From Kineococcus endophyticus (GTDB taxonomy: Bacteria; Actinomycetota; Actinomycetes; Actinomycetales; Kineococcaceae): a stretch of 64,000 nt of DNA. The DNA is taken from contig NZ_JBFNQN010000007.1 of NCBI RefSeq assembly GCF_040796495.1, positions 1 to 64,000 of the forward strand. The letters are read 5' to 3'. Below, piece by piece: positions 1 through 64,000 of the stretch (position 1 is the stretch's first letter; each line of letters starts with the position of its first letter). The notes under the pieces were generated by a model that made no database searches, was not told where the DNA came from, and saw nothing but the letters and a program-made list of their open reading frames with translations. The position numbers and the translations under genes were made by a program.

Positions 1-21
1 GCGGCTCTGTGGGGGGTGTGC

Positions 22-53
22 GGGGGGGGGGGGGGGCGGGGGCCCCCCCCCCC
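22..53. repeat. G/C homopolymer tract
   Basis: A run of 15 G (22-36), one C, five G (38-42) and eleven C (43-53). Read on the minus strand it follows the stop of the GlsB-type gene and gives a G-run that can pair with a C-run, so it may act as a terminator. It could also be a slippage-prone tract or a sequencing error, because it lies at the window edge. Confidence 0.6.
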
Positions 54-63
54 GACGGGGAGG

Positions 64-327
64 TCAGCGGGCGCGACCGCGCAGGGCGCCCACGATGCCG
101 ACGCCGATGACGGCGATGATGACCTGGATCACGAGCTGCAGGAAGCTGAACCCGGTCGTGTTGACACCAACAGCGCGGGACAGGGCCGTTCCGATGAGGG
201 CCGCGACGATGCCGACGACGATCGTCAGCACGATGGAGATGTTCTGCTTGCCGGGCATCACCAGGCGCGCGAGGGCGCCGATGATGAGCCCGACGATGAT
301 GGCGGTGATGATGCCGGTGACGCTCAC
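64..327 (-). CDS. GlsB/YeaQ/YmgE family stress-response membrane protein
   Basis: Small integral membrane protein of 87 residues, of the transglycosylase-associated (GlsB/YeaQ) family. These proteins accompany general stress responses; their molecular role is unknown. Three hydrophobic helices are visible (about 3-23, 32-52, 62-82), with the family pattern GLIIGALARLVMPG near the N-terminus and a GALRGR tail. The GTG start at 327 is chosen because GGAGG lies 5 nt upstream. A longer reading to 414 would add a proline-rich stretch with no hydrophobic character. The gene stands alone; a palindromic terminator separates it from the solute-binding protein gene on the same strand. Confidence 0.85.
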   Translation of the reverse strand: MSVTGIITAIIVGLIIGALARLVMPGKQNISIVLTIVVGIVAALIGTALSRAVGVNTTGFSFLQLVIQVIIAVIGVGIVGALRGRAR

Positions 328-453
328 GAGTTCCTCCAGTTCGCCGGGGCCCGTGGATCTCTGCGGGCCCGCACCGGGAGCCGGGAGGTTCCCGGTGCGC
401 CCGAAGGCTTCCACGGTTCACCGGGCTCCGCGCGCTGGAACCGGCTGGACGAG

Positions 454-485
454 CGGACGGCGGGTGGTCGACCACCCGCCGTCCG
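454..485. terminator. 32-bp perfect palindrome, terminator-like
   Basis: A perfect palindrome centred between 469 and 470 (core GGTGGTCGACCACC). It lies just after the stop of the minus-strand solute-binding protein gene and folds into a 14-bp stem with a TCGA loop. No U-tract follows, so termination strength is unknown. A protein-binding site is the alternative. Confidence 0.6.
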
Positions 486-517
486 TCGATGTCGACGCTG
501 CGTGAAGGATCCGGCGG

Positions 518-1852
518 TCAGGACCCGCTGGTCGCGTCCATGGCCTTGGCGAACTCCTCCGGCGTCGAGGACAGGCCGAAGAGCTTCTCGATGTTCTCCA
601 GCAACGCCTCCGCGGCCGTCGGCGAGAGCGCCTGGTCCCAGGACTGCTGGAAGGAGGGCGCCTCGGAGGCCAGGTCGTAGACGAACTTCAGCCACTCGCT
701 GTCCTCGCCGCTGCCGAACTCCGCGTCCGAGCCGGTGACGATGGGGACGTTGCCCGACGCGATCCAGGCCTTCGTCGTGGCGTCGGTGACCAGGCCCTCG
801 GCGAAGAACTTCTTCGCGTCCGTCTTGGCCTTGTCGGTGGCCTTGGAGGACATGGCGTAGTAGCCCGACGGGTTCCCGACCGTGTTCGCCATGTCGCCCT
901 TGCCGCCGCCGACGGAGGGGAAGGTGCTGAACGCCAGGTTCCCTCCCGTCACGAAGTCGCCGCCGTCGGTCTTCATGGAGCCGTAGACCCAGGAACCGTG
1001 CAGCATCATCGCGGCCTTGCCGCTGTACAGCAGGGCCTGGTCGGCGTTGGAGTCGGCGGTGATCGAGGCGAAGCCGTTGACGAAGCCGCCGGCCTTCACG
1101 AGGTCCTGCACCTTGGTCAGCGCTGCGATCGAGTCCGGCTGCGACCAGGCGTCCGGTTGTCCCTCGTAGATGGAGGTGAACAGTTCCGGGCCGCCGATGC
1201 GGTCGTAGAGGTACTCCAGCCACATCATGTTCGTCCAGCGGGACTGCCCGCCCAGGGCGATCGGGGCGATGCCCGCGCCCTTGAAGACGTCGACGACCGC
1301 CATGAGCTCGTCCCACGTCGTGGGGATCTCGGCGCCCACCTGCTGGAAGAGCGTCTTGTTGTAGTACATGACGATGGGGGCGACGGTCTCGCACGGCACC
1401 GCGTAGATCTTGCCGTCGACGGTCGCGGCCCCGAAGGCGCTCGCGAAGAGCTTGTCCTTGAGGGCGGCGTTCTCGGCGAAGAACGACGTCAGGTCCTCCA
1501 CCTGGGAGTTCTTCACGTAGTCGCGCAGGCCGCCACCACCCCAGGTCGGGATGATCGTCGGGGCCTGGTTCGCGCCGATGGCGGTCCGGATCTTGGCCTT
1601 GAAGGCGTCGTTCTGGAAGGACGCCATCGACAGCTTCGAGTCCGGGTTGGCCTTGTTGAAGGCCTCGATCGCGTCGCTGCGGATGCCCTCGGCCGGCTGG
1701 CCCGTGAGGAACCACATGCTCGCGCCGTCACCGCCGGAGCCGCCGGCGGCGGCGCCGGGGCCGGAGTCGCCGCACGCGGCGAGCGAGACGCCGAGCGGGG
1801 CGGCGAGGGCGAGGGCCAGGAAGGTCCGCCGGGCGGCGGTGGGGGACGTCAT
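518..1852 (-). CDS. ABC sugar transporter solute-binding lipoprotein (family 1)
   Basis: Extracellular solute-binding protein of the carbohydrate family 1 type, 444 residues, a normal length. The N-terminus (TAARRTFLALAL, then SLAAC) combines a possible twin-arginine signal with a lipobox, so it should be an anchored lipoprotein. ATG at 1852 is chosen because GGGAGAG precedes it; the upstream reading lacks a signal peptide. No permease or ATPase gene adjoins it. Its upstream region carries the same operator as the arabinofuranosidase promoter, so it probably belongs to the same LacI regulon and may feed the permeases at 6086-7928. A minus-strand TTGACA (1935-1930) overlapping the lacI stop is a tentative -35. 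Arabinoside specificity is inferred from context only. Confidence 0.85.
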   Translation of the reverse strand: MTSPTAARRTFLALALAAPLGVSLAACGDSGPGAAAGGSGGDGASMWFLTGQPAEGIRSDAIEAFNKANPDSKLSMASFQNDAFKAKIRTAIGANQAPTIIPTWGGGGLRDYVKNSQVEDLTSFFAENAALKDKLFASAFGAATVDGKIYAVPCETVAPIVMYYNKTLFQQVGAEIPTTWDELMAVVDVFKGAGIAPIALGGQSRWTNMMWLEYLYDRIGGPELFTSIYEGQPDAWSQPDSIAALTKVQDLVKAGGFVNGFASITADSNADQALLYSGKAAMMLHGSWVYGSMKTDGGDFVTGGNLAFSTFPSVGGGKGDMANTVGNPSGYYAMSSKATDKAKTDAKKFFAEGLVTDATTKAWIASGNVPIVTGSDAEFGSGEDSEWLKFVYDLASEAPSFQQSWDQALSPTAAEALLENIEKLFGLSSTPEEFAKAMDATSGS

Positions 1853-1894
1853 CGTTCTCTCCCGTTCGGAGTCGGGCCGCGGCGGTGCGGGCCC

Positions 1895-1908
1895 GTGTAT
1901 CGATATCA
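1895..1908. promoter_or_regulatory. LacI-family operator (promoter of solute-binding gene)
   Basis: The 12-mer GTGTATCGATAT at 1895-1906 contains the palindrome TATCGATA and sits between lacI and the solute-binding gene. The identical 12-mer occurs on the opposite strand at 3050-3061 before the arabinofuranosidase gene. LacI-family regulators typically bind palindromes with a central CG step. Assignment to the LacI protein encoded between the two sites is inference. Confidence 0.7.
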
Positions 1909-1931
1909 TCGCCCGCCCCGTCCCGGCTGTG

Positions 1932-2948
1932 TCAAGAGCGAGTCGTGGACTCCCGCTCGACCACCCGGAACGAGACGGTGACGTCCTGTGGGAGCGCTCT
2001 CGGACTGGCGATGCGCCGCCCCAGGAGGTGCACGGCCTGACTGACGAGCCCGTCGAGGTCGGGGGCCACCGAGGTCAGCGAGGGGATGTGGAACTGCGCG
2101 TCCTCCACGTCGTCGAAGCCCACGACGAGGACGTCGTCCGGGACGCGGACGCCCTGGTCGGCCAGACCCCGCACGACGCCGAAGGCCAGGGTGTCGGTGA
2201 CGCAGAAGATCCCGTCGGGCACCTCGCCGCGGCCCAGCAGCTCGCGGGCGCAGGCGGCCCCCGCGGCCTGGGTGACCCCGGCGTAGGCCGCCGAGGCCTG
2301 CACCCCGTGCTCGCGGACGACCCGGGCGAAGCCCTCGGCGCGGAGCACGAACGCCGCGCCCTCCGGCAGGGTCACGTCCTCCAGTCCCGTCAGCGTCGGG
2401 AAACCCACGAGGGCGAGCCGGCGGCAGCCCCGGTCCAGCAGCAACCGCGTGGCCGCCTCCGCGCCCGCCACGTTCGGCATGCTCACGTGGTCGACGGTCT
2501 GGTGCAGTTCCTGCTCGCCGAGGACGACGACGGGGACCTCCCGGCTCAGGGCGTTGATCTCGCGCTCGGTGAGTCCCAGCGCGGCGATGACGAGCCCGTC
2601 GTAGGCGTTGAGCCGGGAGTCGCGGAACGCGGCCAGCTCGCCCTCGCGGCTGGCGTGCGTCTCCTCGACCACGGTGGCCAGCCCGGCCTGGGAGAAGGCG
2701 AGGACCAGCCGGTGGGCGAGCCGGCTGTAGTAGTGGCTGTCGAGGGTGGGCACGGCGATGCCGACGACGCCCGTGCGTCCCTGCCGCAGGCTGCGCGCCG
2801 CGACGTTCACCTGGTAGCCGAGCCGGTCGACGGCCTCGAGGACGGTGCGGCGGGTGGCCTCGCTCACCGGTCGCCGGCCCGTCAGGGCGTTGGAGACGGT
2901 CATCGGGGAGACCCCCGCCTCCGCCGCGACGTCGCGCATCGTCACCAC
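1932..2948 (-). CDS. LacI-family transcriptional regulator
   Basis: LacI/GalR-family repressor of 338 residues. The N-terminal helix-turn-helix (MRDVAAEAGVSPMTVSNAL) is followed by a hinge helix (about 48-60) and a periplasmic-binding-protein-like sugar-sensing domain (VVGIAVPTL to the C-terminus). GTG at 2948 has AGGAGG 8 nt upstream; ATG at 2939 is the alternative. The gene lies between an orphan solute-binding gene and the arabinofuranosidase operon. Two identical 12-bp operators flank it, which makes it the likely local repressor, released by arabinose or an arabino-oligosaccharide. The ligand is inferred, not shown. Confidence 0.9.
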   Translation of the reverse strand: MVTMRDVAAEAGVSPMTVSNALTGRRPVSEATRRTVLEAVDRLGYQVNVAARSLRQGRTGVVGIAVPTLDSHYYSRLAHRLVLAFSQAGLATVVEETHASREGELAAFRDSRLNAYDGLVIAALGLTEREINALSREVPVVVLGEQELHQTVDHVSMPNVAGAEAATRLLLDRGCRRLALVGFPTLTGLEDVTLPEGAAFVLRAEGFARVVREHGVQASAAYAGVTQAAGAACARELLGRGEVPDGIFCVTDTLAFGVVRGLADQGVRVPDDVLVVGFDDVEDAQFHIPSLTSVAPDLDGLVSQAVHLLGRRIASPRALPQDVTVSFRVVERESTTRS

Positions 2949-3022
2949 GTCCGGCTCCTCCTGTTCCGGCCCGCCGGTTCCGAGGACGGGTCGATCCGAA
3001 GCTACCGCCGTCGGCAGCCCTC

Positions 3023-3051
3023 TTGACAGTCCGGGCGGGCGTCATCAGTAT
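3023..3051 (+). promoter_or_regulatory. Promoter of the arabinofuranosidase operon
   Basis: TTGACA at 3023-3028 and CAGTAT at 3046-3051 are separated by exactly 17 bp. This is the best consensus promoter in the window. The operator core TATCGATA (3051-3058) covers the end of the -10 and the predicted transcription start, the classic position for a repressor. Confidence 0.75.
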
Positions 3052-3061
3052 ATCGATACAC
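3048..3061. promoter_or_regulatory. LacI-family operator (arabinofuranosidase promoter)
   Basis: GTATATCGATACAC; on the minus strand it contains GTGTATCGATAT, identical to the site at 1895-1906. It overlaps the -10 and start site of the promoter just upstream of the GH51 gene. Confidence 0.75.
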
Positions 3062-3068
3062 ACACAGC

Positions 3069-3088
3069 GGGAACCGGTGCTGGTTCCC
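3069..3088 (+). other. Leader hairpin of the arabinofuranosidase mRNA
   Basis: GGGAACC (3069-3075) pairs with GGTTCCC (3082-3088) around a 6-nt loop. It lies a few bases into the predicted 5' untranslated region, so it may stabilise the mRNA or affect translation. No function is shown. Confidence 0.4.
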
Positions 3089-3158
3089 CTGGACGGTGCG
3101 ACGAGTCGAGGACGATCGCCCGCCGCCGTCCCTCTCCCCGAACCCCTTGCGAGGACAC

Positions 3159-4754
3159 GTGCTCACCGCTGACGAGGACACTGTTTCTAGTACGACCACC
3201 ACTAGCGACGACGTGGTGCCCTCCCGCGTGGTCCGCGCCGTGCTGGAGGCCGACCTGCCCGGCCCCCGCATCAACCGGCACCTCTACGGGCACTTCGCCG
3301 AGCACCTCGGCCGGTGCGTCTACGGCGGGTTCTGGGTGGGGGAGGACTCCGAGGTCCCGAACGAGGGCGGCCTGCGCCTCGACGTCGTGGAGGCGTTGCG
3401 CGCGCTGGACATCCCGAACCTGCGCTGGCCGGGCGGGTGCTTCGCGGACACCTACCACTGGCGCGACGGGGTCGGTCCGCGCGAGGACCGCCCCACGATG
3501 GTGAACTCCCACTGGGGCGACGTCGTGGAGGACAACTCCTTCGGCACCCACGAGTTCATGGCGCTGTGCGAACTCCTCGGGGCCGACCCCTACGTCTCGG
3601 CCAACGTCGGCAGCGGAACCGTCCGCGAGGCGGCGGAGTGGATCGAGTACCTCACCCGGGCCGACGACTCCCCGATGGCGCGGCTGCGGCGGGAGAACGG
3701 CCGCGACGAACCCTGGAGGGTCCCGTTCTGGGGGCTGGGCAACGAACCCTGGGGGTGCGGCGGGGGCATGGGCTCCGGTGCGTACGCCGAACTCGCGCGG
3801 CAGTACGGGACGTACAGCCTCGACCACGGCGACAACCACCTCTACCGCATCGCGGCGGGCGCGGCCGACGCCGACTACCGCTGGACCGAGGTCCTCCTGC
3901 AGAACCTCGGCCGCCACCTCGGGGTCGGCGAGGTCACCGGTCACGGCACGAACACCTACCAGGCGGTGTCGTTCCACCACTACACGATCGTCGGGGACAG
4001 CTGGGACGCGAAGGGGTCGGCCACCCGGTTCGACACCGACGAGTACTACCGCACGATGGTGAAGGCCGCGGCCATCGAGCGGATCCTCGCCGGGCACGCC
4101 GCCGTCATGGACGCGTACGACCCCGACCGGCGCGTGGGCCTCGTCCTCGACGAGTGGGGCACGTGGTTCGACGTCGAACCGGGGACGAACCCCGGGTTCC
4201 TGTTCCAGCAGAACACCCTGCGGGACGCCCTCGTCGCGTCCGTGCACTTCGACGCCTTCCACCGGCACGCCGACCGGCTCGTCATGGCGAACATCGCCCA
4301 GACGGTGAACGTGCTGCAGGCCATGCTGCTCACCGACGGGGACGCGCTCGTCCTGACCCCGAGCTACCACGTCTTCGCCATGAACAAGGGCCACCACGAC
4401 GCCGCCTCCCTGCCGCTGGCGGTCCGCGGGGCCACCCCGAGCCGGACCGTCGGGGACACCGAGCTCGCGACGTTCTCCGCCTCGGCCAGCACCAAGGACG
4501 GCCGCGTCCTCGTCTCGCTCACCAACCTCGACGCGACCGAACCCCTCGTCGTCGAGCTCGACGTCCGGGGGGTCCAGGTCGGCTCCGTCGAGGGGCACCT
4601 CCTCACGGCGCCGGAGATCTCGGCCCACAACACCGCCACGGACACCCCCGTCGTCGTGAGCGACCTGCAGGACGTGTCCGTCCACGGCGGCCTGCTGCGG
4701 GTGACGTTGCCCGCGCACAGCTTCGCCACCGTCGGCTTCGCCGTCAGCGCCTGA
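3159..4754 (+). CDS. Alpha-L-arabinofuranosidase, GH51
   Basis: Hydrolyses terminal alpha-L-arabinofuranosyl residues from arabinoside oligomers. With no signal peptide it should act in the cytoplasm on imported oligosaccharides. The 531 residues show the GH51 pattern: HFAEHLGRCVYGG near the N-terminus, RWPGGCFADTYHW, the acid/base Glu in WGLGNEPWG (about residue 196) and the nucleophile Glu in LDEWGTW (about 332), then a C-terminal beta-sandwich. GTG at 3159 is chosen because GAGG precedes it. GTG at 3096 adds an unlikely proline-rich stretch; GTG at 3213 or 3216 would give a typical GH51 N-terminus but has no ribosome site. First gene of an operon with a solute-binding protein, two permeases and a dioxygenase. 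Confidence 0.88.
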   Translation: MLTADEDTVSSTTTTSDDVVPSRVVRAVLEADLPGPRINRHLYGHFAEHLGRCVYGGFWVGEDSEVPNEGGLRLDVVEALRALDIPNLRWPGGCFADTYHWRDGVGPREDRPTMVNSHWGDVVEDNSFGTHEFMALCELLGADPYVSANVGSGTVREAAEWIEYLTRADDSPMARLRRENGRDEPWRVPFWGLGNEPWGCGGGMGSGAYAELARQYGTYSLDHGDNHLYRIAAGAADADYRWTEVLLQNLGRHLGVGEVTGHGTNTYQAVSFHHYTIVGDSWDAKGSATRFDTDEYYRTMVKAAAIERILAGHAAVMDAYDPDRRVGLVLDEWGTWFDVEPGTNPGFLFQQNTLRDALVASVHFDAFHRHADRLVMANIAQTVNVLQAMLLTDGDALVLTPSYHVFAMNKGHHDAASLPLAVRGATPSRTVGDTELATFSASASTKDGRVLVSLTNLDATEPLVVELDVRGVQVGSVEGHLLTAPEISAHNTATDTPVVVSDLQDVSVHGGLLRVTLPAHSFATVGFAVSA

Positions 4755-4790
4755 CCACCTCGTCCAGCCCTCCCGAAGGAGCGACTCCCC

Positions 4791-6086
4791 GTGACCACGC
4801 CCGCCCTGAACCCCTTCCTCAGCCGTCGCCGCGCCCTCGCCCTCGGGGGCCTGGCCGGCGGGGTCGCCCTCACCGCCTCGGCCTGCTCGTCGGGTTCCAG
4901 CGGGTCCGGTGACCCGAACACCTTCGAGTTCTGGTCGTTCACCGGCATCAACCAGAAGGCCGACGTCGAGTCGTACAAGAAGCTCGCGCCCGACGTGACG
5001 GTGAAGCTGACGGAGGTCGGCAACGCCCAGGAGACCGCCCAGGGCCTGACCACCGCCCTGGCCGGCGGGAAGGTCCCCGACCTCGTCCTCATCCAGGCCG
5101 GCGACCTGCCGAAGTTCATGAAGAACCCCGGCAACTTCACCGACCTCGCCACCCTCGGCGCCGACCAGGTCGAGGACGACTACGTCGACTGGGTCATGGC
5201 CCAGGCCACGGCGAAGTCCGGCGAGATCGTCGGCATCCCCACCGACGTCGGCGGCATGGGCGTCGCCTACCGCACCGACCTGTTCGCCGCCGCGGGCCTG
5301 CCGACGAACCGCGACGAGGTCAGCGCTCTGTGGCCCACGTGGGAGGAGTTCATCGCCACCGGCCAGCGCTACACCCAGGCCTCGGGCAGCGCCTTCATCG
5401 ACAACGCGGCCACCACCGTCTTCCTGCAGGCCGTCTCGCAGGGGACCGAGCAGTACTACTCCGCCGACGGGGAGGTCGTGTACGACACCAACCCCGTCGT
5501 CAAGGACTCCTTCGACCTCGGGCTGAAGGCCATCGCCGCCGGCATCACGGCCAAGCTGGAGAGCTTCAGCGACGGCTGGAACGCCGGCATGGCCAAGGGC
5601 ACCTTCGCCGCCGTGGCCGCCCCGTCGTGGATGCTCGGATCCATCCGCTCGGCCGCGCCCGAGACCGAGGGCAAGTGGGACATCGCCACGATCCCCGGCG
5701 GCAGCGGCAACTGGGGTGGCAGCTACCTCGCCATCCCCGCCCGCGCCGGGAACCCGAAGGCGGCCTGGGCCTACATCTCGAAGATGCAGTCGCCCGAGCA
5801 GCAGCTGCAGCACTTCATCGAGTCCGGCTCGCTGCCGACGACCCCGGTGAACTACGACAAGCCCGAGCTCGTCGACCACACCGACCCGTTCTTCGGCGAC
5901 GCGCCGACCGGCAAGATCTTCACCCAGGCCGTCCTGGGCCTGAAGCCGTTCCTCAACGGCGAGTACAACACCGAGATCAGCACCGAGCTGCTCAACGCCC
6001 TCAACGGCGTCGAGGGTGACGGTGCCCCGGCCGCCGCCGCCTGGGACACCGCCGTCAAGGGCATCAAGACGGCGATCGGCGCCTGA
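4791..6086 (+). CDS. ABC sugar transporter solute-binding lipoprotein
   Basis: Family 1 carbohydrate-binding lipoprotein, 431 residues. The N-terminus SRRRALALGGLAGG then TASAC shows a twin-arginine-like signal and a lipobox Cys. The start GTG has AAGGAG 9 nt upstream. It lies 36 nt after the arabinofuranosidase and its stop overlaps the next permease start, so it is the dedicated receptor of this importer. The likely ligand is an arabino-oligosaccharide, inferred from the GH51 neighbour. Confidence 0.9.
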   Translation: MTTPALNPFLSRRRALALGGLAGGVALTASACSSGSSGSGDPNTFEFWSFTGINQKADVESYKKLAPDVTVKLTEVGNAQETAQGLTTALAGGKVPDLVLIQAGDLPKFMKNPGNFTDLATLGADQVEDDYVDWVMAQATAKSGEIVGIPTDVGGMGVAYRTDLFAAAGLPTNRDEVSALWPTWEEFIATGQRYTQASGSAFIDNAATTVFLQAVSQGTEQYYSADGEVVYDTNPVVKDSFDLGLKAIAAGITAKLESFSDGWNAGMAKGTFAAVAAPSWMLGSIRSAAPETEGKWDIATIPGGSGNWGGSYLAIPARAGNPKAAWAYISKMQSPEQQLQHFIESGSLPTTPVNYDKPELVDHTDPFFGDAPTGKIFTQAVLGLKPFLNGEYNTEISTELLNALNGVEGDGAPAAAAWDTAVKGIKTAIGA

Positions 6087-7036
6087 TGGCCGCCACGCTG
6101 ACCCCGGGCACCCTCAAGGGGGTGAAGCCCGCGACCGCGACCCGCCCGGTGGAGAAGCGGTGGGAACGCCTCGCGCCGTACGGCTACGTCGCGCCGTTCT
6201 ACGTGCTGTTCCTGGTCTTCGGCCTCTTCCCGCTGCTGTTCACGTTCTACGTCGCGCTGTTCGACTGGAACCCGATCGGGGACAAGACCTTCGTCGGCCT
6301 GGCGAACTTCCAGCAGCTCGCGGCCGACCCGCGGTTCTGGAACGCGCTGAAGAACACGTTCAGCATCTGGATCATCTCGACCGCCCCGCAGCTGCTCATC
6401 GCGCTCGTCCTGGCGCAGGTGCTGAACAGCGCCCTGCTCCGCTTCGCCACCTTCTTCCGGATGGCGATGCTGCTGCCGTACATCACCTCGGTGGCGGCGA
6501 CGGCGATCGTCTTCGCCCAGCTCTTCAACCGCGACTTCGGGCTGCTGAACTGGGTCATCGGCGGCCTGGGGTTCGAGCACGTCGACTTCATGTCGACGCC
6601 GGTGGGCAGCCACCTCCTCGTCTCCACGATGGTCGTCTGGCGCTGGTTCGGCTACAACACGCTGCTCTACCTCGCGGCGCTGCAGGCCGTCCCGCGCGAC
6701 CTCTACGAGGCGGCCGCGATGGACGGTGCGGGCCCCGTCAAGCAGTTCTTCCACATCACGCTGCCCTCGCTGCGGCCGGTGATCGTCTTCACCGTCATCA
6801 TGTCGACGATCGGCGGGCTGCAGATCTTCACCGAACCGCTGCTGCTGTCGAACGGGACGCTGACGTGCGGGACGGCCCGGCAGTGCCAGACGCTCTCGCT
6901 GTTCCTCTACGAGCAGGGCTTCGGGTCGTTCAAGTTCGGCTACGGCTCGGCCATCGGGGTCGCCCTGTTCGCGATCATCGTCGTCGTGGCCCTCGTCAAC
7001 TTCCTGCTCTCCAGCCGACTCGGGAAGAAGGGCTGA
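6086..7036 (+). CDS. ABC sugar transporter permease (MalF/UgpA type)
   Basis: Inner-membrane permease of 316 residues with about six transmembrane helices. The cytoplasmic EAA loop is EAAAMDGAGPVKQFFHITLPSLRP (about 212-235), which docks the ATPase. ATG overlaps the previous stop (TGATG). The operon has no ATPase gene, so it probably uses a shared MsiK-type ATPase encoded elsewhere, as is common for actinobacterial carbohydrate importers. Confidence 0.93.
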   Translation: MAATLTPGTLKGVKPATATRPVEKRWERLAPYGYVAPFYVLFLVFGLFPLLFTFYVALFDWNPIGDKTFVGLANFQQLAADPRFWNALKNTFSIWIISTAPQLLIALVLAQVLNSALLRFATFFRMAMLLPYITSVAATAIVFAQLFNRDFGLLNWVIGGLGFEHVDFMSTPVGSHLLVSTMVVWRWFGYNTLLYLAALQAVPRDLYEAAAMDGAGPVKQFFHITLPSLRPVIVFTVIMSTIGGLQIFTEPLLLSNGTLTCGTARQCQTLSLFLYEQGFGSFKFGYGSAIGVALFAIIVVVALVNFLLSSRLGKKG

Positions 7037-7037
7037 C

Positions 7038-7928
7038 ATGGCCACCACCACCGGAACCCCGCAGCGCGACTCCGTCCGCGTCCGGACGTCGCGGACCCGC
7101 CGGCGGTCCATCGGCCGCGTGCGCTGGTACACCTACCTGCTGCTCGGCCTCGCGGCCGCGGCCTGCATCTTCCCCGTCTACTGGATGTTCGTCGTCTCCT
7201 CCGTGGGGTCGCAGGCAGCGACGCAGCTGCCGCCCCGCGTCGTGCCCGGCGGGAACTTCCTGGACCTGCTCGAGCTGGTGTTCGAGACGGTCCCGTTCGT
7301 CCGGTCGCTCGTCAACAGCTTCGTCGTCGCGTCCCTCATCGCGGTCGGTCAGGCGTTCCTCTGCTCCCTGGCCGGTTTCGCCTTCGCCAAGATGACCTTC
7401 AAGGGACGGGACGTGCTGTTCCTCGTCCTCGTCCTGACGATGACCGTCCCGGCCCAGCTCGCGATCATCCCGCAGTACATGATCATGTCGACGCTCGGCT
7501 GGGTGGACACCCTGCAGGCGCTCGTCGTGCCGGGTCTGGTCAGCGCCTTCGGCATCTTCTGGATGCGCCAGCACATCAGCGCGACGATCAGCGACGAGCT
7601 GCTGCAGGCCGCCCGGATGGACGGCGCGAACTCCTGGCAGATCTTCCTGCGGATCGCCTTCCCGGTGGTCCGGCCGGCGGCCGCGGTGCTCGGGCTGCTC
7701 GGGTTCGTCAACGCGTGGAACGACTTCCTGTGGCCGTTCATCGTGCTGAAGTCCCCGGACATGTACACGGCGCAGATCGCCATCAAGGCGCTGCAGTCCA
7801 ACATCTCCGTCGACCTCGGCCTGGCGATGGCCGGTTCCTTCCTCGTGACGGTGCCGCTGCTGGTGCTGTTCGCGTTCTTCGGCAAGCAGATGGTGTCCGG
7901 CATCATGGACGGAGCGTTCAAGGGATGA
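7038..7928 (+). CDS. ABC sugar transporter permease (MalG/UgpE type)
   Basis: Second permease of the importer, 296 residues, about six helices. The EAA-type loop reads QAARMDGANSWQIFLRIAFPVVRP. It starts 1 nt after the first permease stops and ends with an ATGA overlap into the dioxygenase gene, so all three are translated together. Confidence 0.93.
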   Translation: MATTTGTPQRDSVRVRTSRTRRRSIGRVRWYTYLLLGLAAAACIFPVYWMFVVSSVGSQAATQLPPRVVPGGNFLDLLELVFETVPFVRSLVNSFVVASLIAVGQAFLCSLAGFAFAKMTFKGRDVLFLVLVLTMTVPAQLAIIPQYMIMSTLGWVDTLQALVVPGLVSAFGIFWMRQHISATISDELLQAARMDGANSWQIFLRIAFPVVRPAAAVLGLLGFVNAWNDFLWPFIVLKSPDMYTAQIAIKALQSNISVDLGLAMAGSFLVTVPLLVLFAFFGKQMVSGIMDGAFKG

Positions 7929-8770
7929 GCCTGACGAGCACGAGCCCCGCGCTGACCGACGCGCAGGTCGAGCACTTCCTCGACACGGGCTACGTGGTCC
8001 TGCCGGGCTGCTTCACCGCCCAGGACGCCGCACCCCACGTGGACCGCGCCTGGGACCGGCTGGGCGTCGACCGCGACGACCCCTCGACGTGGGACCGGCC
8101 CCGCGTGCACCTGCGCTCCGAGCAGCACCTCGACGCCGCGTCGTTCGCCCCGGCGGCCCACGCCGCGGCCTGCCAGCTCCTGGGCGGACAGGACCGCGTC
8201 CAGACCCCGTGGCGGTGGTCGGACGGGATGATCGCCAACCTGGGTGTGGGCGCCGACCGGCCGTTCGAGGAACCCTCGGCGGCGGTGCCCGGGTGGCACA
8301 AGGACGGGGACTTCTTCCGGCACTTCCTGGACTCCCCGGAACAGGGGCTGCTGACGATCGTCCTGTGGACCGACGTGCACTCCCGCGGCGGCGGCACGTT
8401 CGTGGCCACCGACTCCGTCGGCGTCGTCGCGCGGTTCCTGGCCGAGCGCCCCGAGGGCGTCCTGCCCGACGAGCTGCAGCAGACCCGCCTGGTGGAGCAG
8501 TGCCACGAGTTCGTGGAACTGACGGGGAAGGCCGGGGACGTCGTGCTCATGCACCCCTTCGTGCTGCACGCCACGTCCCAGAACGTCCTGCGCGCCCAGC
8601 GGCTCATCACCAACCCGCCGCTGAGCCTGCGCGCACCGCTGCGGTTCGACCGGCCCGACCCCGCCGACCACTCGCCCGTGGAACGTGCCGTCCTGCGCGG
8701 GCTCGGCGTCGAGCGCTTCCCCTTCACCCCGACCCGGCCGCGGGAGGCCGTGGTGCCCCGCGGCCGGTGA
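7925..8770 (+). CDS. Phytanoyl-CoA dioxygenase (PhyH) family protein
   Basis: Non-haem iron and 2-oxoglutarate-dependent oxygenase fold, 281 residues. The iron-binding facial triad is visible as HxD in GWHKDGDFF (H125, D127) and the distal His in HPFVLHATSQN (H215). ATG overlaps the permease stop, so it is the last gene of the arabinoside operon. The substrate is unknown. PhyH-like proteins do occur in sugar operons, and oxidative tailoring of a sugar or aglycone imported by this system is a plausible inference. A strong hairpin follows. Confidence 0.85.
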   Translation: MSLTSTSPALTDAQVEHFLDTGYVVLPGCFTAQDAAPHVDRAWDRLGVDRDDPSTWDRPRVHLRSEQHLDAASFAPAAHAAACQLLGGQDRVQTPWRWSDGMIANLGVGADRPFEEPSAAVPGWHKDGDFFRHFLDSPEQGLLTIVLWTDVHSRGGGTFVATDSVGVVARFLAERPEGVLPDELQQTRLVEQCHEFVELTGKAGDVVLMHPFVLHATSQNVLRAQRLITNPPLSLRAPLRFDRPDPADHSPVERAVLRGLGVERFPFTPTRPREAVVPRGR

Positions 8771-8783
8771 CGGCCCCCTGAAC

Positions 8784-8821
8784 CCGGGTTCCCCTCCGGC
8801 GGGCGACGGAGGGGAACCCGG
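8784..8821. terminator. 15-bp hairpin between convergent genes
   Basis: Arms 8784-8798 and 8807-8821 (CCGGGTTCCCCTCCG and its complement) are perfect, with an 8-nt loop. The hairpin lies between the convergent PhyH and SDR genes and should serve both. There is no U-tract. Confidence 0.75.
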
Positions 8822-8839
8822 CTCCACACCGGACCCGGG

Positions 8840-9679
8840 TCAGAGGATCGGGTTGCCGCCCGTCACCGCGACGCGGGCACCCGAGACGTAGCTGCCGTCG
8901 TCGGAGGCGAGCAGCACGTACACCGGGGCCAGCTCGGCCGGCTGACCCGGTCGTCCCAGCGGCACCTGCTGTCCGAACGTCTCGACCTGTTCCGGCGGCA
9001 TCGTCGCCGGGATGAGCGGGGTCCACACGGGGCCGGGGGCGACGCTGTTGACACGGATGCCGCGGTCCCCGAGCAGCTGCGCCATCGAGGCGCACATGTT
9101 CGCGATCCCCGCCTTGGTCACCGAGTAGGGGATGAGCGTGGGCTTGGGGTTGTCGGAGTTCACCGAGCTGCTGCCGATGATGGACGACCCTCGGCCCATG
9201 TGGGGGAGCGCGGCTTTGGAGAGGTAGAAGAACGCGCTGAGGTTGGTGTTCACGGTGAACAGCCACTCCTCGTCGGAGATCTCCTCCAGGGTGTCGTGAC
9301 TCATCTGGTACGCCGCGTTGTTGACCAGGACGTCGACCTTGCCGAACTCCCGGACGCACGCGTCGACGACGGCCCGGCACTGGTCGGCCTCCGAGACGTC
9401 GCCGGCGACGAGCACGGCGCGCCGACCGGCCTCCTCGACCCACCGGGCCGTCTCCTGCGCGTCCTCGTGCTCGGACAGGTAGCTGATGACGACGTCGGCG
9501 CCCTCGCGGGCGAACGCGATGGCGACCGCACGGCCGATGCCGGAGTCGCCGCCCGTGACGATCGCCGCCTTGCCGACGAGCTTGTCGTTGCCGCGGTAGG
9601 ACGTCTCCCCGTGGTCGGGGGTCGGTCGCATCGCGTCGGTGGTGCCGGGGGGTTCCTGCTGCTGGCTGGGCTGGGACAC
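8840..9679 (-). CDS. SDR family oxidoreductase (YghA/YdaD-like)
   Basis: Short-chain dehydrogenase of 279 residues, with the long N-terminal extension typical of the YghA/YdaD stress-associated group. Nucleotide motif TGGDSGIGR, structural NNAA, catalytic Ser (IIGSSSV) and YSVTK (Tyr and Lys) are all present, and the C-terminus ends in VSGARVAVTGG. GTG at 9679 is chosen because AGGAG lies 6 nt upstream. Substrate unknown; the group acts on small aldehydes or alcohols and is often stress-induced. Confidence 0.88.
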   Translation of the reverse strand: MSQPSQQQEPPGTTDAMRPTPDHGETSYRGNDKLVGKAAIVTGGDSGIGRAVAIAFAREGADVVISYLSEHEDAQETARWVEEAGRRAVLVAGDVSEADQCRAVVDACVREFGKVDVLVNNAAYQMSHDTLEEISDEEWLFTVNTNLSAFFYLSKAALPHMGRGSSIIGSSSVNSDNPKPTLIPYSVTKAGIANMCASMAQLLGDRGIRVNSVAPGPVWTPLIPATMPPEQVETFGQQVPLGRPGQPAELAPVYVLLASDDGSYVSGARVAVTGGNPIL

Positions 9680-9798
9680 GAGGTGCTCCTGCTCTGGTGC
9701 GGGGACGGGACTGACCCGCACCTACCCGCAGGCCCCGGTGGCAACCGCACCGCTGAGTCCCGCCGCTGAGTTCCGCCGCGCACGGCAGTCTGGACGGC

Positions 9799-10161
9799 AT
9801 GGACGCACACGAGTACGTCGCGGCCGTCCCGGAGACGCACCGGGCCCTCTTCGAGAGGGTGGACCGCCTGCTGCGCGAGGGTCGCGACGACCTCGAGACC
9901 GACCTGTCGTACGGGATCCTGCGGTACCGGCGCCCGGGACCGGCCCGGGCGCGCCGGCCCGCGCTGTACCTGGGGGTGTGGGAGCACGGCGTCTCGCTGT
10001 ACGGCTGGTCCGCCGACCGCGACGGGGGTTTCGGCGAGCGCCACCCGGACCTGCTCGGTGGCCGCGGCACGCTCAAGCTGACGCAGGCCCGCGCGGGGGA
10101 GGTGCCGGACGAGGACCTGCGCGCGCTGTTCGCCGCGGCGCTCGACGGACCGCAGGGCTGA
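9799..10161 (+). CDS. DUF1801 (YdhG-like) domain protein
   Basis: Cytosolic protein of 120 residues matching the DUF1801 alpha/beta fold: EYVAAVPETHRALFERVDRLL, DLSYGILRYRR, LYLGVWEHGVSLYGW, and a C-terminal GTLKL segment. The family has been linked to iron-chaperone-like proteins but function is unproven. A CAGTCT -10-like hexamer ends 7 nt before the ATG, which suggests a leaderless transcript. It abuts the convergent YciO gene without a gap. Confidence 0.75.
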   Translation: MDAHEYVAAVPETHRALFERVDRLLREGRDDLETDLSYGILRYRRPGPARARRPALYLGVWEHGVSLYGWSADRDGGFGERHPDLLGGRGTLKLTQARAGEVPDEDLRALFAAALDGPQG

Positions 10162-10782
10162 TCACTCGAAGCGCGACGGGTCCCCGGCCCCCACGCGCAC
10201 GACCTCGGGGTACCCCTGCGACCAGTCGACGACCGTCGTCGGCTCGGTCCCGCACTCCCCGGCGTCCACGACGGCGTCGACGACGTGGTCGAGCTCCTCC
10301 TTGACGGTCCAGCCGTCCGTGAGCGGCTCCTCGTGGTCGGGCAGCAGCAGCGTGCTCGACAGCAGCGGTTCGCCCAGCTCGGACAGCAGCGCCCGGACGA
10401 ACGGGTGGTCGGGGATCCGCACCCCGACGGTCTTCTTCTTCGGGTGCGCGAACCGCCGGGGCACCTCCTTCGTGGCGGGCAGGATGAACGTGTACGGGTT
10501 GGGCGTCGCGGCCTTGACGGCCCGGAACTGCACGTTGTCGAGGTGCACGAACTGGCCGAGCTGGGCGAAGTCGGAGCACACGAGCGTGAAGTGGTGCCGG
10601 TCGTCGAGGTGGCGGATGCGCCGGATGCGGTCGGCACCGGTGTGGCTGTCGAGCCGGCAGCCGAGGGCGTAGCAGGAGTCCGTCGGGTAGGCGATGAGCG
10701 CGTCGTCGCGCAGCATCGCCGCGAGCTGGGAGACCGCCCGCGGTTGCGGGTCCTGCGGGTGCACCTCGACGAAGCGGGCCAT
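10162..10782 (-). CDS. YciO family protein (Sua5/YrdC/YciO superfamily)
   Basis: Protein of 206 residues with the YrdC-like fold. It matches the single-domain YciO branch (MARFVEVHPQDPQPRAVSQLAAML, IAYPTDSCYALGC, LSSTLLLP) rather than true TsaC/Sua5. Known TsaC enzymes make threonylcarbamoyl-AMP for tRNA t6A; YciO homologues bind ATP and RNA and their physiological role is unsettled. The ATG at 10782 is supported by TACAGT ending 6 nt upstream on the minus strand. Confidence 0.85.
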   Translation of the reverse strand: MARFVEVHPQDPQPRAVSQLAAMLRDDALIAYPTDSCYALGCRLDSHTGADRIRRIRHLDDRHHFTLVCSDFAQLGQFVHLDNVQFRAVKAATPNPYTFILPATKEVPRRFAHPKKKTVGVRIPDHPFVRALLSELGEPLLSSTLLLPDHEEPLTDGWTVKEELDHVVDAVVDAGECGTEPTTVVDWSQGYPEVVRVGAGDPSRFE

Positions 10783-10788
10783 GGCCCC

Positions 10789-10794
10789 ACTGTA
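10789..10794 (-). promoter_or_regulatory. Leaderless-type -10 (TACAGT) of the YciO gene
   Basis: TACAGT ends 6 nt before the ATG at 10782, which places the transcription start at or next to the start codon. No ribosome-binding site is present. Confidence 0.5.
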
Positions 10795-10963
10795 GGACCG
10801 GGACCGGCGCGGCGCCGCCGGTGCGCCGAAGACCTGCGTGCGGTGCGCCGCAGCCCTCGATCCGTTTGTCCTGCAGCAGGTCCGGCGGTCCACCGCGAGT
10901 TCCCCCGGGGCGGGACGCTGTGGTTCCCTGGGCGTCGCTCCCGACCGGAAGGCCGCCACGCCC

Positions 10964-11530
10964 GTGTCCCTGTGGACCCTGCTCGTCATCGCCCTCGGCG
11001 TCTCCGCCGACGCCTTCGCCGTCGCCCTCGGCAAGGGCCTGCACCTGCGTCGCCTCACCGTGCGCAGCGCGGCGTCCCTGGCTCTCGCCTTCGGGTTCTT
11101 CCAGGCCCTCATGCCGGTCCTGGGCTGGGCCCTGGGCCGGCAGTTCCGCGGCTACATCACGGCGTTCGACCACTGGGTCGCCTTCGGGCTGCTCGCCCTC
11201 ATCGGCGGGAAGATGCTGTGGGAGGCGTTCACCGGCGGCGCGGACGAGGAGGAGGACAGCGACGGGATCCCGGTGCGGCAGCTGCTGCTCCTGGCCCTGG
11301 CGACGAGCATCGACGCCCTCGCCGTCGGCATCAGCTTCGCCTTCCTCGACGTCGCCATCGTCCCGGCCGCCCTCGCCATCGGCGTCACGACGGCCGTGAT
11401 CACCGCCGTCGGTGCGGTCATCGGCCACAAGGCCGGCAGTCGCTTCGGCAAGCCCGCCGAGGTCCTCGGCGGGCTGGTCCTCATCGGCATCGGCGTGAAC
11501 ATCGTGCTGGAGCACACCGGCGTCCTCTGA
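10964..11530 (+). CDS. mntP: Manganese efflux pump MntP
   Basis: Exports Mn(II) across the cytoplasmic membrane. The protein has 188 residues, six hydrophobic helices and two inverted halves. Each half carries the signature acidic motif: GVSADAFAVALGKG near residue 13 and ATSIDALAVGISF near residue 119. GTG at 10964 starts the first helix and has GGAAGG upstream; earlier in-frame codons lack family similarity. The 180-nt leader contains a GC-rich stem-loop (about 10912-10943), but a Mn riboswitch could not be confirmed. Confidence 0.9.
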   Translation: MSLWTLLVIALGVSADAFAVALGKGLHLRRLTVRSAASLALAFGFFQALMPVLGWALGRQFRGYITAFDHWVAFGLLALIGGKMLWEAFTGGADEEEDSDGIPVRQLLLLALATSIDALAVGISFAFLDVAIVPAALAIGVTTAVITAVGAVIGHKAGSRFGKPAEVLGGLVLIGIGVNIVLEHTGVL

Positions 11531-11563
11531 CGGTCCCGGTGAGCTTCCAGCCGGGGACGTGGG

Positions 11564-13402
11564 TCAGGCCCACCCACCGGCCGCGGAGGCGGCCACCACG
11601 GCCACCCACAGGACCCAGGGCAGCACCGGTCGGACGGGCCCGTCGATCCGCACCGGGGCCCGCCGGTCGTGCCGGGCGGTGCCGCGCGCCTGCAGCAGCG
11701 CCGCCCGCAGTTCCGGCCCGGTCCGCCAGCCCCGGCGCAGGACGGCGGGCAGTCCCGACGCCGCCACCGGGACCTCCACCTCGCACGCGGGGAACTCCCC
11801 GTGCCCAGGCCCCTCCGCCAGGCCCGGCGCGAAGTCGGTGACCAGGGTGAGCTGCAGGCCCCCGCGGGGGACCAGGTCGGCCTCGACGAGGCTGTCCCAG
11901 CCGTAGCGGGTCGCCCGCCCGACAGGCGGGACGACGTCGAGGCCGTCCTCGTCCCACCGCAGCCGGGGACGCAGCCGGAACCACCAGACCAGCTCCAGCG
12001 CCAGGAGCCCCAGCGCCGCGGCCGTCAGCGTCCGCAGCACCGTGGGGCCGAACGGCGTGCCGGGCCACCACCCGGCCAGCCAGCCGGCGACCCCGTCGAC
12101 CCAGTCCAGGCCGACGGCCGCGACGACGAGCGCGGGAACGGCGCTCAGCAGCCCCACCCACAGCGGGGTCGCGTGACGTCCGCCGGCCGCCACGACGCCG
12201 TCGAGCGGGACCACGTCCTGCTGCGACAGGTCCTCGACCGGGACCTCCAGCAGCGGCAGCCCGTCCTCGTCGACCTCGACCTCGGCGTCCTGCAGGACGA
12301 GGGGCGGACCTCCCGCGCCGTCGACGGCGGTGTCTAGCACCGGGAGCCACGCCCCGTCGACCTGCAGCGCGCACCAGTGGCCCGGCAGAGGGAGACCCGC
12401 CAGTTCGACGAGGACCGGGTCGGGCAGGTCCCAGACCTCCCCGTCCGTCTCGAGGTCCTCGTCCTCCGTCCACGCGTGGGGCACCGCGAGCGCCAGCACG
12501 GGCTCGTCGTCGGGACCGGCGTCGAGCGGGTGGACGAAGGCGACGCCCGGCAGCAGCCGGGCGTTCGCGTGCCAGCGCGGCTGCGGACGCACCAGGAACG
12601 CGTGGCGGCGCCGGTGCCGGTGCAGGAGCGAGGCCGCGGTGACGAGCGCGGCCGCCGCGCCGAACCCCGCCCCGGCCCACGCCCCGAAGGGGTCGTAGGG
12701 CTCGCTGAGCAGGCGCGCGGACCCGTCGTCGAACGCCCACAGCCGCACGTCGGTGCCGACGGGGTAGTCCGCCGGGTCGTAGACGTCCACGGTCCGCCGA
12801 CCCCCCGCATCGAGGGCCACGTCCACGGTGAACTCGTCCGCGTCCTGCGCGACGACCCGGCCGTCCCGGACGGGGGCGACGTCCTGCGCCGCGCCCTCGT
12901 GCCACGACAGCACACCGGCGAGCGCCAGCATCGCCACCAGCAGCCCGGCCGCGCCGAGGAGACCGCGGGTCGCCCGCGGGAGGGGCGCGACCTCGGCCGT
13001 CGGGGGCGCCGTCAGGGGTCCCGTCGGCCCCGGTTCCGGACGCCGGCGGCGGCGGGCGACGACCGCCGCCTGGAACCCGACGTGGGCAGCCGCGGCGGCC
13101 CACGCCCACCAGGGGTTGCCGGTCCCCGCGCTGACGAGGAGCCCGACCACGGTCGCGGCGAGCGCCGTGGGACCGTGCACGGCCGTCAGGACGGCCCCGG
13201 CGACCGCGAGCCCGAGTCCTGCGTCCCCCACCGGGTCCGGTGCGCACGGGGTGGCGAGGGTGCAGGGATCGGCGGGTTCGGAGAAGACGACCACGAGGAA
13301 CCCGCCGAAGGTCGCGGCGGGCCACCAGGCCCGGGTCCACCGGGGCAGGTGGCGCGAGGGCAGGGTGGCCAGCCAGGCGGTGTCGAGGGAACGTGCGCTC
13401 AC
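11564..13402 (-). CDS. Large membrane protein with C-terminal PH-like domain
   Basis: Hypothetical protein of 612 residues. Four hydrophobic segments lie in the first 135 residues. A small beta-rich extracytoplasmic segment follows (DGRVVAQDADEFTVDVALD...YDPADYPVGTDVRLW), resembling the DUF3592-type arrangement, with a helix after it. A long charged region and a further helix pair (about 425-480) follow. The last 110 residues (LRPRLRWDEDGLDVVPPVGRAT) resemble the PH-like domains of actinobacterial membrane proteins. Function unknown. GTG at 13402 is supported by GATGAT ending 6 nt upstream. Confidence 0.7.
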   Translation of the reverse strand: MSARSLDTAWLATLPSRHLPRWTRAWWPAATFGGFLVVVFSEPADPCTLATPCAPDPVGDAGLGLAVAGAVLTAVHGPTALAATVVGLLVSAGTGNPWWAWAAAAAHVGFQAAVVARRRRRPEPGPTGPLTAPPTAEVAPLPRATRGLLGAAGLLVAMLALAGVLSWHEGAAQDVAPVRDGRVVAQDADEFTVDVALDAGGRRTVDVYDPADYPVGTDVRLWAFDDGSARLLSEPYDPFGAWAGAGFGAAAALVTAASLLHRHRRRHAFLVRPQPRWHANARLLPGVAFVHPLDAGPDDEPVLALAVPHAWTEDEDLETDGEVWDLPDPVLVELAGLPLPGHWCALQVDGAWLPVLDTAVDGAGGPPLVLQDAEVEVDEDGLPLLEVPVEDLSQQDVVPLDGVVAAGGRHATPLWVGLLSAVPALVVAAVGLDWVDGVAGWLAGWWPGTPFGPTVLRTLTAAALGLLALELVWWFRLRPRLRWDEDGLDVVPPVGRATRYGWDSLVEADLVPRGGLQLTLVTDFAPGLAEGPGHGEFPACEVEVPVAASGLPAVLRRGWRTGPELRAALLQARGTARHDRRAPVRIDGPVRPVLPWVLWVAVVAASAAGGWA

Positions 13403-13482
13403 CCGGCGATCATCGGGACCCCGTGATCACCGCTGGAGCAGTTCGGGCCGATCGTTGCCGGAGCGAGTCCTCGACCGGCCCG

Positions 13483-14202
13483 TCAGGCCCCCGGCGTCCG
13501 GACCGCCGCGAAGTCGAGCGTCCGCCGCAAGCGGAACCCCAGGTGCTCGTACAACCCGATCGCACCGGTGTTGTGCGCCGCGGCGTGCAGGAACGGCAGC
13601 TCGCCGCGCTCCCGGATCCCGTGCGCGACGGCGCGGACGAGGGTCGTCGCCAGGCCCCGGCCGCGCGCCGAGGGGTCGGTGCAGACGGCGCTGATCTCCG
13701 TCGCCGCGCCCAGCCGCAGCCGCTCCCCGGCCATCGCCAGCAGCCGGCCGTCCTCGCGGATCCCCAGGTAGCGGCCCATCACGCTCGTGCGCCGGCCGAA
13801 CGGGCCGGGCCGGGTGCGCTCGACGAGGTCGAGGGCGTCGTCCACGTCGTCCGGTCCCAGCTCCACCAGACCGGGCACGTCGTCGGCCGGGCGGGAGGCG
13901 AAGGCGTCGGTCGCGACGAGCTGCACCCCGGGCAGCGCGGACGTCACGGTGAAGCCCGCCGGGGGAGTGGTCGCGAGCGTCGGCAGGACGACCGTGGCCC
14001 CCGGGCCGGCGGCCGCGGCGAGGTCGGCCCACGCGGCCGGGTCCGCCTGGTCGGCCAGGCCGCCGAAGGGGGAGACGTCCTCGGGGTAGCGGCGCCCGGC
14101 CCCCGCGCCGACGGCGAGCTGGGCATGCACGCCCGTGAGCGCGGCCCAGACGGGGTTGTCCAGCAGGGTCTCGAGGTCGTCCAGCAGGCGGTCGTCCGGC
14201 AC
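13483..14202 (-). CDS. GNAT family N-acetyltransferase
   Basis: Protein of 239 residues. The C-terminal half holds the GNAT fold with the acetyl-CoA loop [20 protein letters not shown] (motif A) and the beta-bulge segment [23 protein letters not shown] (motif B). The first 100 residues look like a degenerate N-terminal extension found in FR47-like members. Substrate unknown. The GTG start at 14202 is preceded at the leaderless distance by GAGCAT. Confidence 0.85.
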
Positions 14203-14231
14203 CGGCGCATGCTCGCAGACCGCCCGGACGT

Positions 14232-14258
14232 CTCAAGGTGGGCCCCGGGGCTGCCGAG
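14232..14258 (+). promoter_or_regulatory. Motility-sigma-type promoter of the diguanylate cyclase gene
   Basis: CTCA (14232-14235), 17 bp, then GCCGAG (14253-14258). This resembles the FliA/WhiG-type -35/-10 reported for motile actinomycetes (CTCA, N15-17, GCCGAA). The chemoreceptor promoter at 15831 has the same elements at the same spacing. Confidence 0.6.
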
Positions 14259-14304
14259 TGCGGAATGGAGGGCGGCCGTGGGTCGCGGGACGAGGGGGAC
14301 GACC

Positions 14305-15822
14305 GTGACGGACGCGCGCCACCGTCCCCTGCTCGCCGGGACCGCCGTGCTGCTGACGACGCTCATCGGCCTCGGCGTCGCGCAGCTCGCCCTGGGCCGG
14401 GGCAGCCACCCGATGCTCCTCGCCTTCGGGCTCACCGAGACCGTCGTGTCCCTCGTGGCCGGCCTGCTGGGCCTGTGGGCCGCGCGCCGGATGCCCGCGG
14501 GCTGGGTGCGCCGCGCGCGGGGGCTCTTCGCCGTCGGCTGCCTGCTGTGGAGCTTCGGCCAGGGCATCTTCATGGCCCAGGACGTCCTCGGCCTGGGGCT
14601 GGCGGCGACGACCTGGGCCGACCTGCCGTTCTCCTTCTACTACGCGCTCGCGGTCGTCTCGGCCCTGGTCCACCTGCGGGGACGCATCCGCGCCCACGTC
14701 GGGGTCCGCACCGCGATCGACGGTGCGCTGCTGGGGTTGTCGCTCTTCACCGTCGTCTGGGTCCTGTGGCTGGGAGGCGCCGTCCGGGTCTCCGACAGCC
14801 CGCCCGGCGACCTCGTCGTGCCCATCGCCTACCCCGTCGTCGACGTCGTCTTCCTCACGCTGACGCTGGTCTCGCTGCTGGCCACCGGGTCCTCGCGCAC
14901 CGGGGTGCTCGTCGTGCTGGGCGGGACGGCGTTCGCCGTGGCCGACGTCACCTACTCGTACGCGCTGCTGCACGGCACGTTCGAGACGGGCGGGGTCGCG
15001 GACTTCAGCTGGATCGTCGCCTTCGCCTGCTTCGCCCTCGTCTCGCTGCTGCGACCCGAGCGCCGGACCGGCGCCGTCGCGCCGCCCTCGGAGTCGTGGG
15101 CGCGGCTCGTGCCGTACATCGCCCTGCTGCCGGCCGCGTGCGCGAGCGCCTGGCGGTTGTGGGCGGCCATCGACCGCGTCGTCCTGGCGACCCTGTTGGC
15201 CGTCGTCGTCCTCGTCGTGCTCCGGCAGTTCCTCACGGTGGAGGACCACCGGCGGCTGCTGGCGACGGCCGAGCAGCAGCGCGGGCAGCTCGACACCCTG
15301 GCCCACGTCGACCCCCTCACCGGGCTGGAGAACCGCCGCCGGTTCGGGGAGCGGATGGCGGGTGTGGTCCGTTCGGCGCTGCTCACCGGCTCACCCGTCG
15401 TCGTCGCCTTCGTCGACCTCGACCGGTTCAAGGCCGTCAACGACACCCTCGGGCACGCCGCCGGCGACGACCTCCTGCGCGGGGTCGCCGACCGGTTGCG
15501 CGCCGCCGTGCGCGACGGCGACTGCGTGGCGCGCCTGGGCGGGGACGAGTTCGCCGTCCTCGTCACCGACCCCGCCGTCCAGCCCGGCCCCCTCGTCGAA
15601 CGGCTCCGGCTGGCGCTCCTGGAACCGTTCCCGCTCGCCGGGTCCGTCGTCACCGCGAGCGCGAGCACCGGCGCCGTCCGCGGGGAACCGCAGCGGATGG
15701 TGGGCGACCTGCCGGCCGGACTGGACGTGGACGGGCAGGTGGCCGCGCTCGTGGAGTCCCTGCTCGGGTCGGCCGACGCCGAGATGTACCGGGTCAAGCG
15801 GGGCCGCCGCGTCGTGGTCTAG
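14305..15822 (+). CDS. Membrane diguanylate cyclase (GGDEF)
   Basis: Makes cyclic di-GMP from two GTP. The 505 residues comprise about nine hydrophobic helices (residues 10-310), probably a membrane sensor, then a GGDEF domain starting at [12 protein letters not shown]. The active-site motif GGDEF is intact (about 412-416). RDGD lies exactly five residues before it, the RxxD inhibitory site that gives product feedback. No EAL domain is present. GTG at 14305 has GAGGGGG 6 nt upstream; GTG at 14278 is an alternative with GGAGG. A motility-type promoter and the chemoreceptor downstream link it to the swimming/sessile switch. Confidence 0.88.
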
Positions 15823-15830
15823 GACGGCCC

Positions 15831-15857
15831 CTCAGGTCCACCTGTGAGAACGCCGAT
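15831..15857 (+). promoter_or_regulatory. Motility-sigma-type promoter of the chemoreceptor gene
   Basis: CTCA (15831-15834), 17 bp, then GCCGAT (15852-15857), matching the promoter at 14232 and the FliA-family pattern. It lies about 60 nt before the chemoreceptor start, in the short gap after the diguanylate cyclase. Confidence 0.65.
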
Positions 15858-15858
15858 G

Positions 15859-15893
15859 GACGGCTGGGTGGGTGCAGTGCCCACCCGACCGTC
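15859..15893 (+). other. Hairpin in the chemoreceptor leader
   Basis: GGGTGGG (15866-15872) pairs with CCCACCC (15880-15886) around a 7-nt loop; GACGG and CCGTC extend the stem beyond a two-base mismatch. It follows the GGDEF stop and overlaps the predicted start of the chemoreceptor mRNA, so it may be a terminator or a leader structure. Confidence 0.5.
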
Positions 15894-15917
15894 AAACCAA
15901 GGCGAGGGTGTTGCGTC

Positions 15918-17498
15918 GTGTCGTTCTTGCGGAACCTGCGGGTCGCGTCGAAGTTGGTCATCGGGTTCGGGCTCGTGACGCTGCTCCTCGTGGCGTCGAC
16001 GGTCATCGGCCTGGTGCGCTTGGGGCAGGCCCAGGACGACCTCCAGCAGCTCAGCGCCTCGGGTGTCGCATCCGTGCGGACCATGGGCGAGACCAAGGCG
16101 GCCCTCCTGCAGGTCCGTTCCGACGTGCAGAACATCGCCGTCGCCTCCCCGGAGAAGCGGCAGGCGCAGCGCGACAAGCTGGACGCCGACGACAAGCTGC
16201 TCGACGACGCCTGGACGGCGTACCTGGGCACGCAGCCGGGCAGCACGGCCGCCGAGCGGGACGCCTACACGACGGCGCTCGCGAACTACCGGTCCGTGCG
16301 CTCGCAGCTGGTCGACCACGCCATGGCCGGTGACCTCGTCAACTTCAGCACCTACCGCGAGGCCACCGTCTCCCCGGCGGCGGCCGTGGCGATGGACGCC
16401 ATCGCGAAGCTCGTCGCCGCGGAGAACTCGGCCGCCGCTCACCTGGCCGAGGAGGGCGCTGCCGCCTACCGCTCCTCGGTGCTCGTCCTCGTCCTGGTGG
16501 GTGCGGCCAGCGTCGCCTTCGCCGTGCTGGCGACCGTCGTCATCGCCCGCTCGATCGTCCGTCCGCTGGGCTTGTCCCTGCACGTCGTCGAGGGTCTGGC
16601 CGAGGGCCGCCTCGACCAGCGCGTCGACTACGTCGGCCGGGACGAGATGGGCCAGCTCGCCGCGGCCCTGAACTCCTCCACCGCCAAGCTGGCCGACGTC
16701 GTCCGGGAGGTCACCCGGAACGCGGGCGACCTGTCGACGTCGTCCCAGCGCCTCACCTCCGTGGCCGGGAGCCTGTCCGCCGGGGCCGCCGAGTCCGCCT
16801 CGCAGTCGCAGGTCGTCTCCGCCGCGACCGAGGAGATCAGCGCGAACATCGGCACCGTCGCCGCGGCCGGCGAGGAGATGACCTCGGCGATCCGCGAGAT
16901 CGCCACCTCCACCGCGACCGCGTCCCAGACCGCCGCCACCGCCGTGGCCGCCGCCCAGGACGCCGAGGCCACCATCACCCGCCTCGGCGCCTCCAGCCGC
17001 GAGATCGGTGACGTCGTCAAGCTCATCACCTCCATCGCCGAGCAGACGAACCTGTTGGCCCTGAACGCGACCATCGAGGCCGCCCGCGCCGGGGACGCCG
17101 GCAAGGGGTTCGCCGTCGTCGCCGGTGAGGTCAAGGAACTCGCGCAGCAGACCGCCCGGGCGACGGAGGAGATCGTCGCCAAGGTCAACGCCACGCAGGC
17201 CGACGCCGGTGCCGCGACCGGGGTCATCGCGCAGATCGCCGACGTCATCGCCCAGATCGACGGCCTGCAGGCCACCATCGCCGCGGCGGTGGAGGAGCAG
17301 TCGGCGACGACGAGCGAGATGGTCCGCAACGTGACGGAGGTCTCGACGGGGTCGCAGGAGATCGCCGCGAACATCACCGGGATCGCCCACGCCGCAAGGC
17401 AGACCACCGACAGCGCGTCGCAGACGGCGGCCACGGCCGACGAGGTGTCCCGCGCCGCGAACCGGCTGAACGAGCTCGTGGCGGGTTTCCGCGTCTGA
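15918..17498 (+). CDS. Methyl-accepting chemotaxis protein
   Basis: Transmembrane chemoreceptor of 526 residues. TM1 is at about 13-33, an extracytoplasmic four-helix-bundle sensor at about 35-184, TM2 at about 186-212 and a HAMP domain to about 265, followed by the long cytoplasmic signalling coiled coil. The conserved hairpin tip reads [33 protein letters not shown]. It would drive a CheA/CheW array encoded elsewhere. GTG at 15918 starts directly before TM1 with GAGGG upstream. No CheB/CheR-binding pentapeptide is seen at the C-terminus. Ligand unknown. Confidence 0.95.
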
Positions 17499-17508
17499 GT
17501 CCGGTGGG

Positions 17509-17540
17509 CCGCCCGGGTGAGGACCCCTCCTCCCGGGCGG
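17509..17540. terminator. GC hairpin after the chemoreceptor gene
   Basis: CCGCCCGGG (17509-17517) pairs with CCCGGGCGG (17532-17540). The loop itself contains GAGG/CCTC, which can extend the stem. It lies 10 nt past the chemoreceptor stop and lacks a U-tract. Confidence 0.65.
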
Positions 17541-17562
17541 TCCGACCGCCGAAGCACTGCCC

Positions 17563-18072
17563 ATGAACCGCCGAACCACCGCCGTCACCGTCGGTCTCGT
17601 CCTCGCCGCCGTCGTCGCGCTGCCCACCGCGGGCAGCGCGGTCGCCGCCCGACCCGCGGGCCCCGAGCCGACCGCCACCAGCACGGCCACGGCCACGGCG
17701 ACCGCTCCCGTCACGGGACGGCCGAGCGCGCGCCCCACCGTCACCCGCGGGGTTCGCGTGCCGCAGCTCGTCGTGGCCGGGACCCTCGCGGCCGTCGACA
17801 CCGCGGGGAACCGCATCACCGTCACGGTCCACGGCGGACGCGACAAGCTCCAGCGCGGTCAGGACGTCGTCGTCGCCCTCACCTCCGCGACCGTGCTGCG
17901 GCAGGGCGGGGCCCAGGTCGAGCCCGCCGACCTGCGGGTCGGGGGACACGTGAGCGTGCGGGCCACCCGTGCCGCCGACGGGTCGCTCACGGCCACCCGC
18001 GTCACGGTGGAGAGCGGTGAGGACTCGCCCACGAGTTCCCCCACCAGTTCCCCCGACGTGACGCACCGCTGA
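17563..18072 (+). CDS. Secreted protein with small beta domain (DUF5666-like)
   Basis: Exported protein of 169 residues. It has a clear signal peptide (MNRRTTAVTVGLVLAAVVALPTAGSAVAA, cleavage near residue 29), then a Thr/Ala repeat linker (TATSTATATATA). A beta-rich domain follows (VAGTLAAVDTAGNRITVTVHGG...VSVRATRAADGSLTATRVTVE) resembling DUF5666 OB-like repeats, and the tail is Ser/Pro rich. Function unknown. A weak CTCC-N17-GCCGAA motif ends 9 nt before the ATG but may be chance. Confidence 0.75.
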   Translation: MNRRTTAVTVGLVLAAVVALPTAGSAVAARPAGPEPTATSTATATATAPVTGRPSARPTVTRGVRVPQLVVAGTLAAVDTAGNRITVTVHGGRDKLQRGQDVVVALTSATVLRQGGAQVEPADLRVGGHVSVRATRAADGSLTATRVTVESGEDSPTSSPTSSPDVTHR

Positions 18073-18092
18073 GGGCGGGCGGGGCGGCCGGA

Positions 18093-19043
18093 TCAGCGGC
18101 GGGGCAGCAGTCCCATCGCCTCCACGGCCGCCCGCACCGCGTCCAGCGACGTGCCGGGGGAGTAGCCGAGGAGTTCACGGCCCTTCTCGGTGCTCGCGGA
18201 GTGGCTGCGGGACAGGTGCTCCCAGCTCGCCTCGGCGTGCTCGCCGGCGGCGGCGCGGAACTCCTCCCACGTCACCGACCGCAGGTTCGCCTCCCGGCCC
18301 CACCACGCCGCGGCCGCGCGGGCGAAACCCCGGACGGTGAGGGCGCGGTCGGACACGGCGTGGAAGCTCTGTCCGACCGAAACCTCCGGACGGGCGACCG
18401 CCAGCTCGAACAGCTGCGCGACGTCGTCGGCGTGCACGTGGTGCATCGTCTCCAGGCCCAGCCCGGGGACCAGCAGTTCCCCGCCGGTCGCCAGCGCCTC
18501 CCAGACGCCGGGGTCGAGGTTCCCCAGCGGGGTGATGACGGGCCAGCCGGGGCCGCTGATGTGACCGGGGTGCACGACGGTGCTGCGCAGTCCACCGGAC
18601 CGCGTCTCGGCGTGCAGGAACTCCTCGACCGCCGCCTTCTGCGTCCCGTACGGCCCGAACGGTTCCTTGGGGTCGTCCTCCCGCAGCGGGGAGGCGTCCG
18701 CCACGCCGTGGACCCAGATCGTCCCGCAGTGCGCGAGGAACGCGCCCGTGGGGCGCAACGCCTCGACGAGTTCACGGGCCTGGTCGAGGGTGAAGCAGAC
18801 GAGGTCCACCACGACGTCCGGCTGCAGCCCTGCGATCCGCGTCCCGAACGTCCCCGCGGCGGCCTCGGCGTCGCGGTCGGCGACGACCGTCTCGACCTGC
18901 TCCCACGCGGCGTCGGCGTGGTACGGCTCGCGCGTCCCGCGGCTCACGGCCGTGACGCGGTACCCGGCGCGCACGAGGCGCGGCACGAGGTAGCTGCCGA
19001 TGTGACCTGTCGCGCCAATGACGACGACGTGCTGCTGGCTCAT
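18093..19043 (-). CDS. NAD-dependent epimerase/dehydratase family protein
   Basis: Extended SDR-fold protein of 316 residues. The Rossmann motif is VVVIGATGHIGSYLVPRLVRAGYRV at the N-terminus. A YGTQKAAVEEFL segment carries the Tyr and Lys expected of the active site (YxxxK). Sugar or nucleotide-sugar substrate unknown. ATG at 19043 lies 5 nt after the stop of the semialdehyde dehydrogenase gene, so the two are co-transcribed and may act in one catabolic route. Confidence 0.82.
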   Translation of the reverse strand: MSQQHVVVIGATGHIGSYLVPRLVRAGYRVTAVSRGTREPYHADAAWEQVETVVADRDAEAAAGTFGTRIAGLQPDVVVDLVCFTLDQARELVEALRPTGAFLAHCGTIWVHGVADASPLREDDPKEPFGPYGTQKAAVEEFLHAETRSGGLRSTVVHPGHISGPGWPVITPLGNLDPGVWEALATGGELLVPGLGLETMHHVHADDVAQLFELAVARPEVSVGQSFHAVSDRALTVRGFARAAAAWWGREANLRSVTWEEFRAAAGEHAEASWEHLSRSHSASTEKGRELLGYSPGTSLDAVRAAVEAMGLLPRR

Positions 19044-19048
19044 CCGGT

Positions 19049-20461
19049 TCAGTCCTTCAGCTCGTCGGGCAGGGCGGCGGTCGGGAACCCCTGGAACGCC
19101 ACGGGACGCTGCCACCGGGAGATCGCGGCCGTGCCCACCGACGTCGTCGTGGGGGAGGTGGTGGCCGGCCACGGCCCGCCGTGCTGCTGCGCGGACGAGA
19201 CCGTCACGCCCGTCGGCCAGTCGTTCCAGACGACCCGGCCCACGTGCTCGGCCAGCAGCCCCGCGACCTCCACGGCCAGCGGGTCGTCCGCGGCGGCGTG
19301 GACGGAACCCGTCAGCTGACCGGGGAGGGCGTCGAGGACCGCGCGCAGGTCGTCCTCGGAGGAGTAGCCGACGACGAGCCCGGCCGGGCCGAACGCCTCC
19401 AGCTCGAGCAGGTGCGGGTTCGCGACGACGTCCGCGGCGGGCACCGAGAACACCTGCGCCGCGATCCCGTCCGGGCCGGCCTCGCCGGACGCGGCGCTGC
19501 GCACGCCCGGCTGGGACGCCAGTTCGTCCGTCGCCGTGCGGAAGCCCTCGACGATCCCGGGGTGCAGCATCGGGCCGGGGACGGGCAGGTCGACGGCGGC
19601 CGTGAACGCCTCGGCGTCCGGCACGAGGACGACGCCGGGGTTGGTGCAGAACTGCCCGGCGCCCAGGGTCAGCGACCCGACCCAGGCGGCCGCGACGTCG
19701 GCGCCGCGCTCGGCCCACGCGGCCGGGGTCACGACGACGGGGTTCACGCTGCCCAGCTCGCCGTGGAAGGGGATCGGGTCCGGCCGGGAGACGGCGAGGT
19801 CGAACAGGGCGCGGCCCCCGCGGACCGAGCCGGTGAACCCGGCGGCACGGATCCGCCGGTCGGTCAGCGCGGTCTTCGACGCCTCGACGCCCTCGACGAG
19901 CGCGAACGTCCCCTCGGGCGCGCCGACGGCGGCCAGCGCGGCCGTCACCTGGCGGGCCGTGGCGAGGGACAGGCGCGGGTGGCCGGGGTGGGCCTTGACG
20001 ACGACGGGGCAGCCCGCGGCCAGGGCCGAGACGGAGTCGCCACCCGCGACGCTGAAGGCGAAGGGGAAATTGCTGGCCGCGAAGACCAGGACCGGCCCGA
20101 TCGGCACCACGGTGCGCCGCAGGTCCGGGCGGGGGCCCATGCCCCAGTCCGGGTCGGCGTGGTCGATGCGGGTGGGCAGCAGCGAGCCGTCGCGCAGCCC
20201 GGCCGCGAACAGCCGCGCCTGGAAGACCGTCCGCGTCAGCTCCCCCTCCAGACGGGCCTGGGGGAGGTGGGTCTCCTCACCGGCCAGGGCCACGAGCTCG
20301 GCGCGCGCCCCCTCGAGGGCCCGGGCGACCGCCTCGAGCGCGTCCGCGCGTTCGGCGGGGGTGCTGCGGGCGAGGGGCCGGGCCGCGGCGTGCGCGGCGG
20401 CGAGGACGGACTCGAGGTCGTCGGGGGCGGTCTCGTGTGCTGCTTCCTGGTGCGCATCCAT
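19049..20461 (-). CDS. Probable 2,5-dioxovalerate (alpha-ketoglutaric semialdehyde) dehydrogenase
   Basis: Aldehyde dehydrogenase of 470 residues. The segments [56 protein letters not shown] (general-base Glu) and [13 protein letters not shown] (catalytic Cys) are the pattern of the KGSADH subgroup (EC 1.2.1.26). This enzyme makes 2-oxoglutarate at the end of non-phosphorylative pentose, glucarate or hydroxyproline degradation. Start ATG at 20461. Co-transcribed with the epimerase-like gene. The link to L-arabinose released by the GH51 enzyme 15 kb away is only a hypothesis. Confidence 0.82.
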
Positions 20462-20529
20462 GGTCACGCCATCCTGGCCCTCACGTCCGGAGGCGGCGAG
20501 CCGGGTGTGACGGGCGTCTCCACACCTGG

Positions 20530-20560
20530 TCGGACGCACGTCGGACCGCGGGTCTAGGGT
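20530..20560 (+). promoter_or_regulatory. Probable sucCD promoter
   Basis: TCGGAC (20530-20535) and TAGGGT (20555-20560), 19 bp apart, lie about 80 nt before sucC. The rest of the 179-nt gap between the divergent dehydrogenase gene and sucC shows no other recognisable element. Confidence 0.4.
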
Positions 20561-20640
20561 GCGAGACGCCCGTTGGACTGGTGCCGCAGACGGCACGGAC
20601 AGTCACTTCCGACCGAGGACGAGGAAGACGAGGAACTCCG

Positions 20641-21819
20641 GTGGACCTCTTCGAGTACCAGGCGCGCGACCTGTTCGCCGCGCACGGCGTACCCGTGCTG
20701 GACGGCAGGGTCGCGACCACCCCCGAGGAGGCCCAGGCGGCCGCCGAGGCCATGGGGGGCGGGACCGTCGTCGTCAAGGCGCAGGTCAAGACGGGCGGTC
20801 GCGGCAAGGCCGGCGGCGTCAAGCTCGCGCACTCCCCGGCCGAGACCGCCGAGCGCGCCGGCGAGATCCTGGGCATGGACATCAAGGGCCACACCGTCCA
20901 CCAGGTGATGATCGCCCAGGGCGCGAAGATCGCCGAGGAGTACTACTTCTCCGTCCTGCTCGACCGCTCCAACCGCACCTACCTGGCCATGGCCAGCGTC
21001 GAGGGCGGCATGGAGATCGAGCAGCTCGCCGTCGAGCGCCCCGAGGCCCTCGCCCGCATCCCCGTCGACGCCCTCACCGGCATCGACGCCGCCAAGGCCG
21101 CCGAGATCGCCCAGGCCGCCGGGTTCGCCCCCGAGCTGCAGGACGCCGTCGCCGACGTCTTCGTCAAGCTCTGGGGGGTGTTCACCGCCGAGGACGCGAC
21201 CCTCGTCGAGGTGAACCCGCTGGTGCGCACCGAGTCCGGCGACATCGTCGCCCTCGACGGCAAGGTCACGCTCGACGAGAACGCCGACTTCCGGCACCCG
21301 GCGCACGCCGACCTCGTCGACGCCGCGGCCGCCGACCCGCTCGAGGCCAAGGCCAAGGAGCTGCACCTCAACTACGTCAAGCTCGACGGCGAGGTCGGCA
21401 TCATCGGCAACGGCGCGGGCCTGGTCATGTCGACCCTCGACGTCGTTGCGTACGCGGGGGAGGCGCACGGCGGCACGAAGCCGGCGAACTTCCTCGACAT
21501 CGGCGGCGGCGCGTCCGCGCAGGTCATGGCGAACGGCCTCGACGTCATCCTCGGCGACCCGCAGGTCAAGAGCGTGTTCGTCAACGTCTTCGGCGGCATC
21601 ACCGCGTGCGACGAGGTCGCCAAGGGCATCGTCTCGGCGCTCGGCATCCTCGGTGACGAGGCGACCAAGCCGCTCGTCGTGCGCCTGGACGGCAACAACG
21701 TCGAGGAGGGGCGCCGCATCCTCGCCGAGGCCGCGCACCCGCTCGTGACGGTCGTGGACACCATGGACGGAGCGGCCGACAAGGCCGCCGAGCTCGCCAA
21801 CACCGCTGGGAAGGCCTGA
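20641..21819 (+). CDS. sucC: Succinate-CoA ligase beta subunit
   Basis: ADP/GDP-forming beta subunit of the TCA-cycle enzyme converting succinyl-CoA to succinate with substrate-level phosphorylation. The 392 residues start [19 protein letters not shown]. The ATP-grasp region includes [21 protein letters not shown], and the C-terminal ligase domain has NIFGGI-like [18 protein letters not shown]. The GTG start has GAGGA upstream. The gap to sucD is 3 nt. Confidence 0.97.
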
Positions 21820-21822
21820 GCG

Positions 21823-22722
21823 ATGTCGATCTTCATCAACTCCGACAGCAAGGTCCTCGTCCAGGGGATGACGGGCTCGGAGGGGCGCAAGCACACCCAG
21901 CGCATGCTGGCCTCCGGCACGACGATCGTGGGCGGCGTCACGCCCGGCAAGGGCGGGCAGTCCGTCGACTTCACCGCCGCCGACGGCTCCTCCGTCGCGA
22001 TCCCGGTCTTCTCCTCCGTGGGCGAGGCCCGCGAGGCGACCGGCGCCGACGTCAGCGTGATCTTCGTCCCGGCGAAGTTCACCAAGGGCGCCGTCGTGGA
22101 GGCCATCGAGGCCGCCACCCCGCTCGTCGTCGTGATCACCGAGGGTGTCCCGGTCCACGACACCGCCGAGTTCTACGCGATGGCCGCCGCCTCGGGCACC
22201 ACGCGCCTCGTCGGCCCGAACTGCCCCGGCCTCATCAGCCCCGGACAGTCCAACGTGGGGATCATCCCGGCCGACATCACGCAGTCCGGCCGCATCGGCC
22301 TGGTCTCCAAGTCCGGCACGCTGACCTACCAGATGATGTACGAGCTGCGGGACATCGGGTTCTCCTCCGCCGTCGGCATCGGCGGGGACCCGGTCATCGG
22401 GACCACGCACATCGACGCGCTGCAGGCGTTCCAGGACGACCCCGACACCGACGTCATCGTCATGATCGGTGAGATCGGCGGCGACGCCGAGGAGCGCGCC
22501 GCGAAGTTCATCGAGGCCAACGTGACCAAGCCGGTCGTCGGCTACGTCGCGGGCTTCACCGCCCCCGAAGGCAAGACGATGGGCCACGCCGGCGCCATCG
22601 TCTCCGGCTCCGCGGGCACCGCGCAGGCCAAGAAGGACGCCCTCGAGGCGGCCGGGGTCAAGGTCGGCAAGACGCCGTCGGAGACCGCCAAGCTCGCGCG
22701 GGAGATCTTCCAGAGCCTCTGA
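21823..22722 (+). CDS. sucD: Succinate-CoA ligase alpha subunit
   Basis: Alpha subunit, 299 residues. It holds the CoA-binding Rossmann domain ([17 protein letters not shown]), [19 protein letters not shown], and the phosphohistidine segment [20 protein letters not shown]. Partner of SucC directly upstream. A very long hairpin follows. Confidence 0.97.
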
Positions 22723-22741
22723 CCCCCGGGCTCCGCCGCGA

Positions 22742-22796
22742 ACGCATCGTTGGCCCCTCGCTTCCGATCACTGGAAGCGGGGGGCCAACGATGCGT
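22742..22796. terminator. 24-bp hairpin after sucCD
   Basis: Arms 22742-22765 and 22773-22796 pair over 24 bp with one G-U wobble, around a 7-nt loop. The outer part is ACGCATCGTTGGCCCC. It lies 19 nt after sucD. It lacks a U-tract, and its right arm ends about 45 nt before the next promoter region. Confidence 0.8.
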
Positions 22797-22853
22797 CCGG
22801 GGGCGGGTGTCGGTCCCGGCCCTCGGGGGTGGGACGGGGGAGCATCGACGGTG

Positions 22854-24119
22854 ATGTCCACGCCCACCGACCGCCCCGCTGCCCGTCCCGCCCCGGGACG
22901 GTCCCGCCGGGCGCGCCCCGCCGCCTCCGACCTCGCGCCGCTGTTCTCCGCCGCGGTCCGCGCGGTGCTCACCGTGCTCGTCCCGCTCGTCGCGCTCTGC
23001 GTCGTCGGCTGGATCGCCTCGGTCCGCTCGACGTCCTCCCTCGCCGCGGTCGCGCGCGTGGGGGCCGACCTGTGGCTCCTCGCGCACGGCAGCACCGTCG
23101 CCATCGTCGGCGGGAGCGTCGGCATCGCGCCCCTGGGCCTGACGCTGCTCGCGGTCCTGTCCGCCCGTCGCGCGGTCCGGATGTGGCGGCGCGACCAGGT
23201 CGAGTCCGAGCGCGAGGTCCCCTTCGGTCGCGCCCTCGGCGTCTTCACCGCCTGCTACGGCGTCCTGGCCCTGCTCATCGCCCTCGTCTCGCGCAGCGGC
23301 GTCGGCGCGGCCGGGCTGGTGTCCTCGCTGCTCGGGGGCTGCCTCGTCGGCGGGACCGGCGCGCTCGTCGCGCTGTGGCCGCACCGGCCCCCGGTGCCCG
23401 CGTTCGCGGCCGCCGTCGGCCGCCCCGCGCTCACCGCCGGCCTGGTCCTCCTGGGCGTCGGTGCCCTCGGGACGGCCCTCGCGCTGGTCCACGGCCGTGC
23501 CGACGTCCTGGCCCTGCACCAGGCCCTCGACCCGGGCGTCCTCGGCGGGGCCCTGCTGACCCTGGGACAGGCCCTGCTGGTGCCGACCTTCGCCGTGTGG
23601 GCGACGGCCTGGACGAGCGGCACGGGCTTCGCCGTCGGGACCGGGACGTCGGTGGCCCCCGGTGGCACGTCCCTGGAGGTCCTGCCGACGCTGCCCGTGC
23701 TGGGAGCGCTGCCCGCCCCCGGCCCGACGCCCGGCCTGGCGTGGGCGGCGGTCGCGGTCCCCGTCCTCGTCGGGGCCGGCGCCTGGTGGCTGCACGCCCG
23801 CCGCGCCCCCGCGGTCGCCGGGCTGCTGCGCCGGTGCGGCGCCGCGCTGCTGGCCGGGCTCGCGGCCGGGGCCGGGGTGGCCGTCCTGGCCGCCTTCGCC
23901 TCCGGGCCGCTCGGCCACGGCCGCATGAGCCAGGTCGGCCCAGACGCGCTGCTCACCGGAGCCGTCGTGGCCGGCGAGGTCGCGGCCGGGGCCGTCCTCG
24001 CCGTCCTGCTGACCCGGGCCTGGCGGGCCTGGCGCGGGACGAGGCTCGTCGTGACGCTGCCCGACACCGTCGCCGCGCGCCGCCGCGGGGAGGAACCCCC
24101 GAAGCTGCTGGGGGAGTAG
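22854..24119 (+). CDS. DUF6350 family membrane protein
   Basis: Integral membrane protein of 421 residues with about ten hydrophobic helices. It occupies the conserved actinobacterial slot between sucD and purN, which is the main basis for calling it DUF6350. Function unknown. ATG at 22854 follows a charged cytoplasmic head (RSRRARPAASD). GAGCAT ends 8 nt before this ATG, and GGGGGAG is also upstream. The in-frame GTG at 22851 is equally possible. Confidence 0.75.
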   Translation: MSTPTDRPAARPAPGRSRRARPAASDLAPLFSAAVRAVLTVLVPLVALCVVGWIASVRSTSSLAAVARVGADLWLLAHGSTVAIVGGSVGIAPLGLTLLAVLSARRAVRMWRRDQVESEREVPFGRALGVFTACYGVLALLIALVSRSGVGAAGLVSSLLGGCLVGGTGALVALWPHRPPVPAFAAAVGRPALTAGLVLLGVGALGTALALVHGRADVLALHQALDPGVLGGALLTLGQALLVPTFAVWATAWTSGTGFAVGTGTSVAPGGTSLEVLPTLPVLGALPAPGPTPGLAWAAVAVPVLVGAGAWWLHARRAPAVAGLLRRCGAALLAGLAAGAGVAVLAAFASGPLGHGRMSQVGPDALLTGAVVAGEVAAGAVLAVLLTRAWRAWRGTRLVVTLPDTVAARRRGEEPPKLLGE

Positions 24120-24123
24120 CCCC

Positions 24124-24870
24124 TCAGCGTTCCGGCTGCGGTGCCCCCGCGGGCGGGGTGAAGACCGCCAGCACGGCTCCGTGCGGGTCCGCGAGGAGCG
24201 CCATCCGGCCGTACTCGCTGTCGTGGGCGGGGGTTACGACGGACCCGCCCGCGGCGGTCGCGGCCTCCACCGCGGCGTCCACGTCGGCGACGCCCACGTA
24301 CACGAGCCAGCCGGGCGCCGAGCCCCACAGCGGCCCGATCCCGCCGACCGGGTGCGGGGCGTCGGGCGCGGTGACCGTGCCGTAGTCCTCGAACAGCGAC
24401 GTCCACGTCCACCCGAGGACGGCCGCGTAGAACGCCGTCGACGCCGCCGGGTCGGCCGAGCGCAGGTCCTCCCAGGCGAGGCCACCGGGACCGTTCACCC
24501 AGTCCGCGCCCCCGCCCTGCAGCAGCCCGACCTGCGCGCCCGTGGGGTCGGCGACGACTGCGGCGCGGGTGCCCTCACCTCCCCACGGCTCCCGGACGAC
24601 GCGGCCGCCCGCGTCCCGCACCCGCGCCAGCGCCGCGTCGAGGTCGTCGACGGCGACGTGCAGCGTCCACCGCGCGGGCTCGTCGGACCGGGCGAGGCCC
24701 GCGGCCGCGTGCCCCTCGACCGTCGCGACGCGCGACCCGTCCGGGCCGGGCGGGGCCGTCGCCCAGCCCACGGTGGCGGCGTAGAAGGCGGCGGACGCCT
24801 CCGGGTCGGGGGTGTCGAGGTGCGCCCAGCACGGCACACCGGCGGGCCAGGGACGGGTGCGCAGGGGCAT
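24124..24870 (-). CDS. Two-domain VOC (glyoxalase-fold) protein
   Basis: Protein of 248 residues made of two consecutive VOC domains. Each starts with a W/H-containing strand and AAFYAATVGW or TAFYAAVLGWTW. They fit the glyoxalase/bleomycin-resistance superfamily. No metal triad is complete by eye, so it may be a binding protein rather than a glyoxalase. CAGACT ends 6 nt before the ATG, indicating a leaderless transcript. It sits convergent to the DUF6350 gene, 4 nt away, and divergent from purN. Confidence 0.82.
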   Translation of the reverse strand: MPLRTRPWPAGVPCWAHLDTPDPEASAAFYAATVGWATAPPGPDGSRVATVEGHAAAGLARSDEPARWTLHVAVDDLDAALARVRDAGGRVVREPWGGEGTRAAVVADPTGAQVGLLQGGGADWVNGPGGLAWEDLRSADPAASTAFYAAVLGWTWTSLFEDYGTVTAPDAPHPVGGIGPLWGSAPGWLVYVGVADVDAAVEAATAAGGSVVTPAHDSEYGRMALLADPHGAVLAVFTPPAGAPQPER

Positions 24871-24921
24871 GGGCCGAGTCTGGCCCCGCGCCGCCGTGCG
24901 GGACCAGGGGCGGCCGGCGGC

Positions 24922-24927
24922 TAGAGT
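24922..24927 (+). promoter_or_regulatory. Leaderless-type -10 (TAGAGT) of purN
   Basis: TAGAGT ends 8 nt before GTG 24936 and only 2 nt before GTG 24930. A transcript starting 7-8 nt downstream would begin at 24936, so that GTG is preferred. Confidence 0.55.
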
Positions 24928-24935
24928 CCGTGCAC

Positions 24936-25574
24936 GTGCCTGCCGGTGACCCCGCTCCCGAGTCCGCAGCCCCCGCGGCTCCCGTGCGGGTGCTGGTCCT
25001 CGCCTCCGGGTCCGGGTCGACGCTCCAGGCGCTCCTCGACTCCCCGGACCGCGGCGTCCTGTGGCAGGTCGTGGCCGTCGGCTCCGACAAGCCCGGCGTG
25101 ACCGCGCTCGACCGCGCCGCGCGGGCCGGGGTCGAGACGTTCACCGTCGCCCCCGCGGACTTCGCCGACCGACCCGCCTGGGACGTCGCCCTCGCCGCCG
25201 AGGTCGCCCGGTACGAGCCCGGGCTCGTCGTCCTCGCCGGGTTCATGCGCATCCTGGGCGCCCCCTTCGTCGACGCCTTCGCCGGCCGCACGGTCAACAC
25301 GCACCCGGCCCTGCTGCCGTCGTTCCCCGGCGCGCACGGCGTCCGCGACGCCCTCGCCCACGGCGTGAAGGTCACCGGCTGCACCGTCCACCTCGTCGAC
25401 GCCGGCGTCGACACCGGACCGATCCTCGACCAGGCCGCCGTCCGGGTCCTGCCCGACGACGACGAGGCGAGCCTGCACGAGCGCATCAAGACGGTCGAGC
25501 GCGAACTCCTCACCCACGTCGTGAGCCGGCTGGCCCACGAGCTCACCCACCCCGAGAGGACGGCACCCCGCTGA
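24936..25574 (+). CDS. purN: Phosphoribosylglycinamide formyltransferase (GAR transformylase)
   Basis: Third step of purine synthesis; transfers formyl from 10-formyl-THF to GAR. The 212 residues show [28 protein letters not shown], the catalytic Asn/His in [16 protein letters not shown] and the Asp in [10 protein letters not shown]. The N-terminus has a short extra extension. The stop overlaps the purH ATG by one base, so the two formyl-THF-using steps are coupled. It shares its cofactor with PurH and PurU. Confidence 0.96.
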
Positions 25575-27145
25575 TGGACCCCCAGGCCACGAAGGTCCCC
25601 GTGAAGCGCGCGCTGGTCAGCGTCTACGACAAGACCGGTCTGGAGGAGCTCGCTCAGGGCCTGCACGCCGCGGGCGTCGCCCTCGTCTCCACCGGGTCCA
25701 CCGCGACCCGCATCGCCGCGGCCGGCGTCCCCGTGACGCCCGTCGAGGAGCTCACCGGGTTCCCCGAGTGCCTGGACGGCCGGGTCAAGACGCTGCACCC
25801 CCGCGTGCACGCGGGGATCCTCGCCGACCGCCGGCTGCCCGACCACGTGCGTCAGCTCGCCGAGCTCGACGTCGAACCGTTCGACCTCGTCGTCGTGAAC
25901 CTGTACCCCTTCGCCGCCACGGTCGCCTCCGGCGCCGCCTACGACGAGGTCGTCGAGCAGATCGACATCGGCGGCCCGTCGATGGTCCGCGCCGCCGCCA
26001 AGAACCACCCCAGCGTGGCCGTCGTCGTCGACCCCGCCCGCTACGGCGACGTCCTGACCGCCGTCGCCGACGGGGGTTTCGACCTGACCGCGCGCCGCCG
26101 GCTGGCCGCGGCCGCGTTCGCGCACACCGCGGCCTACGACACCGCGGTCGCGACCTGGTTCGCGCAGCAGACCCTCGACGCCGACGACGCGGGCTGGCCC
26201 GCCGTCGCCGGGGTCGCGCTCGAGCGCACCGACGTCCTGCGCTACGGCGAGAACCCGCACCAGCAGGCCGCCGTCTACGCCGACCCGACCGCCGCGCCCG
26301 GCATCGCCCAGGCCGTCCAGCTGCACGGCAAGGCCATGTCCTACAACAACTACGTCGACGCCGACGCCGCCCTGCGCGCCGCGTACGACCTGTCCGGCCC
26401 GGCCGTCGCCGTCATCAAGCACGCCAACCCGTGCGGCATCGCGACCGGCACGGACGTCGCCGACGCCCACGCCAAGGCCCACGCCTGCGACCCCGTCTCG
26501 GCCTACGGCGGGGTCATCGCCGCCAACCGCGTCGTCACGCGCGCCATGGCCGAGCAGGTCGCCCCGGTGTTCACGGAGGTCGTCATCGCCCCCGGGTTCG
26601 AGCCCGAGGCGCTGCAGGTGCTGCAGGAGAAGAAGAACGTCCGCCTCCTGCAGCTGCCCGAGGGCTACGGCCGGGCCGCGCAGGAGTGGCGCCACGTCTC
26701 CGGTGGGGTGCTCGTCCAGGACCTCGACGCGGTCGACGCCGACGGCGACGACCCGGCGGGCTGGACCCTGGCCGCCGGGGAGGCGGCCTCGCCCGAGGTG
26801 CTCGCCGACCTCGAGTTCGCCTGGCGCGCCGTGCGGTCCGTGCGGTCCAACGCGATCCTCCTGGCCAAGGACGGCGCCTCGGTCGGCGTCGGCATGGGCC
26901 AGGTCAACCGCGTCGACTCCTGCCGCCTCGCCGTCGACCGCGCCGGAGCCGACCGGGCCTCCGGCTCGGTCGCGGCCTCCGACGCGTTCTTCCCCTTCGC
27001 CGACGGCGCGCAGATCCTCCTCGACGCCGGCGTGCGGGCGATCGTGCAGCCCGGCGGGTCGATCCGCGACGCCGAGGTCGTCGAGGCCGCGACGAAGGCC
27101 GGCGTGACGATGTACTTCACCGGCGCCCGGCACTTCGCCCACTGA
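25574..27145 (+). CDS. purH: Bifunctional AICAR transformylase / IMP cyclohydrolase
   Basis: Last two steps to IMP. The 523 residues hold an N-terminal MGS-like cyclohydrolase domain ([37 protein letters not shown]) and a C-terminal AICAR transformylase ([45 protein letters not shown]). Its substrate AICAR (ZMP) is the precursor of the ligand of the ZTP riboswitch found at 52601 before glyA-folD, so the two loci are functionally linked. Confidence 0.97.
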
Positions 27146-27152
27146 CGGACGG

Positions 27153-27443
27153 GTGGACGTCGTGGCCGGCACCGAGCAGGTTCCCGCACCGCGCAACGCG
27201 GTCCTGCTGACCCTGGTCGGCGGGATCGTCGCGGCGCTGGCGCTCACGCTGCTCGCCGGCCCGACGGTCGGCGGGGTCCTGCTCGGCACCGACCTCGCCG
27301 TGGCCGCCGTCCTGCGGCTCGTCCTCCCGGTGCGGATCGCGGGTGCGCTCGCGGTCCGCTCCCGGGCGGTCGACGTCGCCATGCTGCTCGTGCTGGCCGT
27401 GTCGTGCCTGGTCCTCGCCGGGGTCGTGCCGACCCCGGTCTGA
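27153..27443 (+). CDS. DUF3017 family small membrane protein
   Basis: Membrane protein of 96 residues with three hydrophobic helices (about 15-35, 38-58, 72-92). It sits 7 nt after purH, the usual place of DUF3017 genes in actinobacteria. Function unknown. GTG 27153 is the listed start; GTG 27162 is also possible. Confidence 0.8.
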   Translation: MDVVAGTEQVPAPRNAVLLTLVGGIVAALALTLLAGPTVGGVLLGTDLAVAAVLRLVLPVRIAGALAVRSRAVDVAMLLVLAVSCLVLAGVVPTPV

Positions 27444-27444
27444 G

Positions 27445-27469
27445 GACCCCCGGGTGAGTGCCCCGGGTC
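27445..27469. terminator. Bulged hairpin between convergent genes
   Basis: GACCC (27445-27449) pairs with GGGTC (27465-27469) and inner GGG with CCC, with a two-base bulge and a TGAGTG loop. It separates the purH operon from the convergent methionine-transport operon and overlaps its last codon. Confidence 0.4.
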
Positions 27470-28376
27470 AGTCCGCGTCGAGCGGCAGGAGCACGTCCTT
27501 CACGTCCGCGTTCGTCGCGAGGTACTCCTGGACCGCGGGGTCCTGGAACGTCGCGACGAGCGCCTTGATGTTGTCCGAGTCCTTCCACCGCGACCCGATG
27601 GTCAACTGCCCGGCGAACTCGTCGGGGGCGGTCGGGGCGAAGATCTGCTGCTCGATCGGGATCTTCGCCGCCAGGTAGTACTCGGTGTAGCCGACGGCCG
27701 CGTCCAGGTCGGGCAGCGCGCGGGACTGGGCGCCGAAGTCCAGCAGCGTGAAGTTCAGGTTCTTGGGGTTGGTCGCGATGTCGTCGACCGTGGCCTTCCC
27801 GACGTCCGTGCCCGGCTTCAGCGTGATGAGCCCGGCCTTCTGCAGGACGAACAACCCCTGCGACTCGTTGGCGGGGTCGGAGTACAGCGAGACCGTCCCG
27901 CCGTCCGGGATGTCCTGCGGGCTCCTCCACTTCGCCGACCACAGGCCGAAGCCCCAGCGGAACACCGGCGTGGCGGCCTCCTCCCGGAAGTCGGGGTTCG
28001 CCTGCAGGACCTGCCCGAGCCAGAGCTTGTGCTGGTAGATCGTCCCGGCCACCTCGCCGTCGCTGACGGCCCGGTTGATGGTGTTCGAGTCGGCGAGCGC
28101 CTTGAACGCGACCGTGATGCCGTGCTTGGGGGCGACGTCCTTCGCGATGAACTCGATGAGGGCCTCCTCGCGGGCGTTGCCCTCGGCCGTGGCGACGTAC
28201 AGCGTCGCGCCCGCCTGGGTGTTCGCGGTGGCGTCGCCCCCGAGGCGCGGGACGACGATCGCGGCGGCGGCGCCGAGCAGGACCACGGCCCCGCCGGCGA
28301 CGAACGGCCAGCGCCGCCGCTTGCGGATCTCGAAGCCGTGGTCGTCGGTGGTGGGTTCGCGGGTCTCAGTGGACAA
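27468..28376 (-). CDS. metQ: MetQ/NlpA-family methionine-binding protein
   Basis: Substrate-binding component of the D/L-methionine ABC importer, 302 residues. NlpA-family core: VATAEGNAREEALIEFIAKDVAPKHGITVAFKALAD and SLYSDPANESQGLFVLQKAGLI. Unusually there is no lipobox Cys. RKRRRWPFVAGGAVVLLGAAAAIVV (about 17-42) looks like an uncleaved membrane anchor. The only in-frame start is TTG at 28376, with GGAGAAG 7 nt upstream, and it overlaps the metI end by 11 nt. Under the SAM-IV riboswitch upstream of metN. Confidence 0.9.
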   Translation of the reverse strand: MSTETREPTTDDHGFEIRKRRRWPFVAGGAVVLLGAAAAIVVPRLGGDATANTQAGATLYVATAEGNAREEALIEFIAKDVAPKHGITVAFKALADSNTINRAVSDGEVAGTIYQHKLWLGQVLQANPDFREEAATPVFRWGFGLWSAKWRSPQDIPDGGTVSLYSDPANESQGLFVLQKAGLITLKPGTDVGKATVDDIATNPKNLNFTLLDFGAQSRALPDLDAAVGYTEYYLAAKIPIEQQIFAPTAPDEFAGQLTIGSRWKDSDNIKALVATFQDPAVQEYLATNADVKDVLLPLDAD

Positions 28377-29172
28377 GGGTCTTCTCCGGGTTCTGGGTGG
28401 TGTTCTGCGTGGTGTTCTGCGTGGTCTTCTGAGGGGTGTTCCGGGGGAGGGTGCGCGTGGGGGCCGAACGGCGGCGCGTGCGCGGATCGGCCGCGCGGGC
28501 CAGGGCGTCGCCGGTGAGCTGGACGAGGGCGACGAGCGCCACGAGGACGACGATGGTCGCGATCATCACGGCGTGGTCGAAGCGCTGGTACCCGTAGGTG
28601 ACGGCGACGTAGCCGATGCCGCCGGCGCCGATGGTCCCGGCGATCGCGGAGTACTCGATCATCGCGATGGTGTTGATGGTCAGCCCGCCGATGATGGACG
28701 GCGTGGCCTCGGCCAGCTGCACGGTCGTGACGACCTGCAGCGGAGAGGCTCCCGAGGCCTGCGCCACCGTGACGAGGTGCGGCGGCACCGAGCGCAGGGA
28801 GTTCTCGACGATGCGCGCGAAGAACGCCGTGCCGGCCAGGACCATCGGGACGACGGCGGCGCGGATGCCGATGTTCGTGCCGGTGACGAACCGGGTGAAC
28901 GGGACGAGCGCGGCCATCAGCACGAGGAACGGCAGCGACCGGCCGGTGCTGACGACCCAGGACAGGACGGTGTGCGCGGCCCGGTGCTCGAACAGCCCGC
29001 CGGGGGCGAGGTTGTGCACCAGGACGCCGATCGGCACGCCGAGCAGGACGACGATCGTCATGACGATGCCGACCGTGAGCAGCGTGTCGAGGAGCGCCGG
29101 CGCGATGAGCGCGGGGATCTGCGCCAGCGGGGTGTCGAGGTCCGAGGCGGCGGCGACGCTGAGCGGGATCAC
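28366..29172 (-). CDS. metI: Methionine ABC transporter permease MetI
   Basis: Permease of 268 residues with five or more helices; the conserved cytoplasmic loop is EATPSIIGGLTINTIAMIEYSAIAGTIGAGGIG. GTG at 29172 overlaps the metN stop (GTGA). The last 20 residues are a TTQN repeat encoded by 12-bp tandem repeats, outside the membrane domain and unlike normal MetI ends. Confidence 0.93.
   Translation of the reverse strand: MIPLSVAAASDLDTPLAQIPALIAPALLDTLLTVGIVMTIVVLLGVPIGVLVHNLAPGGLFEHRAAHTVLSWVVSTGRSLPFLVLMAALVPFTRFVTGTNIGIRAAVVPMVLAGTAFFARIVENSLRSVPPHLVTVAQASGASPLQVVTTVQLAEATPSIIGGLTINTIAMIEYSAIAGTIGAGGIGYVAVTYGYQRFDHAVMIATIVVLVALVALVQLTGDALARAADPRTRRRSAPTRTLPRNTPQKTTQNTTQNTTQNPEKTLVH
28390..28437. 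repeat. 12-bp tandem repeat, four units, in the metI 3' end
   Basis: Units GTTCTGGGTGGT, GTTCTGCGTGGT twice, then CTTCTGAGGGGT. The array encodes the TTQN repeat at the MetI C-terminus. Confidence 0.8.
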
Positions 29173-30188
29173 ACGAGGTCCAGTTCTCGAGGGGTGGTCG
29201 CCGGGGTGGTCGCCGGGGTCTGCGCGTGCAGGCCGCGGCGGTCGAGGGCGGCGGTGAGGGCGGTGGGGTCGACCATCGCGGGGACGCCGAGGGTGGCGTG
29301 CCCGACGGTGCGTCCGGCGACGGTCCCGACCGACGCCCCGAGCAGGGCGAGGTCGTGGCCGAGTTCGCGCGAGGCCGCGGTGAGCCAGTCGGCCGGGACG
29401 TCGTCGCCGCGGTAGTGGACCTCCCAGACGACCAGACCGCCCGCGTCGCCCACGCCGCGGCGGGGCAGCAGCGCCGCCCCGACCGGGGAGGCCGGGTCGC
29501 GCAGCACGTCGAGCAGGGGTGCGGCCTCGACGATGCGTCCGTGGTCCAGGCGGGCGACGGCGTCGGCCACGTCCACGACGGTGTCCATCTCGTGGGTGAT
29601 GAACAGGATCGCCAGGCCGAGGTCGTCGCGCAGTTCCCGCAGCAGACCCGTGATCGACGCCGTCGCCTGCGGGTCCAGCCCGGACGTCGCCTCGTCGGAC
29701 AGCAGCACGCCGGGGCGCAGGGCGAGGGCGCGGGCGATGCCGACGCGCTGACGCTGCCCACCCGACAGTTCGTGGGGGTAGCGGTCGGCCAGCCCGGCCA
29801 GCCCGACCCGCTCGAGGAGCTCGGCGACGCGCCGCTTCCGGTCCCGGGGGACGACGCCGAGGTAGCGCAGGGGGAGTTCGACGTTCTGCGCGGCCGTGCG
29901 GCGGGTCTGCAGACCGTCGCTCTGGAAGATCGTCCCGATGCGGCGCCGCGCCTCCCGCAGCCGCTCCGCGCCGAGCTGGGTGAGGTCCTGGCCGCCGACG
30001 ACGACCGACCCCGACGTGGGCCGCGTCAGCAGCGTCACGCACTGGGCGAGCGTGCTCTTCCCGGCACCGCTGGGCCCGACGACGGCGGTGATGCTGCCGG
30101 CGGGCACGGTGAGGTCGAGACGGTCGAGGACCGTCGTGGCGTGCGGGGGGTCCCCGTACGTCTTGGTGAGGTGGCGCAGTTCGATCAC
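29169..30188 (-). CDS. metN: Methionine ABC transporter ATPase MetN
   Basis: ATPase of the methionine importer, 339 residues. Walker A GPSGAGKST (38-46), signature LSGGQRQRVGIARAL, Walker B VLLSDEATSGLDP. The C-terminal 90 residues resemble the NIL regulatory domain that senses methionine in MetNI, though it looks diverged. The tail contains an ATTPATTP repeat. GTG at 30188 has AGGAG 6 nt upstream. First gene of metN-metI-metQ, with about 200 nt between it and a SAM-IV riboswitch. Confidence 0.94.
   Translation of the reverse strand: MIELRHLTKTYGDPPHATTVLDRLDLTVPAGSITAVVGPSGAGKSTLAQCVTLLTRPTSGSVVVGGQDLTQLGAERLREARRRIGTIFQSDGLQTRRTAAQNVELPLRYLGVVPRDRKRRVAELLERVGLAGLADRYPHELSGGQRQRVGIARALALRPGVLLSDEATSGLDPQATASITGLLRELRDDLGLAILFITHEMDTVVDVADAVARLDHGRIVEAAPLLDVLRDPASPVGAALLPRRGVGDAGGLVVWEVHYRGDDVPADWLTAASRELGHDLALLGASVGTVAGRTVGHATLGVPAMVDPTALTAALDRRGLHAQTPATTPATTPRELDLV
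29191..29214. repeat. 12-bp tandem repeat, two units, in the metN 3' end
   Basis: Two identical copies of GGGGTGGTCGCC, followed by a partial third. It encodes the ATTP repeat at the MetN C-terminus. Confidence 0.75.
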
Positions 30189-30200
30189 GACGACTCCTGG

Positions 30201-30248
30201 GCAGGGGGTCCAGCAGGGGGTCCAGCAGGGGGTCCAGCAGGGGGTCCG
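30201..30248. repeat. 12-bp tandem repeat, four units, in the metN leader
   Basis: Three identical copies of GCAGGGGGTCCA and one ending in CCG. The array ends 12 nt before the metN start codon, next to its ribosome site, so copy-number change would alter the leader. The stretch 30249-30390 between the array and the SAM-IV aptamer is GC-rich and holds nothing else recognisable. Confidence 0.85.
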
Positions 30249-30390
30249 GCAGTCCGGGCAGGGGGGATCGCGGGCCCGGCGGGTGCGCCGGGTCCGGACG
30301 GGGGGCGAGCAGAGGGGTGCGCTCAGCGGGAGCGGGGACAGGCCTTCGACACGGGAACTCCAAGTTCGTCCTTGCCCGCACCACCTGCGG

Positions 30391-30475
30391 ACCTGGTCCT
30401 CACCCGGAGCACCCCGTGACGAACCAGGGTTGCCGGCCAGCGAGCCGGGGCTTGACGCTGGCGCTCATGACCTGG
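30391..30475 (-). ncRNA. SAM-IV riboswitch controlling metNIQ
   Basis: The minus strand starts AGGTCATGAG, then a P2 stem GCCAGCG...CGCTGGC, internal TCAAGCCCCGG, CCGGCAACC, and the closing GGGGTGCTCCGGGTGA then GGACC, which pairs with the starting GGTC. This order is the SAM-IV consensus, a class found in actinobacteria. It lies just downstream of a promoter reading toward metN. High SAM should reduce methionine import. The mechanism, transcriptional or translational, is not evident. Confidence 0.88.
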
Positions 30476-30479
30476 GGGG

Positions 30480-30509
30480 ACTCTGACAGCCGTCCGAGAT
30501 CGTCGTCAA
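30480..30509 (-). promoter_or_regulatory. Promoter of metNIQ
   Basis: On the minus strand TTGACG (30509-30504), 18 bp, CAGAGT (30485-30480). Transcription would start about 6 nt on, right at the 5' end of the SAM-IV aptamer. Confidence 0.6.
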
Positions 30510-30619
30510 GCGGTTCCGGACGATCGGCGTCCGGAAAGGGTTCTCCGGCATGCGTTGCGCCGCAACGGTCCGAGTCCAGGTTCCGAAAAGCGGCGGCCGC
30601 TCCGGGGTGGGGGAGGAGG

Positions 30620-30625
30620 TACGCT
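30620..30625 (+). promoter_or_regulatory. -10 element (TACGCT) of the sulfone monooxygenase gene
   Basis: TACGCT would start transcription near 30632, at the 5' edge of the SAM-I aptamer. No clear -35 is seen. Confidence 0.45.
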
Positions 30626-30633
30626 GCGGTGGA

Positions 30634-30713
30634 TCCCATCCAGAGCGGCTGAGAGACCTGGCTCGACGACGCCGCAGCAACCCCCCGGGGGTGCTACCGC
30701 CAGGTCCGATGGA
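30634..30713 (+). ncRNA. SAM-I (S-box) riboswitch controlling the sulfone monooxygenase gene
   Basis: P1 CCATC (30636-30640) with GATGG (30708-30712); conserved CAGAGCGGCTGAGAGACC; P2 GCGGC with GCCGC; GCAACC; a C/G stem; GGTGCTACC; then GCCAGGTCC. This is the S-box consensus. The ribosome site GGAGG (30711-30715) of the next gene overlaps the 3' strand of P1. SAM binding should therefore mask it and block translation directly. Confidence 0.9.
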
Positions 30714-30725
30714 GGACGCGCCGCG

Positions 30726-31871
30726 ATGCCCCTGCACGAGCCCCTGAAGTTCGCCTACTGGGTCCCCAACGTCTCCGGTGGCCTCGTCGTCTCGACGATC
30801 GAGCAGCGCACGAGCCACGACCCGGCCTACAACGTCGAGGTCGCCAAGGCCGCCGAGCGCGTGGGGTTCGAGTACGCCCTGACCCAGGTGCGCTACCTCG
30901 CCTCCTACGGCGCCGACGCCCAGCACGAGTCGACCTCGTTCTCCCTGGCCCTGCTCCTGGCGACCGAACGCCTCAAGGTCATCGCCGCCGTCCACCCGTT
31001 CTTCTGGCACCCCGGTGTGCTCGCCAAGTTCGCCGCGACCACGCAGGAACTCACCGACAACCGCCTGGCGCTGAACATCGTGTCCGGCTGGTTCAAGAAC
31101 GAGGCGACACAGCTCGGCGTCACGTGGCACGAGCACGACGACCGCTACAAGCAGTCCGAGGAGTTCATCGAACTGCTGCGCGGGGTGTGGAGCGAGGACG
31201 GCTACAGCCAGTCCGGCGACTTCTTCAACGCCACCGACATCACGTTCCGGCCGCAGCCGAAGGTCGCCCCGGAACTGTTCCAGGGCGGGAACTCCAGCGC
31301 CGCACAGGCCATGGCCGGCCGTGTGAGCGACTGGTACTTCATGAACGGCAAGTCCCTCGCCGGCGCGGCCCAGGGCGTCCGCGAGGTCTCCGCCCTCGCC
31401 GCCCAGAACGGCCGCACCGTCCGCTTCGGCCTCAACGGCTTCGCCCTCGTGCGCGACACGCGCGAGGAGGCCGAGGCCGTGCTCGAGGAGATCATCGCCA
31501 AGGCCGACCGCACCAAGGTCGAGGGCTTCGGCGCCGCCGTCCAGGAGGCGGGGAACTCCACGAAGGACGGCAAGGGCATGTGGGCGGACAGCGAGTTCCG
31601 CGACCTCGTGCAGTACAACGACGGGTTCCGCACCGGCCTCGTCGGCACCCCCGACGAGGTGGCGCGCCGTGTCCTGGCCTACCGGCTCGTGGGCGTCGAC
31701 CTGCTGCTCCTGGGGTTCCTCCACGTCAAGGAGGAGGTCGAGGCGTTCGGCGAGCTCGTCATCCCGCGGGTGCGCGAGCTCGAGGCGCGCCTGGCCGCCG
31801 GGGAGGACCTGCAGCTCGGCGCCGAGCTCGACGAGGCCGTCGTCGCGGCGACGCAGCCCGTCCCGGCCTGA
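30726..31871 (+). CDS. sfnG: SfnG-like FMNH2-dependent dimethylsulfone monooxygenase
   Basis: Luciferase-like flavin monooxygenase of 381 residues, strongly like SfnG: LKFAYWVPNVSGGLVVSTIEQRT, GFEYALTQVRYLASYGADAQHES, HPFFWHPGVLAKFAATTQELTDNRLALNIVSGWFKNEATQLG. SfnG converts dimethylsulfone to methanesulfinate and formaldehyde using FMNH2 from a separate reductase, giving access to organic sulfur. ATG at 30726 follows the S-box, which ties expression to low SAM and hence sulfur or methionine limitation. Divergent from metNIQ. Confidence 0.87.
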   Translation: MPLHEPLKFAYWVPNVSGGLVVSTIEQRTSHDPAYNVEVAKAAERVGFEYALTQVRYLASYGADAQHESTSFSLALLLATERLKVIAAVHPFFWHPGVLAKFAATTQELTDNRLALNIVSGWFKNEATQLGVTWHEHDDRYKQSEEFIELLRGVWSEDGYSQSGDFFNATDITFRPQPKVAPELFQGGNSSAAQAMAGRVSDWYFMNGKSLAGAAQGVREVSALAAQNGRTVRFGLNGFALVRDTREEAEAVLEEIIAKADRTKVEGFGAAVQEAGNSTKDGKGMWADSEFRDLVQYNDGFRTGLVGTPDEVARRVLAYRLVGVDLLLLGFLHVKEEVEAFGELVIPRVRELEARLAAGEDLQLGAELDEAVVAATQPVPA

Positions 31872-31899
31872 CCCGCCCGTGCCGGGGAGGGGGACGGCT

Positions 31900-32844
31900 G
31901 TGCCGCGCGCTCGCGCTGTGCGGTCCGTCCCCCTCCTCGCGCTGCTGCTGGTGAGCGCCTGCTCCGCACCGGCGCCCGCGGCCCCGGGACCCTCGACGTC
32001 GAGCCCCCTGTCGAGCGCGACCCCTTCCACCCCGTCAGTGCAGCCGTCGTCACCCTCGTCCGTGCCGTCGTCCGCGGAGGCGTCCCCGGTGGCGTCGACG
32101 GTGGCGTCGGCGACCGGCGCCGTGACGCCGAGCCCGACCACCCCGTCCAGGGCCCCGGTGGTGCGGGCGGGCGCTCCGGTCGTCGTGCTGGACCCCGGGC
32201 ACAACGGCGGCAACGCCGCCCACCCCGCGGTCGTGGACGCTCTCGTCCCGGCCGGCGGCTTCGAGAAGCCCTGCAACACCACCGGCACCGAGACCGACGT
32301 CGGGTACCCCGAGCACGCCTTCACCTTCGACGTCGCCCAGCGGACTGCGGCCCTGCTGCGCGCCCGGGGGACCACCGTCGTCCTGACCCGCACCGACGAC
32401 ACCGGTGTCGGTCCGTGCGTCGACGAGCGCGCGGCGGTCGCCAACGACGCCGGCGCCGCCCTCGCGGTGTCGATCCACGCCGACGGCGCACCCGCGGACG
32501 CCACCGGGTTCCACGTGGCCGAACCCGCGCTCGCCCCCGACGGCGGCAACCGCGCCGTCCTGGACCCGTCCGACGTGGCCGCGCGCGACCTGCTCCCGGC
32601 CTTCGCCACGGCGACGGGCCTGCCCCGGGCGGACTACCCGGGGAACCTCGTCGAGCCGGGCCTCACCCGGCGCTCCGACCTCGCCGGGCTGAACCTCGCC
32701 CGGACCCCGGCGGTGCTGCTGGAGGCGGGCAACATGCGCAACGCGCGGGAGGCGGCGCAACTGAGCGACCCGGCCTTCCGGCAGCGCGCCGCGGAGGGGA
32801 TCGCCGCGGGTGTCGCGGCCTTCCTTGCGCGCAGCACCCCGTGA
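31900..32844 (+). CDS. N-acetylmuramoyl-L-alanine amidase lipoprotein (Amidase_3)
   Basis: Exported cell-wall amidase of 314 residues. Lipoprotein signal ending LLVSAC; a Ser/Thr/Pro-rich linker (about 24-85) to cross the wall; then the Amidase_3 domain VVVLDPGHNGG (Zn His), AQRTAALLRARGTTVVLTRTDD, SIHADGAP (second His) and LLEAGNMRN (catalytic Glu). Cleaves the bond between MurNAc and the peptide stem. GTG 31900 with GGAGG upstream is chosen. Cys in FEKPCNTTG and VGPCVDERA may form a disulfide. Confidence 0.88.
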   Translation: MPRARAVRSVPLLALLLVSACSAPAPAAPGPSTSSPLSSATPSTPSVQPSSPSSVPSSAEASPVASTVASATGAVTPSPTTPSRAPVVRAGAPVVVLDPGHNGGNAAHPAVVDALVPAGGFEKPCNTTGTETDVGYPEHAFTFDVAQRTAALLRARGTTVVLTRTDDTGVGPCVDERAAVANDAGAALAVSIHADGAPADATGFHVAEPALAPDGGNRAVLDPSDVAARDLLPAFATATGLPRADYPGNLVEPGLTRRSDLAGLNLARTPAVLLEAGNMRNAREAAQLSDPAFRQRAAEGIAAGVAAFLARSTP

Positions 32845-32851
32845 GACGGCT

Positions 32852-32857
32852 TACGGT
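32852..32857 (+). promoter_or_regulatory. Leaderless-type -10 (TACGGT) of idi
   Basis: TACGGT ends 6 nt before GTG 32864; no ribosome site is present between them. This decides the idi start. Confidence 0.5.
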
Positions 32858-32863
32858 GCGGGG

Positions 32864-33394
32864 GTGACCCTCGCTCCCGCCGACCCGACCGTCGAACTGG
32901 TCGTCCTGCTGACGGAGGACGGCACGCCCTGCGGCACGGCGCCGAAGGCGGACGTGCACCACACCAGCACCCCGCTGCACCTGGCCTTCTCCTGCTGGAT
33001 CGTCGACGGGGCGGGCCGGACGCTGCTGACCCGCCGCGCGGCCGTGAAGCGGACGTGGCCCGGCGTGTGGACGAACTCCTTCTGCGGCCACCCCGGCCCG
33101 GGGGAGGAACCCGCCGACGCGGTGGCCCGGCGTTCGGTGCAGGAGCTCGGCGCCCCCGTCACCGACGTGCAGCCCCTGCTGCCGACGTTCCGCTACCGCG
33201 CCGTCATGGCCGACGGGACCGTCGAGAACGAGATCTGCCCCGTCTTCACCGCCCGCCTCGCCGGGGACCTGGCCCTCGACCCGAGCGAGGTCGACGACTA
33301 CCGCTGGGTGGACCTCGCCCAGCTGCGGGCCGAGGTCGCCGCCGAACCCGGCCCGTTCAGCCCGTGGATGCGCCTGCAGCTGCAGGAGTTCTGA
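32864..33394 (+). CDS. idi: Isopentenyl-diphosphate delta-isomerase, type 1
   Basis: Interconverts IPP and DMAPP for isoprenoid, quinone and carotenoid synthesis. The 176 residues have the Nudix-like type 1 pattern: LHLAFSCWIVD, TWPGVWTNSFCGHPGPGE (catalytic Cys), then ENEICPVF (catalytic Glu). The 3' end overlaps the convergent AAA ATPase gene by 38 bp. Confidence 0.94.
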   Translation: MTLAPADPTVELVVLLTEDGTPCGTAPKADVHHTSTPLHLAFSCWIVDGAGRTLLTRRAAVKRTWPGVWTNSFCGHPGPGEEPADAVARRSVQELGAPVTDVQPLLPTFRYRAVMADGTVENEICPVFTARLAGDLALDPSEVDDYRWVDLAQLRAEVAAEPGPFSPWMRLQLQEF

Positions 33395-36074
33395 CCGCCG
33401 GTCCCGACCCCTCGCCCGGGCCGTCGTCGAGGCGGAGGACGACGGCGCCCGGCAGGTCGGTGTGCAGTCCCGGCCCCGGGGCCAGCAGCAGCACCTGCGT
33501 CGTCGGGGCCACGTGCTCGAAGACGGCCGCGAGCCGCTTCAGCCGCTCGGGGTCGGTGTGCCCGAGGGCGTCGTCCAGGACGACGGGCACGCCGTCGGCC
33601 GGGTCGACCAGGGTGGCGCACGCGAGCCGCACCAGCACCGCCAGCTGCTCCTTGGCCCCCGTCGACAGGTGCTCGTAGGCGACGGTCCTGGAGTGCAGCG
33701 TCCGCTGCACGATCCGCAGGTCGTCGTCGAGGGTGATGGCGAACGTCTCGCCGAACACCGTGCGTCCCAGCTCCTCGAGGCGGTCGGTGAACGGCTGGAC
33801 GTAGCGGCGGCGCTGGGTGTCGCGGTGCCGGTCCAGCGTGCGCAGCAGCAGCCGGGCCGCCGCGGCGCGACGCTCCAGACCCGCCTGCTCCTCGGCCAGC
33901 CGCTGCACGCGCGACTCGGCCTCGTCCCACGCCTCCTGCCGGGCTTCGCCGCCCATGACGGACAGCTTCGCCTCGAGCAGCACGAGGGCGTCGTCGAGCT
34001 CGTCCCGGCGCCCCGAGAGCGCGTCGAGGGCCGTCTGCACCTCGCGGGCCCGGCGCAGGACGGTCGCTTCGTCCCGGTCGGCGAGGTCGGTCTCGAGGGC
34101 CCGGACCTCCGCGTCCGTCCGGGCGGCCGCGTCACCGGTCTCCGCCGCGGCCCGTTCCAGCTCGGCGTCGCCGGTGGCGGCCCGGGCGGTCGCGAGCCGC
34201 TCGGCGGCGGTCGCCACCTCGGTCCGCGACAGCTCCAGCCGCGTCTGCAGGGCCGTCAGCTCGTGGGCCAGCCCGTCCGCGGTCCGGGCGAGGGCGGCGG
34301 CACGGGCCTGGACGTCGCGGCCGCGGGAGCGCTTCTCCTGCACCGCCTCCCGGGCCGCCGCCTCCGCCGCGCGCAGCGCCGGGAGGTCGTCCTCGCCGGT
34401 CGTCGGGCCGGTCGTCGGGCCGGTCGTGGGACCGGTCCCGAGGTCGGCCGCCAGCCGCTCGGCCTCGGCCCGCAGGGCGTCGGCGTCCGCGTCGGCCGTC
34501 AGCTGGGACAGCTGCGCGCGGGCGAGGTCGACGGCGGCCTGGGCCGCGCGCCGCTCCTCGTGCGCGGCGCGGGCCGCGGGGACGTCCTCGACGCCCGCGG
34601 CCGCCAGCAGCTCACGCAGCCCGGCCTCGGCGGCGTCCAGCTCGTCGGCCACCGGCCCCGTGTCGGCGCCGGGCAGCACGCGCACCGTGGCGAACCCGGC
34701 GACGTCGACGCTGAGCGGCCGGGTCGCGGCGTGCTCGGCCACCGTGCCCGCCGCGACGGGGCGGCCGTCCACGAGGACCTCGACGGCGGTCGCCTCCACG
34801 ACGACGCGGGCGGCGACGGCCTCGGCGCGGGCCCGCAACCGGCGGACGGTGTCGTCGGCGGCCTCGATCGACCGCACGGTCGCGGCGTCCACGCGCAGCC
34901 CGGCGACCGCCGCGGCGGCCGTCCGGACCTCGTCGGCGGCCGCGGCGACGGCGGCCAGCCGCCGGCGGACCCGGCGCAGGGCGGCGCGGTCGGTGGCGCG
35001 GCGCACCGCCTCGTGGGCGGCGTCGGCGGCCTCGGCCGCCGCGTCCTGCGCTGCGGCGTGCTCCTGGGCGGCCGTCGCGGCGGCGACCGCCTCGGCCTCG
35101 TCGGCCTCAGCCGCGGGGCCGAGCTCGGCCGCCCGCGCCACGTCCTGGTCCAGGGCGGCCGTGCGGCGGGCCAGGTCCGCCGCCTCGCGCCGCCGCACCG
35201 CGAGGGCACCCTGGGCCTCCGCGGCCGCCCGCGCGGCCGCGGACGAGCGCTCCCGGGCGGCGGCGAGCCGTTCCCGGCGGCCGGCCAGGTCGGCGACCAG
35301 CTCGCCCAGCGCCGTGGCCTCCTCGGCGCGGACGGTCAGCTCGGCCTGCACGTCCGCGCGGTCGGCGGTCAGCTCGGCGTGCCGGTCGGCGTCGTCGGAC
35401 AGCAGGTCCAGCGCCTCGCGCGCCCGTGCGGCTTCGGTGCGGGCGGCGGCGAGCTCCTCGGCGCACGTCCGGTGCCGGCCGGTCGGGCGCCCGGTCGCGG
35501 TCCAGAACTGCCCGGCCCGCTCGGCGGCCGCCGCGTGCAGCGACTGCGCCCGTTCGCCCGACGCGTCCACCGGCGCCGAGCCCGCGGCCGCGTCGAGCGC
35601 GGCGGCCAGCGCGGAACTGCCGCTGAGGGCCGCGTCGGCGCGGGCGGCACCGGGGGAAGCGTCCTGCAGCACCCGCAGCGCGTCCCAGAGGTCCTGGTCG
35701 AGGGTCTCGGTGAGGATGTCCCGGACCCGTTGGTGGGCCTCGTCGCCGGTGAGCTGCTCGGTCCGCGGGGCGTGCACGGTCAGCGTCGTCGCGGGCCTGC
35801 TGTGCCACTGCTTGCGCAGCGTGAACCGGTAGGGCCCCGTGCTGATCTCGGCCTCGACGGCGCTCGGCGCGTCCCGGTGCACCGGTTTGACGGCCAGGAC
35901 GGCGGCCTTGCGCGAGCTGTGCTTCTCGGTGAGCAGCATGTCGAGCGCCTCGAGGGTGGAGGACTTGCCGACCTCGTTGGCCCCCTCGAGCACGACGACA
36001 CCGCGCTCGGGCAGGACGAGCTCGCGGTGCGCGACGCCGCGGAAGTCGTCGAGCACCAGGCGGTGGATCCTCAC
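33357..36074 (-). CDS. AAA/SMC-like ATPase (YhaN/SbcC-like)
   Basis: Predicted DNA-repair ATPase of 905 residues. N-terminal ABC-type head with Walker A LEGANEVGKSST, a long Ala/Arg/Glu-rich coiled coil, and a C-terminal head with signature LSTGAKEQLAVLVRLACATLV and Walker B VPVVLDDALGHTDP. No CxxC zinc hook is found, so it is nearer YhaN than true SbcC/Rad50. A beta-rich insert (VEVLVDGRPVAAGTVAEH) and a TGPTTGPTTG repeat interrupt the coil. GTG overlaps the stop of its nuclease partner. Confidence 0.87.
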   Translation of the reverse strand: MRIHRLVLDDFRGVAHRELVLPERGVVVLEGANEVGKSSTLEALDMLLTEKHSSRKAAVLAVKPVHRDAPSAVEAEISTGPYRFTLRKQWHSRPATTLTVHAPRTEQLTGDEAHQRVRDILTETLDQDLWDALRVLQDASPGAARADAALSGSSALAAALDAAAGSAPVDASGERAQSLHAAAAERAGQFWTATGRPTGRHRTCAEELAAARTEAARAREALDLLSDDADRHAELTADRADVQAELTVRAEEATALGELVADLAGRRERLAAARERSSAAARAAAEAQGALAVRRREAADLARRTAALDQDVARAAELGPAAEADEAEAVAAATAAQEHAAAQDAAAEAADAAHEAVRRATDRAALRRVRRRLAAVAAAADEVRTAAAAVAGLRVDAATVRSIEAADDTVRRLRARAEAVAARVVVEATAVEVLVDGRPVAAGTVAEHAATRPLSVDVAGFATVRVLPGADTGPVADELDAAEAGLRELLAAAGVEDVPAARAAHEERRAAQAAVDLARAQLSQLTADADADALRAEAERLAADLGTGPTTGPTTGPTTGEDDLPALRAAEAAAREAVQEKRSRGRDVQARAAALARTADGLAHELTALQTRLELSRTEVATAAERLATARAATGDAELERAAAETGDAAARTDAEVRALETDLADRDEATVLRRAREVQTALDALSGRRDELDDALVLLEAKLSVMGGEARQEAWDEAESRVQRLAEEQAGLERRAAAARLLLRTLDRHRDTQRRRYVQPFTDRLEELGRTVFGETFAITLDDDLRIVQRTLHSRTVAYEHLSTGAKEQLAVLVRLACATLVDPADGVPVVLDDALGHTDPERLKRLAAVFEHVAPTTQVLLLAPGPGLHTDLPGAVVLRLDDGPGEGSGPAVRTPAAAGASTG
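34396..34431. repeat. 12-bp tandem repeat, three units, within the AAA ATPase gene
   Basis: CCGGTCGTCGGG twice and one variant CCGGTCGTGGGA, encoding a TGPT repeat in the coiled-coil region. Confidence 0.75.
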
Positions 36075-37249
36075 CGGGCGGCCCCGGCGAGCCGGAAGAC
36101 GAGGGCGAGGGCGTCGCGCGCCGCGGCGGCGTCCGGCCCGTCGCCGGCGGCGAGGGTGGACAGCTCGGCGACCGCCGCGTCCGCGTAGCCCCCGACACCG
36201 AGGTCGGCCAGCTCGTCGGAGTCGGCCCGCACGACGAGGTCGCTGTGCCGGGCCCAGTGCTGCAGGCCCGCGAGCCGGTCCGCCTGCGCGGCGAGCAGGT
36301 CGTCCAGGGCCGCGCCGGCGCGCACGGTGAGCGTGCCCGTCAGCGCGAGGGTGAGCACCGTGCGGTCCTTGGCGGGCAGGGCCTCCAGGCGCCGGCCCAG
36401 CGCGTCGTCGTCCGCGGCGGAGTCCAGCTCGGCGCGCACGACGGGGAACGCCCAGCGCCCCACGTGGACCGGCTCCACCTTGGGCGGCGAAGCGTCGCTG
36501 ACCGTGACGAGGAGGACGTTGCCCGGGTCGGTCTCGAGGCGGTCGGTGACCTCCTGGGTGCCGGAGTACCAGACGGCGCCCGACCGCCCGACCTGCGTCG
36601 TGGAGTGCCGGTCGCCCAGGGCGACGTAGTGCAGGCGGCCGTCCGCGACGGCGTCCTCCAGCGGCGCCAGCGCGATGCGCGCCGGGTCCTCGCGGTCGGG
36701 GGACAGCTCGTCGACCGCGCCGTGGCCCACGACGACGCGCAGCGTGCCGTCCGCCTCCAGGCCCTCGGTCGCGGCCGCGACGAGGTCGTGCGTCGGGTGC
36801 TTGGAGGTCCACGGTGCGGCGACGACCTCCACGCCCTCGCGCACCGCGACCGGCCCTGGGGTGTCGAGGACGTGCACGTGGCCGAGGCCGGGCCAGGCGG
36901 CGAGCGCGCGCAGGGGGGAGCCGGCGTCGAGCGGGTCGTGGTTGCCGGGCAGCAGCAGCACCGGTGTCCCCGCGAAGGCGGCGAGCGCGTCGGCCGTGCG
37001 GGCCAGCACCTTCGGGCCGACGGCGTTGGACTCCAGCACGTCCCCGCACACGACGACGAACTCCGCCTCGTGCTCGCGAGCGACCGCGGCGATGCGCTGC
37101 AGCGCGTCGAGCCGGGCCTGGGTGTAGCGGGGCTGGGCGTCGGCGTCGAGGAAGTGCCGGGTCATGCCCAGCTGCCAGTCGGCCGTGTGCACGAAGCGCA
37201 CCTCACCGGGGGTGGGGTGCGGGCTGTTCGAGCCGGTGTTCGACGCCAT
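36071..37249 (-). CDS. SbcD/YhaO-like metallophosphoesterase exonuclease
   Basis: Calcineurin-like nuclease of 392 residues, partner of the downstream ATPase (GTGA overlap). Motifs: I HTADWQLG, II VVCGDVLESN, III LLPGNHDPLD, IV VVGHGAVDE, V YVALGDRHS. Motif I has DxQ where Mre11/SbcD has DxH, losing one metal ligand. This form may be typical of the actinobacterial branch. ATG 37249 is supported by TACCGT ending 7 nt upstream. Likely role: processing DNA ends or repair intermediates. Confidence 0.88.
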   Translation of the reverse strand: MASNTGSNSPHPTPGEVRFVHTADWQLGMTRHFLDADAQPRYTQARLDALQRIAAVAREHEAEFVVVCGDVLESNAVGPKVLARTADALAAFAGTPVLLLPGNHDPLDAGSPLRALAAWPGLGHVHVLDTPGPVAVREGVEVVAAPWTSKHPTHDLVAAATEGLEADGTLRVVVGHGAVDELSPDREDPARIALAPLEDAVADGRLHYVALGDRHSTTQVGRSGAVWYSGTQEVTDRLETDPGNVLLVTVSDASPPKVEPVHVGRWAFPVVRAELDSAADDDALGRRLEALPAKDRTVLTLALTGTLTVRAGAALDDLLAAQADRLAGLQHWARHSDLVVRADSDELADLGVGGYADAAVAELSTLAAGDGPDAAAARDALALVFRLAGAAR

Positions 37250-37256
37250 GTGCCCG

Positions 37257-37262
37257 ACGGTA
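37257..37262 (-). promoter_or_regulatory. Leaderless-type -10 (TACCGT) of the nuclease/ATPase operon
   Basis: TACCGT on the minus strand ends 7 nt before the ATG at 37249. No ribosome site is present. Confidence 0.5.
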
Positions 37263-37326
37263 GGCGAGGCCTCCGACACGACCCCGCCGACGCGCCGCGG
37301 CTCGTGGAGGTGGGCCGGCGCGGGGG

Positions 37327-37593
37327 CTAGCGCGGGAGGGCGCTGGCCCGCCAGGACCCCTGTCCGGGGGCGGGCGGCAGGCCGAGCACGTGCCGGCGGT
37401 CGGCCCACCGCGAGGCCGGGGCGGGCACGACCGGCGCGACGGGCGCGGCGCTGCTGCGCAGCTGGTGGGTCAGGACGACCGTGAGGGCCGCCAGCTCCTC
37501 GGGTCCGGGGTTGCCCCGCTCGATGCGCAGGGACCCCAGCAGCTCGCCGATCGACACCGCGTCCTCCACGTCCCTCCGGTCCTCCGGGCTCAC
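37327..37593 (-). CDS. accE: Acyl-CoA carboxylase epsilon subunit
   Basis: Small actinobacterial subunit, 88 residues, that stabilises the alpha-beta carboxylase complex. Recognised by [18 protein letters not shown] near the middle and the terminal [10 protein letters not shown]...[10 protein letters not shown] pattern. GTG overlaps the beta-subunit stop (GTGA), so translation is coupled. Confidence 0.9.
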
Positions 37594-39200
37594 AGCGGGA
37601 TGTTCCCGTGCTTCTTGGCGGGCAGCGTGGCCCGCTTGGTGGCCAGCGCCCGCAGCGCGCGCGCCACCTGCACGCGCGTCTGGCTGGGCGCGATGACGGC
37701 GTCGACGAACCCGCGCTCGGCCGCGACGTACGGGTTGGCGAGCTGCAGCTCGTAGTCGTCGACGAGCTCGCGGCGCGTGGCGTCGACGTCCTCGCCGTTC
37801 TCGGCGGCGGTCTTCAACGCGCTGCGCTGCAGGATGTTCACCGCCCCCTGAGCGCCCATGACGGCGATCTGGGCGCTCGGCCAGGCGAGGCAGACGTCCG
37901 CGCCCATCTCCTTGCTGCCCATGACGATGTAGGCGCCGCCGTAGGCCTTGCGCGTGATGACGGTGACGAGCGGGACGGTCGCCTCGGCGTAGGCGTAGAG
38001 CAGCTTCGCGCCGCGCCGGATGATGCCGTTCCACTCCTGGTCGGTGCCCGGCAGGAAGCCCGGCACGTCCACGAAGGTGAGCACCGGGACGTTGAACGCG
38101 TCGCAGAGGCGGACGAACCGCGCCGCCTTCTCGGAGGCGTCGATGTCGAGCGTCCCGGCCAGCTGCTGCGGCTGGTTGGCGACGACGCCGACGGGCCGGC
38201 CCTCGACGCGGCCGAAGCCCGTGAGGACGTTCGGCGCGAACAGCTCGTGCACCTGCAGGAAGACCTCGTCGTCGAGCACGGCGGCGACGACGGCGGCCAT
38301 GTCGTACGGCTGGTTGGGGGAGTCCGGCACGACCGTGTCCAGCCGCAGGTCGTCTTCGTCGACGTGCAGGTCCCGCTCGTGCTCGGGGGCCAGCAGCGGC
38401 GCCTCGGAGAGGTTGTTCGAGGGCAGGAACGACAGCAGCTCGCGGACGTACTCGATCGCCTCGTCCTCGCTCTCGGCGAGGTGGTGCGCGACGCCGGAGC
38501 GGGTGGCGTGCGTGCGCCCGCCGCCGAGCTCCTCGAAGCCGACGTCCTCGCCCGTCACGGTCCGGATGACGTCCGGGCCGGTGACGAACATGTGCGACGT
38601 CTCCTCGACCATGACCGTGATGTCGGTCAGCGCGGGGGAGTAGACGGCGCCGCCGGCCGAGGGGCCGAGGATGAGGGAGATCTGCGGGACGACGCCCGAG
38701 GCGTGCACGTTGCGGCGGAAGATGCGCGCGTACTGCACGAGGGAGGCGACGCCCTCCTGGATGCGGGCCCCGCCGCCGTCGTTGATGCCGATGACCGGGC
38801 AGCCGGTGGTGGCCGCGAAGTCCTGCAGCTCGGCGATCTTCGCGCCGTGCTCCTCGCCGAGCGAGCCGCCGAAGGCCGTGAAGTCCTGCGCGTAGACGCA
38901 CACCGGACGGCCGTCCACCGTCGCGTAGCCCGTGACCACCCCGTCGCCGTCGACGTGCTTGGCGGCCATGCCGAAGGCGGTCGCGCGGCTGCGGACGAGC
39001 CCACCGCGCTCGACGAAGGAGTCCTCGTCCACGAGGGCGGCGATGCGCTCGCGGGCCGTCTTCTTCCCGCGGGGGTGCTGCTTGGCGGCCGCGCGCTCGT
39101 CGGCGGCCGCGACGGCGGCGTCGGTCCGGGCGTGCAGTCCCGCGAGCTGACCGGCGGTGGTGCGGGGGTCGAGCGGCGGGGACGTCTCGGGGCTGCTCAC
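37590..39200 (-). CDS. Acyl-CoA (acetyl/propionyl) carboxylase beta subunit
   Basis: Carboxyltransferase subunit of 536 residues: transfers CO2 from biotin to acetyl- or propionyl-CoA, feeding fatty-acid synthesis or methylmalonyl-CoA. Segments: [55 protein letters not shown] and [40 protein letters not shown]. The latter two form the oxyanion holes. Acetyl versus propionyl preference cannot be fixed by eye. The biotin-carrying alpha subunit is not in the window. GTG 39200; TACGCT ends 8 nt upstream. Confidence 0.92.
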
Positions 39201-39208
39201 GGAGCCGC

Positions 39209-39214
39209 AGCGTA
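39209..39214 (-). promoter_or_regulatory. Leaderless-type -10 (TACGCT) of the carboxylase operon
   Basis: TACGCT on the minus strand ends 8 nt before GTG 39200. The divergent icd gene has its own TAGCTT at 39262-39267, about 40 nt before its start, so the two promoters share a 108-bp gap. Confidence 0.45.
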
Positions 39215-39308
39215 CGGGACGCCGGGACCCGGGCGGTGACGGCGCGAGGAGGCGGGAGCGGTAGCTTGACGTCGAGAAAGAGCCGAGTGAGTCGGAGGGG
39301 ACAGCACA

Positions 39309-40523
39309 GTGGCCAAGATCAAGGTTCAGGGTCCGGTCGTCGAGCTCGACGGTGACGAGATGACCCGGATCATCTGGCAGTTCATCAAGGACCGCCTGGT
39401 CCACCCGTACCTCGACGTCGACCTGGAGTACTACGACCTGGGCGTCGAGCACCGCGACGCCACCGACGACCAGGTGACGATCGACGCAGCCCACGCGATC
39501 CAGAAGGCCGGCGTCGGCGTCAAGTGCGCCACGATCACGCCGGACGAGGCGCGCGTCGAGGAGTTCGGCCTCAAGAAGATGTGGCGGTCCCCGAACGGGA
39601 CGATCCGCAACATCCTCGGTGGTGTGATCTTCCGCGAGCCGATCATCATCAGCAACATCCCGCGCCTGGTGCCGGGCTGGACCAAGCCGATCATCGTCGG
39701 CCGCCACGCCTTCGGCGACCAGTACCGCGCCACGGACTTCAAGTTCCCGGGCGAGGGCACGCTGACCGTCACCTTCACCCCGAAGGACGGCGGCGAGCCG
39801 ATCGAGCACGAGGTCTTCCAGGCCCCCGGCGCCGGCGTCTCGCTGTCGATGTACAACCTCGACAGCTCCATCGTCGACTTCGCCCGCGCGTCGCTGAACT
39901 ACGGCCTGGCGCGGAACTACCCGGTGTACCTGTCCACGAAGAACACGATCCTCAAGGCCTACGACGGCCGGTTCAAGGACATCTTCGAGGAGGTGTTCCA
40001 GGCCGAGTTCAAGGACAAGTTCGCCGAGGCCGGGATCACCTACGAGCACCGCCTCATCGACGACATGGTCGCCGCGTCCCTGAAGTGGGAGGGCGGCTAC
40101 GTCTGGGCCTGCAAGAACTACGACGGCGACGTGCAGTCCGACACCGTGGCCCAGGGCTTCGGCTCGCTCGGCCTCATGACGTCGGTGCTGTCCACCCCGG
40201 ACGGCTCGGTCGTCGAGGCGGAGGCCGCGCACGGCACCGTGACCCGGCACTACCGCCAGCACCAGCAGGGCAAGCCGACGTCGACGAACCCCATCGCGTC
40301 GATCTACGCCTGGACGCGGGGCCTGGCCCACCGCGGCAAGCTGGACTCGACCCCCGAGGTCACCGGCTTCGCCGAGACCCTCGAGGACGTCGTCATCAAG
40401 ACCGTCGAGAGCGGCAGGATGACGAAGGACCTCGCGCTGCTCGTCGGGCCGGACCAGGCCTGGCAGACCACCGAGGAGTTCCTCGGCACGCTCGACGAGA
40501 ACCTCGCCGCCCGCCTGGGCTGA
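39309..40523 (+). CDS. icd: NADP-dependent isocitrate dehydrogenase (type II)
   Basis: TCA-cycle enzyme making 2-oxoglutarate and NADPH. The 404 residues belong to the dimeric, eukaryote-like type II group: [19 protein letters not shown], the phosphate/isocitrate segment [30 protein letters not shown] and [35 protein letters not shown] start with GGAGG about 10 nt upstream. A strong hairpin follows. Confidence 0.96.
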
Positions 40524-40540
40524 GGTCCGCGCCGACACCG

Positions 40541-40583
40541 CGACGAAGCCCCGCTCCCCGTCCGGGGGGGCGGGGCTTCGTCG
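40541..40583. terminator. Terminator hairpin after icd
   Basis: CGACGAAGCCCCGC (40541-40554) pairs with 40570-40583. The stem extends inward by a U-G and four G-C pairs, leaving a 5-nt loop: about 19 bp in all. It ends 36 nt before the next gene. Confidence 0.8.
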
Positions 40584-40605
40584 TCGCCCGGCACCGTCGG
40601 TGCGG

Positions 40606-40611
40606 CACAGT
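40606..40611 (+). promoter_or_regulatory. Leaderless-type -10 (CACAGT) of the response-regulator operon
   Basis: CACAGT ends 7 nt before GTG 40619 and no ribosome site lies between. Confidence 0.4.
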
Positions 40612-40618
40612 GGGGGCC

Positions 40619-41308
40619 GTGAGGGTTCTCGTCGTGGAGGACGACGACGGCGTCGCCGCCGCGGTGGTCGACGCGCTGCGCACGCACGGCCACGCCGTCC
40701 TGCGCGTGCCCGGGGTCGGGCAGGCGCGGGAGGTCGTCCGCGACGCCGACCTCGTCCTGCTCGACCTCGGCCTCCCGGACGGGGACGGGCTGGGGCTGCT
40801 GCGGGAGCTGCGGACGCGCACCCAGGTGCCCGTGCTCGTCATGACCGCCCGGTCGGCCGAACGGGACGTCGTCCACGCGCTGCACCTCGGCGCCGACGAC
40901 TACCTCGTCAAGCCGGTCCGGTTGCGCGAGCTGCTGGCGCGCATCAACGTCGTCACCGCGCGCGCCCGCCGCGCTGCCGAGCCGGCGGGGGCCGACGGCC
41001 CCGCCGCCGGGGGGCCCGTCGTCGTCGGGGACGTCGTCGTCGACCTCGCCGCGCGCAGGGTCCGGGTGGGCGGCTCCGACGGGCCGGAGGTGGAGCTCAC
41101 CGCCAAGGAGTTCGACGTCCTGGCCGTCCTCGCCCGCCGGGTCGGGCAGGTCGTGCCGCGCCAGCTCGTGATGGACGAGGTGTGGGGCGAGGCCCACGTC
41201 GGGGTGAACCGGTCGCTGGACGTCCACCTGTCCGCGTTGCGGGCCAAGCTGGACCGGCCCGGCGTGCTGGTCACGGTCCGCGGTGTCGGCTTCCGGCTGG
41301 GGCGGTAG
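40619..41308 (+). CDS. OmpR-family response regulator
   Basis: Two-component regulator of 229 residues. Receiver domain with acidic pocket EDDD (7-10), phospho-acceptor D49 in [11 protein letters not shown] and Lys in DDYLVKP. C-terminal winged helix from about 130 ([15 protein letters not shown] ... [16 protein letters not shown]...VRGVGFRL). Closest in style to TctD/QseB. The histidine kinase follows after 2 nt. Confidence 0.94.
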
Positions 41309-41310
41309 CG

Positions 41311-42705
41311 GTGCGCCGTCGCCTGGTGCTCGTGCTGACCCTGCTCAGCGTGCTGGCCGTCGCGGCCTTCGCGGTCCCGCTCGCCGCCAGCACGTCAGCG
41401 GCCCGCACGACGCAGTTCCTCCTGGTCCGTGCCGGGGACCTGGACCGGCTCGCGGCGACGGCCGCGCTCGCGGGGGACGACGGCGGCACTCGGGCGGGGG
41501 AGGCCACGACCCTCGAGGAGGACGTCGCCCGGCACCACGAGCTCTACGGCGAACCCGTCCTCGTCGTCGACGCGCGGGGGCGCGTGCGCGCGTCGTCGGG
41601 CCTGGGGTCCGACCCCCTCGCCCGGACCGACACGGCCGCCGCGGTCGACGCCGCCCTGCGCAACCAGCCCGCCGCGGTGCCCGAGGCGCTGTGGCCGTGG
41701 TCGCGCGACCCCGTGCTGCTGTGGCGGCCGGTGGGGACCGGCGCCGACGCCGACGGCGCCGTCGTCCTCCGGGCCGACCCCGCGCTCGCCGCCCACGACG
41801 TGGCGCGGGCCTGGGGCCTGACCGCCGCCGGTGCCGTCCTCGCCTCGCTGCTCGCGGCCGGGCTCGCGCTGCTGCTGGCGCGGTGGCTGCTGCGTCCCGT
41901 GCAGGCCCTCGCCGACGGCGTCCGCGACGTCATGGCCGGGCGCGACGTCCGGCTGCTGCCGGAGACCGGGCCCCGCGAACTGCGGGCGCTGGAACGGTCC
42001 TTCCTGACGATGGCCGACACGGTCGCCGCGACCGCCGAACGGCAGCGGCACCTCGTCGCCGAGGCCGCCCACCAGATCCGCAACCCGTTGGCGGCGTTGC
42101 AGTTGCGGGTCGACGCGCTGGACCCGCACGTCGGCGGAGGCGGCCGGGCCGGGTACGAGGGCGCCCTCGCGGAGGTCGACCGGCTCACCGAGATCCTCGA
42201 CGGGACGCTCGGGCTCGCCGCCGCCGAGGCGTCCGCGGTCGCCTCCGCCGGACCGGCGCCCGCGGGGTCGTGCGACCCGCTGGAGGTCTGCGCCGACCGG
42301 GTCGCGGCGTGGGAGATGCCCGCGCGTCACGCCGGCCGGGCGCTCACGGGACCGGCGGGGGACACGGGGACGGCGGTGGCGGTGCCGTGGCCGGCGGGGG
42401 AGCTCGCCCAGGTCCTCGACGTGCTCCTCGACAACGCCCTGCGGCACGCCGGGACGGGCGTCCAGGTGTCGCTGGTCGAGGAGGGCGACGTCGTCCACGT
42501 CGTGGTCGACGACGACGGGCCCGGCATCCCCGTCGCCGATCGACCGGCTGCCCTGCAGCGGTTCTGGAGCGGTCGAGGCGGGACCGGACTGGGGCTGGCC
42601 ATCGCCGACCGGCTCGTGCGCGGACACGGGGGCGAGCTCTCGCTGCAGACGTCGCCGGCCGGGGGTCTGCGGGTCCGCGTCGTCCTGCCCGGTCGTGGGC
42701 GGTGA
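41311..42705 (+). CDS. Sensor histidine kinase (TctE/QseC-like)
   Basis: Membrane kinase of 464 residues. TM1 at about 7-27, a periplasmic sensor of about 140 residues, TM2 at about 168-192, HAMP, dimerisation helix with phospho-acceptor H254 in EAAHQIRNPLAAL, then an ATPase domain with N box DNALRHA, G1 DDDGPGIP and G2 GGTGLGLAI. Its stop overlaps the TAXI receptor start, which hints that the receptor presents the ligand to this kinase. Confidence 0.93.
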   Translation: MRRRLVLVLTLLSVLAVAAFAVPLAASTSAARTTQFLLVRAGDLDRLAATAALAGDDGGTRAGEATTLEEDVARHHELYGEPVLVVDARGRVRASSGLGSDPLARTDTAAAVDAALRNQPAAVPEALWPWSRDPVLLWRPVGTGADADGAVVLRADPALAAHDVARAWGLTAAGAVLASLLAAGLALLLARWLLRPVQALADGVRDVMAGRDVRLLPETGPRELRALERSFLTMADTVAATAERQRHLVAEAAHQIRNPLAALQLRVDALDPHVGGGGRAGYEGALAEVDRLTEILDGTLGLAAAEASAVASAGPAPAGSCDPLEVCADRVAAWEMPARHAGRALTGPAGDTGTAVAVPWPAGELAQVLDVLLDNALRHAGTGVQVSLVEEGDVVHVVVDDDGPGIPVADRPAALQRFWSGRGGTGLGLAIADRLVRGHGGELSLQTSPAGGLRVRVVLPGRGR

Positions 42706-43604
42706 CGCGGGGAGTGTCACGGCGGGTGCTCCTGAGCGCGGTGCCGGGGGTCCTGCTGGCGGGCTGCTCGGGGTCCCCGGAGCCGCTGCGCCTCGCGGCC
42801 GGGGAGGACGGGGGCTTCTACGCCGAGTTCGGCCGGCTGCTGGCCACCGCCCTCACCGACGCCGGGCAGCCGGCCTCGCCGGTCGGCACGGGCGGCAGCG
42901 TCGACAACGTCGCGCGCGTGCAGGCGGGTCCGGAGCAGGTCGGGCTGGCCCTGGCCGACGTCGCCGAGACCCCCGCCGCGGCCGGGCTGCGGGCGCTCGG
43001 GCGGGTCTACGAGAACTACCTGCAGCTCGTCGTGCGCGCCGACGAACCGGCCGCCGACCTCGCGGGCCTGGCGGGCCGCCGCGTCTCGACGGGGGCGCCC
43101 GGGTCGGGCGCCGCGCTCACCTCGACGCGGCTGCTGGACCTCGCCGGCGTCGGCGTCGAGCGCGTCACCCTCCCGCTGCGGCAGGCCGTCGCGGCGCTCG
43201 CCGCCCGCGACGTCGACGCCGTCCTGTTCTCCGGCGGCGTGCCGACCCCCGCGCTCGCGCAGTCGACCCTCCCCGTCCGGTTGCTGCCCCTCGACGGCCT
43301 CGTCGGCGGGCTGCGGGACCGCTGGGGAGAGGTGTACCGGGCCGTCCGGGTGCCCGCGGGCGCCTACGGGGCGACGGGTGCGCGGACGGGGACCGTCGGG
43401 GTGTCGAACCTGCTGCTCGCCCGGGGCGACCTGGCGGAGGACGTCGTGGCGCGCGTCGTCGAGGTGCTCGTCGAACGGGCCGGGGACCTCGTGCCCTCGA
43501 CGGCGCTCGGGACGCAGTACCTCGACCAGGCCTCGCTCGTCGCGGTGGGGTCCGTTCCCCTGCACCCCGCCGCGGCCGCGACGTACCGGCGTCTGCACGG
43601 CTGA
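42702..43604 (+). CDS. TAXI-family solute-binding lipoprotein
   Basis: Periplasmic-type receptor of 300 residues of the TAXI (TRAP-associated) group. Signal SRRVLLSAVPGVLLAGC gives a lipoprotein; the core is LRLAAGEDGGFYAEFGRLLATAL, VGTGGSVDNVARVQAG and the family segment VSTGAPGSGAALTSTRLLDLAGV. No TRAP membrane subunit is nearby. GTG overlaps the kinase stop (GTGA), so it is expressed with the two-component system and may be its ligand sensor. Confidence 0.88.
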   Translation: MTRGVSRRVLLSAVPGVLLAGCSGSPEPLRLAAGEDGGFYAEFGRLLATALTDAGQPASPVGTGGSVDNVARVQAGPEQVGLALADVAETPAAAGLRALGRVYENYLQLVVRADEPAADLAGLAGRRVSTGAPGSGAALTSTRLLDLAGVGVERVTLPLRQAVAALAARDVDAVLFSGGVPTPALAQSTLPVRLLPLDGLVGGLRDRWGEVYRAVRVPAGAYGATGARTGTVGVSNLLLARGDLAEDVVARVVEVLVERAGDLVPSTALGTQYLDQASLVAVGSVPLHPAAAATYRRLHG

Positions 43605-43724
43605 ACCGGAGGTCCCGAGGACTTCCTCAAGGCCGGCTCAAGAACGGCGGGCACCCCTGCCGCCCCTCCTACCGTCGAGGCCCCGGGCCACGGTGGTCCC
43701 GGGTCGCACGAGGAGGAGCGGACC

Positions 43725-45047
43725 ATGACGATGACGTCGCCGTCGGCCACCGGCCAGGGGCTCACCCCGCCCCCCAGGGGCAAGCTGGGGCCCAAGGTCC
43801 GCCAGCTGGGCCCCGGGTTGCTCGCGGCCGCCACGGGCGTCGGCGCCGGGGACCTCGTGGCCACGATGGTCGCCGGGGCCAGGTTCGGGACCGTGCTGCT
43901 GTGGGCGGCCCTCGTGGGGGCGGTCCTGAAGCTTGCGCTCGGCGAGGGCGTCGGCCGGTGGCACCTCGCGTCCGGCACCACGCTCATGGACGGCTGGCGC
44001 CGGCTGGGACGGTGGGCCACCACGTTCTTCGGCGCCTACATCGTCGTCTGGGGGTTCGTCTACGGCGCCACCGCGATGTCGGCCGTCGGGCTGCCGCTCA
44101 ACGCCCTCTTCGGTGGCCTGCCGGTCCGGTACTGGGCGATGATCGCCGGCGTCCTCGGGTTGGCCCTCGTGTGGGCCCAGCGGTACCACGCGTTCGAGAA
44201 GTTCATGACGGTGCTCGTGCTGCTGAAGTTCGTCTCCGTCGTGTCCGTGGCGGTGCTCGTCATGCCGTCCCTGGGGGACGTCACCTCCGGGCTGGTCCCC
44301 CGGCTGCCGGAGGGTTCCACCGTCTACGTCCTGGGTCTCGTGGGGGGTGTCGGCGGCACGATCACCATGGCGGCCTACGGGTACTGGATGTTCGCCAAGG
44401 GCTGGCGCGGGACGGGCTGGCTGTCGATGATGCGGCTCGACAACGCCGTCGGCTACGTCATGACCGGCGTCTTCGTCGTCGCCATGCTCGTGGTCGGATC
44501 CGCGATGCTGTTCGGCCAGGACCTCACGACGTCCGACGACGGCCTGCTCCTGCTGGGCACGGCGCTGGGGGAGCAGTACGGGAACTGGGCCCGGCTCCTG
44601 TTCCTCACGGGTTTCCTCGCGGTGACGACGTCCTCCCTGCTCGGGGTGTGGAACGGCGTCAGCCTGATGTTCGCCGACTGGGTCCGCACGGTCCGCCTGC
44701 CCCACGGGCGCAGGACCGAGTCGGCCGCGGCGGCCGCGCGCCGCGCCGAGACGGAGGTCGTCGAGGTGGCGGTGGAGAAGACCCGCTGGTTCCGCGGGTA
44801 CCTGCTGTGGCTCACGTTCCCGCCGATGCTCCTCCTGCTCATCGACAAGCCGTTCGGGCTGACCCTCGTCTACGGCGTGCTCGGCTCGGTGTTCATGCCG
44901 TTCCTGGCCATCACGCTCATGCTGCTGCTGAACTCGAGCCGCATCGCGAAGGAGGGGCGGTCGGGCTGGGTGTCGAACCTGCTCCTCGGGGCGGCCTCGA
45001 CGCTGTTCCTCGCGCTGCTGGTCACCGACCTGGTGAACCGCTTCTGA
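43725..45047 (+). CDS. Nramp-related transporter lacking the DPGN motif
   Basis: Membrane transporter of 440 residues and about eleven helices, Nramp fold. Where metal-transporting Nramp proteins carry DPGN in helix 1, this one has GVGAGD. Helix 6 reads GGTITMAAYGYWMFAKGW rather than the usual A/C-M-P-H. Either the substrate is not Mn/Fe, or it belongs to an Nramp-related group such as the NRMT magnesium transporters. ATG 43725 with GAGGAGGAG upstream. Follows the TAXI operon after 120 nt. Confidence 0.82.
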   Translation: MTMTSPSATGQGLTPPPRGKLGPKVRQLGPGLLAAATGVGAGDLVATMVAGARFGTVLLWAALVGAVLKLALGEGVGRWHLASGTTLMDGWRRLGRWATTFFGAYIVVWGFVYGATAMSAVGLPLNALFGGLPVRYWAMIAGVLGLALVWAQRYHAFEKFMTVLVLLKFVSVVSVAVLVMPSLGDVTSGLVPRLPEGSTVYVLGLVGGVGGTITMAAYGYWMFAKGWRGTGWLSMMRLDNAVGYVMTGVFVVAMLVVGSAMLFGQDLTTSDDGLLLLGTALGEQYGNWARLLFLTGFLAVTTSSLLGVWNGVSLMFADWVRTVRLPHGRRTESAAAAARRAETEVVEVAVEKTRWFRGYLLWLTFPPMLLLLIDKPFGLTLVYGVLGSVFMPFLAITLMLLLNSSRIAKEGRSGWVSNLLLGAASTLFLALLVTDLVNRF

Positions 45048-45077
45048 CGCACGCGGTCGCGGCGGCCGGCCCGGGGA

Positions 45078-45983
45078 CTACCCGAGGTCGGTCGCCGCGA
45101 ACGTGTCGCACTGCCGCGGGTCCCCGGTCCGCAATCCCTGGGTGAACCAGCGCTGCCGCTGCTCCGACGTGCCGTGGGAGTAGCTGTCCGGGTCGGTCGT
45201 GCCGTCCCCGAGGTTGGTCTGGATGAAGTCGTCGCCGATGCGGGCCGCCGCGTCCAGGGCCCGGTCCACGTCGTCCTGGGTGAGTTCGGAGATCAGCGGG
45301 GCGCCGGAGTCGTCCGGGACGGTCGTCGCGTGGTTCGCCCACGCACCCGCGTAGCAGTCGGCCTGCAGTTCCAGGCGCACGCTGCCGCTCGTCGGCCCGG
45401 TCTCACCCGGTTGCACCCGCTCCGTCGTCCCGAGCAGGTGCTGGACGTGGTGGCCGTACTCGTGGGCGACGACGTACGCGTCGACGAACGTGCCGCCCTC
45501 GGCCCCGAACCGCTGCTGCAGCTCGTCGAAGAACGACAGGTCGAGGTACACGCGCTGGTCGGCCGGGCAGTAGAACGGGCCGGTGCCCGAGGACGCTGCG
45601 CCGCAGCCGGTCTGCGTCCCGCCGGCGAAGTAGACGGTCCGGGTCGGCACGTAGCCGTCGCCGAGGACGCCACCCCAGTAGTCCTGGATCGACTCGATGT
45701 CGGCGACGACCGCGCACTCCCGGCGCGCGTTCGCGTCCGCGCCGGTCCGGCACTCCTGCGCCAGCTGGCCGTCGTCGACCGTCTGGCCGGACCCGAGCTG
45801 GTCGAGGGTGGAGCCGACCTGCTGCGTGGGGTCGCTGCCGCCCAGCACCTGGAACAGGACGAGGACGAGGATCCCCACGATCCCCAGCCCACCGCCGCCG
45901 ATGGCCACCGTCCGGCCCCCGCCGCCGCGCCGGCGGTCCTCCACGCCGCTCGCGTCCAGACTGGCGTCGTCCCGGTACCTCAC
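45078..45983 (-). CDS. YpfJ-like neutral zinc metallopeptidase
   Basis: Membrane-anchored peptidase of 301 residues: a cytoplasmic Arg-rich head, TM at about 26-46, then the extracytoplasmic catalytic domain with Zn motif HEYGHH (174-179) and downstream ELQADCYAG, the third ligand region. Paired Cys (C127/C139 and others) suggest disulfides. GTG 45983 is supported by CAGGCT ending 7 nt upstream. Substrate unknown. Confidence 0.88.
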   Translation of the reverse strand: MRYRDDASLDASGVEDRRRGGGGRTVAIGGGGLGIVGILVLVLFQVLGGSDPTQQVGSTLDQLGSGQTVDDGQLAQECRTGADANARRECAVVADIESIQDYWGGVLGDGYVPTRTVYFAGGTQTGCGAASSGTGPFYCPADQRVYLDLSFFDELQQRFGAEGGTFVDAYVVAHEYGHHVQHLLGTTERVQPGETGPTSGSVRLELQADCYAGAWANHATTVPDDSGAPLISELTQDDVDRALDAAARIGDDFIQTNLGDGTTDPDSYSHGTSEQRQRWFTQGLRTGDPRQCDTFAATDLG

Positions 45984-46031
45984 GGGCCACAGCCTGCGGG
46001 CAGGCCCGGGTGGCCGCCACCGGGCGGTCCC

Positions 46032-46037
46032 TAGGGT
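46032..46037 (+). promoter_or_regulatory. Leaderless-type -10 (TAGGGT) of the nucleoside hydrolase gene
   Basis: TAGGGT ends 7 nt before GTG 46045; no ribosome site. This decides the start. Confidence 0.55.
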
Positions 46038-46044
46038 GGGCCCC

Positions 46045-47034
46045 GTGACCGACACCCCCCGCCGCCAGGTCGTCGTGGACACCGACACCGGCCTCGACGA
46101 CGCCCTCGCCCTGCTCCTGCTCGCGGGCTCCCCGCACGCCGACATCGCCGCCGTCACCACGGTCTACGGCAACTGCGTCGTGGAGGACTCGCTGCGCAAC
46201 GCCGCGCACGTCCTGCGGCTGGCGGGTCTGGACGACGTGCCCCTGTCGCGCGGCGCGGCCGGACCGCTCGTGGGCGAGGCCCACATCGCCGGGTACGTCC
46301 ACGGCAGCGACGGCCTCGGGGACCTCGGGCTCGACCGGCCCGACCCGCAGACGACCCCGGAGTCCGCGGCCGAACGCCTCGTGGCGCTCGCGGACGCCGA
46401 GCCCGGCCGGTACGACGTCCTCGCGCTCGGCCCGCTGACGAACATCGCCCTCGCGCTGCGCCTGGACCCGCGGTTCCTCTTCAAGGTCCGGTCCCTGACG
46501 CTCATGGGGGGTTCCGGCCCCTACCAGCCGCTCGGCCGGTCGCTCATGGTCGACGCCAACGTGCAGAACGACCCCGACGCCGCGCACGAGGTCTTCGCCG
46601 CCGACCGGCCCGCCGACGACACCGTGACGATGGTCGGCGTCGACGTGACGGGCACCGTCGTCCTCGACGAGGCCATGACGTCCTCCCTGCGGCACGCGGG
46701 GACCGCCTGGGCGACCTTCGCCGCCGACGCGCTCGACGCCTACCACCGGTTCTACGTCCACGAGTGGGGCCGCCAGGTCGCCCCGGTGCACGATCCGCTC
46801 GCCGCCGCCGTCGTGGCCGACCCCTCCCTGGTCCTGCAGCGGGTCAGCGCCCCGGCCGCCGTGACGACGAACGGGTTCGCGACGCGCGCCCGCCTGCTGG
46901 AACTGCCGGACGGGACGCCCGCCGCGCTGCCGCAGGAGGTCGCGCTGCGGCCGGCGACGGCCGTCGTGGAGGTGGACCGGGCGAGGTTCCTCGCCGGGTT
47001 CGTCCGGATCCTGGCCGAGGGGCGGACGCGGTGA
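46045..47034 (+). CDS. Inosine/uridine-preferring nucleoside hydrolase
   Basis: Cleaves ribonucleosides to base and ribose for salvage. The 329 residues begin with the calcium-binding VVVDTDTGLDDALALLLL and contain TTVYGNCVVEDSLRN, ALGPLTNIALALRLDP, LTLMGGSG, NVQNDPDAAHEVF and HDPLAAAVV (active-site His and Asp). Base preference is not predictable by eye. The stop overlaps the phosphatase start (GTGA). Confidence 0.92.
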   Translation: MTDTPRRQVVVDTDTGLDDALALLLLAGSPHADIAAVTTVYGNCVVEDSLRNAAHVLRLAGLDDVPLSRGAAGPLVGEAHIAGYVHGSDGLGDLGLDRPDPQTTPESAAERLVALADAEPGRYDVLALGPLTNIALALRLDPRFLFKVRSLTLMGGSGPYQPLGRSLMVDANVQNDPDAAHEVFAADRPADDTVTMVGVDVTGTVVLDEAMTSSLRHAGTAWATFAADALDAYHRFYVHEWGRQVAPVHDPLAAAVVADPSLVLQRVSAPAAVTTNGFATRARLLELPDGTPAALPQEVALRPATAVVEVDRARFLAGFVRILAEGRTR

Positions 47035-47735
47035 GCGAGGAACCCCTGGACCAGGTCGCGAACCTGCGCGACGTCGCCCACTCCGACCCGCGGCTGCGGC
47101 CCGGGGTGCTGTGGCGCAGCGCCCAGCCCCAGGCGGGTGACGGATCGCCGCGGGAGGTCGACGCCTGGCCGCCCGCCACCGTCGTGGACCTGCGGTCGGC
47201 GGCCGAGGTGCCCGGGACCGGCCACCCGCTCCTCGCGCCCGGGACGGAGGTCCACTCCGTCCCGCTGCTGGACCACGCGGGGGACCCGAACGCCCTGGAG
47301 CAGCGCCGCCGCCCCCTCGTCGACGTCTACCTGTCGATGCTCGAGCAGGGCACCGGCCTGCTGCGGGCGGCCGACCTCGTCGCCTCCTCGCCCGCGCCGG
47401 TCCTCGTGCACTGCGCCGCCGGCAAGGACCGGACCGGGCTCGTCGTCGCGCTCGTCCTGCGGCTGGTCGGGGTGTCGCGCGAGGCCGTCCTCGCAGACTT
47501 CGCGCTGACCACGGACGCGATGCCGGACGTCGTGCGGCGGCTCCTGGCGACCTCGCCGCTGCCCCCGGGCGCGGACCTGTCGACGCTTCCGGCCGAGTAC
47601 TTCACGGCCCCGACCGACGCGCTGGCCGCGGTGCTCGACGTGTGGGACGCCCACGACGGCGGGACCGAGGGCTGGGCGCTGGCCCACGGCGCCGCCGCCG
47701 ACCTCGTCGACCGGCTGCGCGCGCAGCTGCTCTGA
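47031..47735 (+). CDS. Tyrosine phosphatase family protein
   Basis: Protein of 234 residues of the bacterial Y_phosphatase3/MptpB type. N-terminal NLRDVA...GVLWRSAQP, VVDLRSAAEV and the P-loop VHCAAGKDRTGLVVALVL (Cys nucleophile, invariant Arg, and Lys as in MptpB). May dephosphorylate proteins or phosphoinositides. Coupled to the nucleoside hydrolase by a 4-nt overlap. Confidence 0.9.
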   Translation: MSEEPLDQVANLRDVAHSDPRLRPGVLWRSAQPQAGDGSPREVDAWPPATVVDLRSAAEVPGTGHPLLAPGTEVHSVPLLDHAGDPNALEQRRRPLVDVYLSMLEQGTGLLRAADLVASSPAPVLVHCAAGKDRTGLVVALVLRLVGVSREAVLADFALTTDAMPDVVRRLLATSPLPPGADLSTLPAEYFTAPTDALAAVLDVWDAHDGGTEGWALAHGAAADLVDRLRAQLL

Positions 47736-47737
47736 CG

Positions 47738-48760
47738 TCAGCCCAGGGCGCGCTCGAGCTCCTCGAGGACGATCTGAGCGGCCGTCGGGCCGGTGTTGAG
47801 GAAGAACGCGTCGTCGTCGACCTGGACGGCCCGGCCCGTGCGGACGGCGCCGAGGTCGCCCCAGGTCGGCAGCGACGTGAGCTCGGCGGCGTCCCCGCCC
47901 TGGACGCCGAAGAACAACCGGTCGGCGTCGGCGAGGTCGAGCTGCTCGGCGCTGACGTCGCGGGAGGTCTCGTCGGTGAAGCGCTGACCCTGCGGCCGGG
48001 CCAGGCCGGCGTCCTCGGCGACGGACCCGCTGAACGACGCGACGCCGAAGACGCGGACCCGGTCCCCGTTGCGCCGCAGGAAGGACACCGTGGGGGAGGG
48101 GCTGGGCGCCAGTGCCGCCGCGCGGGCGTGGTGCTCGTCCAGCCACGTCTGCGCCCGCTGCCGCAGGCCCAGGCCGTCGGCCAGCAGCAGGAGGTCCTGC
48201 TTCCAGCGCAGGCCGGTGCCCTGGGTGACGACGGTCGGCGCGATCGCCTGCAGCGCACCGAGGACGTCGCCGTCCTTCGCGCTCGCGTTGACGAGCACCA
48301 GGTCGGGGGCGAGGGCCGCGACGGCCTCCAGGTTCGGCTGGGTGCGCGTCCCGAGGTCGGCCACGGCGTCCAGGTCGGCGCTGCGGTCGGGGAAGCGGGC
48401 GCGCAGGTAGTCCGGGACCCGGCCCGCGCCGTCCCCGGCGGTCGCGCCCACCGGGACGACGCCGAGCGTGAGGGCCGCGTCCATCTGCCCGGTCGAGACG
48501 ACGACCACGCGGGTGGGGCGCGCCGGGACCGTCGTCGACCCCGCGGCGTGGACGACCGTCCGCGGGAACACCCCGTCGTCCTGCCCGCTGCCCCAGCCGG
48601 CGGGCAGCTCACGCGGGGTCACCCAGGCGCTCGCGGTCGTCGGGGCGCTCGACGTCGCGGGGGCGGCGGGGGTGTCGCCGGCGGACGCCGTGGAGCACCC
48701 GGTCAGCAGGAGGCCTGCCCCGGCTCCGAGGAACAGGCGGCGGTCGAGGCGTGGGATCAC
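47738..48760 (-). CDS. Iron-siderophore ABC transporter binding lipoprotein
   Basis: FecB/FhuD-like receptor of 340 residues. Signal RRLFLGAGAGLLLTGC gives a Tat-type lipoprotein. Core: ARPTRVVVVSTGQMDAALTLGVVPVG, AALAPDLVLVNAS and WGDLGAVRTGRAVQVDD. GTG 48760 is preceded by TACCCT ending 6 nt upstream, and an IdeR/DtxR-like box covers that -10, so it should be iron-repressed. No permease is adjacent. The last codon lies 2 nt from the phosphatase stop (convergent). Confidence 0.92.
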   Translation of the reverse strand: MIPRLDRRLFLGAGAGLLLTGCSTASAGDTPAAPATSSAPTTASAWVTPRELPAGWGSGQDDGVFPRTVVHAAGSTTVPARPTRVVVVSTGQMDAALTLGVVPVGATAGDGAGRVPDYLRARFPDRSADLDAVADLGTRTQPNLEAVAALAPDLVLVNASAKDGDVLGALQAIAPTVVTQGTGLRWKQDLLLLADGLGLRQRAQTWLDEHHARAAALAPSPSPTVSFLRRNGDRVRVFGVASFSGSVAEDAGLARPQGQRFTDETSRDVSAEQLDLADADRLFFGVQGGDAAELTSLPTWGDLGAVRTGRAVQVDDDAFFLNTGPTAAQIVLEELERALG

Positions 48761-48764
48761 GAGG

Positions 48765-48783
48765 CGAGGGTAGCCTCACCGAA
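48765..48783 (-). promoter_or_regulatory. IdeR/DtxR iron box over the siderophore-receptor promoter
   Basis: The minus strand reads TTCGGTGAGGCTACCCTCG, matching 14 of 19 bases of the consensus TTAGGTTAGGCTAACCTAA, including the core GGT-AGGCTA-CCT. It covers the -10 TACCCT (48772-48767), so a bound repressor would block transcription. Confidence 0.7.
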
Positions 48784-48822
48784 CTCGTGGGTGTTCCGTC
48801 GGAGGGCCACGGGCGGTGAGCA

Positions 48823-48865
48823 CGGGGTGACCTCGTGCGCGGTGGCGGGGCCCGGGGTGACCTCG
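48823..48865. repeat. Two 13-bp direct repeats 30 bp apart before corA
   Basis: CGGGGTGACCTCG at 48823-48835 and again at 48853-48865, the same face of the helix three turns apart. They may be binding sites for a regulator of corA or of the divergent siderophore receptor. The rest of the 224-nt gap holds the iron box and a CACACT -10-like element. Confidence 0.45.
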
Positions 48866-48984
48866 CGCCCGAACCCTCGGCGGCCCCGGCACCGCCCCGG
48901 CCGGGGGGTCCGCAGCGCACAGCGCCAGGCGGCACACTGGACCGGTCCTGCGCCGCACCGACGCCCTCACCAGGGAGGTTCCCC

Positions 48985-50112
48985 ATGCCCCGACGTCGTC
49001 TCCCGTTGCCGTCGATGGGACGTCGCGGCATGGCCCCGTCCCGCAACCTGGCCCAGGACGGGGCGATCCCCGCGGTCCCGATGTCCCGCGGCAGCAGCCT
49101 CATCGACAGCGGCGTCTACGAGGACGGGCACCGCGTGGTGTCGCCGACCGACCTCGTGAGCACCGTCGCCGCGCTGCGCGAGCGGGAGGGGCGCGTCGCG
49201 TGGATGGGCCTGTACCGCCCCGCGGAGGAGGAGCTGAACTCCCTCGCCGCGGAGTTCGACCTGCACGAACTGGCCGTCGAGGACGCCGTCCTGGCGCACC
49301 AGCGGCCCAAGCTGGAACGCTACGGCTCGACGCTGTTCGTCGTCCTGCGCGCGGCCCGGTACGTCGACGAGTCCGAGAAGGTCGAGTTCGGCGAACTGCA
49401 CCTGTTCATCGGCGCGGACTTCCTGCTCACCGTCCGGCACGCGGAGTCCCCGAGCCTGGCCGAGGTGCGCAAGCGCATGGAGGCCGACCCGGACCTGCTG
49501 CGGCTGGGCACCGAGGCGATCCTCTACGCCATCCTCGACGCCGTCGTGGACGGGTACGGGCCTGTCCTCAAGGGCCTTGAGAACGACATCGACGAGATCG
49601 AGACGCAGGTCTTCACCGGCGACCCGACCGTCTCCCGGCGCATCTACGAACTGTCGCAGGAGGTCGTGGACTTCCAGCGCGCCGTCACCCCGCTGACGGC
49701 GATCCTCACCGGGCTCACCGGCGGGTTCCAGAAGTACCGCGTCGACGAGGAGCTCCAGCGCTACCTGCGTGACGTCGCCGACCACGTGACGGTCGCCGTC
49801 GAACGCATCGAGAACTACCGCAGCCAGTTGCGCGACATCCTCACCGTCAACGCGACCCTGGTCGGTCAGCGGCAGAACGAGGAGATGCAGGCCATGACCG
49901 AGGCCAGCTTCGCCCAGAGCGAGGAGGTCAAGAAGATCTCCTCCTGGGCCGCGATCCTGTTCGCGCCCAGCCTGATCGGCGGGATCTACGGCATGAACTT
50001 CACGCACATGCCGGAACTGCAGTGGACGTACGGGTACCCGCTGGCGCTGCTGCTCATGCTCGGCCTCAGCGTCACGCTGTACGTCATCTTCAAACGCCGC
50101 GGGTGGCTGTAG
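48985..50112 (+). CDS. corA: CorA-family magnesium/divalent metal channel
   Basis: Mg/Co channel of 375 residues. A large cytoplasmic alpha/beta N-domain and long helix are followed by two C-terminal helices. The pore-loop signature GMN is at about 336-338 (GIYGMNFTHMPEL), and the protein ends with basic residues (FKRRGWL). ATG 48985 has AGGGAGG upstream; the first 40 residues are a basic extension. It forms a pentamer in the membrane. Confidence 0.95.
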   Translation: MPRRRLPLPSMGRRGMAPSRNLAQDGAIPAVPMSRGSSLIDSGVYEDGHRVVSPTDLVSTVAALREREGRVAWMGLYRPAEEELNSLAAEFDLHELAVEDAVLAHQRPKLERYGSTLFVVLRAARYVDESEKVEFGELHLFIGADFLLTVRHAESPSLAEVRKRMEADPDLLRLGTEAILYAILDAVVDGYGPVLKGLENDIDEIETQVFTGDPTVSRRIYELSQEVVDFQRAVTPLTAILTGLTGGFQKYRVDEELQRYLRDVADHVTVAVERIENYRSQLRDILTVNATLVGQRQNEEMQAMTEASFAQSEEVKKISSWAAILFAPSLIGGIYGMNFTHMPELQWTYGYPLALLLMLGLSVTLYVIFKRRGWL

Positions 50113-50126
50113 CCCCGACCCGTGCC

Positions 50127-50132
50127 TAGCGT
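50127..50132 (+). promoter_or_regulatory. Leaderless-type -10 (TAGCGT) of yidD
   Basis: TAGCGT ends 6 nt before ATG 50139; no ribosome site. Confidence 0.5.
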
Positions 50133-50138
50133 GACGGG

Positions 50139-50438
50139 ATGAGGAGTCCCGCCGCCCGCGTCGTCGAGGCCGCCATCGCCGGCTACCAGCACCGGCTGTC
50201 GCCCCGGAAGGGCTGGTCGTGCGCGCACCGCCTCGCCCACGGCGGCGACTCGTGCTCGGCCGCCGTGCGGGACCAGGTGCACCGGCGCGGGGTCGTCGGG
50301 GCCGTCCTGCCGAGCGCCGTGCGGTTCCTCGCCTGCTACCGCGCCGCGGTGCTGCTCTCACCGCTGGAGGTGCAGGGGTTCTGCTGCCTCGGCGGGATCC
50401 CCATCCCGTTCCGGTTCGGCGGTCGCAACCGCCCCTGA
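50139..50438 (+). CDS. yidD: YidD-like membrane protein insertion efficiency factor
   Basis: Small protein of 99 residues. The pattern AIAGYQHRLSPRKGWSCAHRLAHGGDSCSAAVRDQVHRRG matches YidD (I-x-x-YQ-x-x-LSP, C, then TCS-like). YidD assists YidC-mediated insertion. It is a diverged copy, and it is not next to rnpA/yidC as the usual copy is, so it may be a second paralogue. Confidence 0.75.
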   Translation: MRSPAARVVEAAIAGYQHRLSPRKGWSCAHRLAHGGDSCSAAVRDQVHRRGVVGAVLPSAVRFLACYRAAVLLSPLEVQGFCCLGGIPIPFRFGGRNRP

Positions 50439-50440
50439 CG

Positions 50441-50462
50441 CGGCCCCTCCGGGGAGGGGTCG
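50441..50462 (+). terminator. Hairpin after yidD
   Basis: CGGCCCCTC pairs with GAGGGGTCG through a CGGG loop (9 bp including one G-U), starting 3 nt past the stop. Confidence 0.55.
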
Positions 50463-50549
50463 TTGACTCGACGCGCCGGTAGGTTCGGCGTGATGCGTCA
50501 ACGACCCAGACAGGGGGCGGACGCAGGGTGACGTGCGGACCGCGGAGGG

Positions 50550-51407
50550 TCAGCGGAAGACGACGGTGCGGTTGCCGTCGAGGAGCACGCGCTGCTCGGC
50601 GTGCCAGCGCACGGCGCGGGCCAGCGTCCGGGCCTCGACGTCCTGCCCGAGGCGCACCAGCTCGGGCGCGGTGGCGCGGTGGTCGACGCGCTCGATCTCC
50701 TGCTCGATGATCGGCCCCTCGTCGAGGTCGGCCGTCACGTAGTGCGCCGTGGCCCCGATGATCTTCACCCCGCGCGCGTGAGCCTGGTGGTAGGGGCGGG
50801 CGCCCTTGAAGCTCGGCAGGAACGAGTGGTGGATGTTGATGGCGCGTCCGGACAGGCTGCGGCACAGGTCGTCCGAGAGCACCTGCATGTAACGGGCGAG
50901 GACGACGAGTTCGGCGCCGTGCTCGTCGACGAGGTCGAGCATGCGCGCCTCGGCCGCCGCCTTGGACGCCGCGTCGCCCGTGGTGACGGGCACGTGGACG
51001 AACGGCACGCCGTAGAAGTCGGCCAGCGGCGCGAGGTCGGTGTGGTTGGACACGACGGCCCGGATGTCGACGGGCAGGTGCCCGGAGCGGTGCCGGAACA
51101 GCAGGTCGTTGAGGCAGTGGCCCTGCTTGGAGCACATGACGAGCGTCGGCAGCGGCTCGTCGGCGGCCGACAGCGTCCACGACAGGTCGAAGCGGTGGGC
51201 CACCACCTCGAGGTTGGCGCGCAACGCCTCCTCGCTCGCCGTCGCGTCGAACGCGACCCGCATGGTGAAGAGCCCGGTGTCCGGGTCGCCGTACTGCTGG
51301 CTCTCGGTGATGTTCGCGTCGAGCGCGACGAGGGCACCCGTCACGGCGTGGACGATGCCGGGACGGTCGGGGCAGGACAGGGTCAGGACCCTCGGACGCG
51401 TGCTCAC
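50550..51407 (-). CDS. purU: Formyltetrahydrofolate deformylase
   Basis: Hydrolyses 10-formyl-THF to THF and formate, balancing the one-carbon pool. The 285 residues start with an ACT domain (VLTLSCPDRPGIVHAVTGALVALDANITES), then a PurN-like catalytic domain: NHTDLAPLADFYGVPF, YMQVLSDDL, NIHHSFLPSFKGARPYHQA (Asn, His), ATAHYVTADLDEGPII (Asp). GTG 51407; TAGGCT ends 7 nt upstream. Divergent from isochorismate synthase with overlapping promoters. Confidence 0.95.
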   Translation of the reverse strand: MSTRPRVLTLSCPDRPGIVHAVTGALVALDANITESQQYGDPDTGLFTMRVAFDATASEEALRANLEVVAHRFDLSWTLSAADEPLPTLVMCSKQGHCLNDLLFRHRSGHLPVDIRAVVSNHTDLAPLADFYGVPFVHVPVTTGDAASKAAAEARMLDLVDEHGAELVVLARYMQVLSDDLCRSLSGRAINIHHSFLPSFKGARPYHQAHARGVKIIGATAHYVTADLDEGPIIEQEIERVDHRATAPELVRLGQDVEARTLARAVRWHAEQRVLLDGNRTVVFR

Positions 51408-51414
51408 ACGGGGA

Positions 51415-51424
51415 AGCCTAGGGT
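51415..51424. promoter_or_regulatory. Overlapping divergent -10 elements of purU and isochorismate synthase
   Basis: Minus-strand TAGGCT (51420-51415) and plus-strand TAGGGT (51419-51424) share two base pairs. They end 7 nt before the purU GTG (51407) and 6 nt before GTG 51431. The polymerases cannot bind both at once, so firing must be mutually exclusive. Confidence 0.65.
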
Positions 51425-51430
51425 GGCGTC

Positions 51431-52564
51431 GTGGCAGAAGCCGAAGCGGTAGCACTGGCCGTGCGCGCGGGCGCCACCGTCTTCTCGGGGGAGAAGTCGA
51501 CGCTGGTGCAGACCGGCCCGCGCCCCCTCGTCCCCGGCGGGTCGGGCCTGGAGCAGCTGCGCCGCACCACCGCCGCCCTCGACGGGGCGCAGACGGGCGT
51601 CGTCGCGGCCGGAGCGGTGCCCTTCGACCTCTCGACCCCCGGTGCCCTGCGCCTCGGCCCGGCGGAGACGACCCCGGGGCACCTGACCCTGCCGCCGACC
51701 GGTGGAGGACGCCGGTCCACGGTCGCCCGCAGCCGTCCCGTCCCCCCGCCCGCGGGGTACGCCGACGCGGTCCGCGCCGCACTCGGCCGCATCCACGCGG
51801 GTGATGTCGAGAAGGTCGTCCTGGCCCGCACCCTCGAGCTCGAGGCCCTCGACGAGTGGTCCGTCCCGGACCTGCTGGCCGAGCTCGTCTCCCGCAACCC
51901 CGCCGCCACGGCGCTCGCCGTGCCGCTCGACGACCCCGCCGACGCCGGCGCCCGCTGGCTCGTCGGGGCGAGCCCGGAGCTGCTGCTGCGGCGCCGGGGT
52001 CCGAGCGTGCTGCTGCGGCCGCTGGCCGGTTCCATCCCGCGCTCGCCGGAACCGGACGAGGACATGCGCCGCGCCGACGCCCTCATGGCCTCGGACAAGG
52101 ACCGGCGCGAGCACCGCTTCGTCGTCGACGCCGTCGTCGAGGCGCTCTCCCCGTTCTGCCGCACGGTGAACGCTCCCGAACCCGAGCTCGTGGCGACGCC
52201 TGCGGTGTGGCACCTCGCCACCCGGATCACCGCGCTCCTCAACGACACCGACACCACGTCGGTCGACCTCGTCGCCGCGCTGCACCCCACGCCCGCGGTC
52301 GGCGGATCGCCGCGCCGGGCCGCCCTGGACGTGATCCGCGAGGTCGAGGGCCTGGACCGCGGCTGCTACGCCGGGGCCGTCGGCTGGCAGGACGTCCACG
52401 GCGACGGCGAGTGGGTCGTGGCCGTCCGGTGCGCCGAGGTGCAGGGCCGGACGCTGCGGATCTTCGCGGGCGCCGGGATCGTCGACGGGTCCGACCCCGA
52501 CGCGGAGGTGGCCGAGACCGCCGCGAAGATGCGCACCGTCCTGGACGCGGCGATCGCCCGCTGA
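51431..52564 (+). CDS. Isochorismate synthase
   Basis: Converts chorismate to isochorismate for menaquinone or a catecholate/salicylate siderophore. The 377 residues have a chorismate-binding C-terminal half: IHAGDVEKVVLARTLEL, GASPELLLRR, LAGSIPR, LHPTPAVGGSPRRAA, GCYAGAVGW and FAGAGIVDGSDPDAEVAETAAKMRT. No men or ent genes adjoin it, so MenF versus EntC/DhbC cannot be decided. Leaderless-type start at 51431. Confidence 0.9.
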   Translation: MAEAEAVALAVRAGATVFSGEKSTLVQTGPRPLVPGGSGLEQLRRTTAALDGAQTGVVAAGAVPFDLSTPGALRLGPAETTPGHLTLPPTGGGRRSTVARSRPVPPPAGYADAVRAALGRIHAGDVEKVVLARTLELEALDEWSVPDLLAELVSRNPAATALAVPLDDPADAGARWLVGASPELLLRRRGPSVLLRPLAGSIPRSPEPDEDMRRADALMASDKDRREHRFVVDAVVEALSPFCRTVNAPEPELVATPAVWHLATRITALLNDTDTTSVDLVAALHPTPAVGGSPRRAALDVIREVEGLDRGCYAGAVGWQDVHGDGEWVVAVRCAEVQGRTLRIFAGAGIVDGSDPDAEVAETAAKMRTVLDAAIAR

Positions 52565-52592
52565 GGCGTGGCTGGCCGGTCGGGTCCTGGGC

Positions 52593-52598
52593 TAACCT
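52593..52598 (+). promoter_or_regulatory. -10 element (TAACCT) of glyA-folD
   Basis: TAACCT would start transcription near 52604, at the 5' edge of the ZTP aptamer. Confidence 0.5.
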
Positions 52599-52600
52599 GG

Positions 52601-52698
52601 CCGGGCCGCGACTGGCGTCGAGGTGGGTCACCACCGGGGAGCGGCAACGGGCCCTGCGCGCTGGGGTCCGCCGTTCACGGGGTCGTCCGCCTGGGCTC
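52601..52698 (+). ncRNA. ZTP (pfl) riboswitch controlling glyA-folD
   Basis: P1 GCCGC (52605-52609) with GCGGC (52641-52645); conserved GACTGGCG; hairpin GGTGG/CCACC; GGGGAGC; then, after a variable linker, CCGCCTGGGC. GGCG (52613-52616) can pair with CGCC to form the known pseudoknot. This is the pfl consensus. ZTP signals a shortage of 10-formyl-THF, and both downstream genes make one-carbon folates. Confidence 0.87.
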
Positions 52699-52735
52699 CG
52701 CGTCGCCACCACCGCCCGCCGTACGAGGAGCGACC

Positions 52736-54043
52736 GTGACCGACGTCCAGCCCACCCGCAGCACCGGCACGTCCGGTGTGACCGACCGTCCCCTCGCCGA
52801 GGTGGACCCCGAGATCGCCGCCGTCCTGGACGCCGAGCTCGGCCGCCAGCGCGACACCCTCGAGATGATCGCGAGCGAGAACTTCGCGCCGCGCTCGGTG
52901 CTCGAGGCGCAGGGGTCCGTCCTGACGAACAAGTACGCCGAGGGCTACCCCGGCAAGCGCTACTACGGCGGTTGCGAGCACGTCGACGTGGCCGAGGAGC
53001 TGGCCCGCAGCCGCGCCAAGGCGCTGTTCGGCGCTGAGCACGCCAACGTCCAGCCGCACTCCGGCGCCACCGCCAACGCCGCGGCCATGCACGCCTTCAT
53101 CCGCGGCGGCGACGGCATCCTGGGCCTCGAGCTCGCCCACGGCGGCCACCTCACGCACGGCATGAAGATCAACTTCTCCGGGCGCATGTACGACGTGTCG
53201 TCCTACGGCGTGGACCCGCAGACGTTCCGCGTCGACATGGACGTCGTGCGCGCCACCGCGCTGCAGGCCCGCCCCAAGCTCATCATCGCCGGCTGGTCGG
53301 CCTACCCCCGCCAGCTCGACTTCGCGGCGTTCCGCGAGATCGCCGACGAGGTCGGCGCGCACCTCATGGTCGACATGGCCCACTTCGCGGGCCTCGTCGC
53401 CGCGGGCCTGCACCCCTCGCCCGTCCCGCACGCGGACGTCGTGACCTCCACGGTCCACAAGACGCTCGCCGGGCCCCGTTCGGGGCTCATCCTGACGCGC
53501 GAGGAGTTCGCGAAGAAGGTGGACTCCGCGGTGTTCCCGGGCCAGCAGGGGGGCCCGCTCATGCACGTCGTGGCCGCCAAGGCCGTCGCGTTCAAGGTGG
53601 CCGGTTCGGAGGAGTTCGCCGAGCGCCAGCGCCGCACCCTCGAGGGTGCGCGGATCGTCGCCGAGCGCCTCACCGCGGCCGACGTCGCCGAGGCGGGCGT
53701 CTCCGTCCTCACCGGCGGCACGGACGTCCACCTCGTCCTCGTCGACCTGCGCGACAGCAAGCTCGACGGCCAACAGGCCGAGGACCGCCTCCACGAGGTC
53801 GGCATCACCGTGAACCGCAACGCCGTCCCGTTCGACCCGCGCCCGCCGATGGTCACCTCCGGTCTGCGGATCGGGACACCGGCGCTGGCCACCCGCGGTT
53901 TCGGCGCGACCGAGTTCACCGAGGTCGCCGACGTCATCGCCCAGGCCCTCAAGCCGGAGTTCGACGCCGACGCCCTGCGCGCCCGCGTCGCCAAGCTCAC
54001 GGCCGAGTTCCCGCTCTACCCCTCGAACCAGGGCGTCCTGTGA
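52736..54043 (+). CDS. glyA: Serine hydroxymethyltransferase
   Basis: PLP enzyme making glycine and methylene-THF from serine. The 435 residues contain [57 protein letters not shown] and the PLP-Lys segment [17 protein letters not shown] short disordered head (about 25 residues) precedes the fold. GTG 52736 has GAGGAG 5 nt upstream. First gene after the ZTP riboswitch; the folD start overlaps its stop. Confidence 0.97.
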
Positions 54044-54927
54044 GCGCGGTCGTCCTCGACGGCAAGGCTGCCGCGGCGGCGGTGAAGGCGGACCTCGCCG
54101 AGCGCGTCGCCGTCCTGCGCGCGAAGGGCGTCGTGCCGGGTCTCGGCACGGTGCTCGTCGGCGACGACCCGGGTTCGGCGAGCTACGTGCGCGGCAAGCA
54201 CCGCGACTGCGCCGAGGTCGGGATCGAGTCGATCCGGGTCGAACTGCCCGCCACCGCGACGCAGGCCGAGATCGAGTCCGAGATCGCCCAGCTCAACGCC
54301 GACCCCGCGTGCACCGGGTTCATCGTCCAGCTGCCGCTGCCCTCGGGCGTCGACGCCAACCGTGTGCTCGAGGCCGTCGACCCCGACAAGGACGCCGACG
54401 GCCTGCACCCGACGAACCTCGGCCGGCTCGTGCTGCGGGTCCGCGAGGAGATCACCTCCCCGCTGCCCTGCACGCCGCGCGGGGTCATCGACCTGCTGCT
54501 GCGGCACGACGTTCCCCTCGACGGGGCCGAGGTCGTCGTCGTCGGGCGCGGGGTGACGGTCGGCCGTCCCATCGGGCTGCTGCTCACGCGGCGGCACCCG
54601 AACGCGACGGTCACGTTGTGCCACACCGGGACGAAGAACCTGTCCGAGCACCTGCGGCGGGCCGACGTCATCGTCGCCGCGGCCGGGGTTCCCGGGCTCG
54701 TGACGAAGGAGGACGTCAAGCCGGGCGCCGCGGTGCTCGACGTCGGCGTCTCCCGCGTGTTCGACGAGGCCGCGGGCAAGAACGTGCTCGCGGGGGACAT
54801 CGCGCTCGACGTCGCGGAGGTCGCGGGGTTCATGGCCCCCAACCCCGGTGGGGTCGGGCCGATGACGCGCGCGCTGCTGCTGACGAACGTCGTCGAGTCC
54901 GCCGAACGCGCGGCCGGCCTGCGCTGA
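54040..54927 (+). CDS. folD: Methylene-THF dehydrogenase / methenyl-THF cyclohydrolase
   Basis: Converts methylene-THF to 10-formyl-THF. The 295 residues show [16 protein letters not shown] (Lys of the active site), [42 protein letters not shown], the Rossmann loop [17 protein letters not shown] and [18 protein letters not shown] overlaps the glyA stop. Its product feeds PurN and PurH and is removed by PurU. Confidence 0.97.
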
Positions 54928-54946
54928 CACGCTCCCCGGGCCGCTG

Positions 54947-54974
54947 CCCGACCCCTCGTGTCCGAGGGGTCGGG
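54947..54974 (+). terminator. 12-bp hairpin after folD
   Basis: CCCGACCCCTCG (54947-54958) pairs perfectly with 54963-54974 around TGTC. It ends directly at the TAGCGT -10 of the next gene, so that promoter's -35 region lies within the hairpin. Confidence 0.75.
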
Positions 54975-54980
54975 TAGCGT
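54975..54980 (+). promoter_or_regulatory. Leaderless-type -10 (TAGCGT) of the exonuclease III gene
   Basis: TAGCGT ends 7 nt before GTG 54988; this decides the start. Confidence 0.5.
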
Positions 54981-54987
54981 CCCGCGC

Positions 54988-55812
54988 GTGGCCCCGAGGA
55001 AGAAGAAGCTCACCGTCGCGACCGTCAACGTCAACGGGGTGCGTGCCGCTGTCCGCCGCGGGATGCAGCCGTGGCTCGACGGCCGCGACCCGGACGTCCT
55101 GCTGCTGCAGGAGGTCCGCGCCCCCGACGCCGAACTGCGCAAGGCGCTGCCAGGGTTCACGCACGTGGCGCACACCGAGGCCGCGGCCAAGGGCCGGGCC
55201 GGCGTCGCCGTCGCGTCGAAGCGGGAGTTCTCCGCCGTGCGGATCGGGTTCGCCCACGACCCGCACTTCGAGGACTCGGGCCGCTGGATCGAGGTCGACG
55301 TCGACACCGCCGTCGGGCCGATGACGTTCGTCAGCGCCTACGTGCACTCCGGCGAGGTCGGCACCCCGCAGCAGGACGACAAGTACCGGTTCCTCGACGC
55401 CATGGACGTGCGGCTGGCCGAACTCGGTAAGGTCGCGGCCGACTCGGGCCGTGAGGCGCTCGTGGCGGGCGACCTCAACATCGGGCACACCGAGCGCGAC
55501 ATCAAGAACTGGAAGGGGAACCGCGGCAAGGCGGGTTTCCTCGAGGACGAGCGCGCCCACTTCGACCACTGGTTCGACGGCCTCGGCTGGGTCGACACCC
55601 AGCGCAGGCTCGCCGGTGACGTCGACGGCCCCTTCGCCTGGTGGTCGTGGCGTGGGCAGGCGTTCGACAACGACACGGGCTGGCGCATCGACTACCAGCT
55701 CGTCACCCCGGGCCTCGCCGAGCGGCTGCGGACGGTCGAGACCGACCGCGCCGCCAGCTACGCCGAGCGGTTCTCCGACCACGCCCCGGTCGTGGCGGTC
55801 TACTCCGCCTGA
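54988..55812 (+). CDS. xth: Exonuclease III family endo/exonuclease
   Basis: AP endonuclease / 3'-5' exonuclease of base-excision repair, 274 residues. Motifs: VNVNGVRAAVRRGM, LLLQEVRAPDAELR (metal Glu), RWIEVDVD, FVSAYVHSGE, VAGDLNIGHTERDIKNWKGN (Asp and Asn), WRIDYQLVTPGL and SDHAPVVAVY (catalytic Asp-His). Basic N-terminus APRKKK. Confidence 0.94.
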   Translation: MAPRKKKLTVATVNVNGVRAAVRRGMQPWLDGRDPDVLLLQEVRAPDAELRKALPGFTHVAHTEAAAKGRAGVAVASKREFSAVRIGFAHDPHFEDSGRWIEVDVDTAVGPMTFVSAYVHSGEVGTPQQDDKYRFLDAMDVRLAELGKVAADSGREALVAGDLNIGHTERDIKNWKGNRGKAGFLEDERAHFDHWFDGLGWVDTQRRLAGDVDGPFAWWSWRGQAFDNDTGWRIDYQLVTPGLAERLRTVETDRAASYAERFSDHAPVVAVYSA

Positions 55813-55885
55813 GGGTTCCCTCCCGATCGGCTGGGAGTTCCGTCGGCCCCCTCGAGATGGGCGCCGGGAGTCCTAGCGTGAGGAC

Positions 55886-55915
55886 ATGACCTCCCGGTCG
55901 GTGGTGTCCCCGTGA
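55886..55915 (+). CDS. Nine-codon leaderless upstream ORF (MTSRSVVSP)
   Basis: The -10 TAGCGT (55874-55879) ends 6 nt before this ATG, so the transcript would start at it. The ORF ends in TGA at 55913-55915, overlapping the GTG of the next gene (GTGA). That gene has no good ribosome site, so translation of this mini-ORF may deliver ribosomes to it. Peptide function is unlikely; the role in coupling is inference. Confidence 0.5.
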   Translation: MTSRSVVSP

Positions 55916-56817
55916 GCGCGTGGGTGGGTGGGCTGCCCCCGGCGGCGGCCGCCCGCGTGGCCCGGCAACGGGCGAGCGGCGCCACGGGCTCGTTCCTGTC
56001 GGCGCCCGCCGCAGCGGCCGTCGCCGCCGCCGGCCTCGTCCCCGCCGGTGAGGTGTTCGGCTGCCTCGTGCAGAACATCGGCTGGACCGGCGGCCTGTGC
56101 GGCAACTGGTCCGGGATGGGCGGGATCGGCCCCGGCGGCTGGGGCTGGACCTCCCCGGTCGTCACGACCGGTGACCCGGGCGGCAACCGCAACGGGTCCG
56201 GCCCGTACGTCCGGGCGGTCGAGGGCGCCTGGAACGGCGCGCTGCACCGGATGCTGCTCGAGGCCGCGGCCCTCGAGGCGGACGGTGTCGTCGGGGTGGT
56301 CGTCCGGCGCGCCACCCTGGAGGGCACGGCCGTCGAGTTCACCGCGACGGGGACCGCCGTCCGCGCCGCCGGCCGCACCGGTGCCCCGCCCGCGTCCCCC
56401 TGGGCCACGGACCTCACCGCCGAGGACTGCGCCGCTGCCCTGCAGTCCGGTGTCGCCCCGCGAGCGCTCGTGCTGGGCCTGTCCGTCGCCACGAAGCACG
56501 AGGACCCGCAGCTCGCCCAGCAGCGGATGAGCTGGAGCGGGCAGGAGGTCGACGGCCTCACCGAACTCGTGACGCGGGCCCGCGCCGACGCCCGCCGCCG
56601 CCTGGCCGCGGACGCCCGACGGCACACCACCGGTGGCGGTCAGGTCGTGGTCAGCGGGATCGGGTTGACGAGCTTCGAGACCGTCTGCAACGGCAACGCC
56701 AAGGACCTCCACGCCGAGGCACTCTTCACCGGGACCCTCCTGCAGCGGGACCCGACCGTCCCGGTGCCCGCCGGTGCGGCTCGCCGCGTCCTGTCCGTCC
56801 TGCCCCTGAACCGCTGA
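55912..56817 (+). CDS. YbjQ-like (heavy-metal-binding domain) protein, first of operon
   Basis: Protein of 301 residues with two YbjQ/UPF0145-like halves. First half: FGCLVQNIGW...YVRAVEGAWNGALHRMLLEAAALEADGVVGVVVRRATLEGTAVEFTATGTAV. Second half: PWATDLTAEDCAAALQSGVAPRALVLGLSVATKHED..., ending ETVCNGNAKDLHAEALFTGTLLQRD. The glycine/tryptophan stretch GNWSGMGGIGPGGWGW is unusual. YbjQ proteins form pentamers of unknown function. GTG start coupled to the mini-ORF upstream; the next gene begins 15 nt later. Confidence 0.75.
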   Translation: MSAWVGGLPPAAAARVARQRASGATGSFLSAPAAAAVAAAGLVPAGEVFGCLVQNIGWTGGLCGNWSGMGGIGPGGWGWTSPVVTTGDPGGNRNGSGPYVRAVEGAWNGALHRMLLEAAALEADGVVGVVVRRATLEGTAVEFTATGTAVRAAGRTGAPPASPWATDLTAEDCAAALQSGVAPRALVLGLSVATKHEDPQLAQQRMSWSGQEVDGLTELVTRARADARRRLAADARRHTTGGGQVVVSGIGLTSFETVCNGNAKDLHAEALFTGTLLQRDPTVPVPAGAARRVLSVLPLNR

Positions 56818-56831
56818 CCCTGGGAGAACCC

Positions 56832-57680
56832 GTGACCCCGCCGCCCGACGTCCCGCCCCTCGCCGACGTCCACCTGCCCGCCGACGCCCGCGAGCGGCTG
56901 GCCGGGATGCGCGGCGACCACGGCCGGGCGCTGTTCACGTCCGACCTGTCCGTCAACGAGTTCCTCCTCGTCCGCGAGGCCGGGTTCCGTCCCGTCGGAC
57001 TCGTCCTGGGGTCCAGCGTCTACCACGTGGGTCTGCAGGTGGGCCGGTGGAGCAAGAACATGGAGATGGACAAGCTCACGCAGGCGATGTACCACGCGCG
57101 CGAACTCGCCATGACGCGCATGGAGGCCGAGGCCGCCGAACTCGGTGCCGACGGGATCGTCGGGGTGCGCCTGGAGATCGAGTTCAAGGAGTACGGCAAC
57201 GACATCGCCGAGTTCATCGCCGTGGGCACCGCCGTCGTCGCTGAGGCTCCGCCGCCCACGGGGACGTGGCGGACCCACCACGGCCTGCCGTTCACCTCGG
57301 ACCTGTCGGGCCAGGACTTCTGGACGCTCGTGCAGGCCGGGTACGCGCCACTCGGGCTCGTCATGGGGACCTGCGTCTACCACATCGCCCACCGCGGGGT
57401 GCTGGCCTCGATGAGCACGGTCGGGGCCAACGTCGAGATCGAGCAGTTCACCGAGGCGCTCTACGACGCGCGGGAACTCGCGATGAGCCGGATGCAGGCC
57501 GAGGCCGAGCAGGTGCGGGCCGAGGGGATCGTCGGGGTGCAACTGCTGTCACTGCCGCACCGGTGGGGCGGGCACACGACCGAGTTCTTCGCGATCGGCA
57601 CCGCGGTCCGCCCGTTGCGCGCCGACCACACCATCGCCAAACCCTCCCTCGTGCTGCCGCTGACGGACGGTCGGTGGTGA
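56832..57680 (+). CDS. Tandem YbjQ-domain (heavy-metal-binding domain) protein
   Basis: Protein of 282 residues made of two clear YbjQ repeats, about 35-135 and 150-260. Each has a FTSDLS start, GLVLGSSVYHV or GLVMGTCVYHI, then ARELAMTRMEAEAAELGADGIVGVRLE or ARELAMSRMQAEAEQVRAEGIVGVQLL, and an EFIAVGTAV / EFFAIGTAV strand. Cytosolic, no metal-binding Cys visible despite the family name. GTG with GGGAGAA upstream; its stop overlaps the next start. Confidence 0.82.
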   Translation: MTPPPDVPPLADVHLPADARERLAGMRGDHGRALFTSDLSVNEFLLVREAGFRPVGLVLGSSVYHVGLQVGRWSKNMEMDKLTQAMYHARELAMTRMEAEAAELGADGIVGVRLEIEFKEYGNDIAEFIAVGTAVVAEAPPPTGTWRTHHGLPFTSDLSGQDFWTLVQAGYAPLGLVMGTCVYHIAHRGVLASMSTVGANVEIEQFTEALYDARELAMSRMQAEAEQVRAEGIVGVQLLSLPHRWGGHTTEFFAIGTAVRPLRADHTIAKPSLVLPLTDGRW

Positions 57681-58498
57681 CCCAGGCCACCGCGCTGCCC
57701 ACTCCGGGGGAGGACCCCGCGGAGTTCCTCCACCGCCTCGCCGCGGCGCTGGGCCGCGCCCTGCCCGTCCCGGACGCACTGGCCGTCGAGCGGCACCGGT
57801 CGGTCGGGGACCGTCTGGCCGGCCGCCCCGGCCAGGCGCGCAGCCTGCGCGTCGAGCTGCCCGCCGCCACGCTCACGCTGCGCGCGAACGGGTCCGGTCT
57901 GTCCGCGTCCGTCGAACGCGTCGTCCGGGGCGTCACCATCGCCCGCCGCGACGTGGCGGTGGGGGAGTTCCTGGAACTCCTCACGGTGGGCGTCGCCGAC
58001 GTCACCGCCGCGGCGGCCGGGGACGCGGCCGCGGTGGCCCGGGCCCTCGTGGCGCTCGGGGTGTCGCCACCCGCCGACGTCCTGCGCGTCGACGAGGCCG
58101 ATCCCGTCGCGAGCCTGCGGTCGTTGGCGGCCCGAGCCGCGGACCTGCTCCCCGCCGCCGCCGTCGCCGTCGTGGCCCGGCTCGCCGAACTCCTGGCCGA
58201 CACCCTCTCCCGCATCGCGCAGGGGTCCGACGCCCGCCTCGCCGTCGAACGCACCGCCGTGCACTACCTGCCGGACACCCTGCGCGCCTTCGCCGTCCTC
58301 CCGCGGGACTGGGCCGCGACCCACGACGACGGTCGGGGGACGGCGGAGCAGCTCCTCACCGAGCAGCTCGCCGTGCTCCTCGACGCGGTCACCGCCATGC
58401 ACGACGCCGCGGTCCGCCAGGACGCGTCCGCCCTCGTCGTCAACGGGATGTTCCTGCGGGACCGGTTCGCCGTCTCGAGCCTCGACCTGGGGGACTGA
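57677..58498 (+). CDS. Hypothetical protein, third of YbjQ operon
   Basis: Unrecognised cytosolic protein of 273 residues. The N-terminal half is mixed alpha/beta (SLRVELPAATLTLRANGSGLSASVERVVRGVTIARRDVAVGEFLELL). The C-terminal half is helical with VERTAVHYLPDTLRAFAVLPRDW and a long terminal helix pair, faintly like the helical region of XpaC-type proteins. GTG overlaps the previous stop, so it works with the two YbjQ proteins. The 3' end overlaps the convergent DUF559 gene by 59 bp. Confidence 0.7.
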   Translation: MTQATALPTPGEDPAEFLHRLAAALGRALPVPDALAVERHRSVGDRLAGRPGQARSLRVELPAATLTLRANGSGLSASVERVVRGVTIARRDVAVGEFLELLTVGVADVTAAAAGDAAAVARALVALGVSPPADVLRVDEADPVASLRSLAARAADLLPAAAVAVVARLAELLADTLSRIAQGSDARLAVERTAVHYLPDTLRAFAVLPRDWAATHDDGRGTAEQLLTEQLAVLLDAVTAMHDAAVRQDASALVVNGMFLRDRFAVSSLDLGD

Positions 58499-59327
58499 CG
58501 CGGGTACCGGGGCGGCCCCGGGCCCACGTCGCCCGGACGGTCTGCACGAACCAGGACCGGTTCCGCACGACCTGGTCGAACGTGAACCTCAGGCAGACCA
58601 GGCCCTGACCCGCCAGTTCCGCGTCCCGACGCCGGTCCTCCGCGAACTGCCCGATGCGTCCGTGCGTCTCGTAGCCGTCGAGTTCGACGACCAGCCAGCC
58701 GTCGATGAGGAAGTCCACCCGACCCGCTGGCGCGAGCACCTGCTGCGTCTGCACCCGGAACCCCTCGTCGAGGAGGTCCACCCGTCCGACCGTCTCCAGG
58801 GCGGACCCGCACCGGGGATCGGCCATCGCCAGGAGTGCGCGACGGGAGTCGCTGCGCGGCAACGACCACCGCAGCTCGTCGAGCTCCGCAGGGGACACGA
58901 GGCCCTGGCGCAGCACGTGGTCGACGGGGACGAGGGCGAACCTGCGGGGCAGGCAGCGCAGGCAGTCCAGGAGCGTCGTCGCCAGGTCGGTGCAGCCGTC
59001 GAGCTCGGCGACGTCCCGGCGGTGGACGACCGTCCGCCTGAAGGTGGCGCGGGATCCCCGGCGGGCGGTGACGTGTGGCGTCAGCGGGGGGTCGACGAGG
59101 TCGAGGCCCCACGCGGAAGCCGCGCTGTGGCAGGAGCGGACCCCGCTGACGGCAGCCGCGGCGAGCACGTCGGCTGGGCACCCCGGCAGGTGGTGGAGAC
59201 CCGGTGCCGGTCGCAGGAGATCGCCCGCGGTGACCGCCGCCTGCAGCGACCGCCGGGTCACGAGCGCTTCGAGGTGAGCGAAGCGCGCCGCTCCGCCGCA
59301 GCGGCTGACGGCGTCCACGGGATCCAC
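58440..59327 (-). CDS. AbiEi-type winged helix plus DUF559 (Vsr-like) nuclease-fold protein
   Basis: Protein of 295 residues. N-terminal winged-helix domain like the AbiEi antitoxin (FAHLEALVTRRSLQAAVTAGDLLRPAPGLHHLPG), a middle region (VDPPLTPHVTARRG), and a C-terminal DUF559 domain of the Vsr/restriction-endonuclease fold (VDFLIDGWLVVELDGYETHG...DRRRDAELAGQGLVCLRFTFDQV) with the expected acidic residues. No AbiEii toxin gene adjoins it. GTG 59327 is chosen from CAGAGT ending 7 nt upstream. An 81-bp inverted-repeat element lies 61 nt upstream. Confidence 0.78.
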   Translation of the reverse strand: MDPVDAVSRCGGAARFAHLEALVTRRSLQAAVTAGDLLRPAPGLHHLPGCPADVLAAAAVSGVRSCHSAASAWGLDLVDPPLTPHVTARRGSRATFRRTVVHRRDVAELDGCTDLATTLLDCLRCLPRRFALVPVDHVLRQGLVSPAELDELRWSLPRSDSRRALLAMADPRCGSALETVGRVDLLDEGFRVQTQQVLAPAGRVDFLIDGWLVVELDGYETHGRIGQFAEDRRRDAELAGQGLVCLRFTFDQVVRNRSWFVQTVRATWARGRPGTRVSPPGRGSRRRTGPAGTSR

Positions 59328-59387
59328 GGCGCGCACTCTGCCGGGAACCGACCGACGACGTGTTCTGCCCTGTGGACAACGGGGGTC

Positions 59388-59468
59388 GTGTACGGGATGT
59401 CTGCACGCCGACCCCGCGATCACCGTTTTCCGGCTGATTGACGCTCAGGATGCAGACATCCCGTACAC
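59388..59468. repeat. Perfect 18-bp inverted repeats around a 45-bp core
   Basis: GTGTACGGGATGTCTGCA at 59388-59405 and its exact complement at 59451-59468. The core 59406-59450 is clearly richer in A/T than its surroundings (CCGTTTTCCGGCTGATTGAC). It fills the gap between the DUF559 gene and the reductase gene, ending 1 nt before the reductase stop. It may be a terminator, a REP/MITE-like element, or a protein target site. Confidence 0.8.
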
Positions 59469-59469
59469 C

Positions 59470-60801
59470 TCAGCCGCGCAGCTCCTCCAGCGCGGGGAAG
59501 GTCGCCTCCGACCACGTCGGGAACGCGCGCACGTGGTGCCAGAGCAGGTCGACGTCGAGGCGGGCGCGGACGGCGAGGGCGAGCTCGGCGCCCCAGGAGT
59601 CGGCGTCGGGGCCGACGCAGGCCGCGCCGACGAGCACGCCCGCCTCGTCGACGAACAGTTCGACGGCGCCGGTGACCTCGCGGCGGCGGGAGAGTTCGAC
59701 GAGGGTCGCGCGCTCGACCTCGCCCACCTCGAACCGCGCCGAGCGCGCGCCGGAGGTGGCGCCGACGCAGAACACGGTCGGGTCGGTGTAGACGGCGCGG
59801 GGGATCGCGGAGTAGTCGGCGTCCCGGCCGTGGCCGAGGACCTCGCCGACGACGGTGCGGGCCTGGTGGTTGGCGGTGTGGGTGTAGTCGGAGATGCCGG
59901 TGACGTCGCCGACGGCGAACAGCCCCTCGACCGGGCCGTCGTCGCCGACGACGCGGCAGCGCGCGTCGGTGCGCAGCGCGCCGGCGCCGGTCAGCCAGTC
60001 GTCGGCGAAGCCGAACCCCTCGGTGACGGGCTTGCGCCCGGTGGCCAGCAGCAGCCGGTCGAACTCCAGCGAGGCGCCCGACTCCAGCCGGAGCCGGCCG
60101 CCCTCGACCGCGGCGGCCGGGTCGCCCGTCCGCACGTCGACGCCGTCGGCGGCCAGGGCGGCGGCGAGCACGTCACCGGCCCAGGACGGTTCGCGCGAGA
60201 GCAGGTGCGGACCGCGCTGGACGAGCGCGACCTCGCTGCCGAGACCGCGGTAGGCCTGGGCCAGCTCGACGGCGACGGGCCCGCCCCCGAGGACGACGAG
60301 GCGGTGCGGCAGGTCCTCGGCCGAGAGCGCCTCCTCCGACGTCCAGGTCGCGGCGTCGTCGAGGCCGGGCAGCGGGGGACGGACCGACGCGCTACCGGTG
60401 CCGACGACGACGTGCGCGGCCTCCACGGTGCGGCGACCCCCGTCGTGGAGGTCGACGTCGACCGTGCCGACCGGGGAGCCGGGGGCGATGCGGGTCGCGC
60501 TGCCGCGCACGACCTCGACGCCGTCGTCGACGAGCTGGGCCGCGGCGGCCGCGTCGTCGCGGTGGGAGGCGGCCTCGTCGCGCACGGCGCGGGCGGCGAC
60601 CCAGGACAACCCGGACCGGGCCGAGAGCAGGAGGGACTTGGCGGGGACGCAGGCGAGGAACGGGCAGAACCCGCCGACGTACCCGCGTTCGACGAGGACG
60701 ACGCTGCGGCCGGCCTGCGCCAGTTGCTGGGCGACCATCTTCCCGCCGGACCCGGACCCCACGACCACGACGTCGACCGCTGCTCCGGGAGGTGTGGTCA
60801 C
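59470..60801 (-). CDS. FAD-dependent pyridine nucleotide-disulfide oxidoreductase
   Basis: Flavoprotein of 443 residues, dihydrolipoamide dehydrogenase/mercuric reductase family. FAD motif VVVVGSGSGGKMVAQQLAQAG; redox disulfide GGFCPFLACVPAKSLL (Cys-x4-Cys); NAD(P) motif VVLGGGPVAVELAQAYRGLG; second FAD motif GLFAVGDVTG. The C-terminal dimer domain ends LWHHVRAFPTWSEATF. CPFLAC differs from the usual CLNVGC. No N-terminal HMA domain or C-terminal Cys pair is present, so mercuric reduction is unlikely. Substrate unknown. AACCAT ends 6 nt before GTG 60801. Confidence 0.88.
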   Translation of the reverse strand: MTTPPGAAVDVVVVGSGSGGKMVAQQLAQAGRSVVLVERGYVGGFCPFLACVPAKSLLLSARSGLSWVAARAVRDEAASHRDDAAAAAQLVDDGVEVVRGSATRIAPGSPVGTVDVDLHDGGRRTVEAAHVVVGTGSASVRPPLPGLDDAATWTSEEALSAEDLPHRLVVLGGGPVAVELAQAYRGLGSEVALVQRGPHLLSREPSWAGDVLAAALAADGVDVRTGDPAAAVEGGRLRLESGASLEFDRLLLATGRKPVTEGFGFADDWLTGAGALRTDARCRVVGDDGPVEGLFAVGDVTGISDYTHTANHQARTVVGEVLGHGRDADYSAIPRAVYTDPTVFCVGATSGARSARFEVGEVERATLVELSRRREVTGAVELFVDEAGVLVGAACVGPDADSWGAELALAVRARLDVDLLWHHVRAFPTWSEATFPALEELRG

Positions 60802-60883
60802 ACCGTGATGGTTCCCGAAGGATTGACGCGCCGCGCGTCGAAGGGGGGACGCTCCCGGCACCTGGGAGTGCTCTGATGGTCGG

Positions 60884-61837
60884 GTGGATGGTCCTGCGGG
60901 GTTGAGACACCCGGTCCTCGAATGCGTCGACGTCGGCAAGCGCTTCGGCGCGGTGCAGGCCCTCGACGGCCTCACGATGTCGCTGGGTGCGGGGGCGACG
61001 GGTCTGCTCGGCGCCAACGGCGCCGGCAAGTCGACGCTGCTGCGCACCGCGCTGGGCCTGACGCGCCCCGACCGCGGCAGCGTGCGGATCCTCGGCCTCG
61101 ACACCGTGCGCGAACGCTCCGAGGTCCGGCGCCGGGTGGGTTTCATGCCCGAGCACCCGTGCCTGCCGAACGACATGTCGGCGCAGGACGTCTGCGTCGC
61201 CCTGGCCCGGATGCGGGGGCTGGGCCGCCGGGACGCGGTGCGCCGCACCAGCGAGGTGCTGTTCGCGGTGGGCCTGGAGGAGGAACGCCGCCGCCCCGTC
61301 GGCAGCTACTCCCTCGGCATGCAGCAGCGGACGAAACTCGCCCAGGCCCTCGTCCACGGCCCCGACGTCGTCCTGCTCGACGAACCCACGTCGGGGCTGG
61401 ACCCGGCGGGCCGCGAGGAGATGCTGGCGATCGTCCGCCGGTTGTCGACCGAACTCGGCATCCGTGTCGTCGCGAGTTCCCACGTCCTCGACGACATCGA
61501 GCGCACCTGCGACGAGGTCGTCGTCCTGCGCTCGGGAACCCTCGCCGCACAACGTCCCGTCGTCGTGGGCCACGACCCGTCCGGACCGGCCGAACTGCGC
61601 GTCTCCGGTGACGTCGGGGCGTTCGCCGCGGCCCTGGAACCCCGCGTCGCGGCGTTCGGGGTGTCGCTGGCGCCCACGCCCACGGGGGACATCGGGCTGA
61701 GTTCCAGCCCGGACGCGGCCCTGGACGCCGTGCGGGACCTCGCGGCGGAACTGGGGGTCGGGGTGGAACGCCTCGCCCCGGCCGCCCGCGGTCTGGAGGA
61801 CGTGGTCGTCGACGCGATGGCAGGAGGAACCCGGTGA
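60884..61837 (+). CDS. ABC transporter ATPase (first of exporter cluster)
   Basis: ATPase of 317 residues, ABC-2 exporter type. Walker A LLGANGAGKST, Q-loop region VGFMPEHPCLP, signature YSLGMQQRTKLAQAL, Walker B VVLLDEPTSGLDP and H-loop SSHVL, then a C-terminal extension of about 90 residues. GTG 60884; its end overlaps the permease start. Confidence 0.92.
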   Translation: MDGPAGLRHPVLECVDVGKRFGAVQALDGLTMSLGAGATGLLGANGAGKSTLLRTALGLTRPDRGSVRILGLDTVRERSEVRRRVGFMPEHPCLPNDMSAQDVCVALARMRGLGRRDAVRRTSEVLFAVGLEEERRRPVGSYSLGMQQRTKLAQALVHGPDVVLLDEPTSGLDPAGREEMLAIVRRLSTELGIRVVASSHVLDDIERTCDEVVVLRSGTLAAQRPVVVGHDPSGPAELRVSGDVGAFAAALEPRVAAFGVSLAPTPTGDIGLSSSPDAALDAVRDLAAELGVGVERLAPAARGLEDVVVDAMAGGTR

Positions 61838-62715
61838 CCGCTCAGACCTCCCCGCAGGACGCCCCGCGGGCCGTCCTGCACGACATCCGCTACTCCCGGT
61901 TCGCCGGGAAGCTGCGCCCCCGCCGCTCGGCCGTCGGCTCCTTCGTCGCCAGCGGCATCCGCCGGCCGCTCGGGCTGCGCCGCAGCGCGAGCGCGAAGAT
62001 CTGGCCGTTCCTGCTGCTGGCGGCGGCCTACCTGCCCTCGCTCGCCGTCGTCGCCGTCCCCCTGCTGGTGCCGGCCGTGCGCGTGCAGCCGACCGACCTC
62101 ATCGACTACCCGCAACTGCTGACGACGAACTCGGTCGTGCTCCTCGCCTTCGTGGCGACGTCGATCCCCTCGATGCTCACGCGCGACCGCCGCGACCGCG
62201 TCCTGTCGCTGTACTTCGCGACGGCGTTGTCGTGGGTCGAGTACGTGGTGGGCGTCGTGCTGGCCGCCGTCGCGCTGCTCGCGATCATCGTGCTCGGGCC
62301 GATGCTCGTGCTCTTCGTCGGCTCCATCGCCACGGCCGAGGCCCCGGGGACGTGGTTCGCCGACAACGTCGGGGACCTGCCGCGCATCGTCGCGGCCGCC
62401 GCGCTCGTCGTCCTGTTCCACACGGCCCTGGCGCTGGCCATCGGGTCGCTCACGGCCAAGCGGGTGTTCGCCGTCGGCGGCTACCTGGCGGTGGTCCTCG
62501 TCGGCCCGGCCCTCACCGGGGTCGTCGCGGCCGTCACGGGCGACGACTGGCCGCTGTCGCTGGACCCCTCCAGCGGGCCCATCCGGCTCGCGACGACGTT
62601 CATCGGCGGCGGGCTCGGGGACCCGGGCGTCCTGGCCTGGGTCGTGTGGGCGGTGGTCGTCCTCGGAGGTTTCGGCGTCCTGGCCGGCCGCTACGCGAAG
62701 GGGGGCGACGCGTGA
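61834..62715 (+). CDS. ABC-2 type exporter permease
   Basis: Membrane protein of 293 residues with six hydrophobic helices. An N-terminal cytoplasmic stretch (about 55 residues, basic) precedes TM1. Overlaps both neighbours by 4 nt. Likely pairs with the upstream ATPase, though the cluster has two ATPases. Confidence 0.85.
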   Translation: MTAQTSPQDAPRAVLHDIRYSRFAGKLRPRRSAVGSFVASGIRRPLGLRRSASAKIWPFLLLAAAYLPSLAVVAVPLLVPAVRVQPTDLIDYPQLLTTNSVVLLAFVATSIPSMLTRDRRDRVLSLYFATALSWVEYVVGVVLAAVALLAIIVLGPMLVLFVGSIATAEAPGTWFADNVGDLPRIVAAAALVVLFHTALALAIGSLTAKRVFAVGGYLAVVLVGPALTGVVAAVTGDDWPLSLDPSSGPIRLATTFIGGGLGDPGVLAWVVWAVVVLGGFGVLAGRYAKGGDA

Positions 62716-63650
62716 GCGCCGTCGAGCTGACCGGGGTCAGCAAGTGGTTCGCCGACACCGTCGCGCTGTCGGACGTCAGCTTCGCGCTCGGCGCCGGGGT
62801 GACGGGTCTGCTGGGGCACAACGGGGCCGGGAAGTCGACGGCGCTGCAACTGCTCGCCGGCGCCACCCGGCCCAGCCAGGGGACCGTGCGGGTGCTCGGC
62901 CTCGACCCGCACGCCGACCCCGCCGTGCACCGGGGTCTCGGGATCGTCGCCGACGGCGAGGCCACCTGGGCCCACGCCACCGCCCGCACGCAGGTCGAGT
63001 TCCTGGCCCGCCAACGCGGCGTCGCCGACCACCGGGCCGCCACGGCGGCGGTCCTCGAGAGGGTCGGGCTCACCCACGCCGCCGACCGCCGCGTGGGCGG
63101 GTTCTCCAAGGGCATGCGGCAGCGGGTCAAGCTCGCCCAGGCCCTCGTGCACGACCCGCAGGTGCTGCTCCTCGACGAACCGCTCAACGGGCTGGACCCG
63201 GCGCAGCGGCGCGCCGACGTCGACCTGCTCGCCGCCCTGGGTCAGGAGGGCCGGACGGTCCTCGTCAGTTCGCACGTCCTGTCCGAGGTCGAGCGCATGG
63301 CGGCCCGGGTGCTCGTCGTCGTCAACGGCCGGCTCGTCGCCGAGGGGGAACCGGGCGGCATCCGCGAACTGCTCGTCGACCGCCCGCGCACCGTACGGCT
63401 GGAGGGCGACCGCGTCCTGGAACTGGCGGGGACGCTGCTCGCCGAGGGGCTCGTGGGGTCGGTGCGGCGCGAGGGCGGCGGACGTCCCGGGGTGCTCGTC
63501 GAGGCCCCCCGCGCCGTCGCGCTGGCCGAGGCCGTGCCGCGGCTGGCGCGCGAGTGCTCCACGACGTTGCGGCGCGTCGAGGGTGTGGGGGAGGACCTGG
63601 AGAGCGTGTTCGCCCACCTGGTGCGGGCGGCGAGAGGAGCGGGACGATGA
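62712..63650 (+). CDS. ABC transporter ATPase (second of exporter cluster)
   Basis: ATPase of 312 residues. Walker A LLGHNGAGKST, signature FSKGMRQRVKLAQAL, Walker B VLLLDEPLNGLDP, SSHVL. The C-terminal domain (VRLEGDRVLELAGTLLAEGLVG) resembles those of NatA/CcmA-type exporters. Shares the QRxKLAQALVH block with the first ATPase, so duplication is likely. Confidence 0.92.
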   Translation: MSAVELTGVSKWFADTVALSDVSFALGAGVTGLLGHNGAGKSTALQLLAGATRPSQGTVRVLGLDPHADPAVHRGLGIVADGEATWAHATARTQVEFLARQRGVADHRAATAAVLERVGLTHAADRRVGGFSKGMRQRVKLAQALVHDPQVLLLDEPLNGLDPAQRRADVDLLAALGQEGRTVLVSSHVLSEVERMAARVLVVVNGRLVAEGEPGGIRELLVDRPRTVRLEGDRVLELAGTLLAEGLVGSVRREGGGRPGVLVEAPRAVALAEAVPRLARECSTTLRRVEGVGEDLESVFAHLVRAARGAGR

Positions 63651-64000
63651 GCACCACGCTGTACGGGTTCTCGTTGCGGGGCATCCTGTTCCGCGGCCGG
63701 ACGGCCGGTTTCGCGGCGCTGCCGCTGGCCGTGGCGGTCGTCGTCGGCGTCGTCATCGCCATCACGAGCGTGCCCAACCGGTACGGCGTGCAGAACACCT
63801 TCACGGGGAACCTGCTCACGGGCCTGGTGATCCCCATCGTCGCCCTCGTCCTGGCCATCGGGGCCTTCGGCGACGAGCGCGACGCCCGCACGCTGCCCCT
63901 GCTGCGCGCCGTGGCCCGGCCCCGCTGGCACACCGTCCTCGCGCGCTTCGCGGCGGCGTGGACGGCGACGGTCGTCGTGGTGCTGCCCGCCGCGGTGGCG
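63647..64000 (+). CDS. ABC-2 exporter permease, partial at window edge
   Basis: First 118 codons of a membrane protein starting MSTTLYGFSLRGILFRGRTAG, with three hydrophobic helices seen (about 20-40, 55-75, 95-115). ATG overlaps the second ATPase stop (ATGA). The reading frame is open to the end of the window. Completes an ATPase-permease-ATPase-permease order. Confidence 0.85.
   Translation, partial: MSTTLYGFSLRGILFRGRTAGFAALPLAVAVVVGVVIAITSVPNRYGVQNTFTGNLLTGLVIPIVALVLAIGAFGDERDARTLPLLRAVARPRWHTVLARFAAAWTATVVVVLPAAVA

Follow-up and report, generated by a model that had tools for sequence, protein, structure and literature searches.

A divergent pair of SAM-IV and SAM-I aptamers between metNIQ-like genes and sfnG in Kineococcus endophyticus, and cysteine leader peptides behind SAM aptamers of its family

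Described systems and the aptamer pair

Both aptamer classes discussed here, SAM-I (S-box, RF00162) and SAM-IV, are already known, as are their co-occurrence in one genome and the placement of a riboswitch base stem over a translation start. Streptomyces lividans is reported to carry SAM-IV before a cysteine desulfurase gene, with SAM-I in the same genome (PMC8079986, in extract), and extracts of PMC1262725 describe actinobacterial riboswitches with the base stem directly over the translation start, as well as cys leaders of Actinobacteria. Cryo-EM of SAM-IV revealed a ligand-binding pocket common with SAM-I, the peripheries of the two being different (PMC6890682, in extract). Two riboswitch classes near each other are known from the tandem SAM-II/SAM-V of Pelagibacter (PMC11508383) and from the metE leader of B. 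clausii, which combines SAM-I with AdoCbl riboswitches (PMC2258182); going by extracts of these two sources, each pair occupies one leader on one transcript, whereas the pair described here belongs to two diverging transcripts. Within the open-licence literature, we found no printed account of divergent SAM aptamer pairs of mixed class that recur between genomes, of SAM riboswitches that precede genes for organosulfur monooxygenases, such as sfnG, across several genera of Actinobacteria, or of SAM-I stems on the starts of cysteine leader peptides.

Across the 64 kb of K. endophyticus DNA analysed (the window), cmscan returned only two Rfam matches above the gathering score. Specifically, a SAM-IV aptamer (RF00634) occupies 30363-30472 on the minus strand in the metNIQ leader (91.7 bits against a cut-off of 38, E = 3e-15, model positions 1-116), and a SAM-I aptamer (RF00162) occupies 30633-30715 on the plus strand in the sfnG leader (53.0 bits against a cut-off of 44.4, E = 2.3e-9, model positions 1-108), each being full-length against its own covariance model. 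A gap of 160 bp separates their outer ends, from which transcription diverges. The original prediction had named both classes, their strands, their genes and a spacing of about 160 bp, and was right in these; the span it gave, 30391-30713, covers the pair but omits the 3' end of SAM-IV. An aptamer pair between sfnG and metNIQ occurs at the orthologous position in 5 of 12 family genomes, a count that includes this genome, and the E-values, the orthologous recurrence and the two-sided changes in SAM-IV (below) together place the pair beyond chance.

The region between the aptamers contains promoter-like elements. Upstream of SAM-IV, TTGACG N18 CAGAGT lies at 30480-30509 on the minus strand, and TTGACG and CAnnGT are aligned in 5/5 orthologous intergenic regions, the 18-base spacer being a scripted measurement for the present genome alone. 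Immediately 5' of SAM-I, a -10-like TACGCT (30620-30625, plus strand) is identical in 4/5 orthologues and has no clear -35 element. A stricter scan of 30150-30800 missed both sites and returned no consensus promoter, and no intrinsic terminator was found in the same interval. Between the two promoter-like sites, an inverted repeat CGTTG N5 CAACG (30553-30567), intact in 2/5 orthologues and partial in two others, may be the operator of a DNA-binding regulator. A SECIS_4 match at the same coordinates scored under its cut-off and was put down to chance.

The two arms of the locus

The SAM-I arm leads to sfnG (30726-31871, plus strand, ATG at 30726), an open reading frame called by a self-trained codon model and identified as a dimethylsulfone monooxygenase gene by TIGR04021 (593.9 bits, cut-off 382.95); its identity to sfnG is 89% in Kineococcus vitellinus and 73% in Quadrisphaera. 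The aptamer resembles described S-box RNAs in scoring above the gathering threshold, in its full length and in its position upstream of a sulfur gene, and differs from them in its dimethylsulfone monooxygenase target and in that no terminator was found. The 3' strand of its P1 stem, GATGGAGG (30708-30715, plus strand), holds the sfnG Shine-Dalgarno sequence GGAGG (30711-30715) and is followed by ten bases and then the ATG. The Shine-Dalgarno sequence straddles the end of P1, which pairs just its first two bases.

Among 19 sfnG leader sequences from five genera, the SAM-I core is nearly invariant, the P1 pairs CCATC/GATGG are intact in 18-19 and the pairs of P1, P2 and P3 taken together in 17-19, whereas P4 shows hardly any pairing in the cmscan alignment and is not predicted at all by RNAalifold. 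Two-sided changes affect 1/21 pairs in this alignment, which comprises 19 of 22 sequences (two of the three omitted are duplicates of other contigs), and covariation says little here because the element is conserved mainly by identity. A Shine-Dalgarno-like word at the 3' end of P1 is present in 85/90 SAM-I aptamers of the family versus 2/46 SAM-IV aptamers, and several Arthrobacter and Sinomonas sfnG P1 strands end in GATGGAGA or GATGGTGA. The distance from aptamer to sfnG start is 8-11 nt in 9/9 family leaders; outside these, the start lies at most 16 nt past the aptamer in 8/13 other named leaders and no sfnG-frame start falls within that distance in the remaining 5/13, which slightly weakens the explanation that we favour.

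That explanation, which we regard as likely, is that two SAM-off riboswitches govern both arms of a sulfur-scavenging locus and that the pair results from inherited classes. We infer that both RNAs bind SAM and that binding turns both arms off. At the sfnG end, SAM should block translation because P1 overlaps the Shine-Dalgarno sequence: with SAM high, P1 would close over it, and with SAM low, both aptamers of the locus would open. Release of the Shine-Dalgarno sequence was not seen when nine sfnG leaders were folded as ViennaRNA ensembles in which P1 was left free, forced or forbidden, the sequence being mostly paired in every P1 state (mean unpaired probability 0.20-0.45) with no consistent difference between states.

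SAM-I scoring above its cut-off lies upstream of sfnG in 13 of the best 80 of 588 sfnG loci from named genomes, distributed over Kineococcus (2), Quadrisphaera (1), an Actinomycetales metagenome-assembled genome (1), Specibacter (1), Arthrobacter (6) and Sinomonas (2); SAM-IV was found upstream of sfnG in 0/80 of the same best loci within the stretch examined. The named set overlaps the family set, three Kineococcus records (L047-L049) being contigs of genomes G010, G002 and G007. Two Arthrobacter agilis records place a c-di-AMP riboswitch divergent to the sfnG SAM-I aptamer (L118:1746-1920, L119:1951-2133 (-)).

The opposite arm comprises, all on the minus strand, genes for a metN-like ABC ATPase (29169-30188; TIGR02314 241 bits, cut-off 499.7; NIL domain 20.7, cut-off 24), a metI-like permease (28366-29172; NF008049 166 bits, cut-off 212) and a metQ-like lipoprotein (27468-28376; PF03180 134.6 bits, cut-off 27; TIGR00363 86.2, under its cut-off). 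Because the NCBIfam matches fall under their cut-offs, we can only infer the substrate of this transporter. The aptamer itself fits SAM-IV in score and covarying pairs: two-sided changes affect 14/31 predicted pairs, including those between the P3 loop and the 3' tail, in a set of 20 sequences picked from 52, with an RNAalifold fold that departs from the published helices (its outermost helix joins columns 1-3/43-45, not the Rfam P1). A pseudoknot pairs 30418-30423 (TTCGTC) with 30365-30370 (GACGAA) on the minus strand (span 30365-30423, columns 51-56/111-116), and, depending on the pair, between 0 and 7 of the 20 sequences show two-sided changes; by our own assignment, made against an extract of PMC6890682, it corresponds to PK-2.

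This SAM-IV aptamer differs from described ones in the cysteine mini-ORF that directly follows it in the metNIQ leader. The nine-codon frame VSKACPRSR (30323-30352, minus strand, GTG start) has its Cys codon TGT at 30338-30340, and before the GTG lies the Shine-Dalgarno-like GGAG (30358-30361, minus strand), three bases beyond the pseudoknot strand at 30365-30370. Orthologous loci encode VTKACRRSR, VSKDCRRSR, VPKACRRSR and, in genome G009, VSHQTCRR. Their stops precede the metN start, as called, by 87-134 nt of poorly conserved sequence. A 12-bp repeat array of 4.3 copies (30201-30252) in this interval was not seen in four aligned orthologues. Most SAM-IV leaders of the family lack a mini-ORF of this kind by the same test.

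The frame could have arisen by chance, with SAM-IV affecting metN in some other way. It is just nine codons long and known from five genomes, the G009 peptide deviates, and metN has its own Shine-Dalgarno sequence about 125 nt beyond the mini-ORF stop. We nevertheless consider a chance frame rather unlikely, as the GTG, the Shine-Dalgarno-like word, the open frame and a single Cys codon, always TGT, are kept at 5/5 orthologous loci, TGT making up 4/260 Cys codons in the scored genes of this genome. In addition, a metNIQ leader peptide ending in CMCRRMCAF is reported for S. lividans, no riboswitch being mentioned there in the extract of PMC8079986 at hand. In the explanation that we favour, high SAM would stabilise the 3' pseudoknot of SAM-IV beside the start signal and shut the metNIQ leader.

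Recurrence of close pairs and class per target gene

The genome contains 10 SAM-I and 5 SAM-IV aptamers above the cut-off and, on contig C9, a second divergent mixed pair in which SAM-I before metF-metE and SAM-IV before a SufS-like aminotransferase gene are 161 bp apart. Random placement would give this genome about 0.01 mixed pairs closer than 600 bp (10 x 5 x 1200 / 5.04 Mb), an expectation that overstates the surprise because sulfur genes cluster. In a survey of 104 genomes (12 of the family and 92 others of the order), the 344 aptamer matches listed include 23 neighbouring pairs closer than 600 bp, all of them divergent, 21 mixed and 2 of the same class, with four SAM-I members under the cut-off (G037 30.1, G053 36.9, G081 38.1 and G002 42.1 bits). 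We set aside the uniform divergence (23/23) as a signal; it is near trivial, since leaders sit at 5' ends.

The mixed pairs fall into few gene contexts, whose names are best matches, several of them under curated cut-offs: metFE opposite a sufS-like gene in six genomes of Kineococcus; a small rhodanese-like gene with metZ opposite a sufS-like gene in five genomes that belong to a different family, with G002 as a probable further case, its gene behind SAM-IV running off the contig end; sfnG opposite metNIQ in five genomes; an SBP5 importer opposite a luciferase-like monooxygenase or importer in two; and, in one genome each, an FAD oxidase opposite a flavokinase and an ssu-like gene opposite a luciferase-like monooxygenase. 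The term rhodanese is our own reading of the sequence, for which NCBIfam returned no match at 1e-15. Same-class pairs comprise a divergent IV/IV pair in G006, between an SfnB-like and an MFS gene (L037:3538-3947, contig C31), whose aptamers are identical at 95/111 bases with identity dropping at the aptamer borders, and an I/I pair in G078 that places a metN-like gene opposite another gene.

Aptamer class follows the target gene. In the 12 family genomes, 101 assigned aptamers form 18 target groups (three with a single member), none of which is mixed, where assignment required at least 50% identity to a target of this genome and placed 101/136 aptamers, leaving 35 unassigned. The rule weakens under 50% identity because importers 42-44% like SBP5_c8, a SAM-I target, carry SAM-IV in G004, G006 and G010; an importer 50% like SBP5_c9 is likewise under SAM-IV in G005. 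The sfnG gene holds SAM-I with or without an adjacent SAM-IV-metNIQ arm, in nine genomes of which five are paired and four are not (counting G002, whose sfnG SAM-I scores 43.0, under the cut-off). In a tree of sfnG, the five genomes with the pair group together as a single clade with a support of 0.987. Mixed pairs are most simply read, on these genomic patterns, as operons each bringing its own switch, the pair then being kept; for sfnG and metNIQ, operons with their own inherited class would have become divergent neighbours a single time, in an ancestor common to the five paired genomes.

Two opposing readings assign a function to the mixture itself. The two classes could set different SAM thresholds, so that the transporter genes and the monooxygenase gene respond to unequal SAM concentrations; conservation of class per gene would be expected if class matters, and the classes combine a common pocket with different peripheries (PMC6890682, in extract). 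Plain inheritance accounts for the per-gene conservation equally well, however, and luciferase-like monooxygenases, SfnB-like genes and ABC importers all occur under either class, which leaves distinct thresholds improbable. Selection for unlike classes, on the grounds that two divergent aptamers of one class would amount to an inverted repeat, liable to exchange or deletion, and that unlike pairs would therefore mostly be the ones to persist, is less probable still: 21/23 close pairs are mixed, but by gene context this excess shrinks to about 6 mixed versus 2 same-class, a near even split, the G006 and G078 pairs of like aptamers exist, and class tracks the gene whether or not it is part of a pair.

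The original prediction, which had raised avoidance of homologous exchange and different SAM set-points as possibilities, was partly supported, being right in its observation and half right in its interpretation. Its description of the classes as structurally unrelated does not hold, both belonging to Rfam clan CL00012 with a common SAM-binding pocket (PMC6890682, in extract), and the pairing it called unusual is so only in part, given the second pair in the same genome and the 21 mixed pairs among 104 genomes. Inheritance of one class per operon remains the reading that we prefer.

Cysteine leader peptides behind SAM aptamers

In many relatives, unlike at sfnG, the start codon behind the SAM-I P1 stem is that of a leader peptide. 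A near start codon (3-16 nt) is by itself common by chance, and it is the open reading frame behind it that counts. Among the 90 SAM-I aptamers of the family (two of them cut off by the end of the sequence examined), 38 have a gene start, defined by at least 60 codons with a coding score, 3-15 nt past the aptamer. Ten others, all before metF, lead into a short ORF, 18-22 codons long, that has a 4-nt overlap with the metF start, a layout pointing to translational coupling that recurs in 10/10 genomes with a metF SAM-I aptamer (for example, L017:11287-11440). Finally, 40/90 precede a short ORF with an HVDL-like motif (x[VIL]D[LFH]), followed soon after by Cys in 38, two of which need a CTG start; L017:17012-17206 exemplifies a P1 stem lying on the start of such a leader, and the consensus of these leaders is LTRRRHVDLCRTASAACR.

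The motif occurs in 38/52 far leaders versus 0/2600 shuffled sequences and 0/52 reversed upstream stretches, and in 4/46 SAM-IV leaders over a wider search span. In 32/38 HVDL leaders with Cys, the final Cys is encoded by the rare codon TGT. Past the motif, Cys codons number 35 TGT and 30 TGC, compared with 4 TGT and 256 TGC in genes of this genome (Fisher p = 1e-24); the corresponding trinucleotides upstream of the aptamers number 291 and 923 (p = 2e-7 against the leaders) and those in the other leader frames 16 and 63. Both p-values make the evidence look stronger than it is, as the leaders are related to one another and were drawn from 12 genomes and the comparison genes come from one.

These peptides resemble the cysteine leader-peptide attenuators of NF042934 (cis_reg_atten), a profile that was compared with ten leaders, eight of them following SAM-I and two following SAM-IV, and that matches 9/10 of these, with 4/10 passing its 27-bit cut-off, two for each class; the SAM-I-linked ones differ in having their start signal within the P1 stem. 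In this genome, 4/6 best NF042934 matches (E < 0.1) lie immediately behind SAM-I aptamers: of five SAM-I leaders compared, those at C9:235141 and C8:161847 score above the cut-off, those at C1:59527 and C5:298630 below it, and the one behind C9:225737 gives no match. Across 14 other genomes taken as a control, no match exceeded the cut-off, 10 of them having sub-cut-off matches with E up to 10. Searching for HVDL leaders with a degenerate DNA pattern gave 0 hits in the genome and 1 for the reversed control; the pattern was too strict and missed known leaders, and we rely on the profile search instead. The metNIQ mini-ORF, at nine residues shorter than the 20-residue minimum of NF042934 and without the HVDL motif, is for these reasons not counted as a member. 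Separately, two sub-cut-off leader-peptide matches in this genome (G000), C1:29543-29596 (-) and C1:17555-17605 (+), of 22.2 and 26.2 bits, have no adjacent Rfam SAM match listed and may conceal diverged aptamers.

Beyond the family, we sampled 69 SAM-I sites of the order (a random 60 of 75, together with nine pair-locus sites). A near start is present at 40/69 by a looser test based on length only, an HVDL-type leader with Cys at 11/69 (10 genomes, four further families) and a coupled short ORF at 8/69. The remaining 10/69 are of none of these types, and a short Cys-containing ORF is present at 8 of the 10. Among ten of these order-level HVDL leaders, nine have TGT as the final Cys codon.

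We tentatively suggest, as a proposition that falls a little short of even, that SAM riboswitches of the family often gate, in place of the gene itself, the start of a cysteine leader peptide, such that a SAM aptamer and a cysteine attenuator in series would form an AND gate. With SAM high, the leader peptide could not start; with cysteine plentiful, the ribosome would pass the last UGU codon; and with both short, it would stall at UGU and the sulfur-scavenging operon would be expressed. The window would then hold two versions of this logic: a direct one in the SAM-I/sfnG arm and a minimal gate in the SAM-IV/metNIQ arm, where SAM-IV would gate the start of the mini-ORF and its Cys codon may supply the second signal.

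The proposed coupling in series of a SAM aptamer with a cysteine leader is the part most worth testing. If true, it would assign a function to short ORFs labelled 'putative leader peptide', and SAM-I on a cysteine leader would constitute a two-metabolite, RNA-plus-ribosome gate for sulfur starvation that joins the two ends of sulfur amino-acid metabolism.
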